A DNA stretch of 64,000 bases from the NCBI RefSeq assembly GCF_001669775.1, contig NZ_LXWK01000011.1, positions 496,001 through 560,000 of the forward strand, given 5' to 3'. Position numbers and translations under genes: made by a program. This DNA comes from Rheinheimera sp. SA_1 (lineage in GTDB: Bacteria > Pseudomonadota > Gammaproteobacteria > Enterobacterales > Alteromonadaceae). The notes below the pieces were generated by a model that was not told the DNA's origin, did not search any database, and saw only the letters and a program-made list of their open reading frames with translations. Positions 1 through 64,000 of this stretch are shown in pieces (the stretch's first letter is position 1; every line of letters starts with the position of its first letter).

Positions 1-789
1 TAACGTTCTGCCAAGACCAAAATAAGCAATTTCAGAATCAGGGAAACGCTGGATAACATCCAAAAAAGTTTTTTCAGCATCGCTCAATTCTTTTTCTCTT
101 AATAAGGTCAAACCAATCGTCACTAAGATGTCACGCTGTAATTTAGCAATGACTGGCGCATTGTCGACCTTGACGGCTAAAGCCCCCGCCCGGGCATCTT
201 CAAAGTTTTCGTCATATAAATCGAATTTTGCCTGCAGTAATTTTGCAACTTCTGGGTTGGTTTGGTGGGTGGTGCGGATCAGCTTTTTCGCGCTAGACGT
301 GCTGCCGCCCATTAAACCCGGGACTTCCAGATAAAACGACATCAACGAAACTGCAGCGTTATAGTTGGCCGGGTCTAATTCAATCGCCTTCTTAAAAGAA
401 TCGCGAATGGCGCCAAGAGAACCGACAGCTTCCATCATGTCACCTTTTTCCGCTTTGGAACCAAGGACATTGCCAAGCGACTCATGACATTCAGAACTGT
501 TTGGGTTGTGTTGAATGCATTGCTCAGCCATTTTGATAGCGTCATCAAAACGCTGAATGTTGCCCTCGAGCAAAATTAAATCAATGTTGCCGACCAAAGC
601 ATCGGCATTAGTCGGCTCGATGGCGAGTTTAGCGGCGATAGCGGTTTCGGCTTCGGCATATTTTTTTGCGTCGATAAGCGCGGTGTATTCGTGCGCGTTG
701 GCTGACTGCAGGCCTGACATAGCTGTCATTAATAAAGCGAAGGTGACTGCTTGACCAACAAAGGATTTACGAGAAGTAACATTGCGCAT
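1..789 (-). CDS. TPR-repeat secreted protein, partial (3' end outside window)
   Basis: The minus-strand frame starts at ATG 789 and stays open to position 1, giving 263 visible residues; the C-terminus lies outside the window. The N-terminus (MRNVTSRKSFVGQAV, then a hydrophobic stretch to SANA) looks like a signal peptide, so export to the periplasm is likely. The rest is helical, with TPR-like units such as YAEAETAIAAKLAIEPTNAD and AIELDPANYNAAVSLMSFYL. TPR proteins are scaffolds for protein interaction; no enzymatic residue is visible. The gene is divergent from the response regulator at 1060. The specific role is unknown. Confidence 0.8.
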   Translation of the reverse strand, partial: MRNVTSRKSFVGQAVTFALLMTAMSGLQSANAHEYTALIDAKKYAEAETAIAAKLAIEPTNADALVGNIDLILLEGNIQRFDDAIKMAEQCIQHNPNSSECHESLGNVLGSKAEKGDMMEAVGSLGAIRDSFKKAIELDPANYNAAVSLMSFYLEVPGLMGGSTSSAKKLIRTTHQTNPEVAKLLQAKFDLYDENFEDARAGALAVKVDNAPVIAKLQRDILVTIGLTLLREKELSDAEKTFLDVIQRFPDSEIAYFGLGRTL

Positions 790-1047
790 AGTGGTGTATT
801 CCCAGATGAAAGTAACTTAAATAATTTAAAACAATCCAACAGCTTAGGTTGATTCTTTGCCATGGTTCCGATAATTGCAGTGTCGCTGGTCGGCAAAGTG
901 GCGGCAATCAGCAAGGGACGACTGACGGTTTGGTTGTCATGGACGACGAAAAAACGCGGCTGGGTTGCAGGGGTTTGGTGAGCTGGCACGGACCGGAGGA
1001 TGTAACAGCGTACGGGGGATTTTGGCTCTGTTTAAGGTTGGCATGGC

Positions 1048-1053
1048 TATAAT
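1048..1053 (+). promoter_or_regulatory. TATAAT -10 box, predicted leaderless start
   Basis: A perfect TATAAT lies six bases before the ATG at 1060, so the expected transcription start falls on or next to the A of the start codon. No Shine-Dalgarno-like sequence lies between the box and the ATG, and the -35 region is weak. This suggests a leaderless mRNA; it is an inference from spacing alone. Confidence 0.5.
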
Positions 1054-1059
1054 GCTGGC

Positions 1060-1716
1060 ATGCACTTACTTATCATTGAAGACGATCTGGATTTAGGCTT
1101 TGCGCTGCAACAGGCGCTCAAGGCCGAAGGCATTAGCAGTGTCTGGTTGCGTCGGTTGGCCGACACACCTCGCATCGCCGCCGATCTGGACTACGACTGC
1201 ATCCTACTCGACGTTGCACTGCCCGACGGCTGCGGCTTTGACTTGTTATCGCGTTGGCGCGCAAACGGCATTACTGTCCCCATTATCATGATCACCGCCC
1301 GATCAGCCCTCGACGACCGATTGGCCGGCTTAGATGGTGGCGCCGATGACTTTCTGGTCAAACCCTTTGCGATGGCAGAGCTATTGTCGCGGCTGCGCGT
1401 CGTATTGCGCCGGGTAGCGCGCCAAGCCAGTGCCATGTGGACCATTGGCCAGTTGCAAATTGACCCGCGTGGTTATCAGGCTTGGCTAGACGGTGCAGAA
1501 CTCGACTTGCTGCGGCGGGAATTCCAATTACTGGTAGAACTGGCGCGCGAGCTGGGCACGGTGGTGCCAAAGGGCGTGTTAGCGCAACGGCTGGAACCCT
1601 TAGGTGACGCCTTGACTTTCAGTTTGCTCGAAGTCCATATCTCCAATCTGCGCCGGAAAATCGGCGCGCAGCGTATCCGCACCGTTCGTGGTGTGGGTTA
1701 TATGTTGGTGCCATGA
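1060..1716 (+). CDS. OmpR/PhoB-family response regulator (QseB/PmrA-like)
   Basis: This is a DNA-binding response regulator. The receiver domain (about residues 1-115) shows the acidic pair after LLIIED, the phospho-acceptor Asp51 in CILLDVALPDG, the switch Thr in MITARS and the conserved Lys in FLVKPF. The C-terminal half is a winged helix ending RRKIGAQRIRTVRGVGYMLV, typical of the OmpR family. The start is fixed by the canonical MHLLIIEDD opening. Its stop overlaps the start of the histidine kinase gene by four bases (ATGA), so the two are translationally coupled. The signal and target genes are not evident; the closest architectures are QseB/PmrA/TctD-like. Confidence 0.93.
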   Translation: MHLLIIEDDLDLGFALQQALKAEGISSVWLRRLADTPRIAADLDYDCILLDVALPDGCGFDLLSRWRANGITVPIIMITARSALDDRLAGLDGGADDFLVKPFAMAELLSRLRVVLRRVARQASAMWTIGQLQIDPRGYQAWLDGAELDLLRREFQLLVELARELGTVVPKGVLAQRLEPLGDALTFSLLEVHISNLRRKIGAQRIRTVRGVGYMLVP

Positions 1717-3083
1717 AAATATTACGCTCTGTCGTCCGTCCGACGTTAGTCAGGCGTGTGGTCATCGCCCTGCTCGCCGTATCTGTGCTGATTTGGTTGG
1801 TGCTGATGACGTACTACTATTGGCAGGAAAGTAGTCACACTGCCGCAGCAGCACGGCAACAGCAACGCGGTGAAGCTGTGTTGGCAGTACTGAGTGAGAT
1901 CAACGATGTAACAGAGGCTCGCCAAGCGGTTGCCTTGTATTCAGCGCTGTTTAACAGCGTGTATCTACGCGCGGATGTTTCGGAACGGTTTTTAATTCAA
2001 CTGGAAGATCACACCGGACAGCGTCTGTATCTGACGCCGGGAAGTGACGGCATCGGCTGGAGTGGCGTCGCGAATGAGGTAGTTAGCCAGCAACTACAAG
2101 GCAGTCAGTATCAGGTTTATCGGGGAAAAAGCACACAGTGGGTGCTCACCCTCGCTGACCCTGTGCCTGCCCCAGCGCTTTTGCTGGCGCGGCTTAGCGA
2201 CAATCTGACCATCTCAGTACTGATTTCTTTTCCATTATTACTGTTGCCGGTCTGGTATGCCGTGGCACGAGGCCTGAGTCCACTGCGCCGCTTGTCAGAC
2301 GCAATCGCAGCGCGAGGGCCTGATGATCTGAAGCCACTGGAGTTGGATATGACCTATGCCGAGTTAACCCCACTCACCACCGCGCTTGATCGCCTGTTTC
2401 ATCAATTGCGCGCCCGGATCTCGCGTGAGCACAGCTTTGTACAAGATGCGGCTCACGAACTGAGAACACCCATTGCGGTGATCGCGGCACAGGCCCATGT
2501 GATGCTAAAGGCAGTCGATAGCGAAGACCGGCGTCAAGCTGCGCAATACCTTGACGCAGCCATCGCCCGGGTGTCGCACCTGATTGAACAACTGCTGGAT
2601 TTGGCGCGCTTTGACACCACCAGTAGCACAGCGGCAACCAGCCTTGATGTCGCGCAACTATTGCGCCAGGAACTGGTGAACGTCGCAATGCCCGCAATGG
2701 CGCGGGACATTGAACTATCGCTTGAAGCGCCAGATCAGTTGCACTGTCTACTGGACTCCCAAGCTTGGCTGTCGATTGTGCAAAATCTGCTGTCAAATGC
2801 GGTGCGTTATGGCCGGGATGGTGGTCAGGTTATGGCAGAATTAGCCGAACAAAACGGCATCCTTAAATTATCAGTTGCCGACGATGGGCCAGGGATCAGT
2901 CCAGCAGAACAATCCCTGGTGTTCGAGCGCTTTTATCGTGTGACCAGCACCGACATCAGCGGTTCGGGTCTTGGCCTGGCGATAGTGGCTCAGGCGGTGA
3001 TGCGGTTAGGCGGCAAAGTCCGGCTGGAGCAAGGTCTTCACGGACGTGGCTGCAACTTTATCGTTGAAATACCTGTGGAATAA
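1713..3083 (+). CDS. Sensor histidine kinase partner of the 1060 regulator
   Basis: This is an inner-membrane sensor kinase of 456 residues. TM1 lies near residues 14-35 and TM2 near 165-185, enclosing a periplasmic sensor of about 130 residues. A HAMP-like linker (RGLSPLRRLSDAI) follows. The H-box QDAAHELRTPIAVIAAQ carries the phospho-accepting His. The ATPase domain has an N-box (NLLSNAVRYG), G1 (VADDGPGIS) and G2 (GSGLGLAIV). It overlaps the upstream regulator gene by four bases. The architecture is QseC/PmrB-like. The ligand cannot be read from sequence. Confidence 0.93.
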   Translation: MKILRSVVRPTLVRRVVIALLAVSVLIWLVLMTYYYWQESSHTAAAARQQQRGEAVLAVLSEINDVTEARQAVALYSALFNSVYLRADVSERFLIQLEDHTGQRLYLTPGSDGIGWSGVANEVVSQQLQGSQYQVYRGKSTQWVLTLADPVPAPALLLARLSDNLTISVLISFPLLLLPVWYAVARGLSPLRRLSDAIAARGPDDLKPLELDMTYAELTPLTTALDRLFHQLRARISREHSFVQDAAHELRTPIAVIAAQAHVMLKAVDSEDRRQAAQYLDAAIARVSHLIEQLLDLARFDTTSSTAATSLDVAQLLRQELVNVAMPAMARDIELSLEAPDQLHCLLDSQAWLSIVQNLLSNAVRYGRDGGQVMAELAEQNGILKLSVADDGPGISPAEQSLVFERFYRVTSTDISGSGLGLAIVAQAVMRLGGKVRLEQGLHGRGCNFIVEIPVE

Positions 3084-3111
3084 GGCCCTTTATGTATTTG
3101 GAGACTCATCA

Positions 3112-4200
3112 ATGAATACCCAACAAAACGTAGCAGCGACAACAGGTAAACCGCACCGGCAGCCCCTTGGCCGCAGGATGTTAAAATGGACTGTGGTCAT
3201 GATAGCGGTGGTGGCCACGCTCATTGGCATGCTGATCAGCATCTTGTTCTGGAATGCACTAAGCACAGAGCGGCCGGTCGGATTTCAGGCTGTGCAAGCC
3301 AAAGATGCGGACGGCAAACCAATGATGGTCGCGATCTGGTACCCCACTCAGACGCCAACAGCGCCCAAATGGGCAGGCAGTTTTTTCATGCAAGTCGCAG
3401 CGAACGGGGCCATTGCTGGCAACCAATTACCGCTCATCGTCTTGTCTCACGGCACTGGCGGCTCCGTAACCAGCCACGCCGATCTCGCACTGGCGCTGGC
3501 TGCTGCGGGTTTTGTTGTGGCCGCTCCAATGCACAGTGATAATTATCTTGATATAAGCTCGGTTGGTACGCCAGCCTACTTTACCGGCCGCACTGCACAG
3601 CTACGGGTAAGCATCGACTATATGCTGCAGCAATGGCCGGAGCATCAACGCATAGATGCCAACCGCATTGGCGCTTATGGCTTTTCGATAGGTGCTTTCA
3701 CCGTGCTGACCGCTGCCGGTGCCAAACCGGATCTGCGGGGAGTGGCGGCCTATTGTGCCGCTCAAAATGAGTTTGCCTGCGATATGCTGCGTCAGGCTAA
3801 TTCCTTCCTGCTCGGTTCAAATCTGCCGGCCAATTTTGATAGCTTTCTAGTAGACACGCGGATTAAAGCCGTCGTCATCGCCGCGCCGGGTCTTGGCTTT
3901 ACATTCAAAGGCCCAGACGCACTGGCCAATGTCAAAATGCCGGTACAGTTATGGCAAGGCGACCAAGATGATAATGTGCCGGCGACAAGCAATGCCCAAG
4001 TGATCCGTGATCAACTTGGCAGCAGCGTCGAATTCCAGCTGGTACCAAACGCCGCACATCTGTCATTTCTCGCCCCTTGTGGCATCCTGAAACTGGCGCC
4101 AATCTGCAGGGATCCGGACGGCTTTGATCGTCAGGTTTTCCACGATGCCATGAACCCACGTGTGGTAGAATTTTTTGCTAAACAATTGGCGCTGCCCTGA
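3112..4200 (+). CDS. Membrane-anchored alpha/beta hydrolase (dienelactone hydrolase/esterase-like)
   Basis: A 362-residue hydrolase. The start at 3112 is preferred over the in-frame ATG at 3046, which lies inside the kinase gene, because GGAGA sits seven bases upstream. An N-terminal hydrophobic anchor (TVVMIAVVATLIGMLISIL) is followed by an alpha/beta hydrolase fold. The nucleophile elbow is YGFSIGAF (GxSxG), the acid is probably the Asp in WQGDQDDNVP, and the His is in PNAAHLSF. An oxyanion region VLSHGTGGS is visible. It probably hydrolyses small esters in the periplasm; the substrate is unknown. It directly follows the sensor kinase gene and may be co-transcribed. Confidence 0.82.
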   Translation: MNTQQNVAATTGKPHRQPLGRRMLKWTVVMIAVVATLIGMLISILFWNALSTERPVGFQAVQAKDADGKPMMVAIWYPTQTPTAPKWAGSFFMQVAANGAIAGNQLPLIVLSHGTGGSVTSHADLALALAAAGFVVAAPMHSDNYLDISSVGTPAYFTGRTAQLRVSIDYMLQQWPEHQRIDANRIGAYGFSIGAFTVLTAAGAKPDLRGVAAYCAAQNEFACDMLRQANSFLLGSNLPANFDSFLVDTRIKAVVIAAPGLGFTFKGPDALANVKMPVQLWQGDQDDNVPATSNAQVIRDQLGSSVEFQLVPNAAHLSFLAPCGILKLAPICRDPDGFDRQVFHDAMNPRVVEFFAKQLALP

Positions 4201-4231
4201 TTACAGCATGCAAATCCCGGAGTAATAGCAC

Positions 4232-4996
4232 ATGTTGACCCAGTTTTCGCCGACAATCGAAGCCTATTGGCACAATTTATTTTTGCGCGGTGACGTGATC
4301 TACCGGGGCGAACAACTGACAGTAGTGATCAGCTCCACACTGCCACCGGATCGCCGGTTGATGCTGCGTCAATCCGTCGGCGGCCAGCTTTGGGCGGTGA
4401 TGGCACCTGATATCGCCAGCCAACTCGGGCTTAGTTCTGGCCTTAGATCTGGGCTGCAGCCAGGGTTCACAGAGGCTTTACTGCGACAACGGCTGCAGGA
4501 CGCTGGCATCCGCTTGTATGGCGCGGACAAGCTGTTTTATTTCAGCGCAGCAAGTCAGCAGGCGTTGCTACAGCAAGCGCCAGTGGCGCATGTACGGCAA
4601 TTGCACGCAGCGGACGCGCCTTTGTTCACCCGGTTCCAGTCCCGGGCATCTGCGCAGGATTTGGATGACGCCTACGTGGAACTTGACCATTGGGCAGTGT
4701 TTGGTGCTTTTGTTGATGGCCAACTGGTATGCGCTGCCAGTATGTATCCATGGGACGGCGAACAAATAGCCGATACCGGTGTATTAACTTTGCCAGATTA
4801 TCGTGGGGTTGGTCATGCGCGCAACGTGATCCGGGCGATCAGCCATTACGCCTGTGAACAGGGTTATCAGCCGCAATACCGTTGTCAGACCGACAACCTG
4901 GCCTCAACAGCTTTAGCCAGAGCCGCAGGACTTGATTTATTTGGCCACTGGCAAGTGATTGATATGGCAGGGACCATTTCTGCTGACAACGGCTAA
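4232..4996 (+). CDS. GNAT-family N-acetyltransferase
   Basis: A 254-residue protein with a GNAT core in the C-terminal half. The strand FGAFVDGQLVCAASMYPW leads into the acetyl-CoA pyrophosphate loop LPDYRGVGHARNVIRAI (R-G-x-G-x-A), then TDNLASTALARAAGLDLFG, the usual late-GNAT helix and strand. The first 120 residues are not a standard GNAT fold and probably form a substrate or dimerisation domain. The gene follows the esterase by 31 bases on the same strand. The acceptor substrate is unknown. Confidence 0.8.
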   Translation: MLTQFSPTIEAYWHNLFLRGDVIYRGEQLTVVISSTLPPDRRLMLRQSVGGQLWAVMAPDIASQLGLSSGLRSGLQPGFTEALLRQRLQDAGIRLYGADKLFYFSAASQQALLQQAPVAHVRQLHAADAPLFTRFQSRASAQDLDDAYVELDHWAVFGAFVDGQLVCAASMYPWDGEQIADTGVLTLPDYRGVGHARNVIRAISHYACEQGYQPQYRCQTDNLASTALARAAGLDLFGHWQVIDMAGTISADNG

Positions 4997-5048
4997 ACTC
5001 ACGCCCTGCTGCATTCAGCCGTCAAATCACACATCCACGACACTCAGC

Positions 5049-5849
5049 TCACATCTGCTTAAAATGATGTAAATAGCTGCGGCTCACCGGCAGGTTTTCG
5101 CTGCGGCCTTTTAAGTAGACCGTGGCGGTTTCGTTGTCGCCGCGGATCACGTGGCTGACCCTAGCCAGATTGACCACCACCGAGCGGTGTATTTGCACAA
5201 AGTGGCTGGCATCCAGCTGCTCGACCAGCTCTTTTAGTGGAGTGCGGATCAGTGCTTCTGCAGCTTTTCCCTCGTGATCGCGCCAGCCAATCAGCGTATA
5301 TTTTTCATCGGAACGGAGAAAATCAATGTCGCTGACCGCAATCATCCGCACTGATTGGCCAATGGATGCTTTGATCCAGCGTAACGGTTCTGGCGCGGCT
5401 TTTTTCTGTAACCGCGTTTCCAATTTGTCCAATAACAGCTCGATGTCAGGCGCTTGTTGGGCAGTCCCAAACCTTTCCCGCAGCCGCTGCACCGTTTCGG
5501 CCAGTCGATCCTGTACCACCGGTTTAACTAAATAATCTAATGCGCCCTGGGTAAACGCTTCGACGGCATATTCGCTGTAGGCCGTGACAAACACCAGGTG
5601 CGCACCGCGGCCGATCTGGCGCGCGGCTTCAATGCCGGTCATCCCCGGCATATGGATATCGAGAAAACATACGGTGGGTTTATGCAGCTGATACTGTTCC
5701 AGCGCTTCACGGCCATTACGCGCCAGCGCCACAATAGTTAATTCTGGCCAGGTAGCCGCCAGCATCCGGGCTAACGCACTGCGCAGCAACGGTTCATCGT
5801 CGGCGATGAGTGCGGTTGGCTGATTTGAAGTCGGCTGATTTAAAAGCAT
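5049..5849 (-). CDS. LytTR-family response regulator
   Basis: A 266-residue regulator. The receiver domain (about residues 12-130) has the acidic pair in LIADDEP, phospho-acceptor Asp in VCFLDIHMPGMTG, switch Thr in VFVTAYSEYA and Lys in YLVKPV. A LytTR DNA-binding domain fills the C-terminus (ISDIDFLRSDEKYTLIGW ... FVQIHRSVVVNLARVSHV ... LPVSRSYLHHF). Its ribosome-binding site AGGAG lies in the last codons of the upstream kinase gene, and only one base separates the genes, so they form a coupled operon. LytTR proteins bind direct repeats; a candidate tandem array is at 7184-7225. Confidence 0.92.
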   Translation of the reverse strand: MLLNQPTSNQPTALIADDEPLLRSALARMLAATWPELTIVALARNGREALEQYQLHKPTVCFLDIHMPGMTGIEAARQIGRGAHLVFVTAYSEYAVEAFTQGALDYLVKPVVQDRLAETVQRLRERFGTAQQAPDIELLLDKLETRLQKKAAPEPLRWIKASIGQSVRMIAVSDIDFLRSDEKYTLIGWRDHEGKAAEALIRTPLKELVEQLDASHFVQIHRSVVVNLARVSHVIRGDNETATVYLKGRSENLPVSRSYLHHFKQM

Positions 5850-5850
5850 C

Positions 5851-6996
5851 TTAGTCTCCTGAAGATACGGCAGTTGGTGCAGTCACTGCAGGACTCCATT
5901 GCGCCGGAATATTGATATTGACACAAAAACCATGTGGCTCCAGCGCCGTCAGGCTGAGTTGCGCCTGACCGGCAAAAACCAGCTGCAGGCGTTCCCGCAG
6001 ATTGGCGAGGCCAGTGCCTAAGCCTTTACTGCTCTGCTGGCTGCTGAGCCCGCAACTTAACCCAACACCGGTGTCTTTCACCTCCGCCAGACAACGTCCG
6101 TCTTGTAATCGCACCGAGACGTCGATTTGACCGCCTTCTTCACTGGGATCGATGCCATGCCGGATGGCGTTTTCCACCAACGTCAGCAAGGTCATCGGCG
6201 GGCATTGCACGGCAAGAGCTGCGGGTTCAGCCTGAATGGTAAACTGCAGCCGATCGGGCATCCGCATATGCATCAATTCCAGATAAGCCCGCACCAATTC
6301 TAATTCTTGTCCCAACGTGGTGGCACTGTTATGCAAATTGGGCACGGCCGCGCGTAAATAAGTGATCAGACTCCCCAGCACTTCGGATGCCTGTGACGAG
6401 CCGGAATCAACCAGCTCCCGCACGTTCGCCAGCGTATTAAACAAAAAATGCGGCTCGACCTGCGCCTGCAATAAACGCAGCCGTGAATCCAACGCGTCTC
6501 TGGCCAACTTACTGCGTTCCAGCTCAAACGACAACGCCTGCCGCTGCGCCTGGCCGTTGATATGGCGGTACAACGCCGACATCGCAATCCACGGCGACAC
6601 TAACAAACCGATGAAAAGCAAAATAGCAAAGCCAAACATTCTTTTCGGGTCGGTGCTCCACACTTCCGGATGAGAAAACGAGGTTACGGACATAATCAAC
6701 ACCGCAGCAAAAGGCGCCACAACAGCGACCGCTAACACCTGGAGCAACCAGCGCGCCATCCAGCGCGGCAATCGCTTCGGCCAGCGCTCGAAGATGCCAA
6801 AAACGAGCAATTGCAAGCCCCCGAGCATAAGTAGGCGGATTGGCGGTATGAACCAGCTGGAAACAAAAATGGGGATCCAGAGCGCGCTGAACAGCACACA
6901 GGCCAAAAGAACTATCCGCAGCCGCTGCCAACCAAACATCGCCGGTGGCGCTGGCGGGGTCGTTGGTAATGAAACTGAAGGTTCATGATGTTGCAT
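5851..6996 (-). CDS. LytS-like sensor histidine kinase (His_kinase family)
   Basis: A 381-residue membrane kinase. Four hydrophobic segments in residues 25-160 form the membrane domain. The signature H-box LLQAQVEPHFLFNTLANV of the LytS/YehU type follows, then an HATPase with N-box LVENAIRHGID and G-box VKDTGVGLS and a glycine-rich GLGTGLANLRERL. It lacks a large periplasmic sensor, so it may sense a membrane-embedded cue. It is the upstream gene of the LytTR regulator and is divergent from a DUF2306 membrane protein across a 373-base intergenic region. Confidence 0.9.
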   Translation of the reverse strand: MQHHEPSVSLPTTPPAPPAMFGWQRLRIVLLACVLFSALWIPIFVSSWFIPPIRLLMLGGLQLLVFGIFERWPKRLPRWMARWLLQVLAVAVVAPFAAVLIMSVTSFSHPEVWSTDPKRMFGFAILLFIGLLVSPWIAMSALYRHINGQAQRQALSFELERSKLARDALDSRLRLLQAQVEPHFLFNTLANVRELVDSGSSQASEVLGSLITYLRAAVPNLHNSATTLGQELELVRAYLELMHMRMPDRLQFTIQAEPAALAVQCPPMTLLTLVENAIRHGIDPSEEGGQIDVSVRLQDGRCLAEVKDTGVGLSCGLSSQQSSKGLGTGLANLRERLQLVFAGQAQLSLTALEPHGFCVNINIPAQWSPAVTAPTAVSSGD

Positions 6997-7369
6997 GGTT
7001 AAACGAGACCTAAAATATCAGCAGAATTTTTCATTGTTAATCTCGATGCGTTTAGCAATGAGGGAATACGCCTAGCTTACACTGCAAAGTGGTGTCATGG
7101 ATGCCCCCAGATGATGGCTGACGCCTTGGTTGGCGTAAATGACGATATCGGCAGATGAATGACGGGCGCCTCCCCCCGTCCATAACAATGTAGTCGCCAC
7201 TATGTATCCACAACTATGTAGCCGCAGCAATTACCGCGGTTTTCGTCGCCGGTCCGCCCAGAACGTCGTCAGTTCTTTCCGATCCGTATTTCATCAATAG
7301 CAGCGCCTAAATACGTCGTGAATTGACATATTCTGTCAGCATCAAATCTGCAACGACAAAAGGTTTTTT
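6997..7369. other. Divergent intergenic control region between kinase and DUF2306 gene
   Basis: No gene is supported in these 373 bases. They separate the LytS-type kinase gene (minus) from the DUF2306 gene (plus) and contain a three-copy 14-base tandem repeat at 7184-7225. A weak AAAGG lies ahead of the ATG at 7370. No strong promoter consensus was recognised. Confidence 0.6.
7184..7225. repeat. Three tandem 14-base repeats, candidate regulator-binding array
   Basis: Three adjoining 14-base units start at 7184, 7198 and 7212, with consensus close to AACTATGTAGCCGC. Units 1 and 3 differ at two positions; unit 2 is more diverged. The array lies about 145 bases upstream of the DUF2306 gene and about 190 bases upstream of the kinase gene. 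A role as a binding site is inferred from position and periodicity. Confidence 0.5.
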
Positions 7370-8047
7370 ATGACTTGGATCCATATTATCGCGGGCTTAG
7401 TGGCGATCTTGGCTGGCGCAATGGCGATGATTGCCGCCAAAGGCTCACCGCTGCATCGCAAGTCCGGTACGCTATTTACCATTTCGATGCTGATCATGAC
7501 GGGCAGTGCCGCCATCGTTTCACTGTTCTTACGCATCGACCACGTGACCGGTGTTGCCGCTTTGTTTACTGCTTATCTGGTCTGTACATCCTGGTTGGTC
7601 ATCAAACGCAAGGTACAGGATAGTTACGCGGTGCTGGCATGGTTTGCCTTTGCGGCGGCGTTACTGGGTATTTATGCGCTCAGCCTGTGGTTCAATTTCC
7701 TTGAAGATCCAAAAACTTTAATCACCAAAAATAGTCCGCCACAGACGCTGATGGTGTTTGGCACCATCAGTCTGCTGTGTGCCGCTTTGGATGTTCGTTT
7801 GTTGCGGGCAGGACAAATCGTTGGTGCCCAGCGGTTGGTGCGGCATCTGTGGCGGATGTGTTTTGCGATGTTGATCGCCACCGGGTCTTTTTTCACTGGT
7901 CAAATGCAAGTCTTCCCGGCTATGGTGCGCAAAAGCGCGGTGTTTGGGGTTCCGGTCCTGGCCATCCCTGTGCTGCTGGTGTTAGTGGCGACGCTGTATT
8001 GGCTGGGTCGTACTTTGCTGCAGCGTAAGCGCGCGAGTATCAGGTAA
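7370..8047 (+). CDS. DUF2306-type multi-pass membrane protein
   Basis: A 225-residue protein with about seven transmembrane helices. The opening is the common HIIAGLVAILAGAMAMIAAKG followed by SPLHRKSG, as in DUF2306 proteins, which carry conserved His and Arg near the first helices. No catalytic function is established for the family, and a heme or quinone role is only suggested by its conserved His residues. It is divergent from the LytS/LytTR system and may be its target. A second, longer DUF2306 protein occurs at 23255. Confidence 0.75.
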   Translation: MTWIHIIAGLVAILAGAMAMIAAKGSPLHRKSGTLFTISMLIMTGSAAIVSLFLRIDHVTGVAALFTAYLVCTSWLVIKRKVQDSYAVLAWFAFAAALLGIYALSLWFNFLEDPKTLITKNSPPQTLMVFGTISLLCAALDVRLLRAGQIVGAQRLVRHLWRMCFAMLIATGSFFTGQMQVFPAMVRKSAVFGVPVLAIPVLLVLVATLYWLGRTLLQRKRASIR

Positions 8048-8115
8048 AGTGGCAACGCAGCAGCGTTTTCTTAAGAACCCGTGCTTTTTGCCATCACCAG
8101 CCAGACCCGTCATCA

Positions 8116-8130
8116 TTCACAAAAGATGAA
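8116..8130. promoter_or_regulatory. Putative LysR-type operator upstream of SDR gene 8311
   Basis: The interrupted palindrome TTCACAAAAGATGAA lies about 180 bases before the SDR start. It matches the site at 10112-10126 in 14 of 15 positions and fits the T-N11-A pattern of LysR regulators. Binding is inferred. Confidence 0.5.
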
Positions 8131-8310
8131 CGAATCATCCATAGTTGTGGGTTTGTTCGACAAGTTCTGAATGTTTATATTTCACTCACTGCCAACGCCT
8201 GAGCCTTACGACCTAAGTGGCTCATCGCAACCAGGGTAGATTTTTTAACAAGCTACGCAGTCCACAACAGTCGACGCGAAAGCAAAACCCAACAGCATCA
8301 GGAGTGTTAT

Positions 8311-9060
8311 ATGAACAGATTTACCAACAAAACAGTGTTAGTGACCGGTGGCAATAGCGGTATTGGTTTGGCGACAGCCATTCAATATGCCCAAGAAGGC
8401 GCTCGTGTGGTCATTACCGGCCGTGATCAGGCGACGCTGGATCAGGCGAAAACGTTGATCGGCGCGAACACTATTGCGTTGCAAAACGATCAGGGTGATA
8501 TCAAAGCGGCCGCCCAATTAGCCGGTACTTTAGCGGAACAAGGCATCAAACTGGACGCCATTTTCTTAAATGCCGGTATTGCCAAGTTCGCACCAATGCT
8601 AGATATCGATGAAGCACTGTGGGATCAGACGTTTAACGTCAATGTAAAAGGTGCTTTTTTCACCATCCAGGCGCTGACGCCGCTGTTAAATCGTGGTGCC
8701 GCCATTGTGCTGAACGGTTCAATTAATGCACATATCGGCATGCCTTCTTCTGCGGTGTATGCAGCAAGTAAAGCGGCACTGATTTCCTTTGCCAAAACCT
8801 TGTCTGCAGAACTGTTGCCGCTTGGTGTGCGGGTTAATGTTGTCAGCCCAGGTCCTGTCAGCACGCCGTTGTACGGCCGTTTGGGTATGGATGCTGCACA
8901 GCTGGAACAGATGGCGACAGCGATCCAGGAACAAATTCCGCTGAAACGTTTTGGTACCCCGGATGAGCTGGCTAAAACAGTGCTGTTTATGTCTTCGGCA
9001 GACTCGGCCTTTATTGTCGGCACCGAACTGATTGCTGATGGCGGCATGAGCCAATTATAA
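8311..9060 (+). CDS. Short-chain dehydrogenase/reductase (SDR)
   Basis: A classical 249-residue SDR, a soluble NAD(P)H-dependent oxidoreductase. It has the cofactor loop TGGNSGIG near residue 12, the structural NAG motif (FLNAGIAKF), a catalytic Ser in NGSINAHIG and YxxxK in VYAASKAAL. The C-terminus GTELIADGGMSQL is typical. The Arg after the dinucleotide strand (ITGRDQ) suggests an NADP preference. AGGAGTG precedes the ATG. A terminator follows at 9113. A convergent LysR gene lies downstream and shares an operator-like sequence with it. The substrate is unknown. Confidence 0.9.
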   Translation: MNRFTNKTVLVTGGNSGIGLATAIQYAQEGARVVITGRDQATLDQAKTLIGANTIALQNDQGDIKAAAQLAGTLAEQGIKLDAIFLNAGIAKFAPMLDIDEALWDQTFNVNVKGAFFTIQALTPLLNRGAAIVLNGSINAHIGMPSSAVYAASKAALISFAKTLSAELLPLGVRVNVVSPGPVSTPLYGRLGMDAAQLEQMATAIQEQIPLKRFGTPDELAKTVLFMSSADSAFIVGTELIADGGMSQL

Positions 9061-9112
9061 AATTCCGGGTGCAGCCTGAGTCTTTCATACGGATCCTTGT
9101 TGTTAACTTCTT

Positions 9113-9144
9113 AAGCCTGCACCTGAGATATTGCAGGCTTTTTG
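9113..9144 (+). terminator. Intrinsic terminator after SDR 8311
   Basis: A nine-base perfect stem, AAGCCTGCA with TGCAGGCTT (9113-9121 and 9132-9140), has a ten-base loop and is followed by a run of T. It sits 50 bases after the SDR stop and before the 3' end of the convergent LysR gene. Confidence 0.8.
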
Positions 9145-9176
9145 TCATTTTTCCCGGCGGTCATGTTTCTCTGAGG

Positions 9177-10085
9177 TCATTTTGCCTTGCGGTCCCAGAG
9201 CGCAGTTCCGGCAAAAGCTTCTACCAGAAAGTCAATCATGACCCGTACTTTCACACTCAGATGACGTCGGCTTGGGTACATGGCCAGTACATCAATGTCC
9301 GGCAACTTGTAGTCCGGCAGTAAGGCCACCAAAGCGCCGGAGACTAAATCCGGGCCGATCAGAAAAGTCGGTTGCCAGATAATGCCGCAACCACTCAGCG
9401 CCATGGCTCTTGCGGTATCACCATTGTTGGTGTGTACCTTGCCTTTCACTTTCACCTGCTGAATTCTGCCGCTGCTGTCAGTAAAATTCCATTCGTCTCC
9501 CGAATAGGTATAAATGATACATTCATGCTCTTTTAAATCGTCCGGCATCAGTGGTGTGCCATGTCGCTGCAGATAAGCCGGAGAGGCACATAACACGTTA
9601 TGCGAACTGGCTAGCTTACGTGCAGCATGATTCACCGAACCAGCCCGTGAAATACGGATCACCAAATCGTAGCCTTCTTCCACGATGTCGACCACCCGGT
9701 CAACCAGCGAAATATCCAGCTCCAGCTCCGGGTAACGTCGGATAAATTCAGGCCACAATGGCGCCAGATGCAAAATACCAAAACTCAAAGGCGCATTGAT
9801 CCGCAATCGGCCCCGTGGTTGGATCGCAGCGGAAGAGACCAAAGCCTCAGTTTCTGCTACTTCCGCCAGTATCGACTTGCAGCGCTCAAATAAGGCCTCG
9901 CCACTTTCGGTCAGCGACAATTTACGAGAACTGCGGTTGAGCAACCTGCAGCCCAAATAAGCTTCCAGATCATTGATATAACGGGTCACATTGGCAGGTG
10001 AGGTATCCAGCAAATCAGCCGCTTTATTGAAGCTGCCCTTGCTCACCACGGTCATAAAAATTTCGTACGCTCTGAGTCTGTCCAT
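9177..10085 (-). CDS. LysR-family transcriptional regulator
   Basis: A 302-residue regulator. The N-terminal winged helix contains the recognition region SFNKAADLLDTSPANVTRYI, followed by the linker helix and a periplasmic-binding-like effector domain (from about residue 90). It belongs to the CrgA/DmlR-like group by its opening MDRLRAYEIFMTVV. The gene is divergent from the SDR at 10230, the classic LysR-target arrangement, with a palindromic site at 10112-10126 between them. The same site occurs upstream of the SDR at 8311, so the regulator may control both. Confidence 0.92.
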   Translation of the reverse strand: MDRLRAYEIFMTVVSKGSFNKAADLLDTSPANVTRYINDLEAYLGCRLLNRSSRKLSLTESGEALFERCKSILAEVAETEALVSSAAIQPRGRLRINAPLSFGILHLAPLWPEFIRRYPELELDISLVDRVVDIVEEGYDLVIRISRAGSVNHAARKLASSHNVLCASPAYLQRHGTPLMPDDLKEHECIIYTYSGDEWNFTDSSGRIQQVKVKGKVHTNNGDTARAMALSGCGIIWQPTFLIGPDLVSGALVALLPDYKLPDIDVLAMYPSRRHLSVKVRVMIDFLVEAFAGTALWDRKAK

Positions 10086-10111
10086 TCCAACTCCTTCGGC
10101 TCACAAATTCG

Positions 10112-10126
10112 TTCATAAAAGATGAA
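10112..10126. promoter_or_regulatory. Putative LysR operator between LysR 9177 and SDR 10230
   Basis: The interrupted palindrome TTCATAAAAGATGAA lies 26 bases upstream of the LysR start and about 100 bases upstream of the SDR start. It is the near copy of the 8116-8130 site. Confidence 0.55.
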
Positions 10127-10229
10127 TAATACCTTCATATTCGCGGCCTTCATCTACTAAAAGCAATTCAATATAGTTGATCCCAAGCAGGTCATGTGAC
10201 CTTGTTTCACTAAAATTGAGGAATTCATC

Positions 10230-10994
10230 ATGCAAAAATTAACCGGTAAAGTAGCGATTGTGACAGGTGCCAGTTCAGGGATTGGCCGGGCAACCGCTTT
10301 GTTGTTTGCCCGTGAAGGCGCAAAAGTTGTTGTTGGGGCGCGTCGTGAAAGCGAACTGGCAAGCTTAGTGGCAGAAATTAACGCAGAAGGCGGCGAAGCC
10401 ATTGCGCTGGCAGGCGATGTGATTGCTGAAGACTATGCTAAAGCTTTAGTCGACTTAGCGGTGAGTCAGTACGGCCGTTTGGATATTGCTTATAACAACG
10501 CCGGCACCTTGGGTGAAATGGGTGCTAGCACTGAAGTATCGGCTTTGGGATTTGCGCAAACACTGGAAACCAACCTGACCAGTGCCTTTTTAGGAGCTAA
10601 ACATCAGGTCCCGGAAATGCTGAAGCAAGGTGGCGGTTCAATCATTTTTACCTCTACCTTCGTCGGTTATAGCTTTGCCTTCCCCGGCGTTGCAGCTTAT
10701 GCCGCCAGCAAAGCAGGTTTAATCGGCTTAACTCAGGCGTTGGCAGCAGAGTTTGGTCCTCAAAACGTGCGGGTCAATGCAGTGTTACCCGGAGCCGTTG
10801 ATACGCCGATGTACCGCGGCATGAATGACAGTGCTGAATCACAGTCTTTTGTGACACAGTTGCATGCGCTAAAACGTGTTGCGACACCTGAAGAACTAGC
10901 GCGTTCAGTGCTCTATCTGGCCTCTGACGACTCGTCATTTGTGACAGGCACCGCCTCACTGGTTGATGGTGGCGCTTCAATCACCAGAACTTGA
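10230..10994 (+). CDS. Short-chain dehydrogenase/reductase (SDR)
   Basis: A 254-residue classical SDR with the cofactor loop TGASSGIG, NNAG (AYNNAGTLGEMG), catalytic Ser in FTSTFVGYS and YxxxK in AYAASKAGL, ending TGTASLVDGGASITRT. The residues GARRES after the second strand suggest NADP binding. GAGGAATTC precedes the ATG. It is divergent from the LysR regulator at 9177 and is probably its direct target. The substrate is not known; this group often reduces small ketones or aldehydes. Confidence 0.9.
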   Translation: MQKLTGKVAIVTGASSGIGRATALLFAREGAKVVVGARRESELASLVAEINAEGGEAIALAGDVIAEDYAKALVDLAVSQYGRLDIAYNNAGTLGEMGASTEVSALGFAQTLETNLTSAFLGAKHQVPEMLKQGGGSIIFTSTFVGYSFAFPGVAAYAASKAGLIGLTQALAAEFGPQNVRVNAVLPGAVDTPMYRGMNDSAESQSFVTQLHALKRVATPEELARSVLYLASDDSSFVTGTASLVDGGASITRT

Positions 10995-11147
10995 TCCGTA
11001 TTGCAGTTCCGCTTTCTATCCGGAATATGCAGCGCCCGACTTCAATCTAAGTCAGTACCAGAGTCTGAGTCATTGCCTGCAATGGCTCAGAATATTGTAT
11101 CATCTGCCTTTTAAGACGTTAGCTAACACTACCTGCGAGTCCTCTGA

Positions 11148-11906
11148 ATGTGGCTGAATCAACAGCAAATTACCGCCCCTGCTATCCGCACTTATCGCAC
11201 GGCTTTACTGCACTCGACACCCCATTATGTGGTGATTGATCAGTTATTTGATACCTCCAAACTGCTTGAAGTCAGTCGCGTTTTGCAGCAAGCAGATGGC
11301 TGGCAAACACAACACCATACCTACTCGGCTTTATATGTGGATCAGGCGAAGTGGCAGAAAACCCCGCAGGCGCAACGTTTTGTGCAGCGGGATGTCTGGC
11401 AACGTGCGGTGCCTGATGCTGATAATTCGATTGCTAAAAGCAGCACTGCTCATCTCTCCTCAGCCCAGCACTCCCCCGCCGCCCAGCCATTGGCTAATCC
11501 GGCGCAGGAGTTTTTGCAGTTTTTACGCGGGCCAGAATTTATGGCGTTGTTATCGCGGATTTTTAAGGTGCAAATCACCGATCTTAACGTGGCAAAACCT
11601 GAGGTTAATACCAATTATTTTCGCTTAGGAGCCCGTGATTTTGTCAATCAGCATGCCGATGACTCACCCGGTCGTGAAGTGTGTATGTTGTTGTATTTAA
11701 ATGAAGACTGGCAGAGCGATCAGGGCGGCGAACTGGTTTTTAGCGGCAAGGATGATAACCCGGTGCATATCGCGCCTTTTTTCAACCGTTGTGTGTTGTT
11801 TGACCCGTCGTCAGCGGGTTCTGAGCACTGGGTTAAAGCGCTGTCTGCTGAAACAAACACCCGGCACTATCGCTATAACGTCACTAGTTGGTATTGGTCG
11901 GAATGA
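11148..11906 (+). CDS. 2OG-Fe(II) oxygenase (prolyl-4-hydroxylase-like)
   Basis: A 252-residue dioxygenase. The iron-binding HxD is in FVNQHADDSPGREVCMLLYL, the distal His in SAGSEHWVKAL, and the 2-oxoglutarate-binding basic residue is probably the Arg of NTRHYRYNVTSWYW. This fits the cupin-like 2OG-Fe(II) oxygenase superfamily, whose members hydroxylate proteins or small molecules. A weak GAG lies ahead of the start, and no better start is seen. It is convergent with the binding-protein gene at 11936. The substrate is unknown. Confidence 0.82.
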   Translation: MWLNQQQITAPAIRTYRTALLHSTPHYVVIDQLFDTSKLLEVSRVLQQADGWQTQHHTYSALYVDQAKWQKTPQAQRFVQRDVWQRAVPDADNSIAKSSTAHLSSAQHSPAAQPLANPAQEFLQFLRGPEFMALLSRIFKVQITDLNVAKPEVNTNYFRLGARDFVNQHADDSPGREVCMLLYLNEDWQSDQGGELVFSGKDDNPVHIAPFFNRCVLFDPSSAGSEHWVKALSAETNTRHYRYNVTSWYWSE

Positions 11907-11935
11907 TGTTTGCCAGACGACAACGTTTTTGACCG

Positions 11936-12784
11936 TTATTTGCCAGACTTACAATTCGAAGCAACCGCTTCGTCTTTGAGTTGATGACTCTGCACACCCA
12001 GCCATTTTTGATAAATGGCCCTGGCGGTGCCATCTTGTTCCATCGAATCAAAAATGCGGTTCACCAGATGCCGTTTGGTAAACAGCGGTGATTTACGGGA
12101 AAATGCCACCGCCAGATGCGTGGTGTTCAGCACCAGCGTCTCATCGAATCTGTCCTGCATCTTGTTCTGCGCAATCAAATAGTTAATCGTCGACAATGAA
12201 CCGGCAACCGCATCAACATCCCGGCCTAAACCCGCCATCATCACGCCAGTGGTATAGTCCAGTACCATTTGTTTATTCATGGCGGTATCAACATCATACC
12301 GGGGGTCAATTTTCAGACCACGTGGGGTGCCAATACGGATGTTGTACAGATCGTCATAGCTACGGATGCGGAAATTTTTGCGGGCGCGCACGCCAAACGC
12401 CAACGGCACCAGACAAGTGCCACGCTCGGCATAACGTGCCCGGGCTTCTCCCCAGGCCATTAACGAAAAATCCGTTACGCCATTTTCCAGGTTTTGTTCA
12501 ACTCTGGCATAAGGCACCATGGTTCTTTCGGTTTTATAGCCGCTACGCCGCTCAAATTCATCCAGCAAATCGACCAGGATCCCCTCGGTCTGGGAGTCAT
12601 TGCCGCCGGCGACTAAGCGGGTCCAGGGATCAAACTGGATCATATTGGTCTTGAATGTCGCGCCGATGGCAGTCTGACAGCCTGGCGCTAAGGCCAACAA
12701 TACCCAAATCGCCATTACAGCCTTTTTGCCGCACAGCGCTGCCAGTGCCTTCAATCTGTACCCGAACAACGATGTCTGTTGCAT
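11936..12784 (-). CDS. Periplasmic solute-binding protein (family 3-like)
   Basis: A 282-residue secreted protein. The N-terminal signal region (MAIWVLLALAPGCQTAIGAT) precedes a type II periplasmic-binding fold, with the ligand-site region FDPWTRLVAGGNDSQTEGI, LLDEFERRSGYKT and GVTDFSLMAWGEARARYAER. No permease or ATPase gene is adjacent, so it may act as a sensor or as an orphan binding protein rather than a transporter subunit. A second binding protein lies divergently at 12994. Confidence 0.78.
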   Translation of the reverse strand: MQQTSLFGYRLKALAALCGKKAVMAIWVLLALAPGCQTAIGATFKTNMIQFDPWTRLVAGGNDSQTEGILVDLLDEFERRSGYKTERTMVPYARVEQNLENGVTDFSLMAWGEARARYAERGTCLVPLAFGVRARKNFRIRSYDDLYNIRIGTPRGLKIDPRYDVDTAMNKQMVLDYTTGVMMAGLGRDVDAVAGSLSTINYLIAQNKMQDRFDETLVLNTTHLAVAFSRKSPLFTKRHLVNRIFDSMEQDGTARAIYQKWLGVQSHQLKDEAVASNCKSGK

Positions 12785-12993
12785 GAATTCTCAACTATGA
12801 AATGACGGCCTGGAATTTCGGTGAACATCACCACACTGCGACAAGTTTGAATATAGATCACTCGCTGAACATTCGGTGTTTTACCTGTCATCCCTGATGT
12901 TGCGGCTTCGCTGCTGCCTGCACCCGCTGGCTACAGGGCGCAGCGTCAGCCTGACCATGGAGTACTGTTCCAAACTGGTGCATACTGAACCCC

Positions 12994-13953
12994 ATGTCAC
13001 CCTATTTTTCCGGCGATATGCTGATCCCAATGATCTGTTTGTTCCAACTGCGGCAATCCAGCCGATCCCATGGCAGACTGCCGGGTTTACTCATTAGCAT
13101 ACTACTTGCTTTGCTGCCGGGCGTTGTGATGGTGCCAGCCGCAGCAGCAGATCAACCAGCTACAGCAGTAACAACTGTGTACTACCCCGGTGCAACACGC
13201 CATGAATACTACATCGACTTACTGCAACTGGCATTGAGTTACCCCTGCCAGCAGCGATTTGAACTCAAAGCTTCCAATCTTGATTTACCGAAAAAACGCG
13301 CATTTGATTTGATGAATGCCGGTCAGGGCATTGATGTGATGTTTGGCAGTGCCAGTATCGAACGTGTTGCCGAATATCGGGCGGTGCCGTTTCCGCTGAT
13401 GCGTGGCTTAATGGGGCTGCGGGTGGCGCTGGTCAGCAAAGACGGCCTGGATACCCTGAAGCATGTCCACACTCAGGCAGCTTTAGCCAGGCTGCGAGTT
13501 GGCCAGTTTGCGACCTGGAGCGACACCGAAATTTTGCGGGCGAATCAGTTTAATTTAGAAGCTGGTAGCGACCTTGACGGACTGTATCAGATGCTGGCAA
13601 AAGGCCGTATCGACTACTTCCCGCGTTCGGTGCTGGAAGTGCAGCACGACCAGCAACAATACCAACACCTGCAGTTACAGATCGACCCGCATATCCTGCT
13701 GTACTACCCCACTGCCGTGTACTTTTATGTGGCTAAGGACAACAAAGCACTGGCCGACACTTTGCTCTGCGGCCTGGAACAAGCACAACAGGATGGCAAG
13801 TTAAATAAGCTGTTTAATCAATACTATGGCGGTTTATTGCAACAATTGCAGATTGATAAGCGCCGGGTGTTTACCCTACACAATCCACTTTTGCCGGACG
13901 ACGTACCACTGCAACGGCCAGAACTCTGGTATCCGCTGTCGCAACCAAAATAA
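12994..13953 (+). CDS. Periplasmic solute-binding protein (family 3-like)
   Basis: A 319-residue secreted protein; a hydrophobic signal (LLISILLALLPGVVMVPAAA) lies near residues 29-50. In-frame ATGs at 12994, 13018 and 13030 all lack a good ribosome-binding site, so the exact start is uncertain. The mature part resembles bacterial extracellular solute-binding proteins (YYPGATRHEYYIDLLQLAL; LRVGQFATWSDTEILRANQF; KGRIDYFPRSVLEVQHD). It is divergent from the binding protein at 11936, and no transporter subunits are nearby. The ligand is unknown. Confidence 0.75.
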   Translation: MSPYFSGDMLIPMICLFQLRQSSRSHGRLPGLLISILLALLPGVVMVPAAAADQPATAVTTVYYPGATRHEYYIDLLQLALSYPCQQRFELKASNLDLPKKRAFDLMNAGQGIDVMFGSASIERVAEYRAVPFPLMRGLMGLRVALVSKDGLDTLKHVHTQAALARLRVGQFATWSDTEILRANQFNLEAGSDLDGLYQMLAKGRIDYFPRSVLEVQHDQQQYQHLQLQIDPHILLYYPTAVYFYVAKDNKALADTLLCGLEQAQQDGKLNKLFNQYYGGLLQQLQIDKRRVFTLHNPLLPDDVPLQRPELWYPLSQPK

Positions 13954-14121
13954 CAACCGATACCCGGTTTTTCATTGGATGCGCGCTGCTTCCAGCCGCT
14001 GTTTTTCGACATATTCTGCTGCTTGGCCCGCGGCTACAGGCAAAAATTGACGGTCTGATCCAATCACAATTGCCGGTACAAATACCAAAAATAGTCCCTT
14101 TGGTGAAGCGACACAGTCAAA

Positions 14122-15033
14122 TCAGTGTTGTAGCCTCGCCAGTAAAAAATCGACAAACACCCGCAGCCGTAATGGCATATGCCGCAGGTGCGGGTACAGC
14201 AGATAAACCGGGCGAGAGGTGCCGCTGTGCTGGGGTAATAACTCCAGCAGTTCGCCGCGCGCTATGGCTTCGGCAAAGATAAACCGGTAAGTCTGCGCCA
14301 GTCCGGCACCTTGTTTGGCGAGGGTCACAACCCCCATCAGATCATCGCTGCAGCTGTAACTACCACTGGTTTGAACCTCAACTTGCTGGCCATTTTGCAT
14401 AAATAACCAGTGAATAGCGCGACCGGTGCTGGGCAATTCAAATTGCAGGCAGTCGTGCTGTTGCAGTGACGCTAAGCTGTCCGGTGCACCAGCGCGCTGC
14501 AAATACGACGGCGCCGCCACTAGTGTTAAAGCGGCGTCTTCCAGTTTACGGGCAATGAGGTTGGAATCTTTGGGGTCACGCATCCGGATCGCGAGGTCGA
14601 TATTATCGGCAGCAAAATCAATATTGCTATTACCCAGATGCAGATGAAACTGCACCGCCGGATATAACCGCCGGAACTCGGGTAATAACGGCAGCAACCG
14701 AAAGTGGGCATAAGGCGTTGGAGCACTGATCCGCAGCAATCCAGCAGGCGCCAACTGCTCGCCACTGACTTCCCGCTCGGCATCCATCAGCCGCTGCAGC
14801 GCGTCACGGCATTGCTGATAATAACGCTGGCCGTGGTCGGTCAGCCGGATCTGGCGGGTTGTCCGCACAAACAGTCTGACCCCCAGCCGGTCTTCCAGCC
14901 GCGAAATCGACCGGCTGACAGCGGCTGGGGTAATGCCGGCATTGTGTGCGGTCTGGGTAAAACTGCCGGATTCAACCGCCAGACAAAACAGCTCAATACC
15001 GCTGTATTGTTTATCGTCGAAGATACGTTTCAT
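14122..15033 (-). CDS. LysR-family transcriptional regulator
   Basis: A 303-residue LysR protein. The helix-turn-helix is SFTQTAHNAGITPAAVSRSI near residues 21-40, followed by RLEDRLGVRLFVRTTRQIRL and a substrate-binding domain. It is divergent from the SDR at 15198 over 164 bases and so probably regulates the SDR and tautomerase genes. No palindrome like the one at 10112 was found in this intergenic region, so it likely recognises a different site. Confidence 0.92.
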   Translation of the reverse strand: MKRIFDDKQYSGIELFCLAVESGSFTQTAHNAGITPAAVSRSISRLEDRLGVRLFVRTTRQIRLTDHGQRYYQQCRDALQRLMDAEREVSGEQLAPAGLLRISAPTPYAHFRLLPLLPEFRRLYPAVQFHLHLGNSNIDFAADNIDLAIRMRDPKDSNLIARKLEDAALTLVAAPSYLQRAGAPDSLASLQQHDCLQFELPSTGRAIHWLFMQNGQQVEVQTSGSYSCSDDLMGVVTLAKQGAGLAQTYRFIFAEAIARGELLELLPQHSGTSRPVYLLYPHLRHMPLRLRVFVDFLLARLQH

Positions 15034-15197
15034 CGCTGCTCCTCAGTACCTCTAAGTACTGCACAGTGCCAAGATTAATTACATTATGTATCAAGTGAAT
15101 CAATATTTACGATATTTATCGCACTCAAACGCAAGAGTAAAGTGCTCCCACTGACCCCGCTTTTGGGTGTCACTTAAAGAGCTTTGAGGAGCAAATG

Positions 15198-15941
15198 ATG
15201 AGTAACAGCAAAAAAACAGTCATCGTCACCGGCGCGTCCAGCGGTATTGGTTTTGCCATCGCCGCGGCGTATTTGCAACGTGGTGACAATGTCGTTGGTA
15301 ACGCCCGTACCCTGGAACGCTTGCAGCAGGCGGCCTTTAAACTGGGTAACCCAGACAACTTTTTAGCGGTGGCCGGTGATATCGCCTTGCCTGAAACCGC
15401 CGCAGCGTTATTTATGCAGGCCATCGAAAAGTTCGGCCAGGTTGATGTGCTGATTAACAATGCCGGTGCGTTTATCGCCAAACCGGTCAGCGACTACACA
15501 ACCGCCGATCTGGCTACGTTGGTTGCGACCAACCTGCAGGGTTTTTTCTACCCGGTGCAGCAGGCAGCCAGCCATATGCAAAGCATTGGCGGCGGGCATA
15601 TCGTGAATATCACCGCTAATATCGGTCTGCAGCCAACGGCCAAACTACCGGCCACCTTACCGGTGCTGATTAAAGGTGGCATTAACGCCGCCACCCGCCA
15701 TCTGGCAGTCGAGCTGGCGCCGGTCAATGTGCGGGTCAATGCGGTGGCGCCTGGCATTATCGAAACGCCGTTACACGGTAGTTTTGCCGATTCCAAAGCC
15801 TTTTTGAATCAGCTGTCGCCAAGTGGCAAAACCGGTTCAGTCGAGGACATTGTCGCTGCGGTGTTGTACCTGACTGACTCTGCATATGTCAGCGGCACTA
15901 TTATGGCGGTTGATGGCGGTGCTGCTGCCGGTACCTGGTAG
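15198..15941 (+). CDS. SDR-family protein lacking the catalytic tyrosine
   Basis: A 247-residue Rossmann protein with the cofactor loop TGASSGIG and NNAG (LINNAGAFIAK). At the usual YxxxK position the sequence is LPATLPVLIKGGINAATRH: the Lys is kept but the Tyr is replaced by Pro, and the usual catalytic Ser region reads VNITANIGLQ. The C-terminus SGTIMAVDGGAAAGTW is normal. The second of two adjacent ATGs is chosen because it lies a better distance (six bases) from GAGGAG. A related SDR subgroup with LTKGG-type motifs is known to lack the Tyr. It is followed by a tautomerase gene and is divergent from a LysR gene. Confidence 0.85.
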   Translation: MSNSKKTVIVTGASSGIGFAIAAAYLQRGDNVVGNARTLERLQQAAFKLGNPDNFLAVAGDIALPETAAALFMQAIEKFGQVDVLINNAGAFIAKPVSDYTTADLATLVATNLQGFFYPVQQAASHMQSIGGGHIVNITANIGLQPTAKLPATLPVLIKGGINAATRHLAVELAPVNVRVNAVAPGIIETPLHGSFADSKAFLNQLSPSGKTGSVEDIVAAVLYLTDSAYVSGTIMAVDGGAAAGTW

Positions 15942-15991
15942 TCGTTCATAAGCAGATTCACCAACAAGTTCACAAACAGAGGAATAGAACC

Positions 15992-16213
15992 ATGCCATAC
16001 GTCAATATCCGGGTGACCGATGAAGGGGTCACCACCGAGCAAAAACTGCAATTGATCGAGGGTGTTACTGAGTTGCTAAGCAAGGTATTGCACAAAGACC
16101 CTGCCACCACTTTTGTCATTATCGATGAAGTGAACACCGACAACTGGGGTCTCAACGGCGAAAATGTTACTAGTCGCAGGCGCAGGGAAGCGGCGGGCAA
16201 AGCTGTTATATAA
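15992..16213 (+). CDS. 4-oxalocrotonate tautomerase-family protein
   Basis: A 73-residue tautomerase. Processing of the initiator Met exposes the catalytic Pro (MPYVNIRVTDEGVTTEQKLQ). The family helix ELLSKVLHKDPATTFVIIDE and the C-terminal NTDNWGLNGENV fit 4-OT homologues, which form hexamers and interconvert enol and keto acids. It lies 50 bases after the SDR on the same strand and is probably co-transcribed with it. AGAGGAA precedes the start. Confidence 0.9.
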   Translation: MPYVNIRVTDEGVTTEQKLQLIEGVTELLSKVLHKDPATTFVIIDEVNTDNWGLNGENVTSRRRREAAGKAVI

Positions 16214-16246
16214 GCTGTTACCTAAGAGGAAATGATGCTGAGCATA

Positions 16247-16289
16247 CGCCGCTTTTGACAGGAAAACATCTGCCAAAGCGGCGCTTATT
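16247..16289 (+). terminator. Hairpin with T-rich tail after the tautomerase gene
   Basis: CGCCGCTTT (16247-16255) pairs with AAAGCGGCG (16275-16283), and the stem continues inward with one mismatch. It is followed by CTTATTTT. It probably separates the SDR-tautomerase unit from the two-component genes. Confidence 0.6.
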
Positions 16290-16432
16290 TTGCTGGATCG
16301 ACGCAAAAAGCAGCGAGGCTTTTAAAGCGCTACTGTTCAGGAAAGCTGTTTCGGATCATACTCCTGTTTACAATACCGGGTATCGCATTGCCAGCGACAA
16401 CGCCAGCAGCAAGCGCCAATCTGAGGATGGTC

Positions 16433-17173
16433 ATGGAACATATCGAACACATTCTGATCGTGGATGACGACCGGGAAATCCGCGAACTGGTTGGCAACTA
16501 CCTGAGTAAAAATGGCATGCGGATCAGTCTGGCCGCCGATGGCCGGCAAATGCGCACCTTTCTGGAAGCCAATGCGGTCGATTTAATTGTGCTCGACATT
16601 ATGATGCCGGGCGATGACGGCCTGCGGTTGTGCCGTGAACTTCGGGTCGGCAAACACAAAGCCATCCCCGTAGTGTTGCTGACCGCGCGCAGTGACGAAA
16701 CCGACCGCATTATCGGCCTGGAAATGGGCGCCGACGACTACCTGACCAAACCTTTTTCTGCCCGTGAATTGCTGGCGCGGATCAATGCGGTGCTCAGACG
16801 AACCCGGATGTTACCGCCAAATCTGCAAATCACTGAAAGTAACCGGCTGATAGCCTTTGGCGAGTGGCGGCTGGACACCAGCGCGCGGCATTTACTCGAT
16901 ACCGCGGGCACTGTGGTGTCGCTGAGCGGCGCCGAATATCGGTTATTACGGGTATTTTTGGATCATCCACAACGGGTCCTGAGCCGCGAACAATTACTGA
17001 ACCTGACACAGGGTCGCGAAGCCGACATTTTCGACCGCTCGATTGACTTGCTGGTCAGTCGTTTGCGGCAGCGCTTGCGGGATGATGCGCGGGAAGCAGC
17101 TTGTATTAAAACGGTACGTAATGAAGGTTATGTCTTTACCCTACCGTTGCAGCTGCTCGAGCCGGGAACCTGA
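16433..17173 (+). CDS. OmpR-family response regulator
   Basis: A 246-residue regulator. The receiver has the acidic cluster in LIVDDDREI, phospho-acceptor Asp in LIVLDIMMPGDDG, VLLTARSDE and YLTKPFSARELLARI. The C-terminal winged helix ends with RLRDDAREAACIKTVRNEGYVF. The start at 16433 (MEHIEHIL) is preferred to the upstream ATG at 16388 because GAGGA sits five bases before it. Its TGA overlaps the ATG of the kinase gene by one base. It is related to OmpR/RstA-type regulators. The downstream membrane genes (18659, 19291) are candidate targets by position only. Confidence 0.92.
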   Translation: MEHIEHILIVDDDREIRELVGNYLSKNGMRISLAADGRQMRTFLEANAVDLIVLDIMMPGDDGLRLCRELRVGKHKAIPVVLLTARSDETDRIIGLEMGADDYLTKPFSARELLARINAVLRRTRMLPPNLQITESNRLIAFGEWRLDTSARHLLDTAGTVVSLSGAEYRLLRVFLDHPQRVLSREQLLNLTQGREADIFDRSIDLLVSRLRQRLRDDAREAACIKTVRNEGYVFTLPLQLLEPGT

Positions 17174-18510
17174 TGATGCCACTGCGTCTACCGCAAAGTC
17201 TGGCCGCCCGGCTGGCACTGATTCTATTTATCGGTCTGGTGCTGGCGTATGGCTTATCGTTCAGCTCGCAGTTTTACGAGCGCTACCATACCGGCCGCAA
17301 TGTGATGCTGACGAACTTATCGACCGATGTCAGTACAGCGGTCGCTTTGCTGGACCGGTTACCGGCCAATGAACGGGCCGAATGGCTACCGCTGCTGGAG
17401 CGGCGTAACTACCGCTATCGGCTGCAACCAAAACCGCTCGGCGAGCCAATGAATATACAACAAGCGCCACTGGCCGCCCATACCATTGCACAGGCGGTGA
17501 ACCCGCGTTTTCAGCCACAGTTTTTTAATGTGCCGGGGCCGATGCCGCATTTTCAGGTGCAGCTGAGGTTAACAGACGGCAACTCGCTGATCCTGGATGT
17601 GACACCGGGTGGCATCCCAATTGCCCAGTGGTTGCCGGTGGTGTTGATCCTGCAGCTGTTGGTGTTACTGGGGTGTACCTGGCTGGCGGTGCATATGGCA
17701 ATCCGGCCACTGACCCGGCTGGCGCAGGCGGTTGATCAACTCGATCCCGATACGCCAAGCCCGGATCTGGTGGAACAAGGCCCCAGTGAAGTGGTGTATG
17801 CGGCACGGGCGTTTAATACCTTGCAAGGCCGGATAGCGGCTTTTCTGAAAGAGCGGATGCAACTGCTGGCGGCAATTTCGCACGATTTACAAACCCCCAT
17901 CACCCGGATGAAACTGCGGGTGGAGCAAATGCATGGCTCGCAGGAAAAAGACAAGTTATGGGGTGATTTAAGCGAAATGCAACATCTGGTGCGTGAAGGG
18001 GTGGCGTACGCCCGCAGCATGGACAGTGCGGCGGAGCCGGAATGCCGGATTGATCTGGATGCGTTTCTCGACAGTTTAGTCTGTGATTATCAGGACAGCG
18101 GCCAGCCGGTCAGGCTCATCGGCGCAGCGGACGGCAGCTTAGACAAAAGTACAGGCGGCAGCGGCACCATCATCAATACCCGGCCGCATGCGCTGCGCCG
18201 GGTACTGACCAATCTACTTGATAACGCAATAAAATTTGGCGGCAGTGCCGAGTTGCATGTGCAAAGTAGTGCCTCTGGTATCCTGCTGCAAGTGCTGGAT
18301 AACGGCCCCGGCATCCCTGAAGCGGAGCTGGCGCAAGTGCTGCAACCCTTTTATCGGGTAGAAAGTTCCCGCAACCGCGATACCGGGGGTACGGGTTTAG
18401 GGCTGGCAATCGCGCAACAACTCAGTCAGGCACTTGGCGGACGACTGACGTTACAAAACCGTCCCAGCGGCGGGCTTTGTGTCACGGTCGAGTTGCCGCC
18501 ACCGTTGTGA
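17173..18510 (+). CDS. EnvZ-like sensor histidine kinase
   Basis: A 445-residue kinase with TM1 near residues 12-32, a periplasmic loop of about 120 residues and TM2 near 155-178. A HAMP domain (AIRPLTRLAQAVDQLD) follows. The H-box AAISHDLQTPITRMKLRVEQ carries the phospho-His. The ATPase has an N-box NLLDNAIKFGG, G1 VLDNGPGIP and G2 GGTGLGLAIAQQL. It is coupled to the regulator gene through a TGATG overlap. The stimulus is unknown. Confidence 0.92.
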   Translation: MMPLRLPQSLAARLALILFIGLVLAYGLSFSSQFYERYHTGRNVMLTNLSTDVSTAVALLDRLPANERAEWLPLLERRNYRYRLQPKPLGEPMNIQQAPLAAHTIAQAVNPRFQPQFFNVPGPMPHFQVQLRLTDGNSLILDVTPGGIPIAQWLPVVLILQLLVLLGCTWLAVHMAIRPLTRLAQAVDQLDPDTPSPDLVEQGPSEVVYAARAFNTLQGRIAAFLKERMQLLAAISHDLQTPITRMKLRVEQMHGSQEKDKLWGDLSEMQHLVREGVAYARSMDSAAEPECRIDLDAFLDSLVCDYQDSGQPVRLIGAADGSLDKSTGGSGTIINTRPHALRRVLTNLLDNAIKFGGSAELHVQSSASGILLQVLDNGPGIPEAELAQVLQPFYRVESSRNRDTGGTGLGLAIAQQLSQALGGRLTLQNRPSGGLCVTVELPPPL

Positions 18511-18658
18511 AGTTTCGGTTTTAATACTTTGTGGTTTTGCTACATAGAGATACAAAAGGCCAGTTCACCGACACACGCAGGATACAGCGCCACCACAGAA
18601 TGGACAGCGAAGCAGCGATGGCACCCGCCCGTCGCGCTAAACCTGAAGGATCCTGTCC

Positions 18659-19291
18659 ATGACTTATCCCAATTCCGGGTCCGGCCTGCGTGGCTGGACT
18701 TTATTTCTACTAATGTCGTTACTGGTTTTACTGTTCGCCACCACCACCATGTTGTTACATACCGAACTGGTCGAAGCGTTACGCAGTGCCATCCGCGTCA
18801 CCGCCCGCACCTCATTTGCCTTGTTTTTACTGACGTTTTTAGCATCATCTTTGGTCACCTTGGTGCCAACCAATGGCACTAAGGCGTTACTGAGGGAACG
18901 GCGCTTCCTTGGCTTAGCCTTTGCTTTTTCGCATCTGGTGCACGGCATCCTGATCCTGACCTATGCGCAGTTGTTTCCGGAAACCTTCTGGGCCGGCCGC
19001 ACCCCGGCTGCCAATATTCCGGGCTCCACCGGCTACCTGTTTATTTTGCTGCTGACTATCACGTCGTTCCCGGTGATGGTGCGGTTATTGGGTTTTCGCA
19101 CCTGGAAATGGCTGCACTCAACCGGCACCTGGGTGATCGCTGCAATTTTCTGTTTGTCATTTTATAAACGGCTGCCGCTGCACCCTTGGTACCTGATCGG
19201 CTTTAGCATCATGGTGTCAGCGATTGTGCTGAAACTCACCGCCAAAACCGCAATCCGTGCCCGCAAAAGCTCACAAGCAGGAGTTCTGTGA
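18659..19291 (+). CDS. Ferric-reductase-like transmembrane protein
   Basis: A 210-residue protein with about six transmembrane helices. His residues in FSHLVHGILI and TWKWLHSTGTW sit in helices as heme-ligand candidates, as in the ferric reductase-like/MsrQ superfamily. There is no flavin or NADPH domain, so any electron donor must come from another protein. AAGGATCC precedes the ATG. Its TGA overlaps the ATG of the doxX gene (TGATG), so the two are coupled. A copper or redox role is suggested by the hvf locus next door, but this is inference. Confidence 0.75.
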   Translation: MTYPNSGSGLRGWTLFLLMSLLVLLFATTTMLLHTELVEALRSAIRVTARTSFALFLLTFLASSLVTLVPTNGTKALLRERRFLGLAFAFSHLVHGILILTYAQLFPETFWAGRTPAANIPGSTGYLFILLLTITSFPVMVRLLGFRTWKWLHSTGTWVIAAIFCLSFYKRLPLHPWYLIGFSIMVSAIVLKLTAKTAIRARKSSQAGVL

Positions 19292-19811
19292 TGAGACAAG
19301 CGCTGATGAACCCTTCTCTCAACACACTTTTTAGAACCACAGATCAAACATTAAATACCCTTGGGTTATGGCTGGCAGATATCCCATTGCGATTGTGGCT
19401 GGGCTGGGCTGGGAGTTTTTTGAGGCCGGTGTAGAAAAATGGCAAGGAGAAAACTGGTTTGTACAAATACAGGCGAATTTCCCATGGCCATTTCAGCTGT
19501 TTCCGGCCAGCCTGAATTGGCAGCTGTCGATGTGGATTGAACTGATAGCGCCGGTGCTGATTGTGCTTGGCCTTGGCACCCGCTTGGCCAGCTTGTCGCT
19601 GATGGCACTGACTGTGGTCGCCATTGCTGCTGTGCACTGGCCGGCCGAGTGGTCCACGCTGGCGGAACTGGCGATGGGTTATTCCATCAGTGACAAAGGC
19701 TACGGCAACTACAAATTACCGCTGATTTACCTGGTGGCGCTATTCCTGCTACTGTTCAAAGGTGCGGGCCAGCTGAGTCTGGATGCGCTGCTGCGTAAGC
19801 GCGGTTGCTAA
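19291..19811 (+). pseudogene. DoxX-family membrane protein (HvfX-like), frameshifted
   Basis: The natural start is ATG 19291, coupled to the upstream stop with AGGAG nine bases ahead. It reads LGLWLADIPLRLWLGW and then shifts frame, stopping at codon 48 (TAG 19432). The rest of the family sequence continues in another frame: FFEAGVEKWQGENWF, IELIAPVLIVLGLGTRLA, YKLPLIYLVALFLL. The break coincides with three tandem CTGGG units at 19399-19413; removing one unit restores a continuous frame of 171 residues with four helices. The in-frame ATG at 19368 has no clear ribosome-binding site and would lose the first helix. DoxX proteins (HvfX) accompany hvfABC clusters. A slipped-strand or phase-variable state, decay, or a sequence error are all possible. 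Confidence 0.8.
19399..19413 (+). repeat. Three tandem CTGGG units at the doxX frameshift
   Basis: The units occupy 19399-19403, 19404-19408 and 19409-19413. Two copies would keep the doxX frame open; three copies put a stop codon 18 bases downstream. Confidence 0.85.
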
Positions 19812-19821
19812 GGGTCTGAAC

Positions 19822-19881
19822 CCGCTCACCAATACCAAAAGGGCTGACGTTTATTTCAGCCCTTTTAGTATTTGTGAGCGG
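19822..19881. terminator. Long bidirectional terminator hairpin between doxX and hvfC
   Basis: CCGCTCAC ... AAAAGGGCTGA on the left pairs with TCAGCCCTTTT ... GTGAGCGG on the right, around a short CGTTTATT loop. A-rich and T-rich stretches flank the core stem on each strand, so it can serve the convergent doxX and hvfC transcripts. Confidence 0.8.
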
Positions 19882-19957
19882 TAGTGAATATTTTTAGGAG
19901 AAGTTGATGTTGGTGCTGATATTTGTGTTGCAACTGGCATTGCCAAGCTAGAAAACC

Positions 19958-19987
19958 TTACATTTCAAAACGTTACATTTCAAAACG
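19958..19987. repeat. 15-base tandem duplication at the hvfC stop codon
   Basis: TTACATTTCAAAACG occurs twice back to back (19958-19972 and 19973-19987). The minus-strand TGA of hvfC lies in the second copy, so the first copy repeats the stop region immediately downstream of the gene. Confidence 0.85.
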
Positions 19988-20783
19988 TTATAACGCCCTG
20001 CCCCCGCAGCTGCTCCAGCAACTTTGTGCCTTGCGGTAACAGTGCCGCCAGCTCGACGCCCATCATTTGTGCTAATGCAGCCAGATGCTGTCGTGCTGAC
20101 CACTGCTGTTGCTCAATCGACACCAGCAAGGCATAAACCAGTGGTGCCAAACGTGAAAAGTACACTTTGAAGTCAGCTTTGCGCTGCGCCAGTAACAAAG
20201 TTGGTTGCGCTAACGGTTGCGTTAATGGTTGCGTTAACGGCTGCTGCAATGACTGTTCCGGTAAATAACCGGGGCCAATATCACAGACCGGCCATTGATA
20301 CGCCAACGGCCAGGCCAGCGCCGATAACACCGGCACTGCATTCAGCAAATCCGCAGCGCCTAAAACAGCGGCAACCGGACTAACAGCAGGCACAGCAGCA
20401 AACTGCGGCGCATCACGCAACAGCAACGCAGTTTCGACCCGCTCGTAATGTGCCAGCTCAGCCAGCCATAACGGCAGCTTTAATCGCTGCGCCGCCCCTT
20501 GCTCCAGATACAGCACAAACTCCGCACCAAGCTCAGTAAACAGTGGCGTTTGGCAGCGAAAGTTGGCATAAAAATCCTGCACCAGCCGCTGCCAGTGCTC
20601 TGCGCCAACACTGGCGCAAAGTACCGGAAAACCTGCCGCCAGCAGCGCTTCGATATTGCCATAAAACAGCTGCCGGTAAATGGCCAGCCGCCGTGGCTCA
20701 ATGCCCGGAGGTGGCACCGAACCGGACGGATCACGCACATAACACGCCAGACAAAGCAGTTGTTGCTCAAGGGTCTTATCCAT
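19980..20783 (-). CDS. hvfC: DUF2063 protein, HvfC/BufC-like partner of the MNIO enzyme
   Basis: A 267-residue protein of the DUF2063 family, recognised from [25 protein letters not shown] followed by [21 protein letters not shown]. In hvf/buf clusters this protein is the required partner of the DUF692 enzyme and binds the precursor peptide. An in-frame repeat [13 protein letters not shown] occurs near residues 185-198. Its start overlaps the end of hvfB by eight bases, so the two are coupled. The last codons lie in a duplicated 15-base segment. The cellular site is the cytoplasm, where the precursor is modified before export. Confidence 0.88.
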
Positions 20784-21669
20784 AACTGGCTTCCCGCTGT
20801 TGCAAATGGCGAACGTGCGAAACTTCAGTCAATAGCTCAGCCAGCGGCGGAAAATTAAAGTCCCGTTCCAGCACCGTGGGCACAGCGCCAAAACGTTGAT
20901 AAGCCTGTTGCAGTAACTGCCAGACGTCAGTTTTCACAGCAGCGCCATGGGTATCAATTTTCAGATCCGGCGCTTCGTCGTAATGCCCGGCCACATGGAT
21001 ACACACCACTTTATCAGCAGGCACCGCCGCCAGATAAGCGCTGGCGTCGTAGTTATGGTTCACCGAGTTTACATACAAATTATTGATATCCAACAGCAAA
21101 TCACAATCTGCTTCACGCACGACGGCATTCAGGAAATCAATTTCTGCCAGCGCTTGAAAAGGCGCGGCATAGTAGGAAATATTTTCCACAGCAATCCGCC
21201 GCATTAACTGATCCTGCACTTCACGGATCCGGGCTGCTACATGCAACACCGCCTCATCGGTAAAAGGTAACGGCAGTAAATCGTAGAGCTGGGCTTCATC
21301 AGAGCAATAACTCAGATGTTCACTGAACAACGGTACTTGGTGACGGTCCAGAAACTGACGAGTACGCTTTAGCAAATCACGGTCCAGCGGCGCCGGCCCC
21401 CCTAACGACAACGACAAGCCATGACAACTCAGCGGATATTGTTCGGCTAGACTCATCAGCTGGTTGCCATAAGCGCCGCCGACATCAATCCAGTTATCAG
21501 GCGCACACTCCAGAAAATCAACCGCAGTGCTATCCATTGCCAGTAATTCGGGCAACATCGCCCGGCGTAAGCCGAGACCGGCACCTTGTAAAGTGTTTAA
21601 TTTAGTCTTAGTGCTATTCACTGTACTAGTCGTTGTATTGGTCGTTGTATTAGTCGTTGTATTGGTCAT
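20776..21669 (-). CDS. hvfB: DUF692 multinuclear non-heme iron oxidase (HvfB/BufB-like)
   Basis: A 297-residue TIM-barrel MNIO enzyme. Metal-ligand motifs are visible in order: FSEHLSY, the Glu of [28 protein letters not shown] and LERDFNFPP. Family members modify Cys in precursor peptides to oxazolone-thioamide or related groups that bind copper. The start is the second of two adjacent ATGs because GGAGGG lies five bases upstream; the longer frame to 21732 would run into an attenuator hairpin. The N-terminus is a low-complexity TNTTT repeat absent from the core fold. It sits 73 bases after the EGKCG precursor gene. Confidence 0.92.
21628..21663 (-). repeat. Three 12-base repeats encoding the TNTTT N-terminus of hvfB
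   Basis: Units of 12 bases at 21628, 21640 and 21652 differ by a single base. They encode four residues each, so copy changes would alter length without breaking the frame. The resulting Thr/Asn tail precedes the first strand of the TIM barrel. Confidence 0.8.
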
Positions 21670-21686
21670 CATACCCTCCAGAAGGC

Positions 21687-21720
21687 AAAAAGCCCCCGGC
21701 AGCCGAAGCATGACGAGGGC
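21687..21720 (-). terminator. Attenuator-like hairpin between precursor gene and hvfB
   Basis: On the minus strand, GCCCTCG (21720-21714) pairs with CGGGGGC (21698-21692), including one G-T pair, and five T follow. It lies after the precursor stop and before the hvfB ribosome-binding site. Partial termination here would give more precursor than enzyme transcript. Confidence 0.6.
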
Positions 21721-21742
21721 GGGTGTTAACACAACATGCTTA

Positions 21743-22219
21743 CTATTTCGCCTGGCTCAGGCGGGTAAACAGCTCTTGTGGCACTGCTTTGCCATTGGAT
21801 TCATAAACATTTTTCATGTAGTTGAAGGTTTCGGCTTCTGACAAAAAACCGTTTTGGTCGACGTCGATTTCGGTAAACACTGCAGCGCGGGTTGGCGCCA
21901 CGGCTAGGAATTCTTTGCGCGACACCAGGCTATCGTCGTCGGTATCGGTGGTAGCAAAAGATGCGTCACCACATTTACCTTCGCCACATTTGCCTTCGGT
22001 TGCTGCAACTTTGGTGTTGCTTTCTGCACCACCAAACTTTTCTCCACCACATTTACCTTCACCACATTTGCCTTCGCCGACTTTCACCAAAGTGGTCAGT
22101 TGATAACCCTGCGGCAATTCATCCATCGCAAAAGCGGCTGTACTCAAATTCAGGCCACCTAATAATGCGACCGCCATAAAGCCTAAACGCGTGGTATTTG
22201 TTGATTGATTACGAGACAT
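21743..22219 (-). CDS. hvfA: EGKCG-repeat RiPP precursor with two EF-hands (HvfA-like)
   Basis: A 158-residue protein. The start at 22219 follows GGAG with good spacing; the longer frame to 22393 is unsupported. A signal peptide ends near AAFA (residue 31). Four EGKCG units lie at residues 49-58 and 75-84, in two pairs separated by [17 protein letters not shown], where GEKFG looks like a unit that lost its Cys. Two canonical EF-hand loops follow: D92-D94-D96-E103 and D119-D121-N123-E130. In the Haemophilus hvf pathway, EGKCG cysteines are modified by the MNIO enzyme to make a copper-binding product. It is the first gene of the minus-strand operon. Copper sequestration is inferred. Confidence 0.88.
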
Positions 22220-22712
22220 GTTGTTTCTCCAGATTTGAACGCGGCATGTCCGCGTGCTGATGCCGTTACGGCGCATTTCCGAACAAGAGTTGCTTATTCG
22301 GGTGTAGCTATTTAGCCGCACTGTTGTATCCACCACGTATCGGGTAACCGGTGGATTTGTACGCGACTGCAACGGAACCGGCGTTAGAAACAAACAGATA
22401 CATTGCGACTTAAGCGGTAGCGCGGCTGGAACCTTGCAAATTGCCCCGAAACAGCGATGTTGTTGGCTTTGGTGTTTGCGTTTGTATCCGTTTGTATCAA
22501 TCAGGCCGCCAGCTACAAAACATTACAGCGCGGGCTGATCAGGACATATCTGCGGCACATGACAATGCAAAACTGCATCACAGGGGCGGACACCATCTGG
22601 CCCTTCCCGGAAATCTCAAACCAAGCTGAACCAAGCTGAACCAAGCTGAACCAAGCTAAAAATATGCCGCGCCTTGACCGGCAAAGCATTCAGCACCTAA
22701 GAGGAAAAAATC
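22220..22712. other. 493-base intergenic region between hvfA and ohr
   Basis: No convincing gene is seen. The region must hold the divergent promoters of the hvfABC operon (minus) and ohr (plus). Short open frames here lack ribosome-binding sites. A 10-base tandem repeat lies at 22619-22658. AGAGGA precedes the ohr start. No recognisable CueR or ECF-sigma site was identified. Confidence 0.6.
22619..22658. repeat. 10-base tandem repeat AACCAAGCTG, about four copies
   Basis: Units start at 22619, 22629, 22639 and 22649; the last unit ends in A instead of G. The period is close to one helical turn. It lies about 55 bases upstream of ohr. Confidence 0.8.
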
Positions 22713-23132
22713 ATGATCACAACCATCGACAAAGTTGTTTACACAGGCAAGACCCACACCACCGGCGGTCGCAACGGCGAATCGCAGAGCTCTGACGGCC
22801 GGTTAAATATCAAGCTATCGGCGCCAGGCTCGTCTGGCCCGGGCACCAATCCAGAGCAATTGCTGGCTGCTGGCTGGTCGGCTTGTTTTATTGGCGCGAT
22901 GGGAAAGGCTGCAGCAGAGCTTAAAATCACGCTGCCGTCCGATACCGCAGTGGATACCGAAATTGATTTAGGTCTGACCGACGATGCTTATTTTTTGCAA
23001 GCACGACTGAACGTCAGTCTGCCGGGTCTGGATCCGGCGATCGCAGCAAAGTTGACCGAAAAAGCCCATCAGATTTGCCCATATTCAAAAGCCACCCGTG
23101 GCAATATCGCGGTGACTATTCAGTTGATTTGA
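22713..23132 (+). CDS. ohr: Organic hydroperoxide resistance protein (Ohr/OsmC family)
   Basis: A 139-residue thiol peroxidase that reduces organic peroxides in the cytoplasm. Both redox cysteines are present, in GWSACFIGAMG and HQICPYSKATRGN, as is the Arg-bearing GGRNGES region. Length and ending (NIAVTIQL) match the Ohr subfamily rather than YhfA-type OsmC. AAGAGGAAAAAATC precedes the ATG. No ohrR gene is adjacent. An intrinsic terminator follows at 23183. Confidence 0.93.
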   Translation: MITTIDKVVYTGKTHTTGGRNGESQSSDGRLNIKLSAPGSSGPGTNPEQLLAAGWSACFIGAMGKAAAELKITLPSDTAVDTEIDLGLTDDAYFLQARLNVSLPGLDPAIAAKLTEKAHQICPYSKATRGNIAVTIQLI

Positions 23133-23182
23133 TAGGTAAACATCAATTAGCAAATACCACTCGCTAAATAAATGCCGGAGCA

Positions 23183-23218
23183 GCGGTTGCAAAGCCTAAA
23201 GGTCTGCAACCGCCTTTT
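23183..23218 (+). terminator. Intrinsic terminator after ohr
   Basis: GCGGTTGCA (23183-23191) pairs with TGCAACCGC (23205-23213), followed by CTTTTG. It is well placed 50 bases after the ohr stop. Confidence 0.75.
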
Positions 23219-23254
23219 GCCTGCAAAATCGCGGTTAACTAAAGTGAACTACAG

Positions 23255-24163
23255 CTAACCACGGATCACCGGCCACCAGGTCGCCATCGTCACGGCGACA
23301 ATGCCAACCAAGGTCAATAAAGCGCCAATGGTCATCACCCCAGCCACCCACCACTTTCTACCTGAGCTGGTTTGGCGCTGCCCCCAAAACACCAGTTCCG
23401 CCACCAGCATTGGAATGACATAACAGGCAAATGAGAAAAAAATATCGGCCGGACCATCAAGATAGCCGGTGTTACCGTTAGGTCCCTGATTTAACACGAA
23501 CCAGCCGTACAGGTACAACCGAAAACTCCAGACGCCGTTGACCAGCAAAAAGCTATGCACGGCAAAGCGTCGGTGAGCGGTGAAGTTGCGCGCCACCGCA
23601 TAGCGCCAGGCCAGCACAATGGCCAGTGGGATCAACAAGCCATTCAGGGTAATGCCGATGGCACCAATGGTGCTGAGTCTGCTGCCACTTATCCAGGTCA
23701 GATACAGCCCGGTCAGCGCACCGGAAATGCCAAGCAGCATAAAAACCCGGCCATTCCAACGATGTAACACCGGCAGTTTTTGCCGGATCTGCGGGATCAA
23801 TTGCAGCACGCCGCAGATGCTTAGCAAAATCGCCGGTAGAATATGGCTGAAATACATCAGGTTATGTGTTGTTGCCCCAGGCTGATAGCCCATGATGTGA
23901 TCGCCTTGGTTGACCGCAGCATAATTACCACCGAGCACCGGGCCGCCGTAACGCACGGCAATATAACTGGCAAACAACCACTGGCCGATCAATGCCAGCA
24001 ACCACCAGCTGATCACACTGCCGTTTAATACCCTTGCGGCGAGATTACTGCTGGATTTGCGCATCGTTTGTGTGTCGTTTATCGATTTACTTTGCGACTC
24101 ATTTTGAGAATGACTTAAAGGCTCGGCGCGAACAGCCTGCCTTGCTACATTATGCTCCGACAT
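23255..24163 (-). CDS. DUF2306 multi-pass membrane protein
   Basis: A 302-residue protein with about eight transmembrane helices after a polar N-terminal tail. Family features include YMGYQPGATTHNLMYFSH-like loops, QLIPQIRQKLPVLHRWNGR with conserved His and Arg, and NFTAHRRFAVHSFLLVNG. It is longer than the 7370 paralogue. It is divergent from a membrane-bound AraC regulator at 24384, which may control it. ATG 24163 is used; the Met at residue 34 (MRKSSSNL) is an alternative start. The function of the family is not established. Confidence 0.78.
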   Translation of the reverse strand: MSEHNVARQAVRAEPLSHSQNESQSKSINDTQTMRKSSSNLAARVLNGSVISWWLLALIGQWLFASYIAVRYGGPVLGGNYAAVNQGDHIMGYQPGATTHNLMYFSHILPAILLSICGVLQLIPQIRQKLPVLHRWNGRVFMLLGISGALTGLYLTWISGSRLSTIGAIGITLNGLLIPLAIVLAWRYAVARNFTAHRRFAVHSFLLVNGVWSFRLYLYGWFVLNQGPNGNTGYLDGPADIFFSFACYVIPMLVAELVFWGQRQTSSGRKWWVAGVMTIGALLTLVGIVAVTMATWWPVIRG

Positions 24164-24383
24164 ATTTTTACCTGATTGACTTAATACCAGCCTGGATCAT
24201 CAGCCAGAACACCGCTGCTTTCGCGCCGAATTTGAAATTCGGTGTATGGTTTTTCAAAAATATCCCGGCCAAGCGGTACTTTTTTGGCGCGTGGCGGCGA
24301 AGGTTTTTAGTGACAATTTTTGTTTTGACCGCACTGAAAAACTGCTGTTAGCATCAACTATCTTTTCGTGCCGGAGTCGCCCG

Positions 24384-25514
24384 ATGTTCCAGACCATTTA
24401 CATCACGCTGCTGCTGGTCAGTTTTGTGCTGTTGTGCAGCCAGCTATGGGTCCGGCAAAAACAGCCTATCCATCTGCTGTTTGCGGCATTTTGCGGTTCG
24501 ATCGCCATCATGGCGATTAAGCAACTGGGCGGCGCGGAACTTGGCTTGTACCAGTATGTGCTGGGCATGGGCGTCTGCCTGACCTGCAATGGTTATTGGC
24601 TGGTGGCGCGGGCGTTGTTTCGGCAACAGCAGGCAATACGATTACGACATTTACTCGCGGCAGCCGCTGTTGCGCTGCTGATTATTGCGTTGCAGGCGTT
24701 GCAGCTCTTGCAGCTGTTCTGGCCGGAGAATTCACCCCTGATAAGCTCGGCCCGGATTGCAGTGCAAGAACTGCTGGTTTTACTGTCGTCGTCGTTGATG
24801 ATGCTGGCCTTCTGGGAAGGCTGTCGCGGTTATCGCACGGCGGATGCTGCTGAACGTTGGCAGCGGCAGCTGTTTTTGGGGACCTATGTTGCTGCTGTTA
24901 CCAGTGGGGGTGTCGTTGCGAAAATCTGGCAGGCCAATACAGATGTACCTTTGGTGCGTGAGATGTTGGCCGCCGGTGCGGCTTTAGCGGTGCTCCTGGT
25001 GACTCAGTGGCTGATTTATAACCGGTTTCATCGACATAGCACCGCCATTAAAGCTGATGCTTCAGCTGACACGAATACTAAAATGACCAGCGAAATGGCC
25101 CCGCGGATTGACGCTGAACCTGAGGTTTTATCCATCACAGCAGCTGACAAGTTACTTTGTGATGGCATCCGCCAATTGCTATTTCAGCAGCAGCTATTTT
25201 TGCAAGCAAACCTGCGACTGACCGATCTGGCCAGGCAGCTCGATGTGCCGGAGTACCGGATCAGTAAATTGCTGCGCTCGCAATTTCAGGCCAGCAACTT
25301 TAATCAGTTTATTAATACCCTGCGCATTGCACATGCGAAAAAGCTGTTGGCAGACCCAAGCAAAGGCCATTGGCCGGTGGTCGTTGTCGGCTTGGAGAGT
25401 GGTTTTGCCTCGGTCGGCCCTTTTACCCGGGCATTTAAAACGATGGTCGGTTTTACGCCACATGAGTTCCGACAAACCTTTATCGCGAAAGAAAGTAAGC
25501 CAGCAACAGCTTAG
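24384..25514 (+). CDS. Membrane-anchored AraC-family regulator
   Basis: A 376-residue protein with about seven transmembrane helices (residues 1-215) and a C-terminal AraC/XylS DNA-binding domain: LRLTDLARQLDVPEYRISKL, then the second motif VVGLESGFASVGPFTRAFK and GFTPHEFRQ. ATG 24384 is chosen because GGAG lies seven bases upstream; the frame open to 24246 is not supported. This architecture places the sensor in the inner membrane with the DNA-binding domain in the cytoplasm. It is divergent from the DUF2306 gene at 23255. Confidence 0.85.
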   Translation: MFQTIYITLLLVSFVLLCSQLWVRQKQPIHLLFAAFCGSIAIMAIKQLGGAELGLYQYVLGMGVCLTCNGYWLVARALFRQQQAIRLRHLLAAAAVALLIIALQALQLLQLFWPENSPLISSARIAVQELLVLLSSSLMMLAFWEGCRGYRTADAAERWQRQLFLGTYVAAVTSGGVVAKIWQANTDVPLVREMLAAGAALAVLLVTQWLIYNRFHRHSTAIKADASADTNTKMTSEMAPRIDAEPEVLSITAADKLLCDGIRQLLFQQQLFLQANLRLTDLARQLDVPEYRISKLLRSQFQASNFNQFINTLRIAHAKKLLADPSKGHWPVVVVGLESGFASVGPFTRAFKTMVGFTPHEFRQTFIAKESKPATA

Positions 25515-25579
25515 AGCTTGTGAAGTTGCTGATTTATATGATTTGATAGCAAAAATGTCACGTAGATGCAGGGATGATC

Positions 25580-26515
25580 ATGTCAGTAACCCAGGAAGAA
25601 TGGTTAGCAGCCAGCAAAGCAGAACGTGCCGCGATGTTTCCCATGTCGCAACACAGTGATGAAACAACCAACCAACTGCTAAAACGATGCCAGCTGTTTG
25701 CCAGCGAAAACCCCAGTCTGACGCTGACGTTGTTGTATCTGGCGATCAGTCTGATGGGTTTGTTATTCCAAACCACCTTACTGTACCGTTTTGGGCTGAA
25801 TGTATTACCTTATCTGGAAATCAGCGACTTTTTACTGGCGGCACTAACCCATCCGGAAGTAGTGTTGGCGTTAGCCTTGATGGTGTCGGTCTTTGTCGCC
25901 GCGATCGCTTTTGAAAGGCACTGTCGCAGCAAAATATTCCGTTATGCGCAGTCAACTGAAACTAGCTTTCAACGCTGGTGGGCACCCCAACCGACGCTCT
26001 GGATGCCATTGCTGTTGATCAGTTATCTGGTGATGGCTGCCTGGAGCAATGGCAATAAACTGGCAAAAAATATTCGTGCTGATAAAGGTAGCAAGTTGGA
26101 AATTCTACTGGTTTACCCGATGCCACAAAAAGAGCTGAAAACCTCGACGTTACAAGGCGCTAGCCTGATCAGCCGCACCGCCAGTTATCTGTTTATTTAT
26201 CATGAAAACAGGGTAAAAGTATTACCGCACACCAATGTCGCGGCATTGCTGCCGGACCTGCAACAGGACACTCAGGCAACCACACCAACAACTTTGCCAA
26301 AACCGGATGTGGTTTCGCCTGTGACTGTTGTTTCAGATAAAGCCGTTACAGAAAAAGCGCTTGCAGATAAAGCAGTTATTGCCACAGATCCCAAAGACAA
26401 GCCCCTAAAATCTGCATCGCACCAACAAACCACGACTGAACAAATACCATTGCAGGTGCAACCAAAGCAAGGCACCCCAGCACCTGCCGTTAAAGATGAG
26501 GCAACCTATCAATAG
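25580..26515 (+). CDS. Uncharacterised membrane protein
   Basis: A 311-residue protein that I do not recognise. Three hydrophobic segments are visible: LTLTLLYLAISLMGLLF, VVLALALMVSVFVAAIAF and LWMPLLLISYLVMAAWSN. They are followed by a soluble part (residues 160-230) and a long Pro/Thr/Lys-rich tail with repeated SDKAVTEKALADKAV-like units, which is probably disordered. The second ATG (25580) is preferred for spacing from AGGGA. It lies 65 bases after the AraC gene and 131 bases before the S41-like gene, on the same strand. Confidence 0.65.
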   Translation: MSVTQEEWLAASKAERAAMFPMSQHSDETTNQLLKRCQLFASENPSLTLTLLYLAISLMGLLFQTTLLYRFGLNVLPYLEISDFLLAALTHPEVVLALALMVSVFVAAIAFERHCRSKIFRYAQSTETSFQRWWAPQPTLWMPLLLISYLVMAAWSNGNKLAKNIRADKGSKLEILLVYPMPQKELKTSTLQGASLISRTASYLFIYHENRVKVLPHTNVAALLPDLQQDTQATTPTTLPKPDVVSPVTVVSDKAVTEKALADKAVIATDPKDKPLKSASHQQTTTEQIPLQVQPKQGTPAPAVKDEATYQ

Positions 26516-26646
26516 CATCGCTCCGGCGATCGCCAATATTTGCTTGTCAGTCTTGTTAATTTGCCAGAGCAGCACAACTTTAGATAAATCTTCCGCTCGG
26601 CGCCGTTGGATTTGATCCGAGCCCAATCTGAAAGAAGCAGGCCGTC

Positions 26647-27612
26647 ATGAAATTTTTGTTCCCGACCTTGTTACTGTTGCTGCTGAGCTGGTCGTCGCAG
26701 CTCAAGGCGCAGACTGCGACATTAAACCCGCAGCTAACCACCGCAGAAATTCACCTGGCGGTACAGAATATTGCACGTGAACTCAATCTCAGTTACGTGT
26801 CTGCAGACAAAGCAAAAGTGGCCTCAGCCGAGTTACTTGCAAAATTAAGTAGCGGGCACTTCAATGGCCAGTATGATTTTTCATTATTAAATCATGAGAT
26901 TACCACCATTCTTTTTCAAGCTACCCAGGATTCAGGCTTTGAATTAATCCAACAACAGCCAACAACACTGGCTGTTTTCGATCAACACAATGTCGATTTC
27001 CCGACATCCCAGCATGACGAATTCACGACGGGCATTCTTGATCACAATATTGGTTATGTGAAAATTACCGGCAATTTTCAGTACCCGAATGCCAGTGACA
27101 TGCTCACCGAACAACTGCAGTTATTAGCCGGTGTTGACGCCTTGATTATCGACTTGCGACTGGCTGATGAAGCGGCAATTGCTGTCGTTCAGCAGCTCAT
27201 GAGCTACTTTGTCCAAGCTGAAACTAAAATTGCGAATATTAAATTTAATCAACATGTTGAAACTCTAACCGCAGCCAACATCACAGGCTATGAGAAATTT
27301 AAGCAGGATTTCCCACTGTATATTGTGAATTCAGCTTTTGTCGCAGGTAGCTGGGAGTTTTTTGGGTATACCCTTCAGCAATTTAACAAAGCCATTATCG
27401 TGGGTGAAAACACCATGGGCTTTGACCACATCAGAAAAATTGTCAGGATCAGTGACAGCATCGCCTTTAAAATGAATCACGCCACCATCACCCATCCGGT
27501 GACAACTGAAAATTGGGAAAATGACGGTGTTGTTCCCGATTATTTTTACCAGAGCGCAGATGCATTCAACAAAGCGTACAGTCTGGCTTTGCAGCAAATT
27601 GCTGCAGATTAA
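26647..27612 (+). CDS. Secreted S41-family peptidase-like protein
   Basis: A 321-residue protein with a signal peptide (MKFLFPTLLLLLLSWSSQLKAQT). The central region resembles the C-terminal processing/tricorn-type S41 fold: NIGYVKITGNFQYPNASDM, DALIIDLRLADE, a serine in VNSAFVAGSWEFFGYTLQQF at the nucleophile position, GENTMGF, and the C-terminal DGVVPDYFYQ. No PDZ domain is present, and the nucleophile context is not the strict family motif, so activity is uncertain. It probably acts in the periplasm or outside the cell. Confidence 0.68.
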   Translation: MKFLFPTLLLLLLSWSSQLKAQTATLNPQLTTAEIHLAVQNIARELNLSYVSADKAKVASAELLAKLSSGHFNGQYDFSLLNHEITTILFQATQDSGFELIQQQPTTLAVFDQHNVDFPTSQHDEFTTGILDHNIGYVKITGNFQYPNASDMLTEQLQLLAGVDALIIDLRLADEAAIAVVQQLMSYFVQAETKIANIKFNQHVETLTAANITGYEKFKQDFPLYIVNSAFVAGSWEFFGYTLQQFNKAIIVGENTMGFDHIRKIVRISDSIAFKMNHATITHPVTTENWENDGVVPDYFYQSADAFNKAYSLALQQIAAD

Positions 27613-27644
27613 TCATCGGCCGCAAGCTCAATAACACCCTGCAA

Positions 27645-29057
27645 TCAGGCATCAGGTAGCGGCTCGCCAAAGGATTGGCTACTGAAATCTTCCGGTTCAG
27701 TGCGTTCGGTCAGCTGAAACACCCCCTGATGCACGATTCGCTTGAGCACTATCTCAATCATCAATGTTTGATTGGGTGCCAGATGTTGGCAAAACCCGGT
27801 AAAACTGCTGCGATATTCCGCAGCCTGATAATAAGCAAAACCACCGCTGGGACGCGCCTGGATTTTAAAACCAAAACAGTCGGCAAGCTCTGGTCTTTTC
27901 AACCATTTGGCTAATAAATCAAAATCGACGTAATAGGTTAATTTACCTGGGTTTTGCTGGTTGCGCTGGCGATCAACACAAAAACCTGGCGGCAGATGGT
28001 TTTCGTTGTAATCCGGACCAGCGGTGAATTTGACGTCATAATCAAGGAGCTGATTGCCGCGATCGTCGCACATCCGAAACACCAGCATACTGTAACGACT
28101 GGTGATAAATGTTCGTTTGATCAAAAAACCATTCTCAACGATGTCAGTACGTTCGTCTTTTTGGGTAGCTTTGCTCAAACGTTGCAAATCTTTGGCGACT
28201 TGCTGATAAGCCACGGCATCCCGAACTTTCAGGCATTGATGTAGCCAAAATACCGTTGTGTGACTGCCATCATCGTCGCCTTTAACGCCGCTCATAATGC
28301 CTATAAGGTTACCGGCATGCGCCTGCCCAGGCAAAATACCAAAAGCATAAACTTCAGGTTGCTTCCAGGATAGCAGTTCAAAATGGGCATCCTGCTGCAC
28401 TAGCCGGATCATCGCATAATTCATATTGGCAGCGGCAACCCGCACCACACCATCGGTGCCAGGCTCACCGGTATAAGAATTCAAATGGTCATACAATGCC
28501 CGGTCGATGGTTTGACCGGTCAGCACAAACACAAACAACTGCTGCGCAACACATTGATAATGCAACCAGGAGTGGTTGAGGTGCCAGTTTTGGTCACTGC
28601 CAAGTTCCAGCCAGTCCAACACGCCAGTACCAGGCTCAATACCAAGTGTCAGCGATTTTAAGCGCGAAACCCGGCTTTTACCCAGTTGCGCCAGAGAAGA
28701 TCCATGGTTGGCAGGCGCCAACATAATCAGATGCTGCATCGGACATTGCTGCAGTCGGTCTTTAAAAAACAGATCCAGCCAACTGCGGACCACAGGACCG
28801 CCGGTAGAATGGGTAATACAGGCAAATTTTTCGTGTTCGTTCAGCAGCGGCAGAATTTCCGTGTTGACCGCAAATTGCATGGCTCGGGCAATATCATCCA
28901 TTTTTACTTCATCGGCGAAGCTGATGTATTTGCCCAGAAACAAATGGCTGATCCTGGTCTTGGACTCAGCCTGGCTTAACCTGGCAAGCGCCGCGGGTAA
29001 ACCGCCATAAGTATCAGTATTGGTGACACTCCAGCCATGTACAAAAACCACCAACAT
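27645..29057 (-). CDS. Large alpha/beta hydrolase (lipase/PGAP1-like) with C-terminal domain
   Basis: A 470-residue protein. The start at 29057 has AAGGAG seven bases upstream, and the product begins MLVVFVHGWSVTNTD, the oxyanion strand of an alpha/beta hydrolase; the frame open to 29198 is not supported. The nucleophile is in CITHSTGGPVVRSW, and MLAPANHGSSLAQL resembles lipases and PGAP1-like proteins. The C-terminal 180 residues (MLVFRMCDDRGNQLLDYD onward) form a separate, probably beta-rich domain of unknown role. No signal peptide is seen, so it is probably cytoplasmic. It is convergent with the S41-like gene. Confidence 0.75.
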   Translation of the reverse strand: MLVVFVHGWSVTNTDTYGGLPAALARLSQAESKTRISHLFLGKYISFADEVKMDDIARAMQFAVNTEILPLLNEHEKFACITHSTGGPVVRSWLDLFFKDRLQQCPMQHLIMLAPANHGSSLAQLGKSRVSRLKSLTLGIEPGTGVLDWLELGSDQNWHLNHSWLHYQCVAQQLFVFVLTGQTIDRALYDHLNSYTGEPGTDGVVRVAAANMNYAMIRLVQQDAHFELLSWKQPEVYAFGILPGQAHAGNLIGIMSGVKGDDDGSHTTVFWLHQCLKVRDAVAYQQVAKDLQRLSKATQKDERTDIVENGFLIKRTFITSRYSMLVFRMCDDRGNQLLDYDVKFTAGPDYNENHLPPGFCVDRQRNQQNPGKLTYYVDFDLLAKWLKRPELADCFGFKIQARPSGGFAYYQAAEYRSSFTGFCQHLAPNQTLMIEIVLKRIVHQGVFQLTERTEPEDFSSQSFGEPLPDA

Positions 29058-29310
29058 ACCAAGCTCCTTCTGTTGTCGCTGACGCTTATCTATCTGACAA
29101 ACCAGTATGCGAAGCCTGCGCCGGAAATGCCAGTCTGACCATTGCTCTCGTCCGCTCACTGAATCGGGTGGCAGGCTTTCGGTGTCCTTGCCGGTCAACA
29201 GGATTTGTGGCGACAGCTTATTTTACGGGAACCTAACGGCTGAAAAGCGCGCGCTTTACGAGGGATCTAACTGCTCCAATGCTGGATTATTCATCAAAGG
29301 AGGTTATGGA

Positions 29311-31416
29311 ATGTTGAGATTACCCACGCTATTACAACGTCGCCCGGCGCAATGGTTACCACTTGTCGCCAAGCGAGGCTCTGCAGTGTTCGTTGCGGTT
29401 CTTTATTGTGGTTTATGGTCGGCCGGACTTGCTGCTGAAACTTTCAGTCTGAAATCGCCGGACGGCCGGCTCGAGTTAAAAGTCGACAACGATAAACAGC
29501 TGCAGTATCAGCTTTATGTCGACGGCCAGCAGCTGATCAAGCCATCCGTTATCAATCTTAGTTTTGCCGATGGCGTGCAATTTGGCGCCAACGCTGAGCT
29601 GCTAAACCAGCAGCGCAGCACGGTGGACGAAGAAGTCGCGCCGGAAGTCCGGGTGCGCACGGCGATGATCCGCAACCATTACCATGAGCTAACCCTTGAA
29701 TTTAAACAAAATTTCAGCCTGCAACTGCGCGCATTTAACGAAGGCGTTGCTTACCGGCTAATTGGTAAAATGGCGGGGACAGAGCAAGGCGAAGCCGCGC
29801 CAGGAAAAGAGCAAGGCGAAGCCGCGCCAGGAAAAGAGCAAGGCGAAGCCGCGCCAGGAAAAGAGCAAGGCAAAGCCGCGTCAGGACAAGAGCAAGGCAT
29901 AGCCACGCTGTTGGAGGAACAAGCGAACTTTAATTTTGTCGCTGGTACTTACAGCTATTTCCCGTTTGAAAAAGATTTCCGCACCGCCACTCAACCAACC
30001 TTTACCCCGTTACCAGCGAAAAATATTGATGGCGCTGAACTTGGCAGCTTACCGGCGCTGTTTGTGGCCAAAGGCGTGAATTTACTGCTGACGGAAACCG
30101 ATTTACAGGATTACCCGGGTCTGTGGCTAAAGGGTAAAGGTGATGGTGGCATTTATGGCGTGCATCCATTTGATTTAGATAAAAAAGGTGAATTTACCAA
30201 CACACTTGGCGCGGTGTCGCGGGCGCGTAATTACCCCTGGCGCATTATTGGCGTGGCGCGTTCTGATGCCGAGCTGTTAAATATTCAACTGAGTTATCTG
30301 CTGGCCGAACCATCCAGAATTGGCGCACCAGATTGGATCAAACCCGGTCAGATCGCCTGGGACTGGTATAACGAAAACAACTTTAAAGGCGTCGATTTTA
30401 AAGCTGGCATTAATACCAAGACCTATCAATATTATGCTGATTTTGCAGCAAAATTTGGCATCGAAAATATTCTGATTGATGATGGCTGGTCAACCCATGA
30501 CGATGTGCTCACCGTGCTGCCAACCATCGACGTACAAGCCATTATTGCCCATGCCAAAAACAAAGGCGTCGCCGTGCAGCTGTGGGTACCGTGGACTGGC
30601 CTGGATAAAAACATGGAAGCGGCGATGGCGCTGTATAAAAAATGGGGCATCACCGGTCTGAAAATCGATTTTATGAACAGCGACAGCCAAAGCATGGTCA
30701 ATTTTTACTGGCGTGCCGCCGCCATGGCCGCCAAATATCAGCTGATGGTGAATTTTCACGGCTCCTATAAACCGGCTGGGATTCACCGCACCTACCCTAA
30801 TGTGCTAACGCGCGAAGGGGTAAAAGGCCTGGAAAACCACAAATGGTCAGATGTAATTACCCCAGCCCACAACCTGCATTTGCCGTTTATCCGGATGATT
30901 GCAGGCCCGATGGATTACACGCCGGGCGCCATGCGTAACGCCCATCGTAAAGATTTTAATGCGGTGTTTTCCAGACCAATGAGCCTTGGCACCCGCGCCC
31001 ATCAGTTGGCAATGTTTGTACTGTATGAAAGCCCGCTGCAAATGCTGGCCGATACACCAAGCAGCTACCTGGCCGAGCCGGAGATCCCAACCTTTATCAG
31101 CCAGATCCCAACAGTGTGGGACAACTTTAAAGTGCTGCACGGGACTATTGGCGAATATCTGGTGATGGCACGGCAAAGCGGCAATAACTGGTACCTCGGC
31201 GGTATGACCAACGACCAGCCCCGCACTTTACCCATCATGCTGGATTTTCTGCCCAAAGGATCGTACCAGCTGACATTGATGAAGGACGGCATTAATGCCG
31301 ATCGGTATGCCGAAGATTACCTGCTGGAACAACGGGTGGTGAAATCGGGCGACAAACTTGCCATTCCGATGGTGGCCGGTGGCGGTTTTGCCGCGATCTT
31401 AACGCCGCTGCGCTAA
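29311..31416 (+). CDS. GH97 glycosidase (alpha-galactosidase/alpha-glucosidase type)
   Basis: A 701-residue secreted enzyme. The start at 29311 follows AGGAGG by seven bases, and a hydrophobic signal ends near SAGLAAE. The N-terminal beta-sandwich (SPDGRLELKVDNDKQLQYQL) precedes a TIM barrel with KPGQIAWDWYNENNFKGVDF and FGIENILIDDGWS. GLKIDFMNSDSQSMVNFYW places an Asp where the retaining (alpha-galactosidase-type) members carry their nucleophile. A C-terminal beta-domain ends VAGGGFAAIL. A nine-residue repeat (EQGEAAPGK) is inserted in the N-terminal domain. Neighbouring galT and galK favour alpha-galactosidase activity; this is inference. Confidence 0.88.
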   Translation: MLRLPTLLQRRPAQWLPLVAKRGSAVFVAVLYCGLWSAGLAAETFSLKSPDGRLELKVDNDKQLQYQLYVDGQQLIKPSVINLSFADGVQFGANAELLNQQRSTVDEEVAPEVRVRTAMIRNHYHELTLEFKQNFSLQLRAFNEGVAYRLIGKMAGTEQGEAAPGKEQGEAAPGKEQGEAAPGKEQGKAASGQEQGIATLLEEQANFNFVAGTYSYFPFEKDFRTATQPTFTPLPAKNIDGAELGSLPALFVAKGVNLLLTETDLQDYPGLWLKGKGDGGIYGVHPFDLDKKGEFTNTLGAVSRARNYPWRIIGVARSDAELLNIQLSYLLAEPSRIGAPDWIKPGQIAWDWYNENNFKGVDFKAGINTKTYQYYADFAAKFGIENILIDDGWSTHDDVLTVLPTIDVQAIIAHAKNKGVAVQLWVPWTGLDKNMEAAMALYKKWGITGLKIDFMNSDSQSMVNFYWRAAAMAAKYQLMVNFHGSYKPAGIHRTYPNVLTREGVKGLENHKWSDVITPAHNLHLPFIRMIAGPMDYTPGAMRNAHRKDFNAVFSRPMSLGTRAHQLAMFVLYESPLQMLADTPSSYLAEPEIPTFISQIPTVWDNFKVLHGTIGEYLVMARQSGNNWYLGGMTNDQPRTLPIMLDFLPKGSYQLTLMKDGINADRYAEDYLLEQRVVKSGDKLAIPMVAGGGFAAILTPLR
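29782..29889 (+). repeat. 27-base minisatellite inside the GH97 gene
   Basis: Three nearly identical 27-base units start at 29782, 29809 and 29836, followed by a diverged fourth at 29863 and a partial fifth. Each encodes EQGEAAPGK. Because 27 is a multiple of three, copy changes keep the frame. The insert lies between AYRLIGKM and FVAGTYSYFPF of the N-terminal beta-sandwich. Confidence 0.9.
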
Positions 31417-31528
31417 ACATCAGGCGAATGTGTTGCGGCTACAAATACATTGTTGCCGCAATTGTGAAGCTCTACAGAATTATCCAGCCAAACAACGAAC
31501 CGAAAATGACTTGGTTAGATCGTCAATA

Positions 31529-31560
31529 CAACAAGGCCTGCGATTGCAGGCCTTGTTGTT
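31529..31560. terminator. Strong hairpin between convergent glycosidase genes
   Basis: A perfect 13-base stem, CAACAAGGCCTGC with GCAGGCCTTGTTG (31529-31541 and 31546-31558), has a four-base loop. The following T-run is short. It sits between the 3' ends of the GH97 gene and the gene at 31606 and may serve both. Confidence 0.7.
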
Positions 31561-31605
31561 CGACATTCTGTGGCAGTATTACCGACTCGCTTCAGCTATT
31601 TTAGG

Positions 31606-33738
31606 CTAAAGCTGTATCTCCAAAGGACTCACGCCATCCCATAGCAGCTGTCTGCTGGCTTGGCCTTGTTCAGTCAACTCAATCAGATAAAGCGCACCAA
31701 CATTCTGTTTTTGCACACATAAATCAAAGTTACTGGCAAAAGCGCGGATGTGCCGCAAACACATGCTGTTCCAACTGGTCGGTAACCGTGGCGCCAGCGT
31801 AAAGCGGTCAAAACCAGTCGGTTCAATGCCAAATAAACCTTCGGTGATGACACGGGCATATAACCCACTTTCAGCTGACAAATGCCGTTGATCGCCTTCC
31901 GGCCAGGCTTCAACCGCAAAAGGGACATGCTCGCCCAACAGGCGTTTGCGGCTGTAATATTTCAGGTATTTCATCGCGGTATCGGTTTCACCGGCGGCAA
32001 AAATGCCGCGAAACGCATATAAAGTGGCGCGATCCCAAAAGGTTTTATCACCGGACTCAGTATAAATACCGTTTTCACTCCAAAGCGCAGGCGATAACAA
32101 AGCCGCCAGCGTACCGGCCTTTTGTTCGTTTAATCCCATCACCAGCGGCAGCGCTATCCAGGCACGTAATTTGGTATTGCCATCGTAATAGCGGTAAGTG
32201 GCAAAACCTTCGACGTCCGCGGCAAAATACTGGTGAATCGCAGTGCGAAGTGTCGCGGCCCGCGCCTGCAACAAGGCCCCTTTGCTGTCATCGCCAAGTG
32301 CCTGATACAAATGTCCGGCCGACACCAGCGCGCCATAGGCCAGTAAGTTGGTACTTAAATTGACTTTGCCAGCCGGAAAACGGTTTTCCAGCTCGTCGCT
32401 GTCTGAAGCAATCACCCCGTCTTTGGTGGTTTGACGCTCGTTATAGGCCAGACACCAGTTAATCAGCGGTAATAATTGCTGTGCTTGTTGTGGTGATCCC
32501 GCAGCCAAAGCATATCGGCTGGCGCCATAAGCTACCATCGCGCAATCACCGCGGTCGCCTGCACCATTCCAGATATCCAGCCCTTCGGCGATGATGGATG
32601 AAGGCAGCGCTTTAAATTCCGGATTCATAAAACGGGCAAAATGGCCAAAGCTCACCTGCGCCGACTCGTTGCCATTGGCATCGCCTAAAAACGGGAAAAA
32701 CGGATTGACGTATTCGGCCTGATCATTGGCCCAAATTGCCGCGTAATAGCGGCCGCCACCAGGTCCATGCAGCAAACCACCTTTGGTGCGGTAAATACTT
32801 TCAGCGGCACGCAACTTGGCAAATTCAAACATTTGATTCAACACTGGATCCGGAGTTTCCAGCTGCAGTTTTTGCGCTAACGACGCCACGTATAACTTAC
32901 GTTGCAACAAAGTGTCGGCGGCCTGCTGCGGGCTGATTTCTGTACTGGTACTGTAGCTGGCATCGGTGCCGGTATTGGCGCTGACCAAATCTTTGGCGCG
33001 CAGCGCACTAAAACTCAGCTGATAACTTTTACTTTCACCAGGTTGCAGTGTCAGATCACCGGCAAAATCGCTGTGACCACGGATCAGATAACTACCATCT
33101 ACCCCTTTGGCGGCATCGGTTTGCTGCTGATACTGTAGCGGCGCCACCTGCACCGTCAGCACTTCGCGGCCATGGTTGGTCAGCGTATGTTGTTCCACCA
33201 TAAAAGCCGCGGTTGGGCTTGGGGCTAAGGTGCGTTGCAGGCTAAGGTCTGCGTTTAACTTGCTGTGAATGGTCAACAGGCCGTTGTATTGCACCCATTC
33301 CGGCCGTTCCGATTGCAACAACTCACCGTTCAGACGCAATGCGGGCGACACTGTCAGATCAAATTCGTGAATTAAACTGGCGTGGGTGTCGTTGGGCACG
33401 GTGCGCAATAACGGCCACACCACTTTGCGCTTGAGCACCAGCTCACCCTTGTTGTCTGCACCATAATAAATAATCGCCGACAACTGCTCGCCACTAAATT
33501 CCAGATGATCCTGATGCGCATCTTTCACCTGCCAGCGAATACCGCCCGGCTGCAACTGCCAACGGTCAGTTAAGCTATTGGCCAGGCTATTGATATCGCT
33601 ATTGGCTTGCATTGATACGGCAGGAGTTGCTGCAGCAGCTGCCGGTATCGGCTGTGCTTTGTCTATCGGTTGTTCCTGGCTAGTACAGGCCAGCAACAAC
33701 AGGCTGCCACAAAGCGCCAAAAGGATTGGTTTGGTCAT
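31606..33738 (-). CDS. Lipoprotein six-hairpin glycosidase
   Basis: A 710-residue protein with a lipobox (LCGSLLLLACTS), so membrane-anchored. An N-terminal beta-sandwich (residues 55-250) is followed by an (alpha/alpha)6 barrel: GPGGGRYYAAIWANDQAEYV, LDIWNGAGDRGDCAMVAYGA, KVNLSTNLLAYGALVSAGHL, AVEAWPEGDQRHLSAESGLY. Acidic residues in these loops are catalytic candidates. The layout resembles GH-family six-hairpin enzymes, but I cannot assign a CAZy family. It converges with the GH97 gene and lies 28 bases after the AraC gene on the same strand, so it is probably part of the galactoside regulon. Confidence 0.8.
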   Translation of the reverse strand: MTKPILLALCGSLLLLACTSQEQPIDKAQPIPAAAAATPAVSMQANSDINSLANSLTDRWQLQPGGIRWQVKDAHQDHLEFSGEQLSAIIYYGADNKGELVLKRKVVWPLLRTVPNDTHASLIHEFDLTVSPALRLNGELLQSERPEWVQYNGLLTIHSKLNADLSLQRTLAPSPTAAFMVEQHTLTNHGREVLTVQVAPLQYQQQTDAAKGVDGSYLIRGHSDFAGDLTLQPGESKSYQLSFSALRAKDLVSANTGTDASYSTSTEISPQQAADTLLQRKLYVASLAQKLQLETPDPVLNQMFEFAKLRAAESIYRTKGGLLHGPGGGRYYAAIWANDQAEYVNPFFPFLGDANGNESAQVSFGHFARFMNPEFKALPSSIIAEGLDIWNGAGDRGDCAMVAYGASRYALAAGSPQQAQQLLPLINWCLAYNERQTTKDGVIASDSDELENRFPAGKVNLSTNLLAYGALVSAGHLYQALGDDSKGALLQARAATLRTAIHQYFAADVEGFATYRYYDGNTKLRAWIALPLVMGLNEQKAGTLAALLSPALWSENGIYTESGDKTFWDRATLYAFRGIFAAGETDTAMKYLKYYSRKRLLGEHVPFAVEAWPEGDQRHLSAESGLYARVITEGLFGIEPTGFDRFTLAPRLPTSWNSMCLRHIRAFASNFDLCVQKQNVGALYLIELTEQGQASRQLLWDGVSPLEIQL

Positions 33739-33766
33739 GTTGATTCCTCAAATACAGCGGCCTGAC

Positions 33767-34666
33767 TCAGGCCAGGATTTTCTGGGTTTTATTGCGATAT
33801 TGCTGCGGGGTCATTTGTAGTTCTTGCTGAAAAATATCGTAAAAACGGCTGATCGAACCAAAACCGGCTTCAATCGCAATATTCAGCACCCCATGCTCGG
33901 TATCAACCAACAACGCCTGGGCATGTAACAAGCGCAGCCGGTTAATATATTGTTTTATTGATATTTTCATCACCCGATGAAACAACTTCATCGCGTAATT
34001 AGGGTGCAGCCCGGTGACCGTTGCCACGTCGCTGATGGTGATTTTCTGGTCATAATGGTCGGCGATATAACGCAGCATGCTGTCGATATGTGATAACCCA
34101 GCCACCGGATTTTTTTGCTCTTTCTGGCCAGCTTTCAGTCCGGCTTTATCACCAGCGCCAAAACTCTGGTAACTTTCGACCGACATCCGCCGAATACGGC
34201 CACGAATTTCACTGACCACCTGCGCCGTCAGCGCATCGTTTTTCAGTGCTAAATCTTTGTCCCATAGCTGGGTCAATTCGACATCACTTGGATGGGCATT
34301 GTCGGCCACCAGCACTTCACCTCGCAGCAGACCGCCAATAAATTCACTGGGAAATTTCCACTGTTGAAACGCCTGTAGCGGAATATAAATATTCACCATA
34401 TAGCCATCGCCAAAACTGGCGGTTAGCTGATGTGGGATTGACGCCCAAAACAGGATCATTCGCCCTTCCGGCACATAAATTTTCCGGCCATTGATCAAAT
34501 ATTCGGCAGAGCAGTTAAACAGAAAGTTGATTTCAATATGACCATGCCAGTGGCTATGCGGCATCACGTCCGGGCTATGAATACGAAAGCCAAACTTGTG
34601 TTCATTACCCTGCCGTGTCAACGGGCTGCTGTAATCAAAAATGATGCGGTTCAGCCACTCTTGCAT
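33767..34666 (-). CDS. AraC-family sugar regulator with cupin sensor domain
   Basis: A 299-residue regulator. An N-terminal cupin (SHWHGHIEINFLF, INGRKIYVPEGRMILFW) is the effector domain. The C-terminal AraC domain has two helix-turn-helix motifs (ISDVATVTGLHPNYAMKLFH and GVLNIAIEAGFGSISRFYD). ATG 34666 has AGGAGG six bases upstream; the longer frame to 34720 is less likely. The arrangement resembles MelR-type regulators. It is transcribed towards the six-hairpin glycosidase gene 28 bases away and probably activates the galactoside genes. Confidence 0.88.
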   Translation of the reverse strand: MQEWLNRIIFDYSSPLTRQGNEHKFGFRIHSPDVMPHSHWHGHIEINFLFNCSAEYLINGRKIYVPEGRMILFWASIPHQLTASFGDGYMVNIYIPLQAFQQWKFPSEFIGGLLRGEVLVADNAHPSDVELTQLWDKDLALKNDALTAQVVSEIRGRIRRMSVESYQSFGAGDKAGLKAGQKEQKNPVAGLSHIDSMLRYIADHYDQKITISDVATVTGLHPNYAMKLFHRVMKISIKQYINRLRLLHAQALLVDTEHGVLNIAIEAGFGSISRFYDIFQQELQMTPQQYRNKTQKILA

Positions 34667-34947
34667 ACCCTGCCTCCTGTTTCTGACGGCACTTGTCCGG
34701 GTAACTCGTTTCCAGACCACTCTGCCTTAGATAATATTTATATTATATATTGTATGCAATATCCACAATAAGTGGGTTAGGAAATAGGAATAAATGGATG
34801 GGAAGCGGGAATCGCTGGTTAGAAACATCTGTCATGGAGGACGATGGACTTGCATGGCGAATGCAACACTGGCAGCACAGCTGGGGACGATACTGCCGTT
34901 TAGTCAGGCCGGATTTATTGTCCGGTCGCAGCTGCTGTGGCGCAGAC

Positions 34948-35250
34948 TCAGTGCTTCTGATAATGCTTTTGCAGCAGCTCAAACAAAATGGCGCATTTCG
35001 GTGGATCGTCTACTTTGCCATCTCTGTCGCAGTCGTAGCCAGTGACCGTGGTAAACGAACCATTGCCAAAGACATCCCGATTATCTTGGCTGATATAAGT
35101 TACCTTCGGCGATTGTTCTATCCAGTCAACATTCTCTTTGTACTGCAGGAATGTTTGTTTGTCGGTAATGCTCATTAACCGTTGCAGCACTTCGTCAGCA
35201 GCAAGTGCCGGAAATATCAGAATACTCAATAGCATGACAATAAATTTCAT
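34948..35250 (-). CDS. Small secreted protein with EF-hand-like loop
   Basis: A 100-residue protein starting at 35250, with GGAGG four bases upstream; a longer frame to 35364 is not supported. The signal peptide is MKFIVMLLSILIFPALAADE. The mature part has two Cys flanking an acidic, calcium-loop-like DCDRDGKVDDPPKC. I recognise no family. It sits between the AraC gene and the hipAB module. Confidence 0.7.
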   Translation of the reverse strand: MKFIVMLLSILIFPALAADEVLQRLMSITDKQTFLQYKENVDWIEQSPKVTYISQDNRDVFGNGSFTTVTGYDCDRDGKVDDPPKCAILFELLQKHYQKH

Positions 35251-35526
35251 GGTTCCTCCGCGAGTTGTCGTTAAATTTGCAATGACGAAAAGCCAGCAAA
35301 TCTCCGCCTTGTGTTGCACGCCATGACAACTGAAGCTAGATGCATTCATTGCTAATTTCAACAAACTGCACAGCTAAAGGAATAAGAAGTCTTTAAACAG
35401 CCCCATCTGTTCAATCAATTTTGATGTTCATTAATAATGAACGGGAGATATAAATGAACAGATCGCCAAAACTATAGAACAGACTTTAGCTGCAAGCAGA
35501 TAATCAAGTGCCGGCCGGACTCAAAA

Positions 35527-35832
35527 TTACAACAGATTATTCCCCACCAGCTCAGACATCGATTTCACCTGATTGACTTTTAACCGGGCAGTTAGCGTAA
35601 AGCCGCCGGGTCGCAGCAGATTTTCAACAATGGACAGGCGCGGGTCGGTGTTACCTTTTTCCACTTCACGCAAGGTCTTTTCCGACACCTTACACAGACG
35701 GGCATAATTGGCTTGGGTCATCTGATACAAGCCGGTGCGAATTTGCTGCACAGCTTGTCCCAAACTGATTTCACCGCGGTTCAGTTTATCTATAACCTGT
35801 TGTTGAAATTGGGTTTTATTTGAAGATTTCAT
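35527..35832 (-). CDS. hipB: HipB-like antitoxin (XRE helix-turn-helix)
   Basis: A 101-residue protein whose start at 35832 overlaps the hipA stop by four bases (ATGA). The HTH region is QMTQANYARLCKVSEKTLRE followed by VEKGNTDPRLSIVENLL. In HipBA modules this protein binds the toxin and represses the operon. Here it is the second gene, unlike the usual antitoxin-first order. Its likely operators are the three 16-base palindromes at 37178-37266. Confidence 0.88.
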   Translation of the reverse strand: MKSSNKTQFQQQVIDKLNRGEISLGQAVQQIRTGLYQMTQANYARLCKVSEKTLREVEKGNTDPRLSIVENLLRPGGFTLTARLKVNQVKSMSELVGNNLL

Positions 35833-37151
35833 AACAATTTCATCCGTGTTAGCTTCTCTGGCAAATAAGCAAAACCAATAGCGGGAAAGTTCAGGATCTC
35901 TGTTGGGCAATCGGCTTGCGCTAACATTACGGGCACTTCGAGCAGTTGTACTGCCAGTTGTCGCAATGTGCTTAACAGGAGGTCCGGGTCGATTAAATCG
36001 GCCAGTTGCGCTGCCACTTTTGTAAAATCCACCACTGCTGCCAGCTCCGCACCTCTGCCCCATTTAAACAAGCGGGTGACCTGTTCGGGATCGGCTTTCA
36101 TCGGTGCAAAATCATAAATCGGCGCATAACTCACATTGCCGTTTTGTTTCAAAAACGACATATTGCGGCCATGATTGTCGGAATTACCAAACACCAGACT
36201 CAGCAGATCCCGGATCACATATTCAGTGACAAATTGCTGACGGCTCTGGATCATCGAGCTGCTCAGGCGATCCCAAAGCACTCTGACAACATCAAAGTGA
36301 TCCCAGGCACTGCCTGGACCGGCGTCGATCACCGAATACACACTCTCCATGCCCAGCCGGTGCAGATAACCGTTTTGCTCAACTACATCAAAACGCGGTA
36401 ACCATAAACTGACGTGACCATCAACATCATGTAGCTGTAGCTGGTCGCTATCGATGGTGCTGATCCCGGTATTTGTCAGTAGCTTTGATAGCACCCGGTA
36501 ATAGGCGGCTTCTGCTCTGAGAATGTTGTTGTCGCGTTCAGTGCGTAAATTTCGGGCAAACTTCACCAGAAAAGGACTACCAGTTTTTGCTTTGCCAGCA
36601 AAATCGCCGTCGATATATACCTCTTTGCCTTCAACCATCAACAACAGCTTCGGTGCCACCCCGGCGGCGCCGGTCGCACCACCGACTGCAGCTCCGCGGC
36701 TATTAGCATACTCGAGAAAATCATGTTCCAGCCGGCAGATCGTCTCCAGCGGAAATCGCAGCGTCGCAGTGTCGTCCGGCGCTAGCACAGCATCCTTCAC
36801 CCGCACATTGCCAACAGGCGACATGCAGGTTTTTGCCAGCAACATACAATCTGCTTCAAACACATTTAAATGACTGATATCCAGCCGTTGCAACCACCAT
36901 TGCCGGGTTTTACCAGCTGGCAGTAAATCGTCGAGCAAACCAGGCCAACGCGGATACTCTGCTTCAATCACCGAGACTGGCGCGTTTACCGTGACCGCCT
37001 GTTCACTGCAGGAATCAAATATCACACCGGTCTGTTGCAGATAGTCCAGCAAGTAATCAATCTGAACTCTGGCATCCTTACCATTTCCGGAAAAACTCAG
37101 CGTTGCGGCATCGTGCCAGCGCCCATCCCAATATGTTTGCAGCAGCATCAA
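35829..37151 (-). CDS. hipA: HipA-family toxin kinase
   Basis: A 440-residue protein. The N-terminal subdomain (MMLLQTYWDGRWHDAATLSF) precedes the kinase core. The Gly-rich loop with VAPKLLLMVEGK occupies the place of the usual SGVQPK motif. VFGNSDNHGRNMSFL is the catalytic loop and YAPIYDFAPM is the metal-binding motif. HipA kinases phosphorylate aminoacyl-tRNA synthetases, stopping growth. A GA-rich stretch (RGAAVGGATGAAG) near residue 155 is an unusual low-complexity P-loop. It is the first gene of the hipA-hipB operon. Confidence 0.9.
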   Translation of the reverse strand: MMLLQTYWDGRWHDAATLSFSGNGKDARVQIDYLLDYLQQTGVIFDSCSEQAVTVNAPVSVIEAEYPRWPGLLDDLLPAGKTRQWWLQRLDISHLNVFEADCMLLAKTCMSPVGNVRVKDAVLAPDDTATLRFPLETICRLEHDFLEYANSRGAAVGGATGAAGVAPKLLLMVEGKEVYIDGDFAGKAKTGSPFLVKFARNLRTERDNNILRAEAAYYRVLSKLLTNTGISTIDSDQLQLHDVDGHVSLWLPRFDVVEQNGYLHRLGMESVYSVIDAGPGSAWDHFDVVRVLWDRLSSSMIQSRQQFVTEYVIRDLLSLVFGNSDNHGRNMSFLKQNGNVSYAPIYDFAPMKADPEQVTRLFKWGRGAELAAVVDFTKVAAQLADLIDPDLLLSTLRQLAVQLLEVPVMLAQADCPTEILNFPAIGFAYLPEKLTRMKLL

Positions 37152-37177
37152 ATGAATAGTCCAAGGATTTAGCTATT

Positions 37178-37266
37178 CGGTAGTTTAGCTCCGTTTTTTA
37201 GCAAAAAACAGTAGTTTGCTACCGATAAATACGTAAAAATCCACATTAAACGGTAGTTTATTACCG
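37178..37266. promoter_or_regulatory. Three 16-base palindromic operators upstream of hipA
   Basis: Sites at 37178-37193 (CGGTAGTTTAGCTCCG), 37209-37224 (CAGTAGTTTGCTACCG) and 37251-37266 (CGGTAGTTTATTACCG) share the form CGGTA-N6-TACCG. The first ends 27 bases before the hipA start. Their copy number and position fit HipB autoregulation. Confidence 0.75.
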
Positions 37267-37370
37267 CTTTGTACCGGAAGACGTTGGGATCATAAGAACC
37301 AACAGCCTCAAAGTTACTGTAAAGGGATAGCAGTCCGCTGATACTGCCCGCTGCGTTTCTTTTAAAACGC

Positions 37371-37398
37371 AAAAAAAAGACCCGGCTAATGCCGGGTC
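37371..37398 (-). terminator. Intrinsic terminator of the TonB-dependent receptor gene
   Basis: On the minus strand a perfect eight-base stem, GACCCGGC with GCCGGGTC, around a four-base loop (37379-37398) is followed by eight T (37371-37378). It lies 117 bases after the receptor stop, and it separates that transcript from the hipA promoter region. The rest of the 363-base gap (37152-37514) holds the hip operators. Confidence 0.88.
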
Positions 37399-37514
37399 AA
37401 ACTCCAGGTGCTTACATCGAACTCAAGTGACTAAACTCTCAATTTTATTGCGTAATAACATCGGTGTAACGAAGCTGCATCAGCCAGGTGTTTTACCCAA
37501 AAACACCTGCACTG

Positions 37515-40337
37515 TTAGAACTTCGCCCGCACCCCCAGTGAAAAACGGCGGCCGTAGGTGGCGGCGTATTGGATGTGCGACGGGTGGCCTAAATAGCGGG
37601 TGTCTATTTTGTCTTGCAGGTTGGCAATGTCGCCACGAATGGTGAAATTGTCAGTGATGTCGTAACTCACGCCAACATCCATCCAACTGGTGGCGTTGTT
37701 GTGCAGCGCTTCGGCCACCGATTTGCCGCCGATAGTCGACCAGTTATCCCAGGCGTAATAACCAGATCGGGCGTTATAGGCGACACGCGCTTCAAAGTTG
37801 TGGTTTTCGTAAAAGGCCACCAGGTTGGTTTGGTTTTTTGATAAACCACGAAACGGTTTTTCGTTGCCTTTGTCGTCTTTTTCGCCCGAAACGCTGTCGT
37901 TGTAGGTGTAGTTGGCTTGTAAGCCAAAGCCGGCCAAATAATCTGGTAATAGCTCGTCGAAGGTTTGTAACCAGGCCAGTTCGTAACCGCGAATTCGAGC
38001 GGTTTTGCTGGCGTCGTTATAAGGTTTCCACACTTCAAATGGCTGACCGTCAATGCTTTCGGTGGTTTTATCCCACTTGATAAAGCTGGCGACTTCTTTG
38101 TAAAAAGTGGCAAAGGTCACAGTGCCGCTGTCGTGGTAATACCATTCCAGCGCAGTATCAAACTGATCGGCGGTATAAGGTTTTAACCCCGGCGTGCGCA
38201 TTTCATAACTGCGTACCCCTTGCTCGTTTGGTTTAATGTTGATGTAAGTATAAGGCGCCATTTCCGCCAGCGATGGCCGTGAAATCACCTGCGAAGCGGC
38301 GGTGCGGAAAATCACCTCGTCGGTCAGGTTCAACTTAAAGTTCAGGCTTGGCAGAAGGTCGTCATAACTGGAATCTTCCTGCACCGGCTGCACTGCTTCC
38401 CAGCTGTTATCCACCGGCTGGCCATTAGCATCAAACCGCAGGTTATGAATATTCTGGGTATGACCGCTGGCAGCGACATCGGTACGGGTATAACGCAGGC
38501 CAAGGTTCAGCAAATAGGCTTTGCCAAATAGCTCGTCTTCAAGATTCATCTCGACAAAAGCATGGGCAATTTCTTCTTTGATAATATAAGACTGCGATTT
38601 GGCGATATCGGTTTGCAGTAAAGCGGCGGCGGCCGGATCCAGCTCACCTAAAAACTTATACAGGTTATCCATATTCACCGTGGCCCAGTTGGCCGGAATA
38701 TTTGATTTGTTGTCCCCCATAAAGTTACTGATATTACCGGCATCCAGCGCGTTACTTGGTAAGCGCCACCATTCATGACCATAGAAATTCACCAACGCGG
38801 ACTGCGGCGCGTTAATTTTTGCCAGATTCTCGCCGGCGAAAATAGAAGCGTTGCGTGACCGGTGGGTGGTCCGTTCTTTTTCCTGACTGTCAAAACCGGC
38901 ACCAAATATCACTTTGCTCACCAGGCCATCGTTTTCCCAAGTGCCGGTAACCGCCGCATTCTGGGTTGCGTCTTTGACGCCGGTGCCGTCGGTATTGGTG
39001 TACCAGGCCCCGAACACACTGTTGGGTGTGACTTCTTCCGACAAGATAATATCCGGCACGGCCTGACCATTATTCCAGTTCATGCTGGCCGATTCGACGC
39101 CGGAGCGCGCCACCACATATTTGTTGTCGCCGTTGTTTTTGTTTTCGGCTTCCGAGCTGGAAATATCAAAGGTGTAGGTAAAGTCGTCCAGCGCCCAATT
39201 CACGTTCAAGCCATACTGGTAAGTGGTATTGCGTCTAGGTGCGCGGGTATCGACGATATCCATCAGTGCCGGGCCTTTCCAGGCTAATTGTTCGGCCCAG
39301 CCGTCAGCACCCACTTTGACACCGGTATAAACACCATTTTTCGCCGGTAACCAGGACTCGGAATAGGTCACCACCGACAACTGTCGGCCGTGTGAATCAA
39401 TGTCATACACGCTGTATAAACCATCAAAATTCACATCAATATTGTTGGCTGGCCGCCATTGCAGCGCCATTGTGCCGCCGGTGCGGGTGCGTTCATCGGC
39501 ATAAGACGTCAGCTGGGCATAACCCGGAAAACGCACGGCGGCGTGTTCTACAATGCCATCACGACCAATATCGACCGGCCGTTCGCTGAAACTCCAGGCC
39601 TGGTAACTGTCGTGGCGGTTGGTGTAATTGGAATGGGTGATGGAGGCTAAAGCGCCAAAAGTGTCGTTGTGAAAAGTGTCGCTGATAAACATCGACGCTC
39701 TTGGATCGTTACTTTCGGCCCGTTCGTTGTAAGTGCTGTTCAGCGATCCCGACAGCACAAATTTGCCAATATCCAATGGCCGCGCTGTTTGGACGTTGAC
39801 CACAGCGCCGATGCCACCTTCCGGCAAATGGCCTTGTGGCGTTTTATGCACCTGCACACCGTTGATAAGCTCAGAAGCAATCACGTCATAGTTAAAGTCA
39901 CGCGACGGATTATCAGAAGCCAACTTGCGGCCATTTAGGGTGGTGATGTTGTAATCGCCGGTTAAGCCACGCACTGTCACCGTCTGGCCTTCGCCATTGG
40001 AGCGGGTCACGCTGACGCCCGGAATACGCTGTAGCGCTTCGGCGACGTTTTCGTCAGGGAACTTACCGATATCTTCGGCGACGATGGCATCGACCACGTT
40101 GTCAGCCAGTTTTTTAATTTCCTGACTTTCTTTTAAGCTGCTGCGAATGCCGGTGACTTTAATCACTTCGACGCTGTCGTCGGCTTGTGGTTTTTTGGTC
40201 TTTTTGCTTTTGGCAGTGTTTGTTGCTTCCTGCTCTGTTTGCACATCACTATTGTCCTGTACGGCGGCAGGGAGCGCCGCTGCGACTGGCCATGCCAACG
40301 CCGAGCTGATTAAAAGTGCCAGATAGTTTTTATTCAT
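37515..40337 (-). CDS. TonB-dependent outer-membrane receptor (oligosaccharide type)
   Basis: A 940-residue receptor. The start at 40337 begins the signal peptide MNKNYLALLISSALAWPVAA; the longer frame to 40601 is not supported. After a Lys-rich linker (TAKSKKTKKPQ) comes the VEVIKVTGIRSSLKE TonB-box region, then the plug (DNVVDAIVAEDIGKFPDENV; IPGVSVTRSNGEGQTVTVRG) and a beta-barrel ending YAATYGRRFSLGVRAKF, with a terminal Phe. The plug type is shared with sugar receptors in Alteromonadales and Xanthomonadales. It is divergent from galT and probably imports galactose-containing oligosaccharides. Confidence 0.9.
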   Translation of the reverse strand: MNKNYLALLISSALAWPVAAALPAAVQDNSDVQTEQEATNTAKSKKTKKPQADDSVEVIKVTGIRSSLKESQEIKKLADNVVDAIVAEDIGKFPDENVAEALQRIPGVSVTRSNGEGQTVTVRGLTGDYNITTLNGRKLASDNPSRDFNYDVIASELINGVQVHKTPQGHLPEGGIGAVVNVQTARPLDIGKFVLSGSLNSTYNERAESNDPRASMFISDTFHNDTFGALASITHSNYTNRHDSYQAWSFSERPVDIGRDGIVEHAAVRFPGYAQLTSYADERTRTGGTMALQWRPANNIDVNFDGLYSVYDIDSHGRQLSVVTYSESWLPAKNGVYTGVKVGADGWAEQLAWKGPALMDIVDTRAPRRNTTYQYGLNVNWALDDFTYTFDISSSEAENKNNGDNKYVVARSGVESASMNWNNGQAVPDIILSEEVTPNSVFGAWYTNTDGTGVKDATQNAAVTGTWENDGLVSKVIFGAGFDSQEKERTTHRSRNASIFAGENLAKINAPQSALVNFYGHEWWRLPSNALDAGNISNFMGDNKSNIPANWATVNMDNLYKFLGELDPAAAALLQTDIAKSQSYIIKEEIAHAFVEMNLEDELFGKAYLLNLGLRYTRTDVAASGHTQNIHNLRFDANGQPVDNSWEAVQPVQEDSSYDDLLPSLNFKLNLTDEVIFRTAASQVISRPSLAEMAPYTYINIKPNEQGVRSYEMRTPGLKPYTADQFDTALEWYYHDSGTVTFATFYKEVASFIKWDKTTESIDGQPFEVWKPYNDASKTARIRGYELAWLQTFDELLPDYLAGFGLQANYTYNDSVSGEKDDKGNEKPFRGLSKNQTNLVAFYENHNFEARVAYNARSGYYAWDNWSTIGGKSVAEALHNNATSWMDVGVSYDITDNFTIRGDIANLQDKIDTRYLGHPSHIQYAATYGRRFSLGVRAKF

Positions 40338-40840
40338 GGGATTGCCTCGTGTAGTCAATAAATCCGGCCCGGCACTTTTACACTGCGAAATTGCTCTGCG
40401 GTTTGCTTTGCGATGTTGCTCTGCAGTTTTGCTTTGCGGTACACCAGCTAAAAAAGCCATTGGCCAGAAGCTGTTTGGCAATGAAGCGCGTGGTGGCTCA
40501 TTGCTGTTCAACGCTGGAACGGCTTTATTAATCCGCCTTTTATCTGCTCGACGCCTCCTTAAATCCACTGGCTGTTTCTTGAAAAATAAGCATGGGCACA
40601 ACGCGAAAATTTCAAAGCGCTGACTTTGCTTAAAACTGTAGTCGCATCAGGAACAGAACCGGGCTGAAGCGCCAGCGTGCTGGCACTAAAGCAGGTAACA
40701 ACAAGGTTTTGCCAGGGCCGCTGCGCTTTACCAACAGAATATTCCCGCTTTGTAACCTTTGCCGGATCTGTCGTTGACGGGCTTTTGTGCCAGGCGCTAA
40801 CGTCAGCGCCAGCAACCGCCAGCAAAAAAAAGGAGACCCC
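40338..40840. other. 503-base divergent control region between receptor gene and galT
   Basis: No gene is supported in this stretch. It contains an imperfect 25-base tandem duplication (40391-40441) and, close to galT, AAAGGAGA as the ribosome-binding site. No LacI-type or AraC-type operator could be identified with confidence. Confidence 0.6.
40391..40441. repeat. Imperfect 25-base tandem repeat in receptor 5' region
   Basis: Two units begin TTGCTCTGC at 40391 and 40416 and share GTTT(T)GCTTTGCG, with a one-base length difference. They lie 54-104 bases upstream of the receptor start, so they could overlap its promoter or leader. Confidence 0.7.
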
Positions 40841-41935
40841 ATGTTTGAACAGTCGGAACACCCGCATCGGCGCTTTAATCCACTTTGTGGCGATTGGGTG
40901 TTGGTGTCACCCCACCGCGCACAACGCCCCTGGCAAGGTCAGTTGGAAATACCGGCCACTGCAGTGCTGCCCTCTTATGCGGAGGACTGTTATTTATGTG
41001 CCGGAAATAGTCGCATTAATGGCGAGCGTAATCCGCAGTACCGCCAACCTTTTGTGTTTACCAATGATTTTGCGGCGCTGACCGAACACACTCCGGCCTA
41101 CCAACACAACGAAGACGATTTGTTTATTTTGCAGTCGGCGCAGGGCACCAGCAGAGTGATTTGTTATTCCAACGACCACAGCCGCACCATGCCGGAACTC
41201 AGTCAGCTGCAGATTTTGCAGGTGATCCGCAGTTGGATCGACCAGTATCAACAGTTGTCGCAGCAGTATTGTTGGGTGCAGGTATTTGAAAATAAGGGCG
41301 CGATCAACGGTTGCTCTAACCCACATCCGCATGGCCAGATTTGGGCCAGCAACACCGTGCCCACCTTGCCAGCTAAAGCCGATAGTGCGCAACGTCAGTA
41401 CCTGCAAACTCAGGGCAAAAATCTGTTGCTGCATTATGCGGCGCAGGAAATCCAAAAAGCCGAACGGATTGTGGTGCAAAACGAACATTGGCTGGTGGTG
41501 GTGCCCTATTGGGCCAGCTGGCCGTTTGAAACTTTGTTATTGCCGCTGTCGCCGATTGCCCGGATGGAGCAACTGAACCATGCGCAGCAACTGGCGCTTG
41601 CCGATATTTTGCAGCAACTGACAATTCGTTACGACAACCTGTTTCAGTGTGCCTTTCCCTATTCGATGGGCTGGCACTGCGCGCCTTACACGCCAGCTGG
41701 CGACGACCAACCCGACAATCTGGCGCACTGGCAACTGCATGCGCATTTTTTCCCGCCGCTGCTGCGCTCAGCCAGCGTCAAAAAATTTATGGTGGGTTAT
41801 GAAATGCTGGCCGAAGTGCAGCGTGATATGACACCGGAACAAGCCGCCGCCAGACTGCGTGCGCAAAGCAACGTCCATTACAAAACGCCCATAGCCAAGC
41901 TAAAGTCGCAAGGAGCAGATCATGCGCAGTGCTGA
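40841..41935 (+). CDS. galT: Galactose-1-phosphate uridylyltransferase
   Basis: A 364-residue Leloir enzyme that transfers UMP between UDP-glucose and galactose-1-phosphate. The active-site SNPHPHGQIWAS carries the HPH triad and Gln. An N-terminal zinc-site region (YLCAGNSRINGERNPQY) and the ending LHAHFFPPLLRSASVKKFMV are family-typical. Start 40841 follows AAAGGAGA; the frame to 40787 is not needed. It overlaps galK by 14 bases. The product acts in the cytoplasm. Confidence 0.96.
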   Translation: MFEQSEHPHRRFNPLCGDWVLVSPHRAQRPWQGQLEIPATAVLPSYAEDCYLCAGNSRINGERNPQYRQPFVFTNDFAALTEHTPAYQHNEDDLFILQSAQGTSRVICYSNDHSRTMPELSQLQILQVIRSWIDQYQQLSQQYCWVQVFENKGAINGCSNPHPHGQIWASNTVPTLPAKADSAQRQYLQTQGKNLLLHYAAQEIQKAERIVVQNEHWLVVVPYWASWPFETLLLPLSPIARMEQLNHAQQLALADILQQLTIRYDNLFQCAFPYSMGWHCAPYTPAGDDQPDNLAHWQLHAHFFPPLLRSASVKKFMVGYEMLAEVQRDMTPEQAAARLRAQSNVHYKTPIAKLKSQGADHAQC

Positions 41936-43139
41936 ATCGATGTTACCGGCCTTAACCCAGGCTTTTGCCAGCCATTTTCATCGGTCGCACCCGGCGATAT
42001 TTCAGGCGCCGGGCCGGGTCAATCTGATTGGCGAACATACCGACTACAACGATGGTTTTGTGCTGCCTTGTGCCATTAACTTTTATACCTGGGTGCTGGC
42101 AGCGCCGCGCGACGATCAAAAAATTCAGGTGCTGGCGCTGGATTATCAACAGCATGACGAGTTTGATTTGCCATTTTCTGCGGCTCACCCTGATATCCAC
42201 CCAGCTTCCGACACAACAACAAGCCCTATTGCCCACCATCCACACTACAGCTGGGCCAATTATGTGCGGGGCGTCGCCAATAGCCTGCTGCAACAGGGTT
42301 ATCCGCTGCGGGGATGTGATATTGCCATCAGCGGCAATGTGCCCAAAGGCGCCGGTCTCAGTTCGTCGGCATCTTTGGAAGTGGCGCTGGGCCTGGCTTT
42401 TAGTAGTCTGAGCGGTTTTCCCTTGTCGGGAAGCGACAATGCCAAAAATGGTCAGCAGGCCGAAAATCAGTTTGTCGGTTGCCACTGCGGCATTATGGAT
42501 CAGCTCATTTCTGCGCTGGGGCAACAAGGCAATGCACTGCTGATTGACACCCGCAGCCTCGCTTGTACCCCGGTGAAAATTCCCGAATCACTGTCGGTGT
42601 TGATTATTAACTCCAATGTGCAGCGTGGTTTAGTCGACAGCGCCTATAACGAGCGGCGGCAACAATGTGAACAAGCCGCCATCAAGCTGGGGATTAAAGC
42701 GCTGCGTGATATCAGCAGCGGTGAGCTGCAACAGCAACAACACCGATTATCGCCGCTGGAATTTAAACGCGCCCGGCATGTGGTCAGCGAAAATGCGCGC
42801 ACTGAACTGGCGGCAACCGCGCTGCAACAAAGCGATCTGGCGCTGCTCAGTCGGTTAATGGCCGAATCGCAGCAGTCGATGCAGCAAGATTTTGATATTA
42901 CCGTGCCGGCCATCGATACCCTGGTGCAGCTGGTGCATCAGGTGATTGGTATTCAAGGTGGTGTGCGGATGACCGGCGGTGGTTTTGGTGGTTGTGTGGT
43001 CGCTTTGCTGCCCACTGAACTGGTGGCCGATGTTTGTGCCGTGGTTGAGCGTGAATACCCAAAACACACCGGCCTGCAAGCCGACTTTTTTATCTGCGAA
43101 CCCAGTCAGGGCGCTCTGCAACTGCATCCAGCCAGATGA
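41922..43139 (+). CDS. galK: Galactokinase
   Basis: A 405-residue GHMP kinase that phosphorylates galactose with ATP. All three signatures are visible: GRVNLIGEHTDYNDGFVLP, the phosphate loop GNVPKGAGLSSSASLEVA, and GVRMTGGGFGGCVVAL. The Asp of CHCGIMDQLISALG is the catalytic base. The region around residues 85-105 (HPASDTTTSPIAHH) is longer than in E. coli GalK. It overlaps galT and is followed by the symporter gene after 57 bases. Confidence 0.96.
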   Translation: MRSAESMLPALTQAFASHFHRSHPAIFQAPGRVNLIGEHTDYNDGFVLPCAINFYTWVLAAPRDDQKIQVLALDYQQHDEFDLPFSAAHPDIHPASDTTTSPIAHHPHYSWANYVRGVANSLLQQGYPLRGCDIAISGNVPKGAGLSSSASLEVALGLAFSSLSGFPLSGSDNAKNGQQAENQFVGCHCGIMDQLISALGQQGNALLIDTRSLACTPVKIPESLSVLIINSNVQRGLVDSAYNERRQQCEQAAIKLGIKALRDISSGELQQQQHRLSPLEFKRARHVVSENARTELAATALQQSDLALLSRLMAESQQSMQQDFDITVPAIDTLVQLVHQVIGIQGGVRMTGGGFGGCVVALLPTELVADVCAVVEREYPKHTGLQADFFICEPSQGALQLHPAR

Positions 43140-43196
43140 TTATTAAATTCTGATCCATAAAAATAACAGCATGACTTAATTGTTACCGGGGAAAAC

Positions 43197-44759
43197 ATGA
43201 CACTCACCACTTTAGATTTGGCCATTCTCGGCTGTTACGTGCTGGGGCTGATGCTGCTGGCATATTGGGTATCGCGTGATGAACGAGGCCAGCAAAAAGA
43301 TACTAACGACTATTTCCTCGCTGGCCACAGCCTGCCCTGGTGGGCGATTGGCGCTTCGCTGATTGCCGCCAATATTTCTGCCGAACAAATTATTGGCATG
43401 TCGGGTTCGGGTTATGCCATAGGTTTGGCGATTGCCTCTTATGAATGGATGGCCGCCATCAGCCTGATTATTGTCGGAAAATACTTCCTGCCGATTTTTC
43501 TGAAACGACAAATTTATACCATGCCGCAATTTTTGCAGCAGCGCTTTGACAACCGGGTCCGCACCACACTGGCGCTGTTTTGGATCGCGGTGTATGTGCT
43601 GGTGAATCTGACGGCGGTGTTGTGGCTTGGTGCACTGGCGGTGAATGCCGTCACCGGTCTGGCGCTGTTTGAGAGTATGTTGTTGCTGGCACTGTTATCC
43701 CTGGCTTATTCGCTGTATGGCGGCCTGAAAGCGGTGGCATTTACCGACATTATTCAGGTGGTGTTGCTGGTGGCGGGCGGGTTGTTTTTATCCTATCTGA
43801 CGCTCCAGCAAATAGGCGATGGCCAGGGTGTGCATGCTGGTTTAGAGCGGTTGATGCAACAAGCGCCGGATAAATTTCAGATGATTTTAACCAAGGACAA
43901 TCCACATTATGTCAGTCTGCCGGGCTTATCGGTGCTGATTGGCGGCTTGTGGGTCATTAACTTATCTTATTGGGGCTTTAATCAATATATTATTCAGCGC
44001 GCTTTAGCCGCCAAAGACTTAGCCGAAGCGCAAAAAGGCATTGTATTTGCTGCCTTTTTAAAACTGTTGATGCCAATCATCGTGGTATTACCCGGTATTG
44101 CCGCAGTGCTGATTTTGCCGGATTTAGCCAAACCGGACGAGGCTTATCCGCAACTGATGAATCTGATGCCATCAGGCATTAAAGGGTTGATATTCGCGGC
44201 CTTAGTGGCGGCAATTTTGTCGAGTCTGGCGTCGATGACCAATAGTGTCGCCACCATTTTTACCATGGATATTTACCGCCAGCTCAAACCGGCTGCATCA
44301 CAACAACATTATGTGAAAACCGGTCGCTGGGTCAGTGTGTTCGCGCTGGCGCTGGCGTTAATCACCGCTAAGCCATTGCTCGGTGATTTTGATCAGGCGT
44401 TTCAGTACATTCAGGAATTTACCGGCTTTTTCACCCCAGGCATTGTAGTGCTGTTTTTACTGGGCATGTTCTGGTCGCGCACCACCGCCAATGCCGCGCT
44501 CGCAGCCGCAATTGGCTCAGCGGTGTTGTCGTTGCTGGCGAAAACGTTTTGGCCGGAACTACCTTTTATGGACAGAGTTGGTCTGGTGTTTTTAAGCTGC
44601 TTGCTGCTGGCGGTGGTGGTCTCGCTCAGCGAACGCCAGCCAGCTCCAGCAACGGCTGTGCAGTTGTCGGATATCAATTTTGCTACCCAACCCAGTTTTA
44701 ACTATGCCGCCGTGGCGGTGACTTTGGTGGTGGCGAGTTTTTATTACGCCTGGTGGTAA
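43197..44759 (+). CDS. Sodium:solute symporter (SSS), probable galactose transporter
   Basis: A 520-residue inner-membrane symporter with about 14 helices, similar to the SglT/SGLT group: TNDYFLAGHSLPWWAIGASL, ISAEQIIGMSGSGYAIGLAI, LVAAILSSLASMTNSVATIF (the conserved sodium-site Ser/Thr) and FTGFFTPGIVVLFLLGMFW. Its place after galT and galK makes galactose the likely substrate. GGGGAAAAC precedes the ATG. An intrinsic terminator follows at 44791. Confidence 0.92.
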   Translation: MTLTTLDLAILGCYVLGLMLLAYWVSRDERGQQKDTNDYFLAGHSLPWWAIGASLIAANISAEQIIGMSGSGYAIGLAIASYEWMAAISLIIVGKYFLPIFLKRQIYTMPQFLQQRFDNRVRTTLALFWIAVYVLVNLTAVLWLGALAVNAVTGLALFESMLLLALLSLAYSLYGGLKAVAFTDIIQVVLLVAGGLFLSYLTLQQIGDGQGVHAGLERLMQQAPDKFQMILTKDNPHYVSLPGLSVLIGGLWVINLSYWGFNQYIIQRALAAKDLAEAQKGIVFAAFLKLLMPIIVVLPGIAAVLILPDLAKPDEAYPQLMNLMPSGIKGLIFAALVAAILSSLASMTNSVATIFTMDIYRQLKPAASQQHYVKTGRWVSVFALALALITAKPLLGDFDQAFQYIQEFTGFFTPGIVVLFLLGMFWSRTTANAALAAAIGSAVLSLLAKTFWPELPFMDRVGLVFLSCLLLAVVVSLSERQPAPATAVQLSDINFATQPSFNYAAVAVTLVVASFYYAWW

Positions 44760-44790
44760 AAGCTGAGCGCCTGCTAAGCTATTGGAGAGA

Positions 44791-49255
<4,465 letters not shown>

Positions 49256-49259
<4 letters not shown>

Positions 49260-50614
49260 TTTGAATCATCCTGTGGTGATGTTAGCGCCGTCGGGCCATT
49301 CACGACCAGCGGTAAACCAGTGAAGCGTTCTTGTTCCAGCAGTTGCAGATGCAGCCGGTATTGCAGGTCCAGCACGGTGCGGCGGGTTTGCAAAATGTCC
49401 TGCTGCGCGGCCAATAAATCGGTCATATCAAACAAACCTTGTTGATAACCGGCCAACATTTGCTGCAATACCCGCTCAGCGGCTGGTAGCACGGCAGTGT
49501 GGTAATCATGCAGTTGGGTGCTCAGTGCCGTTAGTTGTTGGAAAGAGCGTTCCACCTGCAACACCAGCTGTTGCTGCTGTTGTTGTTGCAACAGTTCTGC
49601 TTGCTCTGCCGCAGCGGCACTTGCCAGAATATTGCCTTGATTGGGGTTTTCCAGGGTGAGCGGCATACTGAGTTGCAGCACAAAAGCGTTTTCATTCAGC
49701 GCTTCGTTACGACGAACACCGGCACCGACCGTCAGATCCGCCTGCCCCAAAGCTTGTGCCAGCTGCTGCTGACTTTGCGCAAACCGGCTTTGGGTCAGCC
49801 AATACTGCAGTTGTGGCGCTTGTTGTAATTGCAGCAATACATCGGCGAGTGCCGGTAACTGCGGCAGCTTGGCTAAATCACCTTCAAGGGTTGAAAAATC
49901 AGGGGCTTGTAGCCAGTGCTGTGCCAGTAACCGCTGTAAACTTTGTTGCTCCTGCAGCAAAGCCTGCTGCTCCATCCGGCTTTGCAGCACCCGCAGCTCT
50001 AAACGTGCTACATCCGCTTCCGGCACCGCACCGGCCTTGGCGCGGATTTTCGCCGCAGCTAATGCTTGTTGTTCAATGGCGATTTTATCCAGCGTCCATT
50101 GAAGCAAGCCTTGATGGTGCAACAATTCAAGAAAACTGCGCATGGTCGCGGCCAGCGCATCAACTTTCGCCAGCTGATATTGCTGCTGACTCAGCTGACT
50201 TTGCCACTGACTCAGATCCAGTCGTTTTTGCTTTTTGTCACCCAATTCAATGAGCTGACTGAGGCTTAATGTCAGTTCAGCACTTTTGATGCCGCTGCTG
50301 CTACCATTGCCGAGGACATTTTCCAGGCTGATATTCAGTTCCGGATTCGGAGTTAACCCGGCCTGTAAAGTTGCGGCATCGTTGATGCGCTGCTGATAAG
50401 GGTACAGCTGCAACGCCGGGCTTTGCAGTAAAGTGCGCCGTAGCGCTTCGTTGATCGTGAGTTCGTTGGTCGAACTTTCGTTGGTCAAGAGTTCGTTGGT
50501 CAAGAGTGCAGTGTTTTGAGTACCGGCCTCATCGGCTATCACTGTCGACGAAATAATGATCGACATAACAACCAGCAGCGCATGGAAACCAGCGCTGGCA
50601 AATTTGATAAGCAT
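49256..50614 (-). CDS. czcC: CzcC-type outer-membrane efflux channel
   Basis: A 452-residue TolC-like protein. The start at 50614 has GGAG seven bases upstream; the frame to 50629 is less likely. A signal peptide (FHALLVVMSIIISSTVIADE) precedes repeated coiled helices with PELNISLENVLGNG, ADVARLELRVLQSRMEQQ and GYQQGLFDMTDLLAAQQDIL. It contains many Gln-rich runs, as in long coiled coils. It is the first structural pump gene and overlaps czcB by four bases. Confidence 0.9.
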
Positions 50615-50710
50615 AAAGATGCTCCACAATAAACATTTGATAAAAAGTCAGCTCAAAGGTCTGAAATCAATGGATCCAAGGCCGTTGAACAATAAAGAAC
50701 TTAATAACAA

Positions 50711-51073
50711 TCAAGCGTTTGGTGGAGGAACGTCAGGTGTATAACTGGTGGTAATTAAGGCGTATTGCAATGTTGCAGCCGGGTGATGCAGTACCGGTGC
50801 AGCATCAACCAGGTACATCGATGAAATATGACAAGAAACATGGGCGTGCGATGGATGATGTTCATCATTGTCTGACGTCGCATCGGCATCAACCTGTTGC
50901 TGATGCGGATGCTCATGTTGGTGTGAAGGCAATTCATCATGCGAGCTGCTATCCAGCACCGAAAACGGGTGATTTTCATCCGGCAAATGCATAACCAAAC
51001 TCTCACAAGCCGAAACGGCATGATTAAGCATGATAAACATTAATAATATCAACCGGATGAATGATTTTGGCAT
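50711..51073 (-). CDS. His-rich secreted protein upstream of czcCBA
   Basis: A 120-residue protein starting MPKSFIRLILLMFIMLNHAV (signal peptide). It has a His/Asp-rich middle (DELPSHQHEHPHQQQ; DEHHPSHAHVSCH) and a Pro-rich end. The start at 51073 has AGAGGG at good spacing; the longer frame to 51103 is less likely. It lies 96 bases upstream of czcC on the same strand and is probably the first gene of the operon. A periplasmic metal buffer or chaperone role is inferred from composition. It resembles DUF2946-like or CopL-like leaders only loosely. Confidence 0.75.
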   Translation of the reverse strand: MPKSFIRLILLMFIMLNHAVSACESLVMHLPDENHPFSVLDSSSHDELPSHQHEHPHQQQVDADATSDNDEHHPSHAHVSCHISSMYLVDAAPVLHHPAATLQYALITTSYTPDVPPPNA

Positions 51074-51200
51074 AACGCCCTCTGTAACAGCAGCCCGCAT
51101 CATAGCGTATGCTGCGGCTACTTCTCAAGCGTATAAATGAGTTTGACGAGTCACTCAGACCAGCAAAGTGCCAGCCTGAGTACTGGTACCATCACAAAAT

Positions 51201-54200
51201 TCAGCGCTGCTGCCGGAACTCACGCACCGTGAGTTGTTGCCGCCAAATCAGCCGCCAGTCACCACCAGAAGGCAGCGCCGAGCTATCGCGACAGAAATTA
51301 CCGGCCGTTTCATTCAGCGCCAACACCGTATCCTGACCATCCAATTGATACAACAAACTGACATTCGTATTCTGCCCCGCCGGCCAGTTCACGCAAATTT
51401 CATTCGATTTTTCAGCGAGCTGGAATTGGCTGGCGCTGCGCTGTTGCAGTTGCTGCGGCGCGGCATTCCCGCCAACACTGAAGCTGCGGTTATCCTGAGC
51501 TGCCAGCAGCATATCGCCCTGCCAGATTTCAAACCGTTGGATGGTCATCTCCGGCAATTCAACCCGGAAATCACGGCTGCTGTTATCTGGCTGATGGTCA
51601 ATCTGCAGTAGTTGCAGATTAAACTGATGCCAGCTGCCCTGGCCATCCAGCACCTTGATCAGATGACCGCTACTGCTGGTGTATGCCGGCGAGCGTGATA
51701 ACGGCAGCAGGGTGCGGATTTGCACTGTGTTTCCGCTAAGTGTCCCGGCCAGGTATAAGCCACGAGCAGCTTTTGCTGACGGCAATTGCTGTTGCTGCGT
51801 TTGCTGGGCTTGTGGAAAGGCCGCTGGCGGATTTTTCAGCACAAAATCCTGCACCGCTGCCACATTGTAATCAGAGACATGTTGCGGACTGCAATATGAC
51901 ATTACATCGTGATATTGAGTCGGCGAATACCACTTTTTCAGATCCAGTGACAAGCCAACCGATCCAACTGACGAAGGTGCATAAGGATAATCTGGATCCG
52001 GACCTGACGGATTACCACAATCGACGTGCTGTCGGCCAAAATTATGACCCAGTTCGTGTGCCAGGATTTCGCCATTGTCCGTATCAAAACCAACAGCAAC
52101 CGGATAACCCACATAACCCAAGCCACCACAACAACCATCACCCATTTCCGGTTTAAAATAGCCGTAATAATAAACGCCCTCGCCTTCAATGGTGCGTAAA
52201 TCTTCCAGCTCAGACAGCATCACATAAGCCGTCGATTTTTCACCACTGGCCTTGAGCTGATAAGGCGCGCGCGCCCGCACTTCAACCTGACTAAAGGGCC
52301 AAAAGGTTTTTATTGTCGTATGAATTGTTGCCAGATCCGGCAAGGTTGCCACGTTGGTACCAAGCTGGATCGGCACGACCCTGATGGCCAATCGCCGCGA
52401 ATCAGCAAATACCGGCGTCAGGCTGCGTACCGCCTGACCATCTTGTAATACAGTAATTTGCAGGCCTGCTTTCATCCAGTTGGCCGGAATAATCGCCTGA
52501 TAGGAATCGGTCAGGCTTCGATGAATTTTACTCACCGGCAGTTGATTCGGGATGGCCGTTGCCAGCAGTTGGGTATTTCCATTGAGCTGCAGTTGCAGCT
52601 GAAATTGCGGTAATAGCAACGGGCTTTGTGCGGCAGTCACGTGTAACCGCAGCAAGCCTTCGCGTTCGGCAACCAGTTGTTGTTTAGCCGAAATGGTAAT
52701 TTGACTAAGGTCAAGACTCTGCAGTTTCGGCGTGGTTGGCGCAGTGCCAACTTCGCCGATCGTAATCAGCTTTTCACCGCCAATGCCGTTGTCAAACCAA
52801 ATGGCTGGCCGGAACTGATCTGCCTGATAACCGGCAAAAGTTGCACTACCGCTGGCGGCACAAGCTTGCAATGGCGTTACCGACTGGCTTGGTTGCTGAT
52901 CATCCAGGTCCAGATATAGAGCACAATGCACCGGACGGGGTCCACCGCTAACTTGCCAGCTGTACTGTAACCTGCGATCAACCACCTGAGCATCCATAGT
53001 AAATGTAGTTCCGGCAAGGGTATCAGGACAATCACGACGCTTCTCTCCGCCGATGTAAATGCGTGTGTCAAATTTGGTTTCTATCGCATTAATCTGAGCA
53101 GAATGAAGTGAATAACCTATTTGATCAAGACAACCTGAAACCGAAATCGTAACTGTCTTAGCCAAATTCAACCTTTCGAGGACCGCAAAATCTTGTATCA
53201 GTGTGTTTCCCAGGTCTAAATTTTGCAAATTTTTAACCTGCAGCAGCGGCGTGAGGTCAACAATATCAGTTCCACTAACATCCAGCCATCTAAGATCACT
53301 TAGGTTTTTTAAAACCGACAAGTCTCGCACTTTACTTCGGGTTAAATCCAAGGTTCGCAGGGGGGCATCAGCCAATGCACTGAGATCTTCAGTGGCACTG
53401 AATATCATATAAAAGTCACTTAATGGCATCCCCTTTAAAGGCGATAAATCAAAAGCAGCTGTATTCCGTAGGTTCAGTTGAAATAGTTTGAGTCCGGCCA
53501 GCGGCGTCAAATCGGTGGTGAGCACATCATACATGGCCAAGTATCGCAAATTTATCAGTTTGCTCAGCGGTTTGAGATCGGTGATTGGATTACCACTCAC
53601 ATGAAGTCGATATAACCGGGTCAGGTCCTGCAAAGGTGTCAAATCTGTGATGTCGTTTTCTTCAACAACCAAATGTTGTAGCATCTTTGCATGCTGTACC
53701 CCCTGTAAATCTGCCACGCCGTTATTGTGACTCAGAACCAGAGCCGTTAGTCCGGCTAACTGTGTTTTGGTAATTGAGGCGCTGGTGTCCAGTTTCAATT
53801 CATAGCGCACTGCTCTGTCCAATTGCGGATCAGGGAATACCACCAGGTGATCTGGATTAAAGCGCGCTTCCACGGTACAAGCTGCAGTAATTGGAGCTGT
53901 AGTGAATACTGCACCTGACAATTTGCCACCACAACCGCTAGCGGTGGTGATATCAAAGCCAGCATCTGGCAGCAGCGTAAATTGCAGCGTTTCCCCAAAT
54001 TTGACCTGCGGGTTTTGCAGACTGAGTTTACCACCAGCGGATACCTGCGTTGTGACCTGGAGAATGCTCGCGGCAAAAACAGCCTCTATTTTGCAGTCGG
54101 CGGTGATAGCGCCAGTGCGGTAGACTTCACCTTGCAGCTGGCCGTTACAGCCAGTGACTGACTTCACTAAAAAACTACTGTCAGGTTTCACGCTCAATGT

Positions 54201-54593
54201 GGCCGTGTCGCCATACAAAATTTGTTGTGACACTGGCGAAATAGTGCCTCCGGCAGAACCGCTGGCACTAACAGTAAAACTAAGTTTTTTAAAACTGGCG
54301 GTTACCGTGCAAGCTGCATTTATCTGACCTGTGGTGTAGGTAGTGCCATTGAGACTGCCACCACAACCGCTAACCTTGTCGATGCCATACCCGCCAACCA
54401 GGGTGTAAACATCAAAATTGACTGAGCCGCCCTTTTGCACCGACGCAACGGTTGGTCTGATATCGCCACCGAAATCTGCTTGCGCCGAAACCTGAAACAC
54501 CTGCGTTGCGCTATTACCGCTATCTCCACCACCACCGCCACAACCAGTTAAGGCCAGAATTGCGAATACGACCGCCATGGATCTGAACTGCAT
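51201..54593 (-). CDS. Surface lipoprotein metalloprotease with leucine-rich repeats
   Basis: A 1130-residue lipoprotein (lipobox ALTGC followed by five Gly). In order: three repeats of about 80 residues with paired Cys (VSGCGGSLNGTTYTTG, VTGCNGQLQGEVYRTG, ASGCGGKLSGAVFTTA), similar to divergent InlB-type B-repeats; eight or so internalin-like leucine-rich repeats (LTPLQDLTRLYRLHVSGNPI); a beta-rich region; and a zinc-protease domain with ILAHELGHNFGRQHVDCG (HExxHxxGxxH, metzincin-like). It probably acts on the outer surface on proteins or large ligands. No operon partner is seen. Confidence 0.85.
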   Translation of the reverse strand: MQFRSMAVVFAILALTGCGGGGGDSGNSATQVFQVSAQADFGGDIRPTVASVQKGGSVNFDVYTLVGGYGIDKVSGCGGSLNGTTYTTGQINAACTVTASFKKLSFTVSASGSAGGTISPVSQQILYGDTATLSVKPDSSFLVKSVTGCNGQLQGEVYRTGAITADCKIEAVFAASILQVTTQVSAGGKLSLQNPQVKFGETLQFTLLPDAGFDITTASGCGGKLSGAVFTTAPITAACTVEARFNPDHLVVFPDPQLDRAVRYELKLDTSASITKTQLAGLTALVLSHNNGVADLQGVQHAKMLQHLVVEENDITDLTPLQDLTRLYRLHVSGNPITDLKPLSKLINLRYLAMYDVLTTDLTPLAGLKLFQLNLRNTAAFDLSPLKGMPLSDFYMIFSATEDLSALADAPLRTLDLTRSKVRDLSVLKNLSDLRWLDVSGTDIVDLTPLLQVKNLQNLDLGNTLIQDFAVLERLNLAKTVTISVSGCLDQIGYSLHSAQINAIETKFDTRIYIGGEKRRDCPDTLAGTTFTMDAQVVDRRLQYSWQVSGGPRPVHCALYLDLDDQQPSQSVTPLQACAASGSATFAGYQADQFRPAIWFDNGIGGEKLITIGEVGTAPTTPKLQSLDLSQITISAKQQLVAEREGLLRLHVTAAQSPLLLPQFQLQLQLNGNTQLLATAIPNQLPVSKIHRSLTDSYQAIIPANWMKAGLQITVLQDGQAVRSLTPVFADSRRLAIRVVPIQLGTNVATLPDLATIHTTIKTFWPFSQVEVRARAPYQLKASGEKSTAYVMLSELEDLRTIEGEGVYYYGYFKPEMGDGCCGGLGYVGYPVAVGFDTDNGEILAHELGHNFGRQHVDCGNPSGPDPDYPYAPSSVGSVGLSLDLKKWYSPTQYHDVMSYCSPQHVSDYNVAAVQDFVLKNPPAAFPQAQQTQQQQLPSAKAARGLYLAGTLSGNTVQIRTLLPLSRSPAYTSSSGHLIKVLDGQGSWHQFNLQLLQIDHQPDNSSRDFRVELPEMTIQRFEIWQGDMLLAAQDNRSFSVGGNAAPQQLQQRSASQFQLAEKSNEICVNWPAGQNTNVSLLYQLDGQDTVLALNETAGNFCRDSSALPSGGDWRLIWRQQLTVREFRQQR

Positions 54594-54785
54594 TGGAATC
54601 TCCTTGATTACCTTCAGGCATACCTACTATCACTGCAGTTACATGGCGCAACAACACCAGCATCGTCTATCAAGGCCGAGGCGTTCATGCAACTAAAAAG
54701 GTCATCAAGTTAGCTTAATGTATGAATTTTGCAAACAAAATTCTGTGTCATCGCGTTTTGAATAAGGGATCAATGGCCATCATAT

Positions 54786-55853
54786 TCACTGCACCCGCAC
54801 CTGCATCACCCCGCCTTTAAACAATCCCAGATACAAATAAGTTTGTTGCTGACGCTGTACCAGCAACATACTGCGTACACCGCCGTAGAAATCGGTAGCT
54901 CCCTGATATTGCAGGCGTTGCCAGCTTTGGCCTGCATCGTCAGACCACTGCAAAATCAGCGGTTGTGGTTCGGTGTATTTTTTGTCCCAACCAGCCGTAT
55001 AAAGGCGGTTATTACGACTGGAGTCGATCATCACGTCAAAGAAAAACCGGTAATTTGAATCTGGCAGCAAATTTTTCCAGCTATCGCCCTGATTATCGCT
55101 CGTTACAATACCACCTTCACCGCAGGCAAAAATCCGATTACCGGCAAAACGCACATGGTAATAAACGCTGGGATCCGGCAATAACTTCTGGAACATTTGC
55201 TCATGGCCATCGGCCAGCCGATAGCTAAATAACACACCATCTTCGATAGCGCCCTGACCGCCCCACCAGATTTTGCTACGATCCGGCGCGATGCCAAGTG
55301 CCGATTTGGGCTGACCAAAACCACGCCAAAAGCCCTGCAACACTTGCCAACTGATCCCGAAGTCGTCGGAAAATGCCAGCACGCCAATACCGGTGCCATA
55401 AAGACGTTTTTGGGTTTTGTCGTACTGCAGCGCATAAATGCCTTCATGTTCACCATCGGCGCCAAAGGGCCGGCGAACTTCCTGCCAACTGGCACCAGCG
55501 TTAAATGTTTCCTGCAGCTGATGACTTTGCATGCCCTCTTCATCTTGCTTAGAAACGGCCGCCAGCCAGTGTTGATCGTCAATAAAGGCCAGGTCGCGCA
55601 GCGAGTAGCCTTTTAGCCCCAGTAATTGCCAGCTGTCCTGTTGTTGTTGATAAAGGCCATCATCCGTCAGAGCCAGAATTTTGTCTTGCTGCTGATATAA
55701 CCGTTCCACCACCAGTCCCGACATGCCCTGATGGCTAAATACAAAAGGAGTTGGTGGCGGCTGTTCTGGTTGCGACTGAGGAGAGATACTGTCGCCACAG
55801 GCTACCAGACCCAAGGCGCACCCGATCAATAAAATCCAACAACGAAAGTCCAT
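54786..55853 (-). CDS. BNR/Asp-box beta-propeller lipoprotein
   Basis: A 355-residue lipoprotein (LLIGCALGLVACGDS). The start at 55853 is preferred over 55886 by its AAAGGA spacing. Four Asp-box-type turns are visible: NAGASWQEV, DDFGISWQVL, NQGDSWKNLL and DAGQSWQRLQ, as in sialidase-like or photosynthesis-system-stability (Ycf48-like) propellers. No sialidase catalytic set is obvious, so an enzyme role is not claimed. It is transcribed in the same direction as the metalloprotease lipoprotein and lies upstream of it. Confidence 0.75.
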   Translation of the reverse strand: MDFRCWILLIGCALGLVACGDSISPQSQPEQPPPTPFVFSHQGMSGLVVERLYQQQDKILALTDDGLYQQQQDSWQLLGLKGYSLRDLAFIDDQHWLAAVSKQDEEGMQSHQLQETFNAGASWQEVRRPFGADGEHEGIYALQYDKTQKRLYGTGIGVLAFSDDFGISWQVLQGFWRGFGQPKSALGIAPDRSKIWWGGQGAIEDGVLFSYRLADGHEQMFQKLLPDPSVYYHVRFAGNRIFACGEGGIVTSDNQGDSWKNLLPDSNYRFFFDVMIDSSRNNRLYTAGWDKKYTEPQPLILQWSDDAGQSWQRLQYQGATDFYGGVRSMLLVQRQQQTYLYLGLFKGGVMQVRVQ

Positions 55854-56149
55854 AGTTTTTTCCTTTAATGAGCAGCCGTCTGGCACAACGATCCTGACGA
55901 CGATGCGGCACTTTCGTTATAAATTCAAAGATAAAGTCATGAATAGCAATAGGCTTGTTGTAATTTTATGTAATTGACGTGAAATTAGTCCAGTACCAGC
56001 TGCATTTGGCGGACTGGTATTGCAAAGCAGTTCGATTGCAGTCTGGTTGTCAGCTGCTGCATAGCGGCCTTTAATGGCTATACAAGCTTCAGCGACTACT
56101 GGCACAATCGGCAATCACTGGCTCTCAAAAACCGTTGTTTGGACTTTGC

Positions 56150-57385
56150 ATGCATATCGAATTACTCAGTTCAATCAAATACATCAGCGCCAGCACCTGG
56201 AATGATTTATTCGCCGCTGATTACCCCTTCTGCCGCCATGAGTTTTTACAAGCGTTAGAACTTGGTAATAGTGTTGGCAAAGGCACCGGTTGGTTACCGC
56301 AGCATTTATTGTTGTGGGATGGCGAAAAGTTAATCGCGGCAGCACCGGCTTATCTGAAACAACATTCGTACGGCGAATATCTGTTTGACCGCGCGTTCGC
56401 CGAGGCGTATCAACGGCACGGCTTGCGTTATTACCCGAAATTACTGTTGGCGGTACCTTTTACTCCGGCACAAGGCCCGAGGCTTGGCATCGCGAAAGGC
56501 GTAGAGCCGCTGAGCGTTTTACCGCTATTGCAGCAAGCACTGCTGAACGGCACTGCAACAACCACGCCTGCCACAACAGTTTTGCCGCTAAATCTATCAG
56601 CCTTAAGCCATTGGCAATGTTTGTACGCGGACCAAACCGAACAAGCACTGTTTCGCGCCGCCGACTGGCTGGAGCGCTTTGATGTGCAGTTTGAATGGCA
56701 AAATCCGGCTCCAAAATTTGCCAGTTTTGAGCAGTTTCTTTCCACCCTCACAGCTCGTAAACGCAAGCAAATTCGCAAAGAGCGCGCGCTGGTGCAACAG
56801 CAAAGACTACAAATACGTACCTTAACCGGTGACGGCCTCGATGCCGCTTTTTGGCAGCGGTTTTATCAGTTTTATGTCGCGACCTATCTAAAACGTTCAG
56901 GTCATCAGGGCTATTTAACGGAGCAAACTTTTTTGTTGTGGGGCAGAACCATGGCAGCGCAGATCGTGGTATTCAGTGCCTGGCATGACGACGAAATGGT
57001 CGCGGCTTCTTTGTGTTTTCGCTCTAACGATAAGTTGTACGGCCGTTACTGGGGCTGCAGCGACGCTTATTCGATGTTGCATTTCGAATGTTGTTATTAC
57101 GCCGGTATCGACTATTGCATCGCACAAGGTTTAAGCGCTTTTGATGCTGGTGCCCAGGGCGAACACAAGCTGCAGCGAGGTTTTGTGCCGGTGATCCGCT
57201 CTGGGTTTTATCGGTTTTTGCCGTCAAGTCCGTCAGCCGATCCGGCAAGCGTTGCGCAGGCTGAACTTGAAAAAAGCATGCACAGCGCTATCGCCAATTA
57301 TTGCCTCGAAGAGCAAAGCATGGTGCTGAATTATCAGCAACAGGCTCGCTCTGCATTACCCTTTGCCAATTCTGGCGCCTGTTAA
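56150..57385 (+). CDS. FemAB-like/GNAT acyltransferase (PF04339-type)
   Basis: A 411-residue soluble protein of the peptidogalycan/FemAB-like GNAT family: FCRHEFLQALELGNSVGKGT, LLAVPFTPAQGPRLG, KFASFEQFLSTLTARKRKQI and SAFDAGAQGEHKLQRGF are characteristic. The acceptor is not known. ATGs at 56135 and 56150 are both possible; no clear ribosome-binding site decides between them. Its stop overlaps the stop of the convergent yghU gene. Confidence 0.85.
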   Translation: MHIELLSSIKYISASTWNDLFAADYPFCRHEFLQALELGNSVGKGTGWLPQHLLLWDGEKLIAAAPAYLKQHSYGEYLFDRAFAEAYQRHGLRYYPKLLLAVPFTPAQGPRLGIAKGVEPLSVLPLLQQALLNGTATTTPATTVLPLNLSALSHWQCLYADQTEQALFRAADWLERFDVQFEWQNPAPKFASFEQFLSTLTARKRKQIRKERALVQQQRLQIRTLTGDGLDAAFWQRFYQFYVATYLKRSGHQGYLTEQTFLLWGRTMAAQIVVFSAWHDDEMVAASLCFRSNDKLYGRYWGCSDAYSMLHFECCYYAGIDYCIAQGLSAFDAGAQGEHKLQRGFVPVIRSGFYRFLPSSPSADPASVAQAELEKSMHSAIANYCLEEQSMVLNYQQQARSALPFANSGAC

Positions 57386-58251
57386 TCTTTGCCACTGTTT
57401 TTGGCTACGACTTTGGCAAAATCGTCGCTGCTATGCCGCTCCGGCAATTGTTCATGCGGCTCACCCCAATTGCGATTCACCATCACGCCACGTTGTACCG
57501 CAGGTCGTTGATCAATAGCGTTGGCCCAGCGCTGGACATGCTGATAACTTTGCACATCCAGAAATTCGGCCGCGTTATATAACCGCCCCAAAGCCAGGCC
57601 GCCGTACCAGGGCCAAATCGCCATATCGGCGATGGAGTATTCGCCGCCAGCGACATACTCATGCTCGGCCAGCTGCCGATCCAGCACATCCAGTTGCCGC
57701 TTGGCTTCCATCGCATAACGGTTGATTGGGTATTCATATTTTTCCGGCGCATACGCATAAAAATGGCCAAAACCACCGCCAACAAAAGGCGCGCTGCCCA
57801 TTTGCCAGAACAACCAGTTCAGTACTTCGGTACGCGCCTGCCCTTCTTTAGCTAAAAAGGCACCGAACTTTTCTGCCAGGTGCAATAAAATGGCGCCAGA
57901 TTCAAACACCCGTTGCGGCTGCGCGCCAGATAAATCCAGCAAGGCTGGAATTTTACTGTTTGGATTCACGTCCACAAAACCACTGCCAAACTGGTCACCT
58001 TCACGGATGCTAATCAGCCAGGCGTCATATTCAGCGCCCTGGTGCCCAGCCGCCAGTAATTCTTCCAGCATGATGGTCACTTTGACGCCATTGGGCGTTG
58101 CCAGCGAATACAGCTGCAGCGGATGTTGGCCAACCGGCAATTCTTTTTCTGCGGTAGCGCCTGCGATGGGTCGGTTAATACTGGCAAAAGCGCCGCCATT
58201 TTGCTGATCCCATTGCCAGATTTTCGGTGGGGTGTAACTATTGCTACTCAT
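57382..58251 (-). CDS. yghU: Glutathione S-transferase-like disulfide reductase YghU
   Basis: A 289-residue GST. It matches the YghU subgroup closely: SNSYTPPKIWQWDQQNGGAF, INRPIAGATAEKELPVGQHP, LYSLATPNGVKVTIMLEELL. The thioredoxin-like domain is followed by a helical domain (YSIADMAIWPWYGGL). The start at 58251 has AGGAG upstream; the frame to 58281 is less likely. YghU binds two glutathiones and reduces disulfides in the cytoplasm. It converges with the FemAB-like gene. Confidence 0.93.
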   Translation of the reverse strand: MSSNSYTPPKIWQWDQQNGGAFASINRPIAGATAEKELPVGQHPLQLYSLATPNGVKVTIMLEELLAAGHQGAEYDAWLISIREGDQFGSGFVDVNPNSKIPALLDLSGAQPQRVFESGAILLHLAEKFGAFLAKEGQARTEVLNWLFWQMGSAPFVGGGFGHFYAYAPEKYEYPINRYAMEAKRQLDVLDRQLAEHEYVAGGEYSIADMAIWPWYGGLALGRLYNAAEFLDVQSYQHVQRWANAIDQRPAVQRGVMVNRNWGEPHEQLPERHSSDDFAKVVAKNSGKD

Positions 58252-58274
58252 AAATGCTCCTAAAAAATAGCGAA

Positions 58275-58344
58275 TTAACATTTGGGGTCAGAGTCAATTG
58301 TTAACAAATTTCTGTTAACAATTGACTCTGACCCCAAATGTTAA
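58275..58344. repeat. Perfect 32-base inverted repeat with six-base loop
   Basis: TTAACATTTGGGGTCAGAGT at 58275 begins an arm of 32 bases (58275-58306) that pairs fully with 58313-58344 around AATTTC. It lies upstream of yghU and of the GTG start at 58456. Such GGGGTCAGAGTC hairpins resemble REP-like elements spread by RAYT-type transposases; no transposase gene is here, so the origin is inferred. Confidence 0.85.
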
Positions 58345-58455
58345 CCGTGGCTAACGACAATAGCGCAAAAAGCTGGCTGTCGCATATTCACTTGTGATCT
58401 AAGGTCATGCCACTATAGTTTTAAATGATGCAGCAAAAGTGCAACAGGAGTACGC

Positions 58456-59229
58456 GTGGTAAGCAATGACTGTAATCAAATAACACGATGGGCAGCTGCG
58501 CTGGCGATGTTATTGCTGCCGCTGGCGGCTGCAGCAAAACCACTGCAACTTTGTCATGACGCCGCTGTAGATCCGAAATATGAATCCAGTGTCACAGTCG
58601 GCAATTACGCTGTGACCGGTTTACATAATGTGATGACGTTGAAGATTTTAATTAAACTTGGCATCGATGTTCAGCTCCACAGTATGCCTTGGGTGCGTTG
58701 CCTGCATGCGGTAACCAAAGGCGATGTTGATGGCGCCATCGGTGTTGGCTGGACTGCCGAGCGGGCACTCAGCATGCAGTTTCCACTACAATCTAATGGC
58801 GAACCCGACCCGGCTTTTGCCCTGTTTTCTGTCAATTATTTCGTTTACAGCCACGCCCAGGGGGATTTGCAATGGGATGGCCAAAAGTTTCATCAGGTTA
58901 AATTTGGTATCGCCGCCCCCAAGGGCTTTATTGTCGCCCAAATGCTGCAGCAATTGGGGGTGTATAACCCGCTGGAAGCTGAAATTGATGCCGCCATTAT
59001 GCTGACTGTCAACCGGCGGATTGATGGTTTTGTGCAGTCCAGAACAGTCGCTGAAGGACAAATTGCGCAAAGCAAAGACGCCAAGCTGATCAAAAGGTTA
59101 GAGCCGGTATTTTTTCGCCAACAGCTCTATCTGGTATTCAGCAAACAGGCAATGCAACGTGATCCAACTCAGTTAAAACAAATCTGGCAAACCATTCCGG
59201 AATTCAGGCCAGTTCCTGCAGCGCAATAA
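58456..59229 (+). CDS. Periplasmic solute-binding protein (family 3-like)
   Basis: A 257-residue secreted protein starting at a GTG codon (MVSND) with AGGAG five bases upstream. The signal peptide is WAAALAMLLLPLAAAAKP. The mature fold shows VGNYAVTGLHNVMTLKILIK, SMPWVRCLHAVTKGDVDGAI and VGWTAERALSMQFPL, as in bacterial extracellular solute-binding family 3 proteins. No transporter genes are adjacent. It is one of three orphan binding proteins in the window. Confidence 0.8.
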   Translation: MVSNDCNQITRWAAALAMLLLPLAAAAKPLQLCHDAAVDPKYESSVTVGNYAVTGLHNVMTLKILIKLGIDVQLHSMPWVRCLHAVTKGDVDGAIGVGWTAERALSMQFPLQSNGEPDPAFALFSVNYFVYSHAQGDLQWDGQKFHQVKFGIAAPKGFIVAQMLQQLGVYNPLEAEIDAAIMLTVNRRIDGFVQSRTVAEGQIAQSKDAKLIKRLEPVFFRQQLYLVFSKQAMQRDPTQLKQIWQTIPEFRPVPAAQ

Positions 59230-59329
59230 CGCAGCCATTTGGCCGCATTGCCCTGACCGAAGCAATGTAATCCAAAGCAAAGTAAATAGTAACCGGTAGG
59301 CAAAATATCCGCAGCGACTGGATCTTTGC

Positions 59330-59366
59330 TACAATCACACTAAATTTAATTTGCTAATTTAGTGTG
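59330..59366. promoter_or_regulatory. Putative promoter -10 and overlapping 11-base palindrome
   Basis: TACAAT (59330-59335) is directly followed by CACACTAAATT (59336-59346), which pairs perfectly with AATTTAGTGTG (59356-59366). The palindrome would cover the transcription start, as repressor operators do. It is 70 bases upstream of the operon starting at 59437. No -35 consensus is clear. Confidence 0.5.
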
Positions 59367-59436
59367 TTACAACTTTAGTATCTTTGCAGCAATGGTCTGT
59401 TTTTTCCGCCAGTGGCAGCGGTGAAGTCGCCTTTTT

Positions 59437-60396
59437 ATGGACGAAGAATTCAGTTCAGCAGAAACTGTCTGGGAATTGATGATGAGCAACAACTCACCAA
59501 GCGCGATTGAACTTTCGACCACCGTCACCGCCCGCGAAGTGCTGGAACTATGCAAATATCGGCCGGATTTACTGCTAACTTCAGATGAGCCGCAACCATC
59601 AGAACAGTGGAAACTTGATCTGATAGAATTTTGCGTCGCGTCGGCTGGTCTTGATGACGCGGCTCGCCAAACCTTATGTACGGCCAAAATTGTCACTGCT
59701 TATACCAAGCTTTGCAGCATTACTCTGCCGGTGACTGGCGCCAGTATTATTCATTCAAAAAACCCGAACATCCGGTGGCTCTATTTTTGGAATCTGTTTT
59801 TTCTGGTGATCTGCCTGTCGTCGTTGGTCATCGCCAACTTGCATATTTACAGCACTACAGCCGCCGAATGTCATTGTTGGATAAATTTGTCCGATTATTC
59901 AATCCATTATTACCCGGTGTTGTCAGGCTTGTTGTGGGGAGGCCTTGGTAGTTGCGTGTATCTGCTGAAAAAGGTCAATGATATTTCGCAGTCCCGCGAA
60001 TTTGATCCAGATGTATTTACCGGCATATTTTCCAGGATCATGTTAGGCGCAACATTGGGTTGGGTGGTGGTGAATATTTTTGATATGGACACCCTGGATG
60101 TGGATGGGGTTTCGGTCCCGGCGGTCGCCTTTTTAACCGGATTATCGGTGAAAGTAGTCTACGGTTTTCTGGAGAAAGTGGTTGGTGAGCTTGAACAAAA
60201 ATTTAAACTGCACAGCTTAAAAGGCAACAATGCACCCAAGGTGTCCTTTAAAGATCAGTTGGCGCAGTTTCAGCTAAAACTGGACCCCAGTGCTGACTAC
60301 GCGTTATTTCAGGCCTGTAGCGCACTGCGCCTACAATTGGAAAAGCAACAGCAGCAACAGGCAGATCACTCAGCACAGAACACCACTGAAAAATGA
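59437..60396 (+). CDS. Uncharacterised membrane protein coupled to MBL-fold gene
   Basis: A 319-residue protein that I do not recognise. A soluble N-terminal part of about 110 residues (TVTAREVLELCKYRPDLLL) precedes four hydrophobic segments: WNLFFLVICLSSLVIANL, YPVLSGLLWGGLGSCVYLL, GATLGWVVVNIF and AFLTGLSVKVVYGFLEKVV. A helical C-terminal tail (KLQLKL-type, Gln-rich at the end) follows. Its stop overlaps the start of the secreted MBL gene by four bases (ATGA). It may form a membrane sensor or pore with a cytoplasmic N-terminal domain. Confidence 0.65.
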   Translation: MDEEFSSAETVWELMMSNNSPSAIELSTTVTAREVLELCKYRPDLLLTSDEPQPSEQWKLDLIEFCVASAGLDDAARQTLCTAKIVTAYTKLCSITLPVTGASIIHSKNPNIRWLYFWNLFFLVICLSSLVIANLHIYSTTAAECHCWINLSDYSIHYYPVLSGLLWGGLGSCVYLLKKVNDISQSREFDPDVFTGIFSRIMLGATLGWVVVNIFDMDTLDVDGVSVPAVAFLTGLSVKVVYGFLEKVVGELEQKFKLHSLKGNNAPKVSFKDQLAQFQLKLDPSADYALFQACSALRLQLEKQQQQQADHSAQNTTEK

Positions 60397-61562
60397 ACAG
60401 CTTTCCCACTGCCGACCGCGGTTGCTGGCATCGCCTGTCCACTTTTTTAGCGGCGTTTGGCTGTAGTGCAATTATAGGCACATGCCCAATACTGCAGGCG
60501 CAAACGCTGAGTGTGGAAACAGTGCGTTCAGTCGCACAGCTGCAACAAGCACAACAAAAGCCGGCGCAGTTCCGGCTGCATTTAATCGACATCGGCACCG
60601 GCCTCGCCATACTGGTCGAAGGGTCTGATTTTAAACTGCTATTTGACGCTGGCTCGGCTGATGATAAAAAAACCAATAGCAAGCTAGGTTCAAAAAGCCG
60701 GCTGGTGGCCTATCTGAATGCCGCGCTTGGCCGGCTCAATCAACCACATTGCCGTAGTCTGGGTGATGTTGATGTGAAATCTTCTGCCAATGCGCCAATG
60801 TTGGATTTTGTATTTTTAAGCCATCCGCATGAAGACCATTTAAGTCAGCTGTTGCCGGTGTTGCAGTGTTTTGCGGTGAAAACATTGTGGGAGCCCGGCA
60901 TTATGCATAAAACGGCTGGTTATCAGCAGTTTCGCCAGTTTATGCAGGATGATAAAACAATTCAGTATCACACGGCGGTGAAACAGCCCTGCCCGCGGGG
61001 TCTGCGTGCCAGCTCGCACTGCTCGTCTATTTTTCAGATTGGCGAAGAAATAAAGCTCGGGCAGCAGGCCAGCGCCAAAGTGCTGCATGTTGGCAACCAA
61101 CCCAACCACCACCCGAATTTATATTCGGTGGTGCTTAAACTGCAGCTTGGCACAACCTCAGTGTTACTCACCGGTGATGCTGAATCAGGCGCCAGAGCGC
61201 AGTGGCATCTAGCGCCAGGCGCCACCGAAAAGTTTCTGCTGGCAAATTTTCCGGATGAGTTAACCGCCGACATCTTGCAGGTCGGCCATCATGGTTCTAT
61301 CACCTCCAGCCGCCAGCCATTTTTGCAGGCGATCAAACCAAAAATAGCTTTGATTAGCGCCGGGCCGAAAAAATATGGCTCGGTGGTGTTACCGGATCAA
61401 GCGGTGGTTGATGCACTGACCAGGCTTGGCGCGGATATCTATCGCACTGATGTCAATGATCAACAAGGCTGTCCGGTGATAGATAAAATTGGCGCCAATG
61501 ACCCCGGCAACCCCGGTGGCTGTGACAATTACCTCATCCGTATTCAGAATACTCTGCCTTAA
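60393..61562 (+). CDS. Secreted ComEC-like metallo-beta-lactamase-fold protein
   Basis: A 389-residue protein with a signal peptide (FLAAFGCSAIIGTCPILQAQ). The MBL fold has FVFLSHPHEDHLSQLLP (HxHxDH), VLLTGDAESGARAQW, DILQVGHHGSITSSRQPFL and KIALISAGPKKYGSVVLP, as in the soluble MBL domain of ComEC/Rec2, which degrades DNA or phosphodiesters. No ComEC membrane part is present. It is coupled to the membrane protein gene upstream. A role as an exported nuclease or hydrolase is inferred. Confidence 0.82.
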   Translation: MNSFPTADRGCWHRLSTFLAAFGCSAIIGTCPILQAQTLSVETVRSVAQLQQAQQKPAQFRLHLIDIGTGLAILVEGSDFKLLFDAGSADDKKTNSKLGSKSRLVAYLNAALGRLNQPHCRSLGDVDVKSSANAPMLDFVFLSHPHEDHLSQLLPVLQCFAVKTLWEPGIMHKTAGYQQFRQFMQDDKTIQYHTAVKQPCPRGLRASSHCSSIFQIGEEIKLGQQASAKVLHVGNQPNHHPNLYSVVLKLQLGTTSVLLTGDAESGARAQWHLAPGATEKFLLANFPDELTADILQVGHHGSITSSRQPFLQAIKPKIALISAGPKKYGSVVLPDQAVVDALTRLGADIYRTDVNDQQGCPVIDKIGANDPGNPGGCDNYLIRIQNTLP

Positions 61563-61677
61563 ATCCAATGCGCTGTACAAATAATCGTCAATGAGCGCCA
61601 GCAGACAGACCAAATCAGGAAAATCATCGATGATGCCAGTCCAGTAACTGCCACAGTTCCCGAAAAGGTGTCCCCAA

Positions 61678-62550
61678 ATGAGTTTTTTCACCACGTCCGA
61701 CCAACAACAACTGTATTACAAAGATTTAGGTGAAGGCCCGCTAGTAGTGTTTATTCATGGCTGGCCCTTGTCGGCCGACAGCTGGGATGAAATTGCCATG
61801 GTGGTCGCTGCCCGCGGTTATCGCACTATTGCCTATGACCGCCGCGGTTTTGGCCGTTCAACACAACCTTGGCGTGGTTATGATTACAACCGGCTGGCCG
61901 ACGATTTAGCCGAACTGCTGCTGCATGTTGGCGCTGAAAATGCCACTTTAGTAGGTTTTTCAATGGGTGGCGGCGAAGTTGCGCGTTACCTGTCCCGCCA
62001 TCAAGGGCACAGCATCAGCAAAGCGGTACTGATCGGTTCCATTTTGCCGTTCCGTTTGCTAACGCACGACAACCCTAGTGGCACTGCACCAGAACAATTC
62101 GCCAAAACAGCCCAGGCCATTAAAACCGACCGACCACATTTTTTACAGGGATTTTTTAAAGATTTCTTTGGTATGAGCCTGTTATCGCAACCGGTCAGTT
62201 ATGAACTGCTGGAATGGATGCGCAGCATTGCACTGCAAGCCGGCATCCATAGCACGCTCGGATGTCTTGATGCTTTTTCCGGCACCGATTTCCGCCCGGA
62301 TTTAGCCGCTTTTACCATGCCAACCTTGATTATTCACGGCACCGATGACAAAACCGTGCCAATTGAGGCATCGGCTTATCTGACGGCCTCGGCGATTGTT
62401 CACGCCACTTTGCTGGAATATCAAGACGCCCCGCATGGCCTGTTTGCCACCCACCGCGATCGGCTGATCCAGGATTTACTATATTTTCTGGCAACATCTG
62501 ACAACCTCGCCCCCACCTCCAGGGCAGCACTTGCACTGGCAGCTAATTAG
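61678..62550 (+). CDS. Alpha/beta hydrolase (haloperoxidase/esterase-like)
   Basis: A 290-residue cytoplasmic hydrolase. The oxyanion strand is VVFIHGWPLSADSW; the nucleophile is in LVGFSMGGGEVARYLSRH (GxSxG); the acid is the Asp in HGTDDKTVP; and the His is in DAPHGLFATH. It groups with non-heme chloroperoxidase-type hydrolases that act on esters or lactones. AAGGTG precedes the ATG. It is convergent with the RND gene. Confidence 0.88.
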   Translation: MSFFTTSDQQQLYYKDLGEGPLVVFIHGWPLSADSWDEIAMVVAARGYRTIAYDRRGFGRSTQPWRGYDYNRLADDLAELLLHVGAENATLVGFSMGGGEVARYLSRHQGHSISKAVLIGSILPFRLLTHDNPSGTAPEQFAKTAQAIKTDRPHFLQGFFKDFFGMSLLSQPVSYELLEWMRSIALQAGIHSTLGCLDAFSGTDFRPDLAAFTMPTLIIHGTDDKTVPIEASAYLTASAIVHATLLEYQDAPHGLFATHRDRLIQDLLYFLATSDNLAPTSRAALALAAN

Positions 62551-62576
62551 AGGCTGACATACGGGACTGCGTGCTT

Positions 62577-62604
62577 AGGATTGAGCAGTGAGGATTGAGT
62601 AGTG
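62577..62604. repeat. 14-base tandem duplication
   Basis: AGGATTGAGCAGTG (62577-62590) is followed by AGGATTGAGTAGTG (62591-62604), with one mismatch. It lies in the 127-base gap between convergent genes. A weak eight-base hairpin without a T-run follows at 62614-62643. Confidence 0.75.
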
Positions 62605-62677
62605 AGAAGCACAGGCTGAAAACCACAAAGTGTAGTTTCAGCCCGGCAACTTCAGTATCAGCCCCTGCTATCGTGGT

Positions 62678-64000
62678 TTAACCAGACGCCGGATCCATCA
62701 CAGGCTGCGGTGCTGGTAGCTTGTTGCTTGGGCTTGGCGCCGCTGCGGCATGACGCTCATTGGCAAATAGCTGGTAGCACAATGGCAGCACAAAAAGTGT
62801 AAACAAGGTGCCAAGCAGCATGCCGGCAACCAGCATAATGCCGATACTATTACGGGCTTCAGCGCCAGCGCCACTGACCAGCACCAATGGAAAGTGACCC
62901 AGCACCGTCGCTGCCGTAGTCATCATCACCGGACGGAACCGGCTGACAGCAGCTTCAATCGCCGCCTGCGACCTGCTCATGCCTTCGAGTTGCAGTTGAT
63001 TGGCAAATTCCACGATCAGAATGCCATTTTTAGCAACCAACCCCACTAACGTCACCAGGCCAATCTGCGAATAAATATTTAAGGTGGTTAATTGCAGATA
63101 TGGCAACAATAATGCCGCCGCCAACGCCAGCGGTACACTGCCACACAGCACCACCAGCGGGTCGCGGAAGCTGTTAAATTGCACCGCCAGCAACAGATAC
63201 ACGACCAGCAATGACACCAGCATCACCTGAACCAATGACGTACCTTGCTGCCGCAATTGACGGGATTCACCTGCGTAGTCAATCAGGTAGCTGGGCGGCA
63301 GTACCTCCCGTGCCGCAGCTTCGAGAGCCTGCAACGCACTTTCTTTGGTACTGCCAGCAGCAACGCCGCCATAAATCCGCACCGCATTTTGCTGGGAAAA
63401 ACTACTAAGCTGGCGTGGCACCGTCAGCCAATGTATTTCAGCAATGTCAGCCAGAGGGAACAGGCTGCCGTCCGCGGTTTTGATCTGCAGATCTAACAAC
63501 CGGCTGGTATCGGCACGCATCTCCTGACTGAGCAACGGGATCACCTGATAGGCTTTGCCTTGTTCATCAAACCTGTTTACATAATTGGTCGACAATAACA
63601 CCGACAACTGTCGACTGACATCGGCGACCTGTAACCCCAAATCAGCGATTTTTTGCCGGTTTAACCGCAGTTCCGTTTGTGGCAAATCGATTTTTAAATC
63701 AGTGTCCGCATACAAAAAGTGTCCGCTCTGAAAAGCGGCACCTACCAGTTTATCAGCATAGGTTTTCAGCTCAGTGTAAGGTGCATTGGCTTTGACGATC
63801 AGCTCCACATCAAACTGACCAGCGCTCGGCAGCGGTGCTGGCATAATAGGCAGCGGCTGGATCCCTGGCTGCGCCGATAACAACCCGTACACTTGCCCCA
63901 ACATCTGTTGCGTGGTTTGGTCGCGATCTGCCGCTGCGGAAAACTCAATACCACCAAAAGCACCATTGATAAAAATGTTCTGCCACATTTGTGTCGCACC
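62678..64000 (-). CDS. HAE1-type RND multidrug efflux pump, partial (5' end outside window)
   Basis: The frame stays open to the right edge (441 visible residues), so the N-terminal half is missing. The visible part is the second periplasmic loop and TM7-TM12 of an AcrB-type exporter: NYVNRFDEQGKAYQVIPLL, VYLLLAVQFNSFRDPLVVL, GLVAKNGILIVEFANQLQ and RFRPVMMTTAATVLGHFPLV. It belongs to the HAE1 group, not the metal-exporting group of czcA. Upstream genes, probably an adaptor, lie outside the window. Confidence 0.9.
   Translation of the reverse strand, partial: GATQMWQNIFINGAFGGIEFSAAADRDQTTQQMLGQVYGLLSAQPGIQPLPIMPAPLPSAGQFDVELIVKANAPYTELKTYADKLVGAAFQSGHFLYADTDLKIDLPQTELRLNRQKIADLGLQVADVSRQLSVLLSTNYVNRFDEQGKAYQVIPLLSQEMRADTSRLLDLQIKTADGSLFPLADIAEIHWLTVPRQLSSFSQQNAVRIYGGVAAGSTKESALQALEAAAREVLPPSYLIDYAGESRQLRQQGTSLVQVMLVSLLVVYLLLAVQFNSFRDPLVVLCGSVPLALAAALLLPYLQLTTLNIYSQIGLVTLVGLVAKNGILIVEFANQLQLEGMSRSQAAIEAAVSRFRPVMMTTAATVLGHFPLVLVSGAGAEARNSIGIMLVAGMLLGTLFTLFVLPLCYQLFANERHAAAAPSPSNKLPAPQPVMDPASG

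Follow-up and report, generated by a model that had tools for sequence, protein, structure and literature searches.

The closest described counterpart of the locus presented here is PA4101–PA4107 of Pseudomonas aeruginosa (bfmRS, PA4103–PA4104, and efhP–PA4106–PA4105). According to the available text of the BfmRS studies, BfmR binds the promoters of bfmR, PA4103, and PA4107, which are the top three BfmR ChIP peaks, with efhP up 11,268-fold and all five genes induced; BfmRS is also reported to answer osmotic stress and to control siderophores, and has a known role in infection. One of these papers, in its accessible part, places a ferric reductase, DoxX, DUF2063, and DUF692 beside bfmRS. Studies of EfhP deal with calcium homeostasis and effects on iron uptake and suggest that its EGKCG cysteines sense iron; their available sections point to calcium and iron, not to copper.

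A second literature concerns MNIO copper RiPPs. The hvfABCX/oxazolin system of Haemophilus influenzae and the captophorins (fontiphorin and gonophorin), as far as the accessible text describes them, share with our locus the HvfB, HvfC, and HvfX families and the EGKCG motifs, but here the precursor has an EF-hand domain, hvfX lies in a facing operon together with the gene of a ferric-reductase-like membrane protein (FRE), and BfmRS is linked. The Buf_EGKCG|EF-hand chimaeras (Microb Genom 2025, PMC12452194) have in common with the locus the EGKCG repeat with two EF-hands, the MNIO, DUF2063, and DoxX; the available text of that paper notes ferric-reductase genes in a small number of EGKCG clusters and cites EfhP as an EF-hand example, whereas its main text, as available, neither uses the term two-component nor presents FRE and BfmRS as a conserved set. 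The two literatures (BfmRS/EfhP in P. aeruginosa and MNIO copper RiPPs) cover the same seven genes and barely meet, the gap between them lying in names rather than in the map. In the literature searched, no paper was found that names both BfmR and MNIO, nor was BfmRS found described as a regulator of an MNIO-type copper peptide.

The reading favored here, with a probability of roughly 0.75, is that BfmRS activates the pathway of an EF-hand-bearing thiooxazole copper metallophore of the captophorin/oxazolin type, to which a membrane redox module of heme and DoxX proteins belongs. If this link holds, the BfmS signal and the function of EfhP become direct chemical questions, such as whether EfhP carries a thiooxazole modification, whether it binds Cu(I), and whether FRE reduces Cu(II).

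The Locus in Rheinheimera sp. SA_1

In the window, that is, the whole 64,000-nt stretch of DNA analysed, a minus-strand operon hvfA-hvfB-hvfC faces plus-strand genes for a regulator, a kinase, FRE, and hvfX (Table 1). Judged by its sequence, the locus is an hvf-type MNIO RiPP gene set with a two-component system and matches PA4101–PA4107, whose seven genes occur in the same convergent order in P. aeruginosa PA7 (locus L035; the gene names applied to PA7 rest on gene order and on the papers, not on the PAO1 sequence). BfmR is reported to bind the promoters of the P. aeruginosa genes that correspond to FRE and hvfA, and the window has boxes in the matching positions. The window differs in a frameshifted hvfX, the lack of a clear bfmR box, Ohr and tautomerase/SDR neighbors, and a different genus.

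Table 1. Features of the hvf–bfmRS locus and its surroundings in the window
Feature	Position	Strand	Basis or remark
BfmR-type OmpR-family response regulator	16433..17173	+	Response_reg and Trans_reg_C
BfmS-type sensor histidine kinase	17173..18510	+	start overlaps regulator stop; HATPase_c over cut-off
BfmR-box-like site upstream of FRE	18541..18554	+	1 mismatch
FRE, six-helix ferric-reductase-like (STEAP/MsrQ-like) membrane protein, 210 aa	18659..19291	+	model, PDB matches, histidines
hvfX, first part	19291..19434	+	47 codons, then stop; frameshifted
hvfX (DoxX), remaining part in second frame	19368..19811	+	NF050144, 128.5 bits (cut-off 80)
CTGGG x3 repeat, point of hvfX frame change	19399..19413	+	absent from same place in four congeners
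Hairpin between converging operons, possible terminator	19837..19866	.	placement; weak by count
HvfC, DUF2063 partner	19980..20783	-	NF050145, 236.3 bits (cut-off 142); PF09836 and PF22106
HvfB, MNIO (DUF692)	20776..21672	-	NF003818, 420.6 bits (cut-off 360); relative of 3BWW, E 1.2e-77
HvfA precursor, EfhP-type, 158 aa	21743..22219	-	signal-peptide-like N terminus, four EGKCG, two EF-hand loops
BfmR-box-like site upstream of hvfA	22389..22402	+	1 mismatch; distal edge -183 from hvfA start
Exact BfmR box TACAANNNGATACA upstream of hvfA	22483..22496	-	0 mismatches
Ohr-type organic hydroperoxide reductase, divergent from hvfA	22713..23132	+	TIGR03561, 155.5 bits (cut-off 88.85)

An earlier note on this DNA had read an hvf-type RiPP locus, with an EGKCG-repeat precursor, a DUF692 MNIO carrying its ligand motifs, and a DUF2063 partner on the minus strand, and convergent to them an OmpR/EnvZ pair ahead of a ferric-reductase-like gene. 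All of these genes are present, and HvfB, HvfC, and HvfX score over their NCBIfam cut-offs. The conserved motifs of HvfB, including ERDFN, which we take to be metal-ligand motifs, are in place, with H, D, and E residues that 78–80 of 80 relatives share; the bufferin MNIO family NF050167 gives 277.4 bits, under its cut-off of 310. The note went too far in offering the regulators and the ferric-reductase-like protein as possible new partners: they do belong to the locus, but the same set stands in PA4101–PA4107.

It had also recognized the repeats of the precursor without mentioning its EF-hands. HvfA, the first gene product of the operon, matches NF050137 with 28.7 bits against a cut-off of 19.5 (NCBIfam), whereas it reaches 27 bits against the 95 required by NF050188, the equivalog of HvfA proper, and thus it is an EF-hand chimaera and not a plain HvfA. 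Its four EGKCG motifs are arranged as two pairs, both EF-hand loops are canonical, and the signal peptide was read by eye. The product of the locus would be a chemically modified peptide with calcium-binding domains that probably binds copper. The window genome also has a classical hvfABC at another place, and no BfmR box precedes that one.

Conservation of the Gene Set in Relatives

The earlier note had named, as one outcome that would refute its reading, that relatives do not keep the convergent genes together with hvfABC, and this outcome did not occur. Flanking sequence was fetched for the best 80 of 168 HvfB relatives, and at 25 of these 80 hvf loci it holds BfmR, BfmS, and HvfX together, arranged in one of three layouts; 17 of these 25 also have FRE, which is absent from the other 8. 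Within the genus, five of 22 genomes carry BfmR, a whole FRE, and a second HvfC, always all three together. One further congener, G002, keeps an FRE remnant next to a flank shared with G019, which makes a recent acquisition within the genus a less favored explanation for G002. FRE was also considered as a class-wide gene and this was rejected: at E 1e-10, a search of 369 genomes of the class found it in four, counting that of the window; of these four, the window and G316 have hvf genes alongside, and the weak L137 and L139 do not.

The search for BfmR covered every one of the 79 genomes that hold the 80 loci. In 16 of the 31 BfmR regions that were read outside the flank of the first hvf locus, a subset, neither FRE nor HvfX stands behind bfmS (one of the 16, L155, ends at a contig end). 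Moreover, six Pseudoxanthomonas genomes (L049, L056, L061, L062, L063, L074) combine BfmR and an EF-hand HvfA with no box upstream of hvfA, their bfmRS being standalone, and an EF-hand HvfA is found among related hvf loci in some genomes without BfmR. Taken together, these cases show a coupling of BfmRS with hvf that is common, not obligatory.

BfmR Boxes and Probable Control by BfmRS

BfmR of the window is 93–94% identical to its counterparts in four congeners and 86% identical to that of the PA7 locus, while the other regulators of the 21 genomes reach at most 58%; BfmS is 63% identical to its PA7 counterpart. A PDB sequence search with the regulator returned response regulators in general and nothing more specific.

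Sites were defined by the published BfmR consensus and counted by mismatches. The window has four sites with at most one mismatch against 0.82 expected, three of them in promoters of the locus, namely those of FRE and hvfA and not that of bfmR. Their placement is also maintained: the distal edge of the FRE-upstream box lies at -118 in the window and -119 in four congeners, and that of the hvfA box lies between -177 and -190 in at least 18 of the 36 relatives bearing such a site, a range that includes the window's. In 37 of the 62 loci examined, bfmS is followed within 700 bases by FRE or hvfX in the same orientation, and, in counts uncorrected for the relatedness of the genomes, a box stands before the first such gene (250 bases scanned) in 33 of the 37, before hvfX as the second gene (200 bases scanned) in 0 of 25, and in 34 of 1860 random windows. 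With the same lack of correction, a box with at most two mismatches lies upstream of hvfA at 36 of 54 loci in BfmR-bearing genomes vs. 0 of 22 in the others, 4 of the 80 loci having no measurable hvfA upstream. Where hvfX leads a long operon, the upstream box has at most one mismatch in eight of nine cases and two in the ninth; four Lysobacter-type loci (L033, L045, L060, L066), whose operon begins with hvfX, all have a one-mismatch box there and none upstream of hvfA, FRE, or the regulator. These patterns argue that BfmRS very likely switches on the two converging operons of the locus. P. aeruginosa BfmR is reported, in the available text, to bind its own promoter, whereas no box with at most two mismatches was found upstream of bfmR in the window or four congeners, the best having three or four.

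In BfmS, HisKA and HAMP fall below the Pfam cut-offs, and the best NCBIfam match is EnvZ, also below cut-off. The sensor domain (AF2 model, pLDDT 83.6) finds as its best PDB match the periplasmic domain of RisS (E 0.022, TM about 0.4–0.5), a likeness too weak to name a ligand. In the periplasmic part, H126 is kept in 23 of 30 sequences and a histidine near position 130 in 27 of 30, the window having Q at the second; this conservation is suggestive only, and any signal assigned to BfmS is putative. BfmS could sense osmolarity or the envelope state, with metallophore and redox genes as a general stress output, an alternative that we hold tentatively and give some weight, given the osmotic response and siderophore control reported for P. 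aeruginosa in the accessible text, the EnvZ match, and the weak RisS likeness. Against it, the strongest reported BfmR targets are the three promoters of the PA4101–PA4107 locus itself, and the boxes follow the genes of the locus across genera. This alternative concerns the signal and can be compatible with a BfmRS-controlled copper-metallophore pathway. A more far-reaching reading, which seems unlikely, would put the influence of BfmRS on virulence and biofilms in P. aeruginosa downstream of metal handling.

The Membrane Protein FRE

The window FRE matches no Pfam family at E 0.1, whereas Ferric_reduct (PF01794) is matched by 11 of 19 sequences aligned with it. Its AF2 model (mean pLDDT 89.8) has six helices, and its top PDB matches are STEAP4, STEAP1, and STEAP2, then NOX5; the match to STEAP is modest (E 9.3e-4, rmsd 6.1). 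STEAP-like single-heme reductases have a six-helix fold with one heme-ligand histidine on helix 3 and one on helix 5. In FRE, H92, H95, and H153 are invariant in all 22 aligned sequences and sit on helices 3 and 5, two of them on helix 3. The protein resembles the membrane domains of STEAP, MsrQ, and NOX in helix number and histidine placement, but differs in being 210 residues long without a flavin or nucleotide domain. FRE probably carries one b heme, and it may act with HvfX in redox chemistry. An identity as MsrQ was rejected (23 bits against an equivalog cut-off of 130), and MsrP was not found among nine neighboring proteins scanned.

Proposed Pathway

In the favored reading, BfmRS would turn on hvfABC and FRE-hvfX, HvfB with HvfC would, in the cytoplasm, oxidize the cysteine of each of the four EGKCG motifs to a 5-thiooxazole, and the signal peptide would export the modified HvfA. 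In the periplasm or envelope, the modified repeat could then hold copper, while the EF-hands could bind calcium. FRE, with one b heme, and its DoxX partner would most likely pass electrons through the inner membrane, which could, for example, maintain copper in the Cu(I) state for the metallophore or feed the maturation chemistry. Modification and copper binding of the window HvfA are proposed by analogy with EGKCG products of other species, whose cysteines, as reported in the text available, become 5-thiooxazoles and bind copper.

These reported products also bear on another view of the locus, in which the EfhP-type HvfA would be mainly a calcium sensor whose EGKCG part senses or binds iron, copper being incidental. 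Both EF-hand loops of the window are canonical and the EfhP reports outlined above point in this direction; nevertheless, conservation of HvfB and HvfC goes along with that of the precursor, iron sensing by unmodified cysteines would not require them, and in some relatives the canonical EF-hand pattern finds a single loop only. We regard this view as somewhat unlikely.

FRE and HvfX could also not act on copper at all, and instead supply electrons to HvfBC or to quinone or peroxide detoxification, with Ohr as a further partner. According to the available part of the source, MNIO activity depends on a mixed-valent diiron state, which makes an electron source plausible, and the Ohr gene adjoins hvfA in the window and lies near it in four congeners (in one as fragments). 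However, HvfBC and FonBC are reported, in the accessible text, to modify their precursors in Escherichia coli with no need for FRE or HvfX, and FRE is missing from the 8 BfmR-linked loci mentioned above, so that we consider this alternative unlikely.

The hvfX Frameshift and Neighboring Genes

The earlier note described FRE and doxX as coupled by TGATG, and this overlap exists (19289–19293), but the doxX frame that begins at its ATG closes at a stop at 19432–19434, and the HvfX-matching part lies in another frame. The change of frame falls at the triple CTGGG repeat. The family score is over the cut-off, but an intact DoxX-family frame is absent in the window, and strain SA_1 would lack the hvfX product or make an altered one, barring an assembly error. 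Phase variation through the repeat was considered; there are only three copies, absent from congeners, and one strain.

The frameshift might be a first step of loss in a locus decaying in the window genome, as in G002. It is confined to the window among five congener loci, hvfX being unbroken in all four congeners carrying the locus, and G002 retains just the FRE remnant adjoining the shared flank. Decay is nonetheless a doubtful explanation: the remaining six genes have unbroken frames, an assembly error is another possible source of the frameshift, and the dN/dS of the HvfX-matching part is as low as that of the neighboring genes, so any loss would be very recent.

For the hairpin between the converging operons, one was found on the plus strand against 0.6 expected, and its placement carries the argument for a terminator. 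On the other side of hvfA, the Ohr gene is a recurrent neighbor whose membership in the gene set is uncertain; it is near hvfA in all four congener loci, L115 having fragments only. Tautomerase/SDR genes also adjoin the window locus.

Identity and Conservation of the Locus

The hvf-type minus-strand operon with an EGKCG precursor, claimed in the earlier note, is borne out, as hvfA, hvfB and hvfC are all present and match family models. HvfB, HvfC and the DoxX-like HvfX exceed their NCBIfam cut-offs. HvfA is 158 residues long and comprises a hydrophobic N-terminal stretch that closes with AFA, four EGKCG motifs in two pairs (four cysteines) and two canonical EF-hand loops; it exceeds the cut-off of the EGKCG domain model and falls short of that of the HvfA equivalog model. 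Some genomes lacking BfmR also contain EF-hand HvfA.

The same note proposed checking whether the convergent genes are conserved with hvfABC, and BfmR, BfmS and HvfX were found together, within the fetched flank, in 25 of the best 80 of 168 related hvf loci (HvfX in 25/25; the ferric-reductase-like membrane protein, termed FRE, in 17/25). The converging layout of the window is found in 17/25 loci, all from Pseudomonas and including P. aeruginosa PA7, with variable spacing and with FRE missing in 6/17; layouts with hvfX-hvfABC in one direction have bfmRS downstream in four loci and divergent upstream in four. The order in PA7 is that published for P. aeruginosa PA4101-PA4107, given in several papers as bfmR, bfmS, ferric-reductase-like protein, DoxX, DUF2063, DUF692 and efhP. 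Thus, the window locus is the bfmRS-efhP locus of a different genus.

The ferric-reductase-like protein and the regulators had been put forward as possible new partners, but each part is already known from the literature. Chimaeras of EGKCG and EF-hands and occasional ferric-reductase neighbours are described in the MNIO survey, which also cites EfhP (Microb Genom 2025, PMC12452194); BfmR control of PA4103-PA4107 is published, and DUF692, DUF2063, DoxX and ferric-reductase genes are listed beside bfmRS. A statement of BfmRS, FRE, HvfX and hvfABC as one module, conserved over several genera with conserved boxes, was not found among the matches listed in the literature searched, nor was a paper mentioning both BfmR and MNIO; this literature included few subscription papers, so absence is unproven. 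The main value of the locus is as a bridge between the BfmRS/EfhP field and the MNIO metallophore field.

Features of the locus and its surroundings (window positions)
Feature	Position	Strand	Remarks
BfmR box	11682		outside the locus
LysR-type regulator, SDR-type dehydrogenase (15195-15941), tautomerase-like 73-residue ORF (15992-16213)	14122-16213		named by eye
Response regulator, histidine kinase, FRE, hvfX	16433 to 19811	plus	kinase start overlaps regulator stop
BfmR box	18541-18554		upstream of FRE
Three tandem CTGGG units	19399-19413		frame switch in hvfX
Stop of the frame opened at TGATG	19432-19434		after 47 codons
Hairpin, 11 pairs	19837-19866		between converging operons; T-rich tail after it; 0.6 expected by chance
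hvfA, hvfB, hvfC operon	22219 to 19980	minus	
BfmR boxes	22389-22402, 22483-22496		upstream of hvfA
Ohr-type hydroperoxide reductase	22713-23132		divergent from hvfA

BfmR Boxes

In P. aeruginosa, BfmR is reported to bind the bfmR, PA4103 and PA4107 promoters, its three strongest ChIP peaks; the published motif is TACAA-N3-GATACA, and efhP is reported as raised 11,268-fold. The window holds one exact and three one-mismatch sites versus 0.82 expected, four being reached in 1/100 shuffles, and three of the four lie in the locus. Measured from the hvfA start, the distal edge of the 22389 site is at -183; among 36 relatives with an hvfA box (≤2 mismatches), at least 18 carry it at -177 to -190 and others between -99 and -225. 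The four congeners have their hvfA site at -152 or -153, in the opposite orientation. The FRE site is at -119 in four congeners versus -118 in the window.

FRE or hvfX stands behind bfmS in 37 of 62 loci examined, and a box (≤1 mismatch, within 250 bases) precedes this first gene in 33/37 (FRE 24/26, hvfX 9/11); 34 of 1860 random 250-base windows contain one. As a second gene, hvfX has no box with ≤1 mismatch within 200 bases (0/25). In loci where a single long operon opens with hvfX, the box upstream of hvfX has one mismatch in 8/9 and two in the ninth (350 bases scanned). Thus, the predicted BfmR box goes with the first gene, whichever gene that may be.

Upstream of hvfA, a box (≤2 mismatches) is present in 36/54 loci of BfmR-bearing genomes versus 0/22 of BfmR-less ones, 4 of 80 loci being unmeasurable and these counts across relatives being raw, uncorrected for kinship (BfmR orthologues by genome set: 14/21, 29/29 and 11/29). 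Against a BfmR regulon, however, a good box is absent upstream of bfmR itself in the window and congeners, and the hvfA box is absent in six Pseudoxanthomonas genomes with BfmR and EF-hand HvfA.

FRE, HvfX and the Locus Edges

FRE is modelled with six long helices (mean pLDDT 89.8); among solved structures, STEAP4 matches it best and is the only hit with E <0.001, ahead of STEAP1, STEAP2 and the NOX5 membrane domain, in that order. H92 and H95 in the third long helix and H153 in the fifth are invariant in 22/22 sequences; in STEAPs, one heme is held between those helices, and Fe(III) and Cu(II) are reduced. FRE is too short for a flavin or nucleotide domain and, therefore, its electrons would come from another protein or the quinone pool.

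As for the doxX gene said to be coupled by TGATG, the overlap is present, but the frame opened there soon stops and the remainder of hvfX lies in another frame. In the 4/4 congeners having the locus, hvfX is unbroken and without the CTGGG repeat. The remainder is not decayed (dN 0.10-0.12 versus dS >1.3, near saturation, similar to FRE and HvfB) and, thus, the break is a very recent event or an assembly error. The window's genome encodes another HvfX above cut-off (G000:C12:31109).

The stretch 15068-16176 is found on the opposite side of the locus in the congener G019, so locus edges have been rearranged between congeners. Ohr is close to hvf in four congeners too (fragments only in locus L115), and inside the fetched flank of 6/80 relatives (L004, L008, L017, L021, L022 and L033) as a raw count.

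Proposed Mechanism and Signal

Products from H. influenzae, F. thermophila and N. gonorrhoeae are reported to have their EGKCG cysteines turned into 5-thiooxazoles and to bind copper, and HvfX is described there as uncharacterised. By homology, HvfBC would modify HvfA in the cytoplasm, and modified HvfA would then be exported to bind copper in the envelope, its EF-hands binding calcium; FRE and HvfX would form the membrane redox part, and BfmRS would be the switch of the pathway. Osmotic stress is reported as a BfmRS stimulus, and calcium and iron are reported to affect EfhP or its expression; copper would be the natural guess for the stimulus, given the product.

Distribution in the Genus and Uncoupled Cases

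The same 5/22 genomes of the genus carry BfmR, a whole FRE gene and, of the type seen at this locus, a second HvfC; some HvfC exceeds cut-off in 22/22; the other locus, read for the window's genome only, is a classical hvfABC (G000:C12:855184-856738; L001/L116), upstream of which a BfmR box is absent (best site 4 mismatches). A third MNIO locus there (G000:C3:71060-71869; L003/L117) is more distant (197 bits versus cut-off 360). One congener, G019, has a further gene resembling an EF-hand EGKCG precursor immediately ahead of bfmR (L112:3130-3564), separate from the hvfABC operon. A sixth genus genome, G002, retains an FRE remnant of ~214 bases adjoining a flank common with G019 (L140, G002:C1:4424000-4438000, about 6469-6702) and, therefore, the locus has probably been lost at least once in the genus.

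BfmRS is not tied to hvf. Among 31 BfmR regions read outside the flank of the first hvf locus, FRE or hvfX stands behind bfmS in 15 (4 of these also with hvfBC), and neither does in 16, one of which ends at a contig edge. BfmR/BfmS copies (BfmR identity 78-81%) without FRE or hvfX seen behind them are found at loci L124, L128, L130, L152, L154 and L155; L155 is the one ending at a contig edge, and the genomes of L124, L128, L130 and L154 each hold another copy besides.
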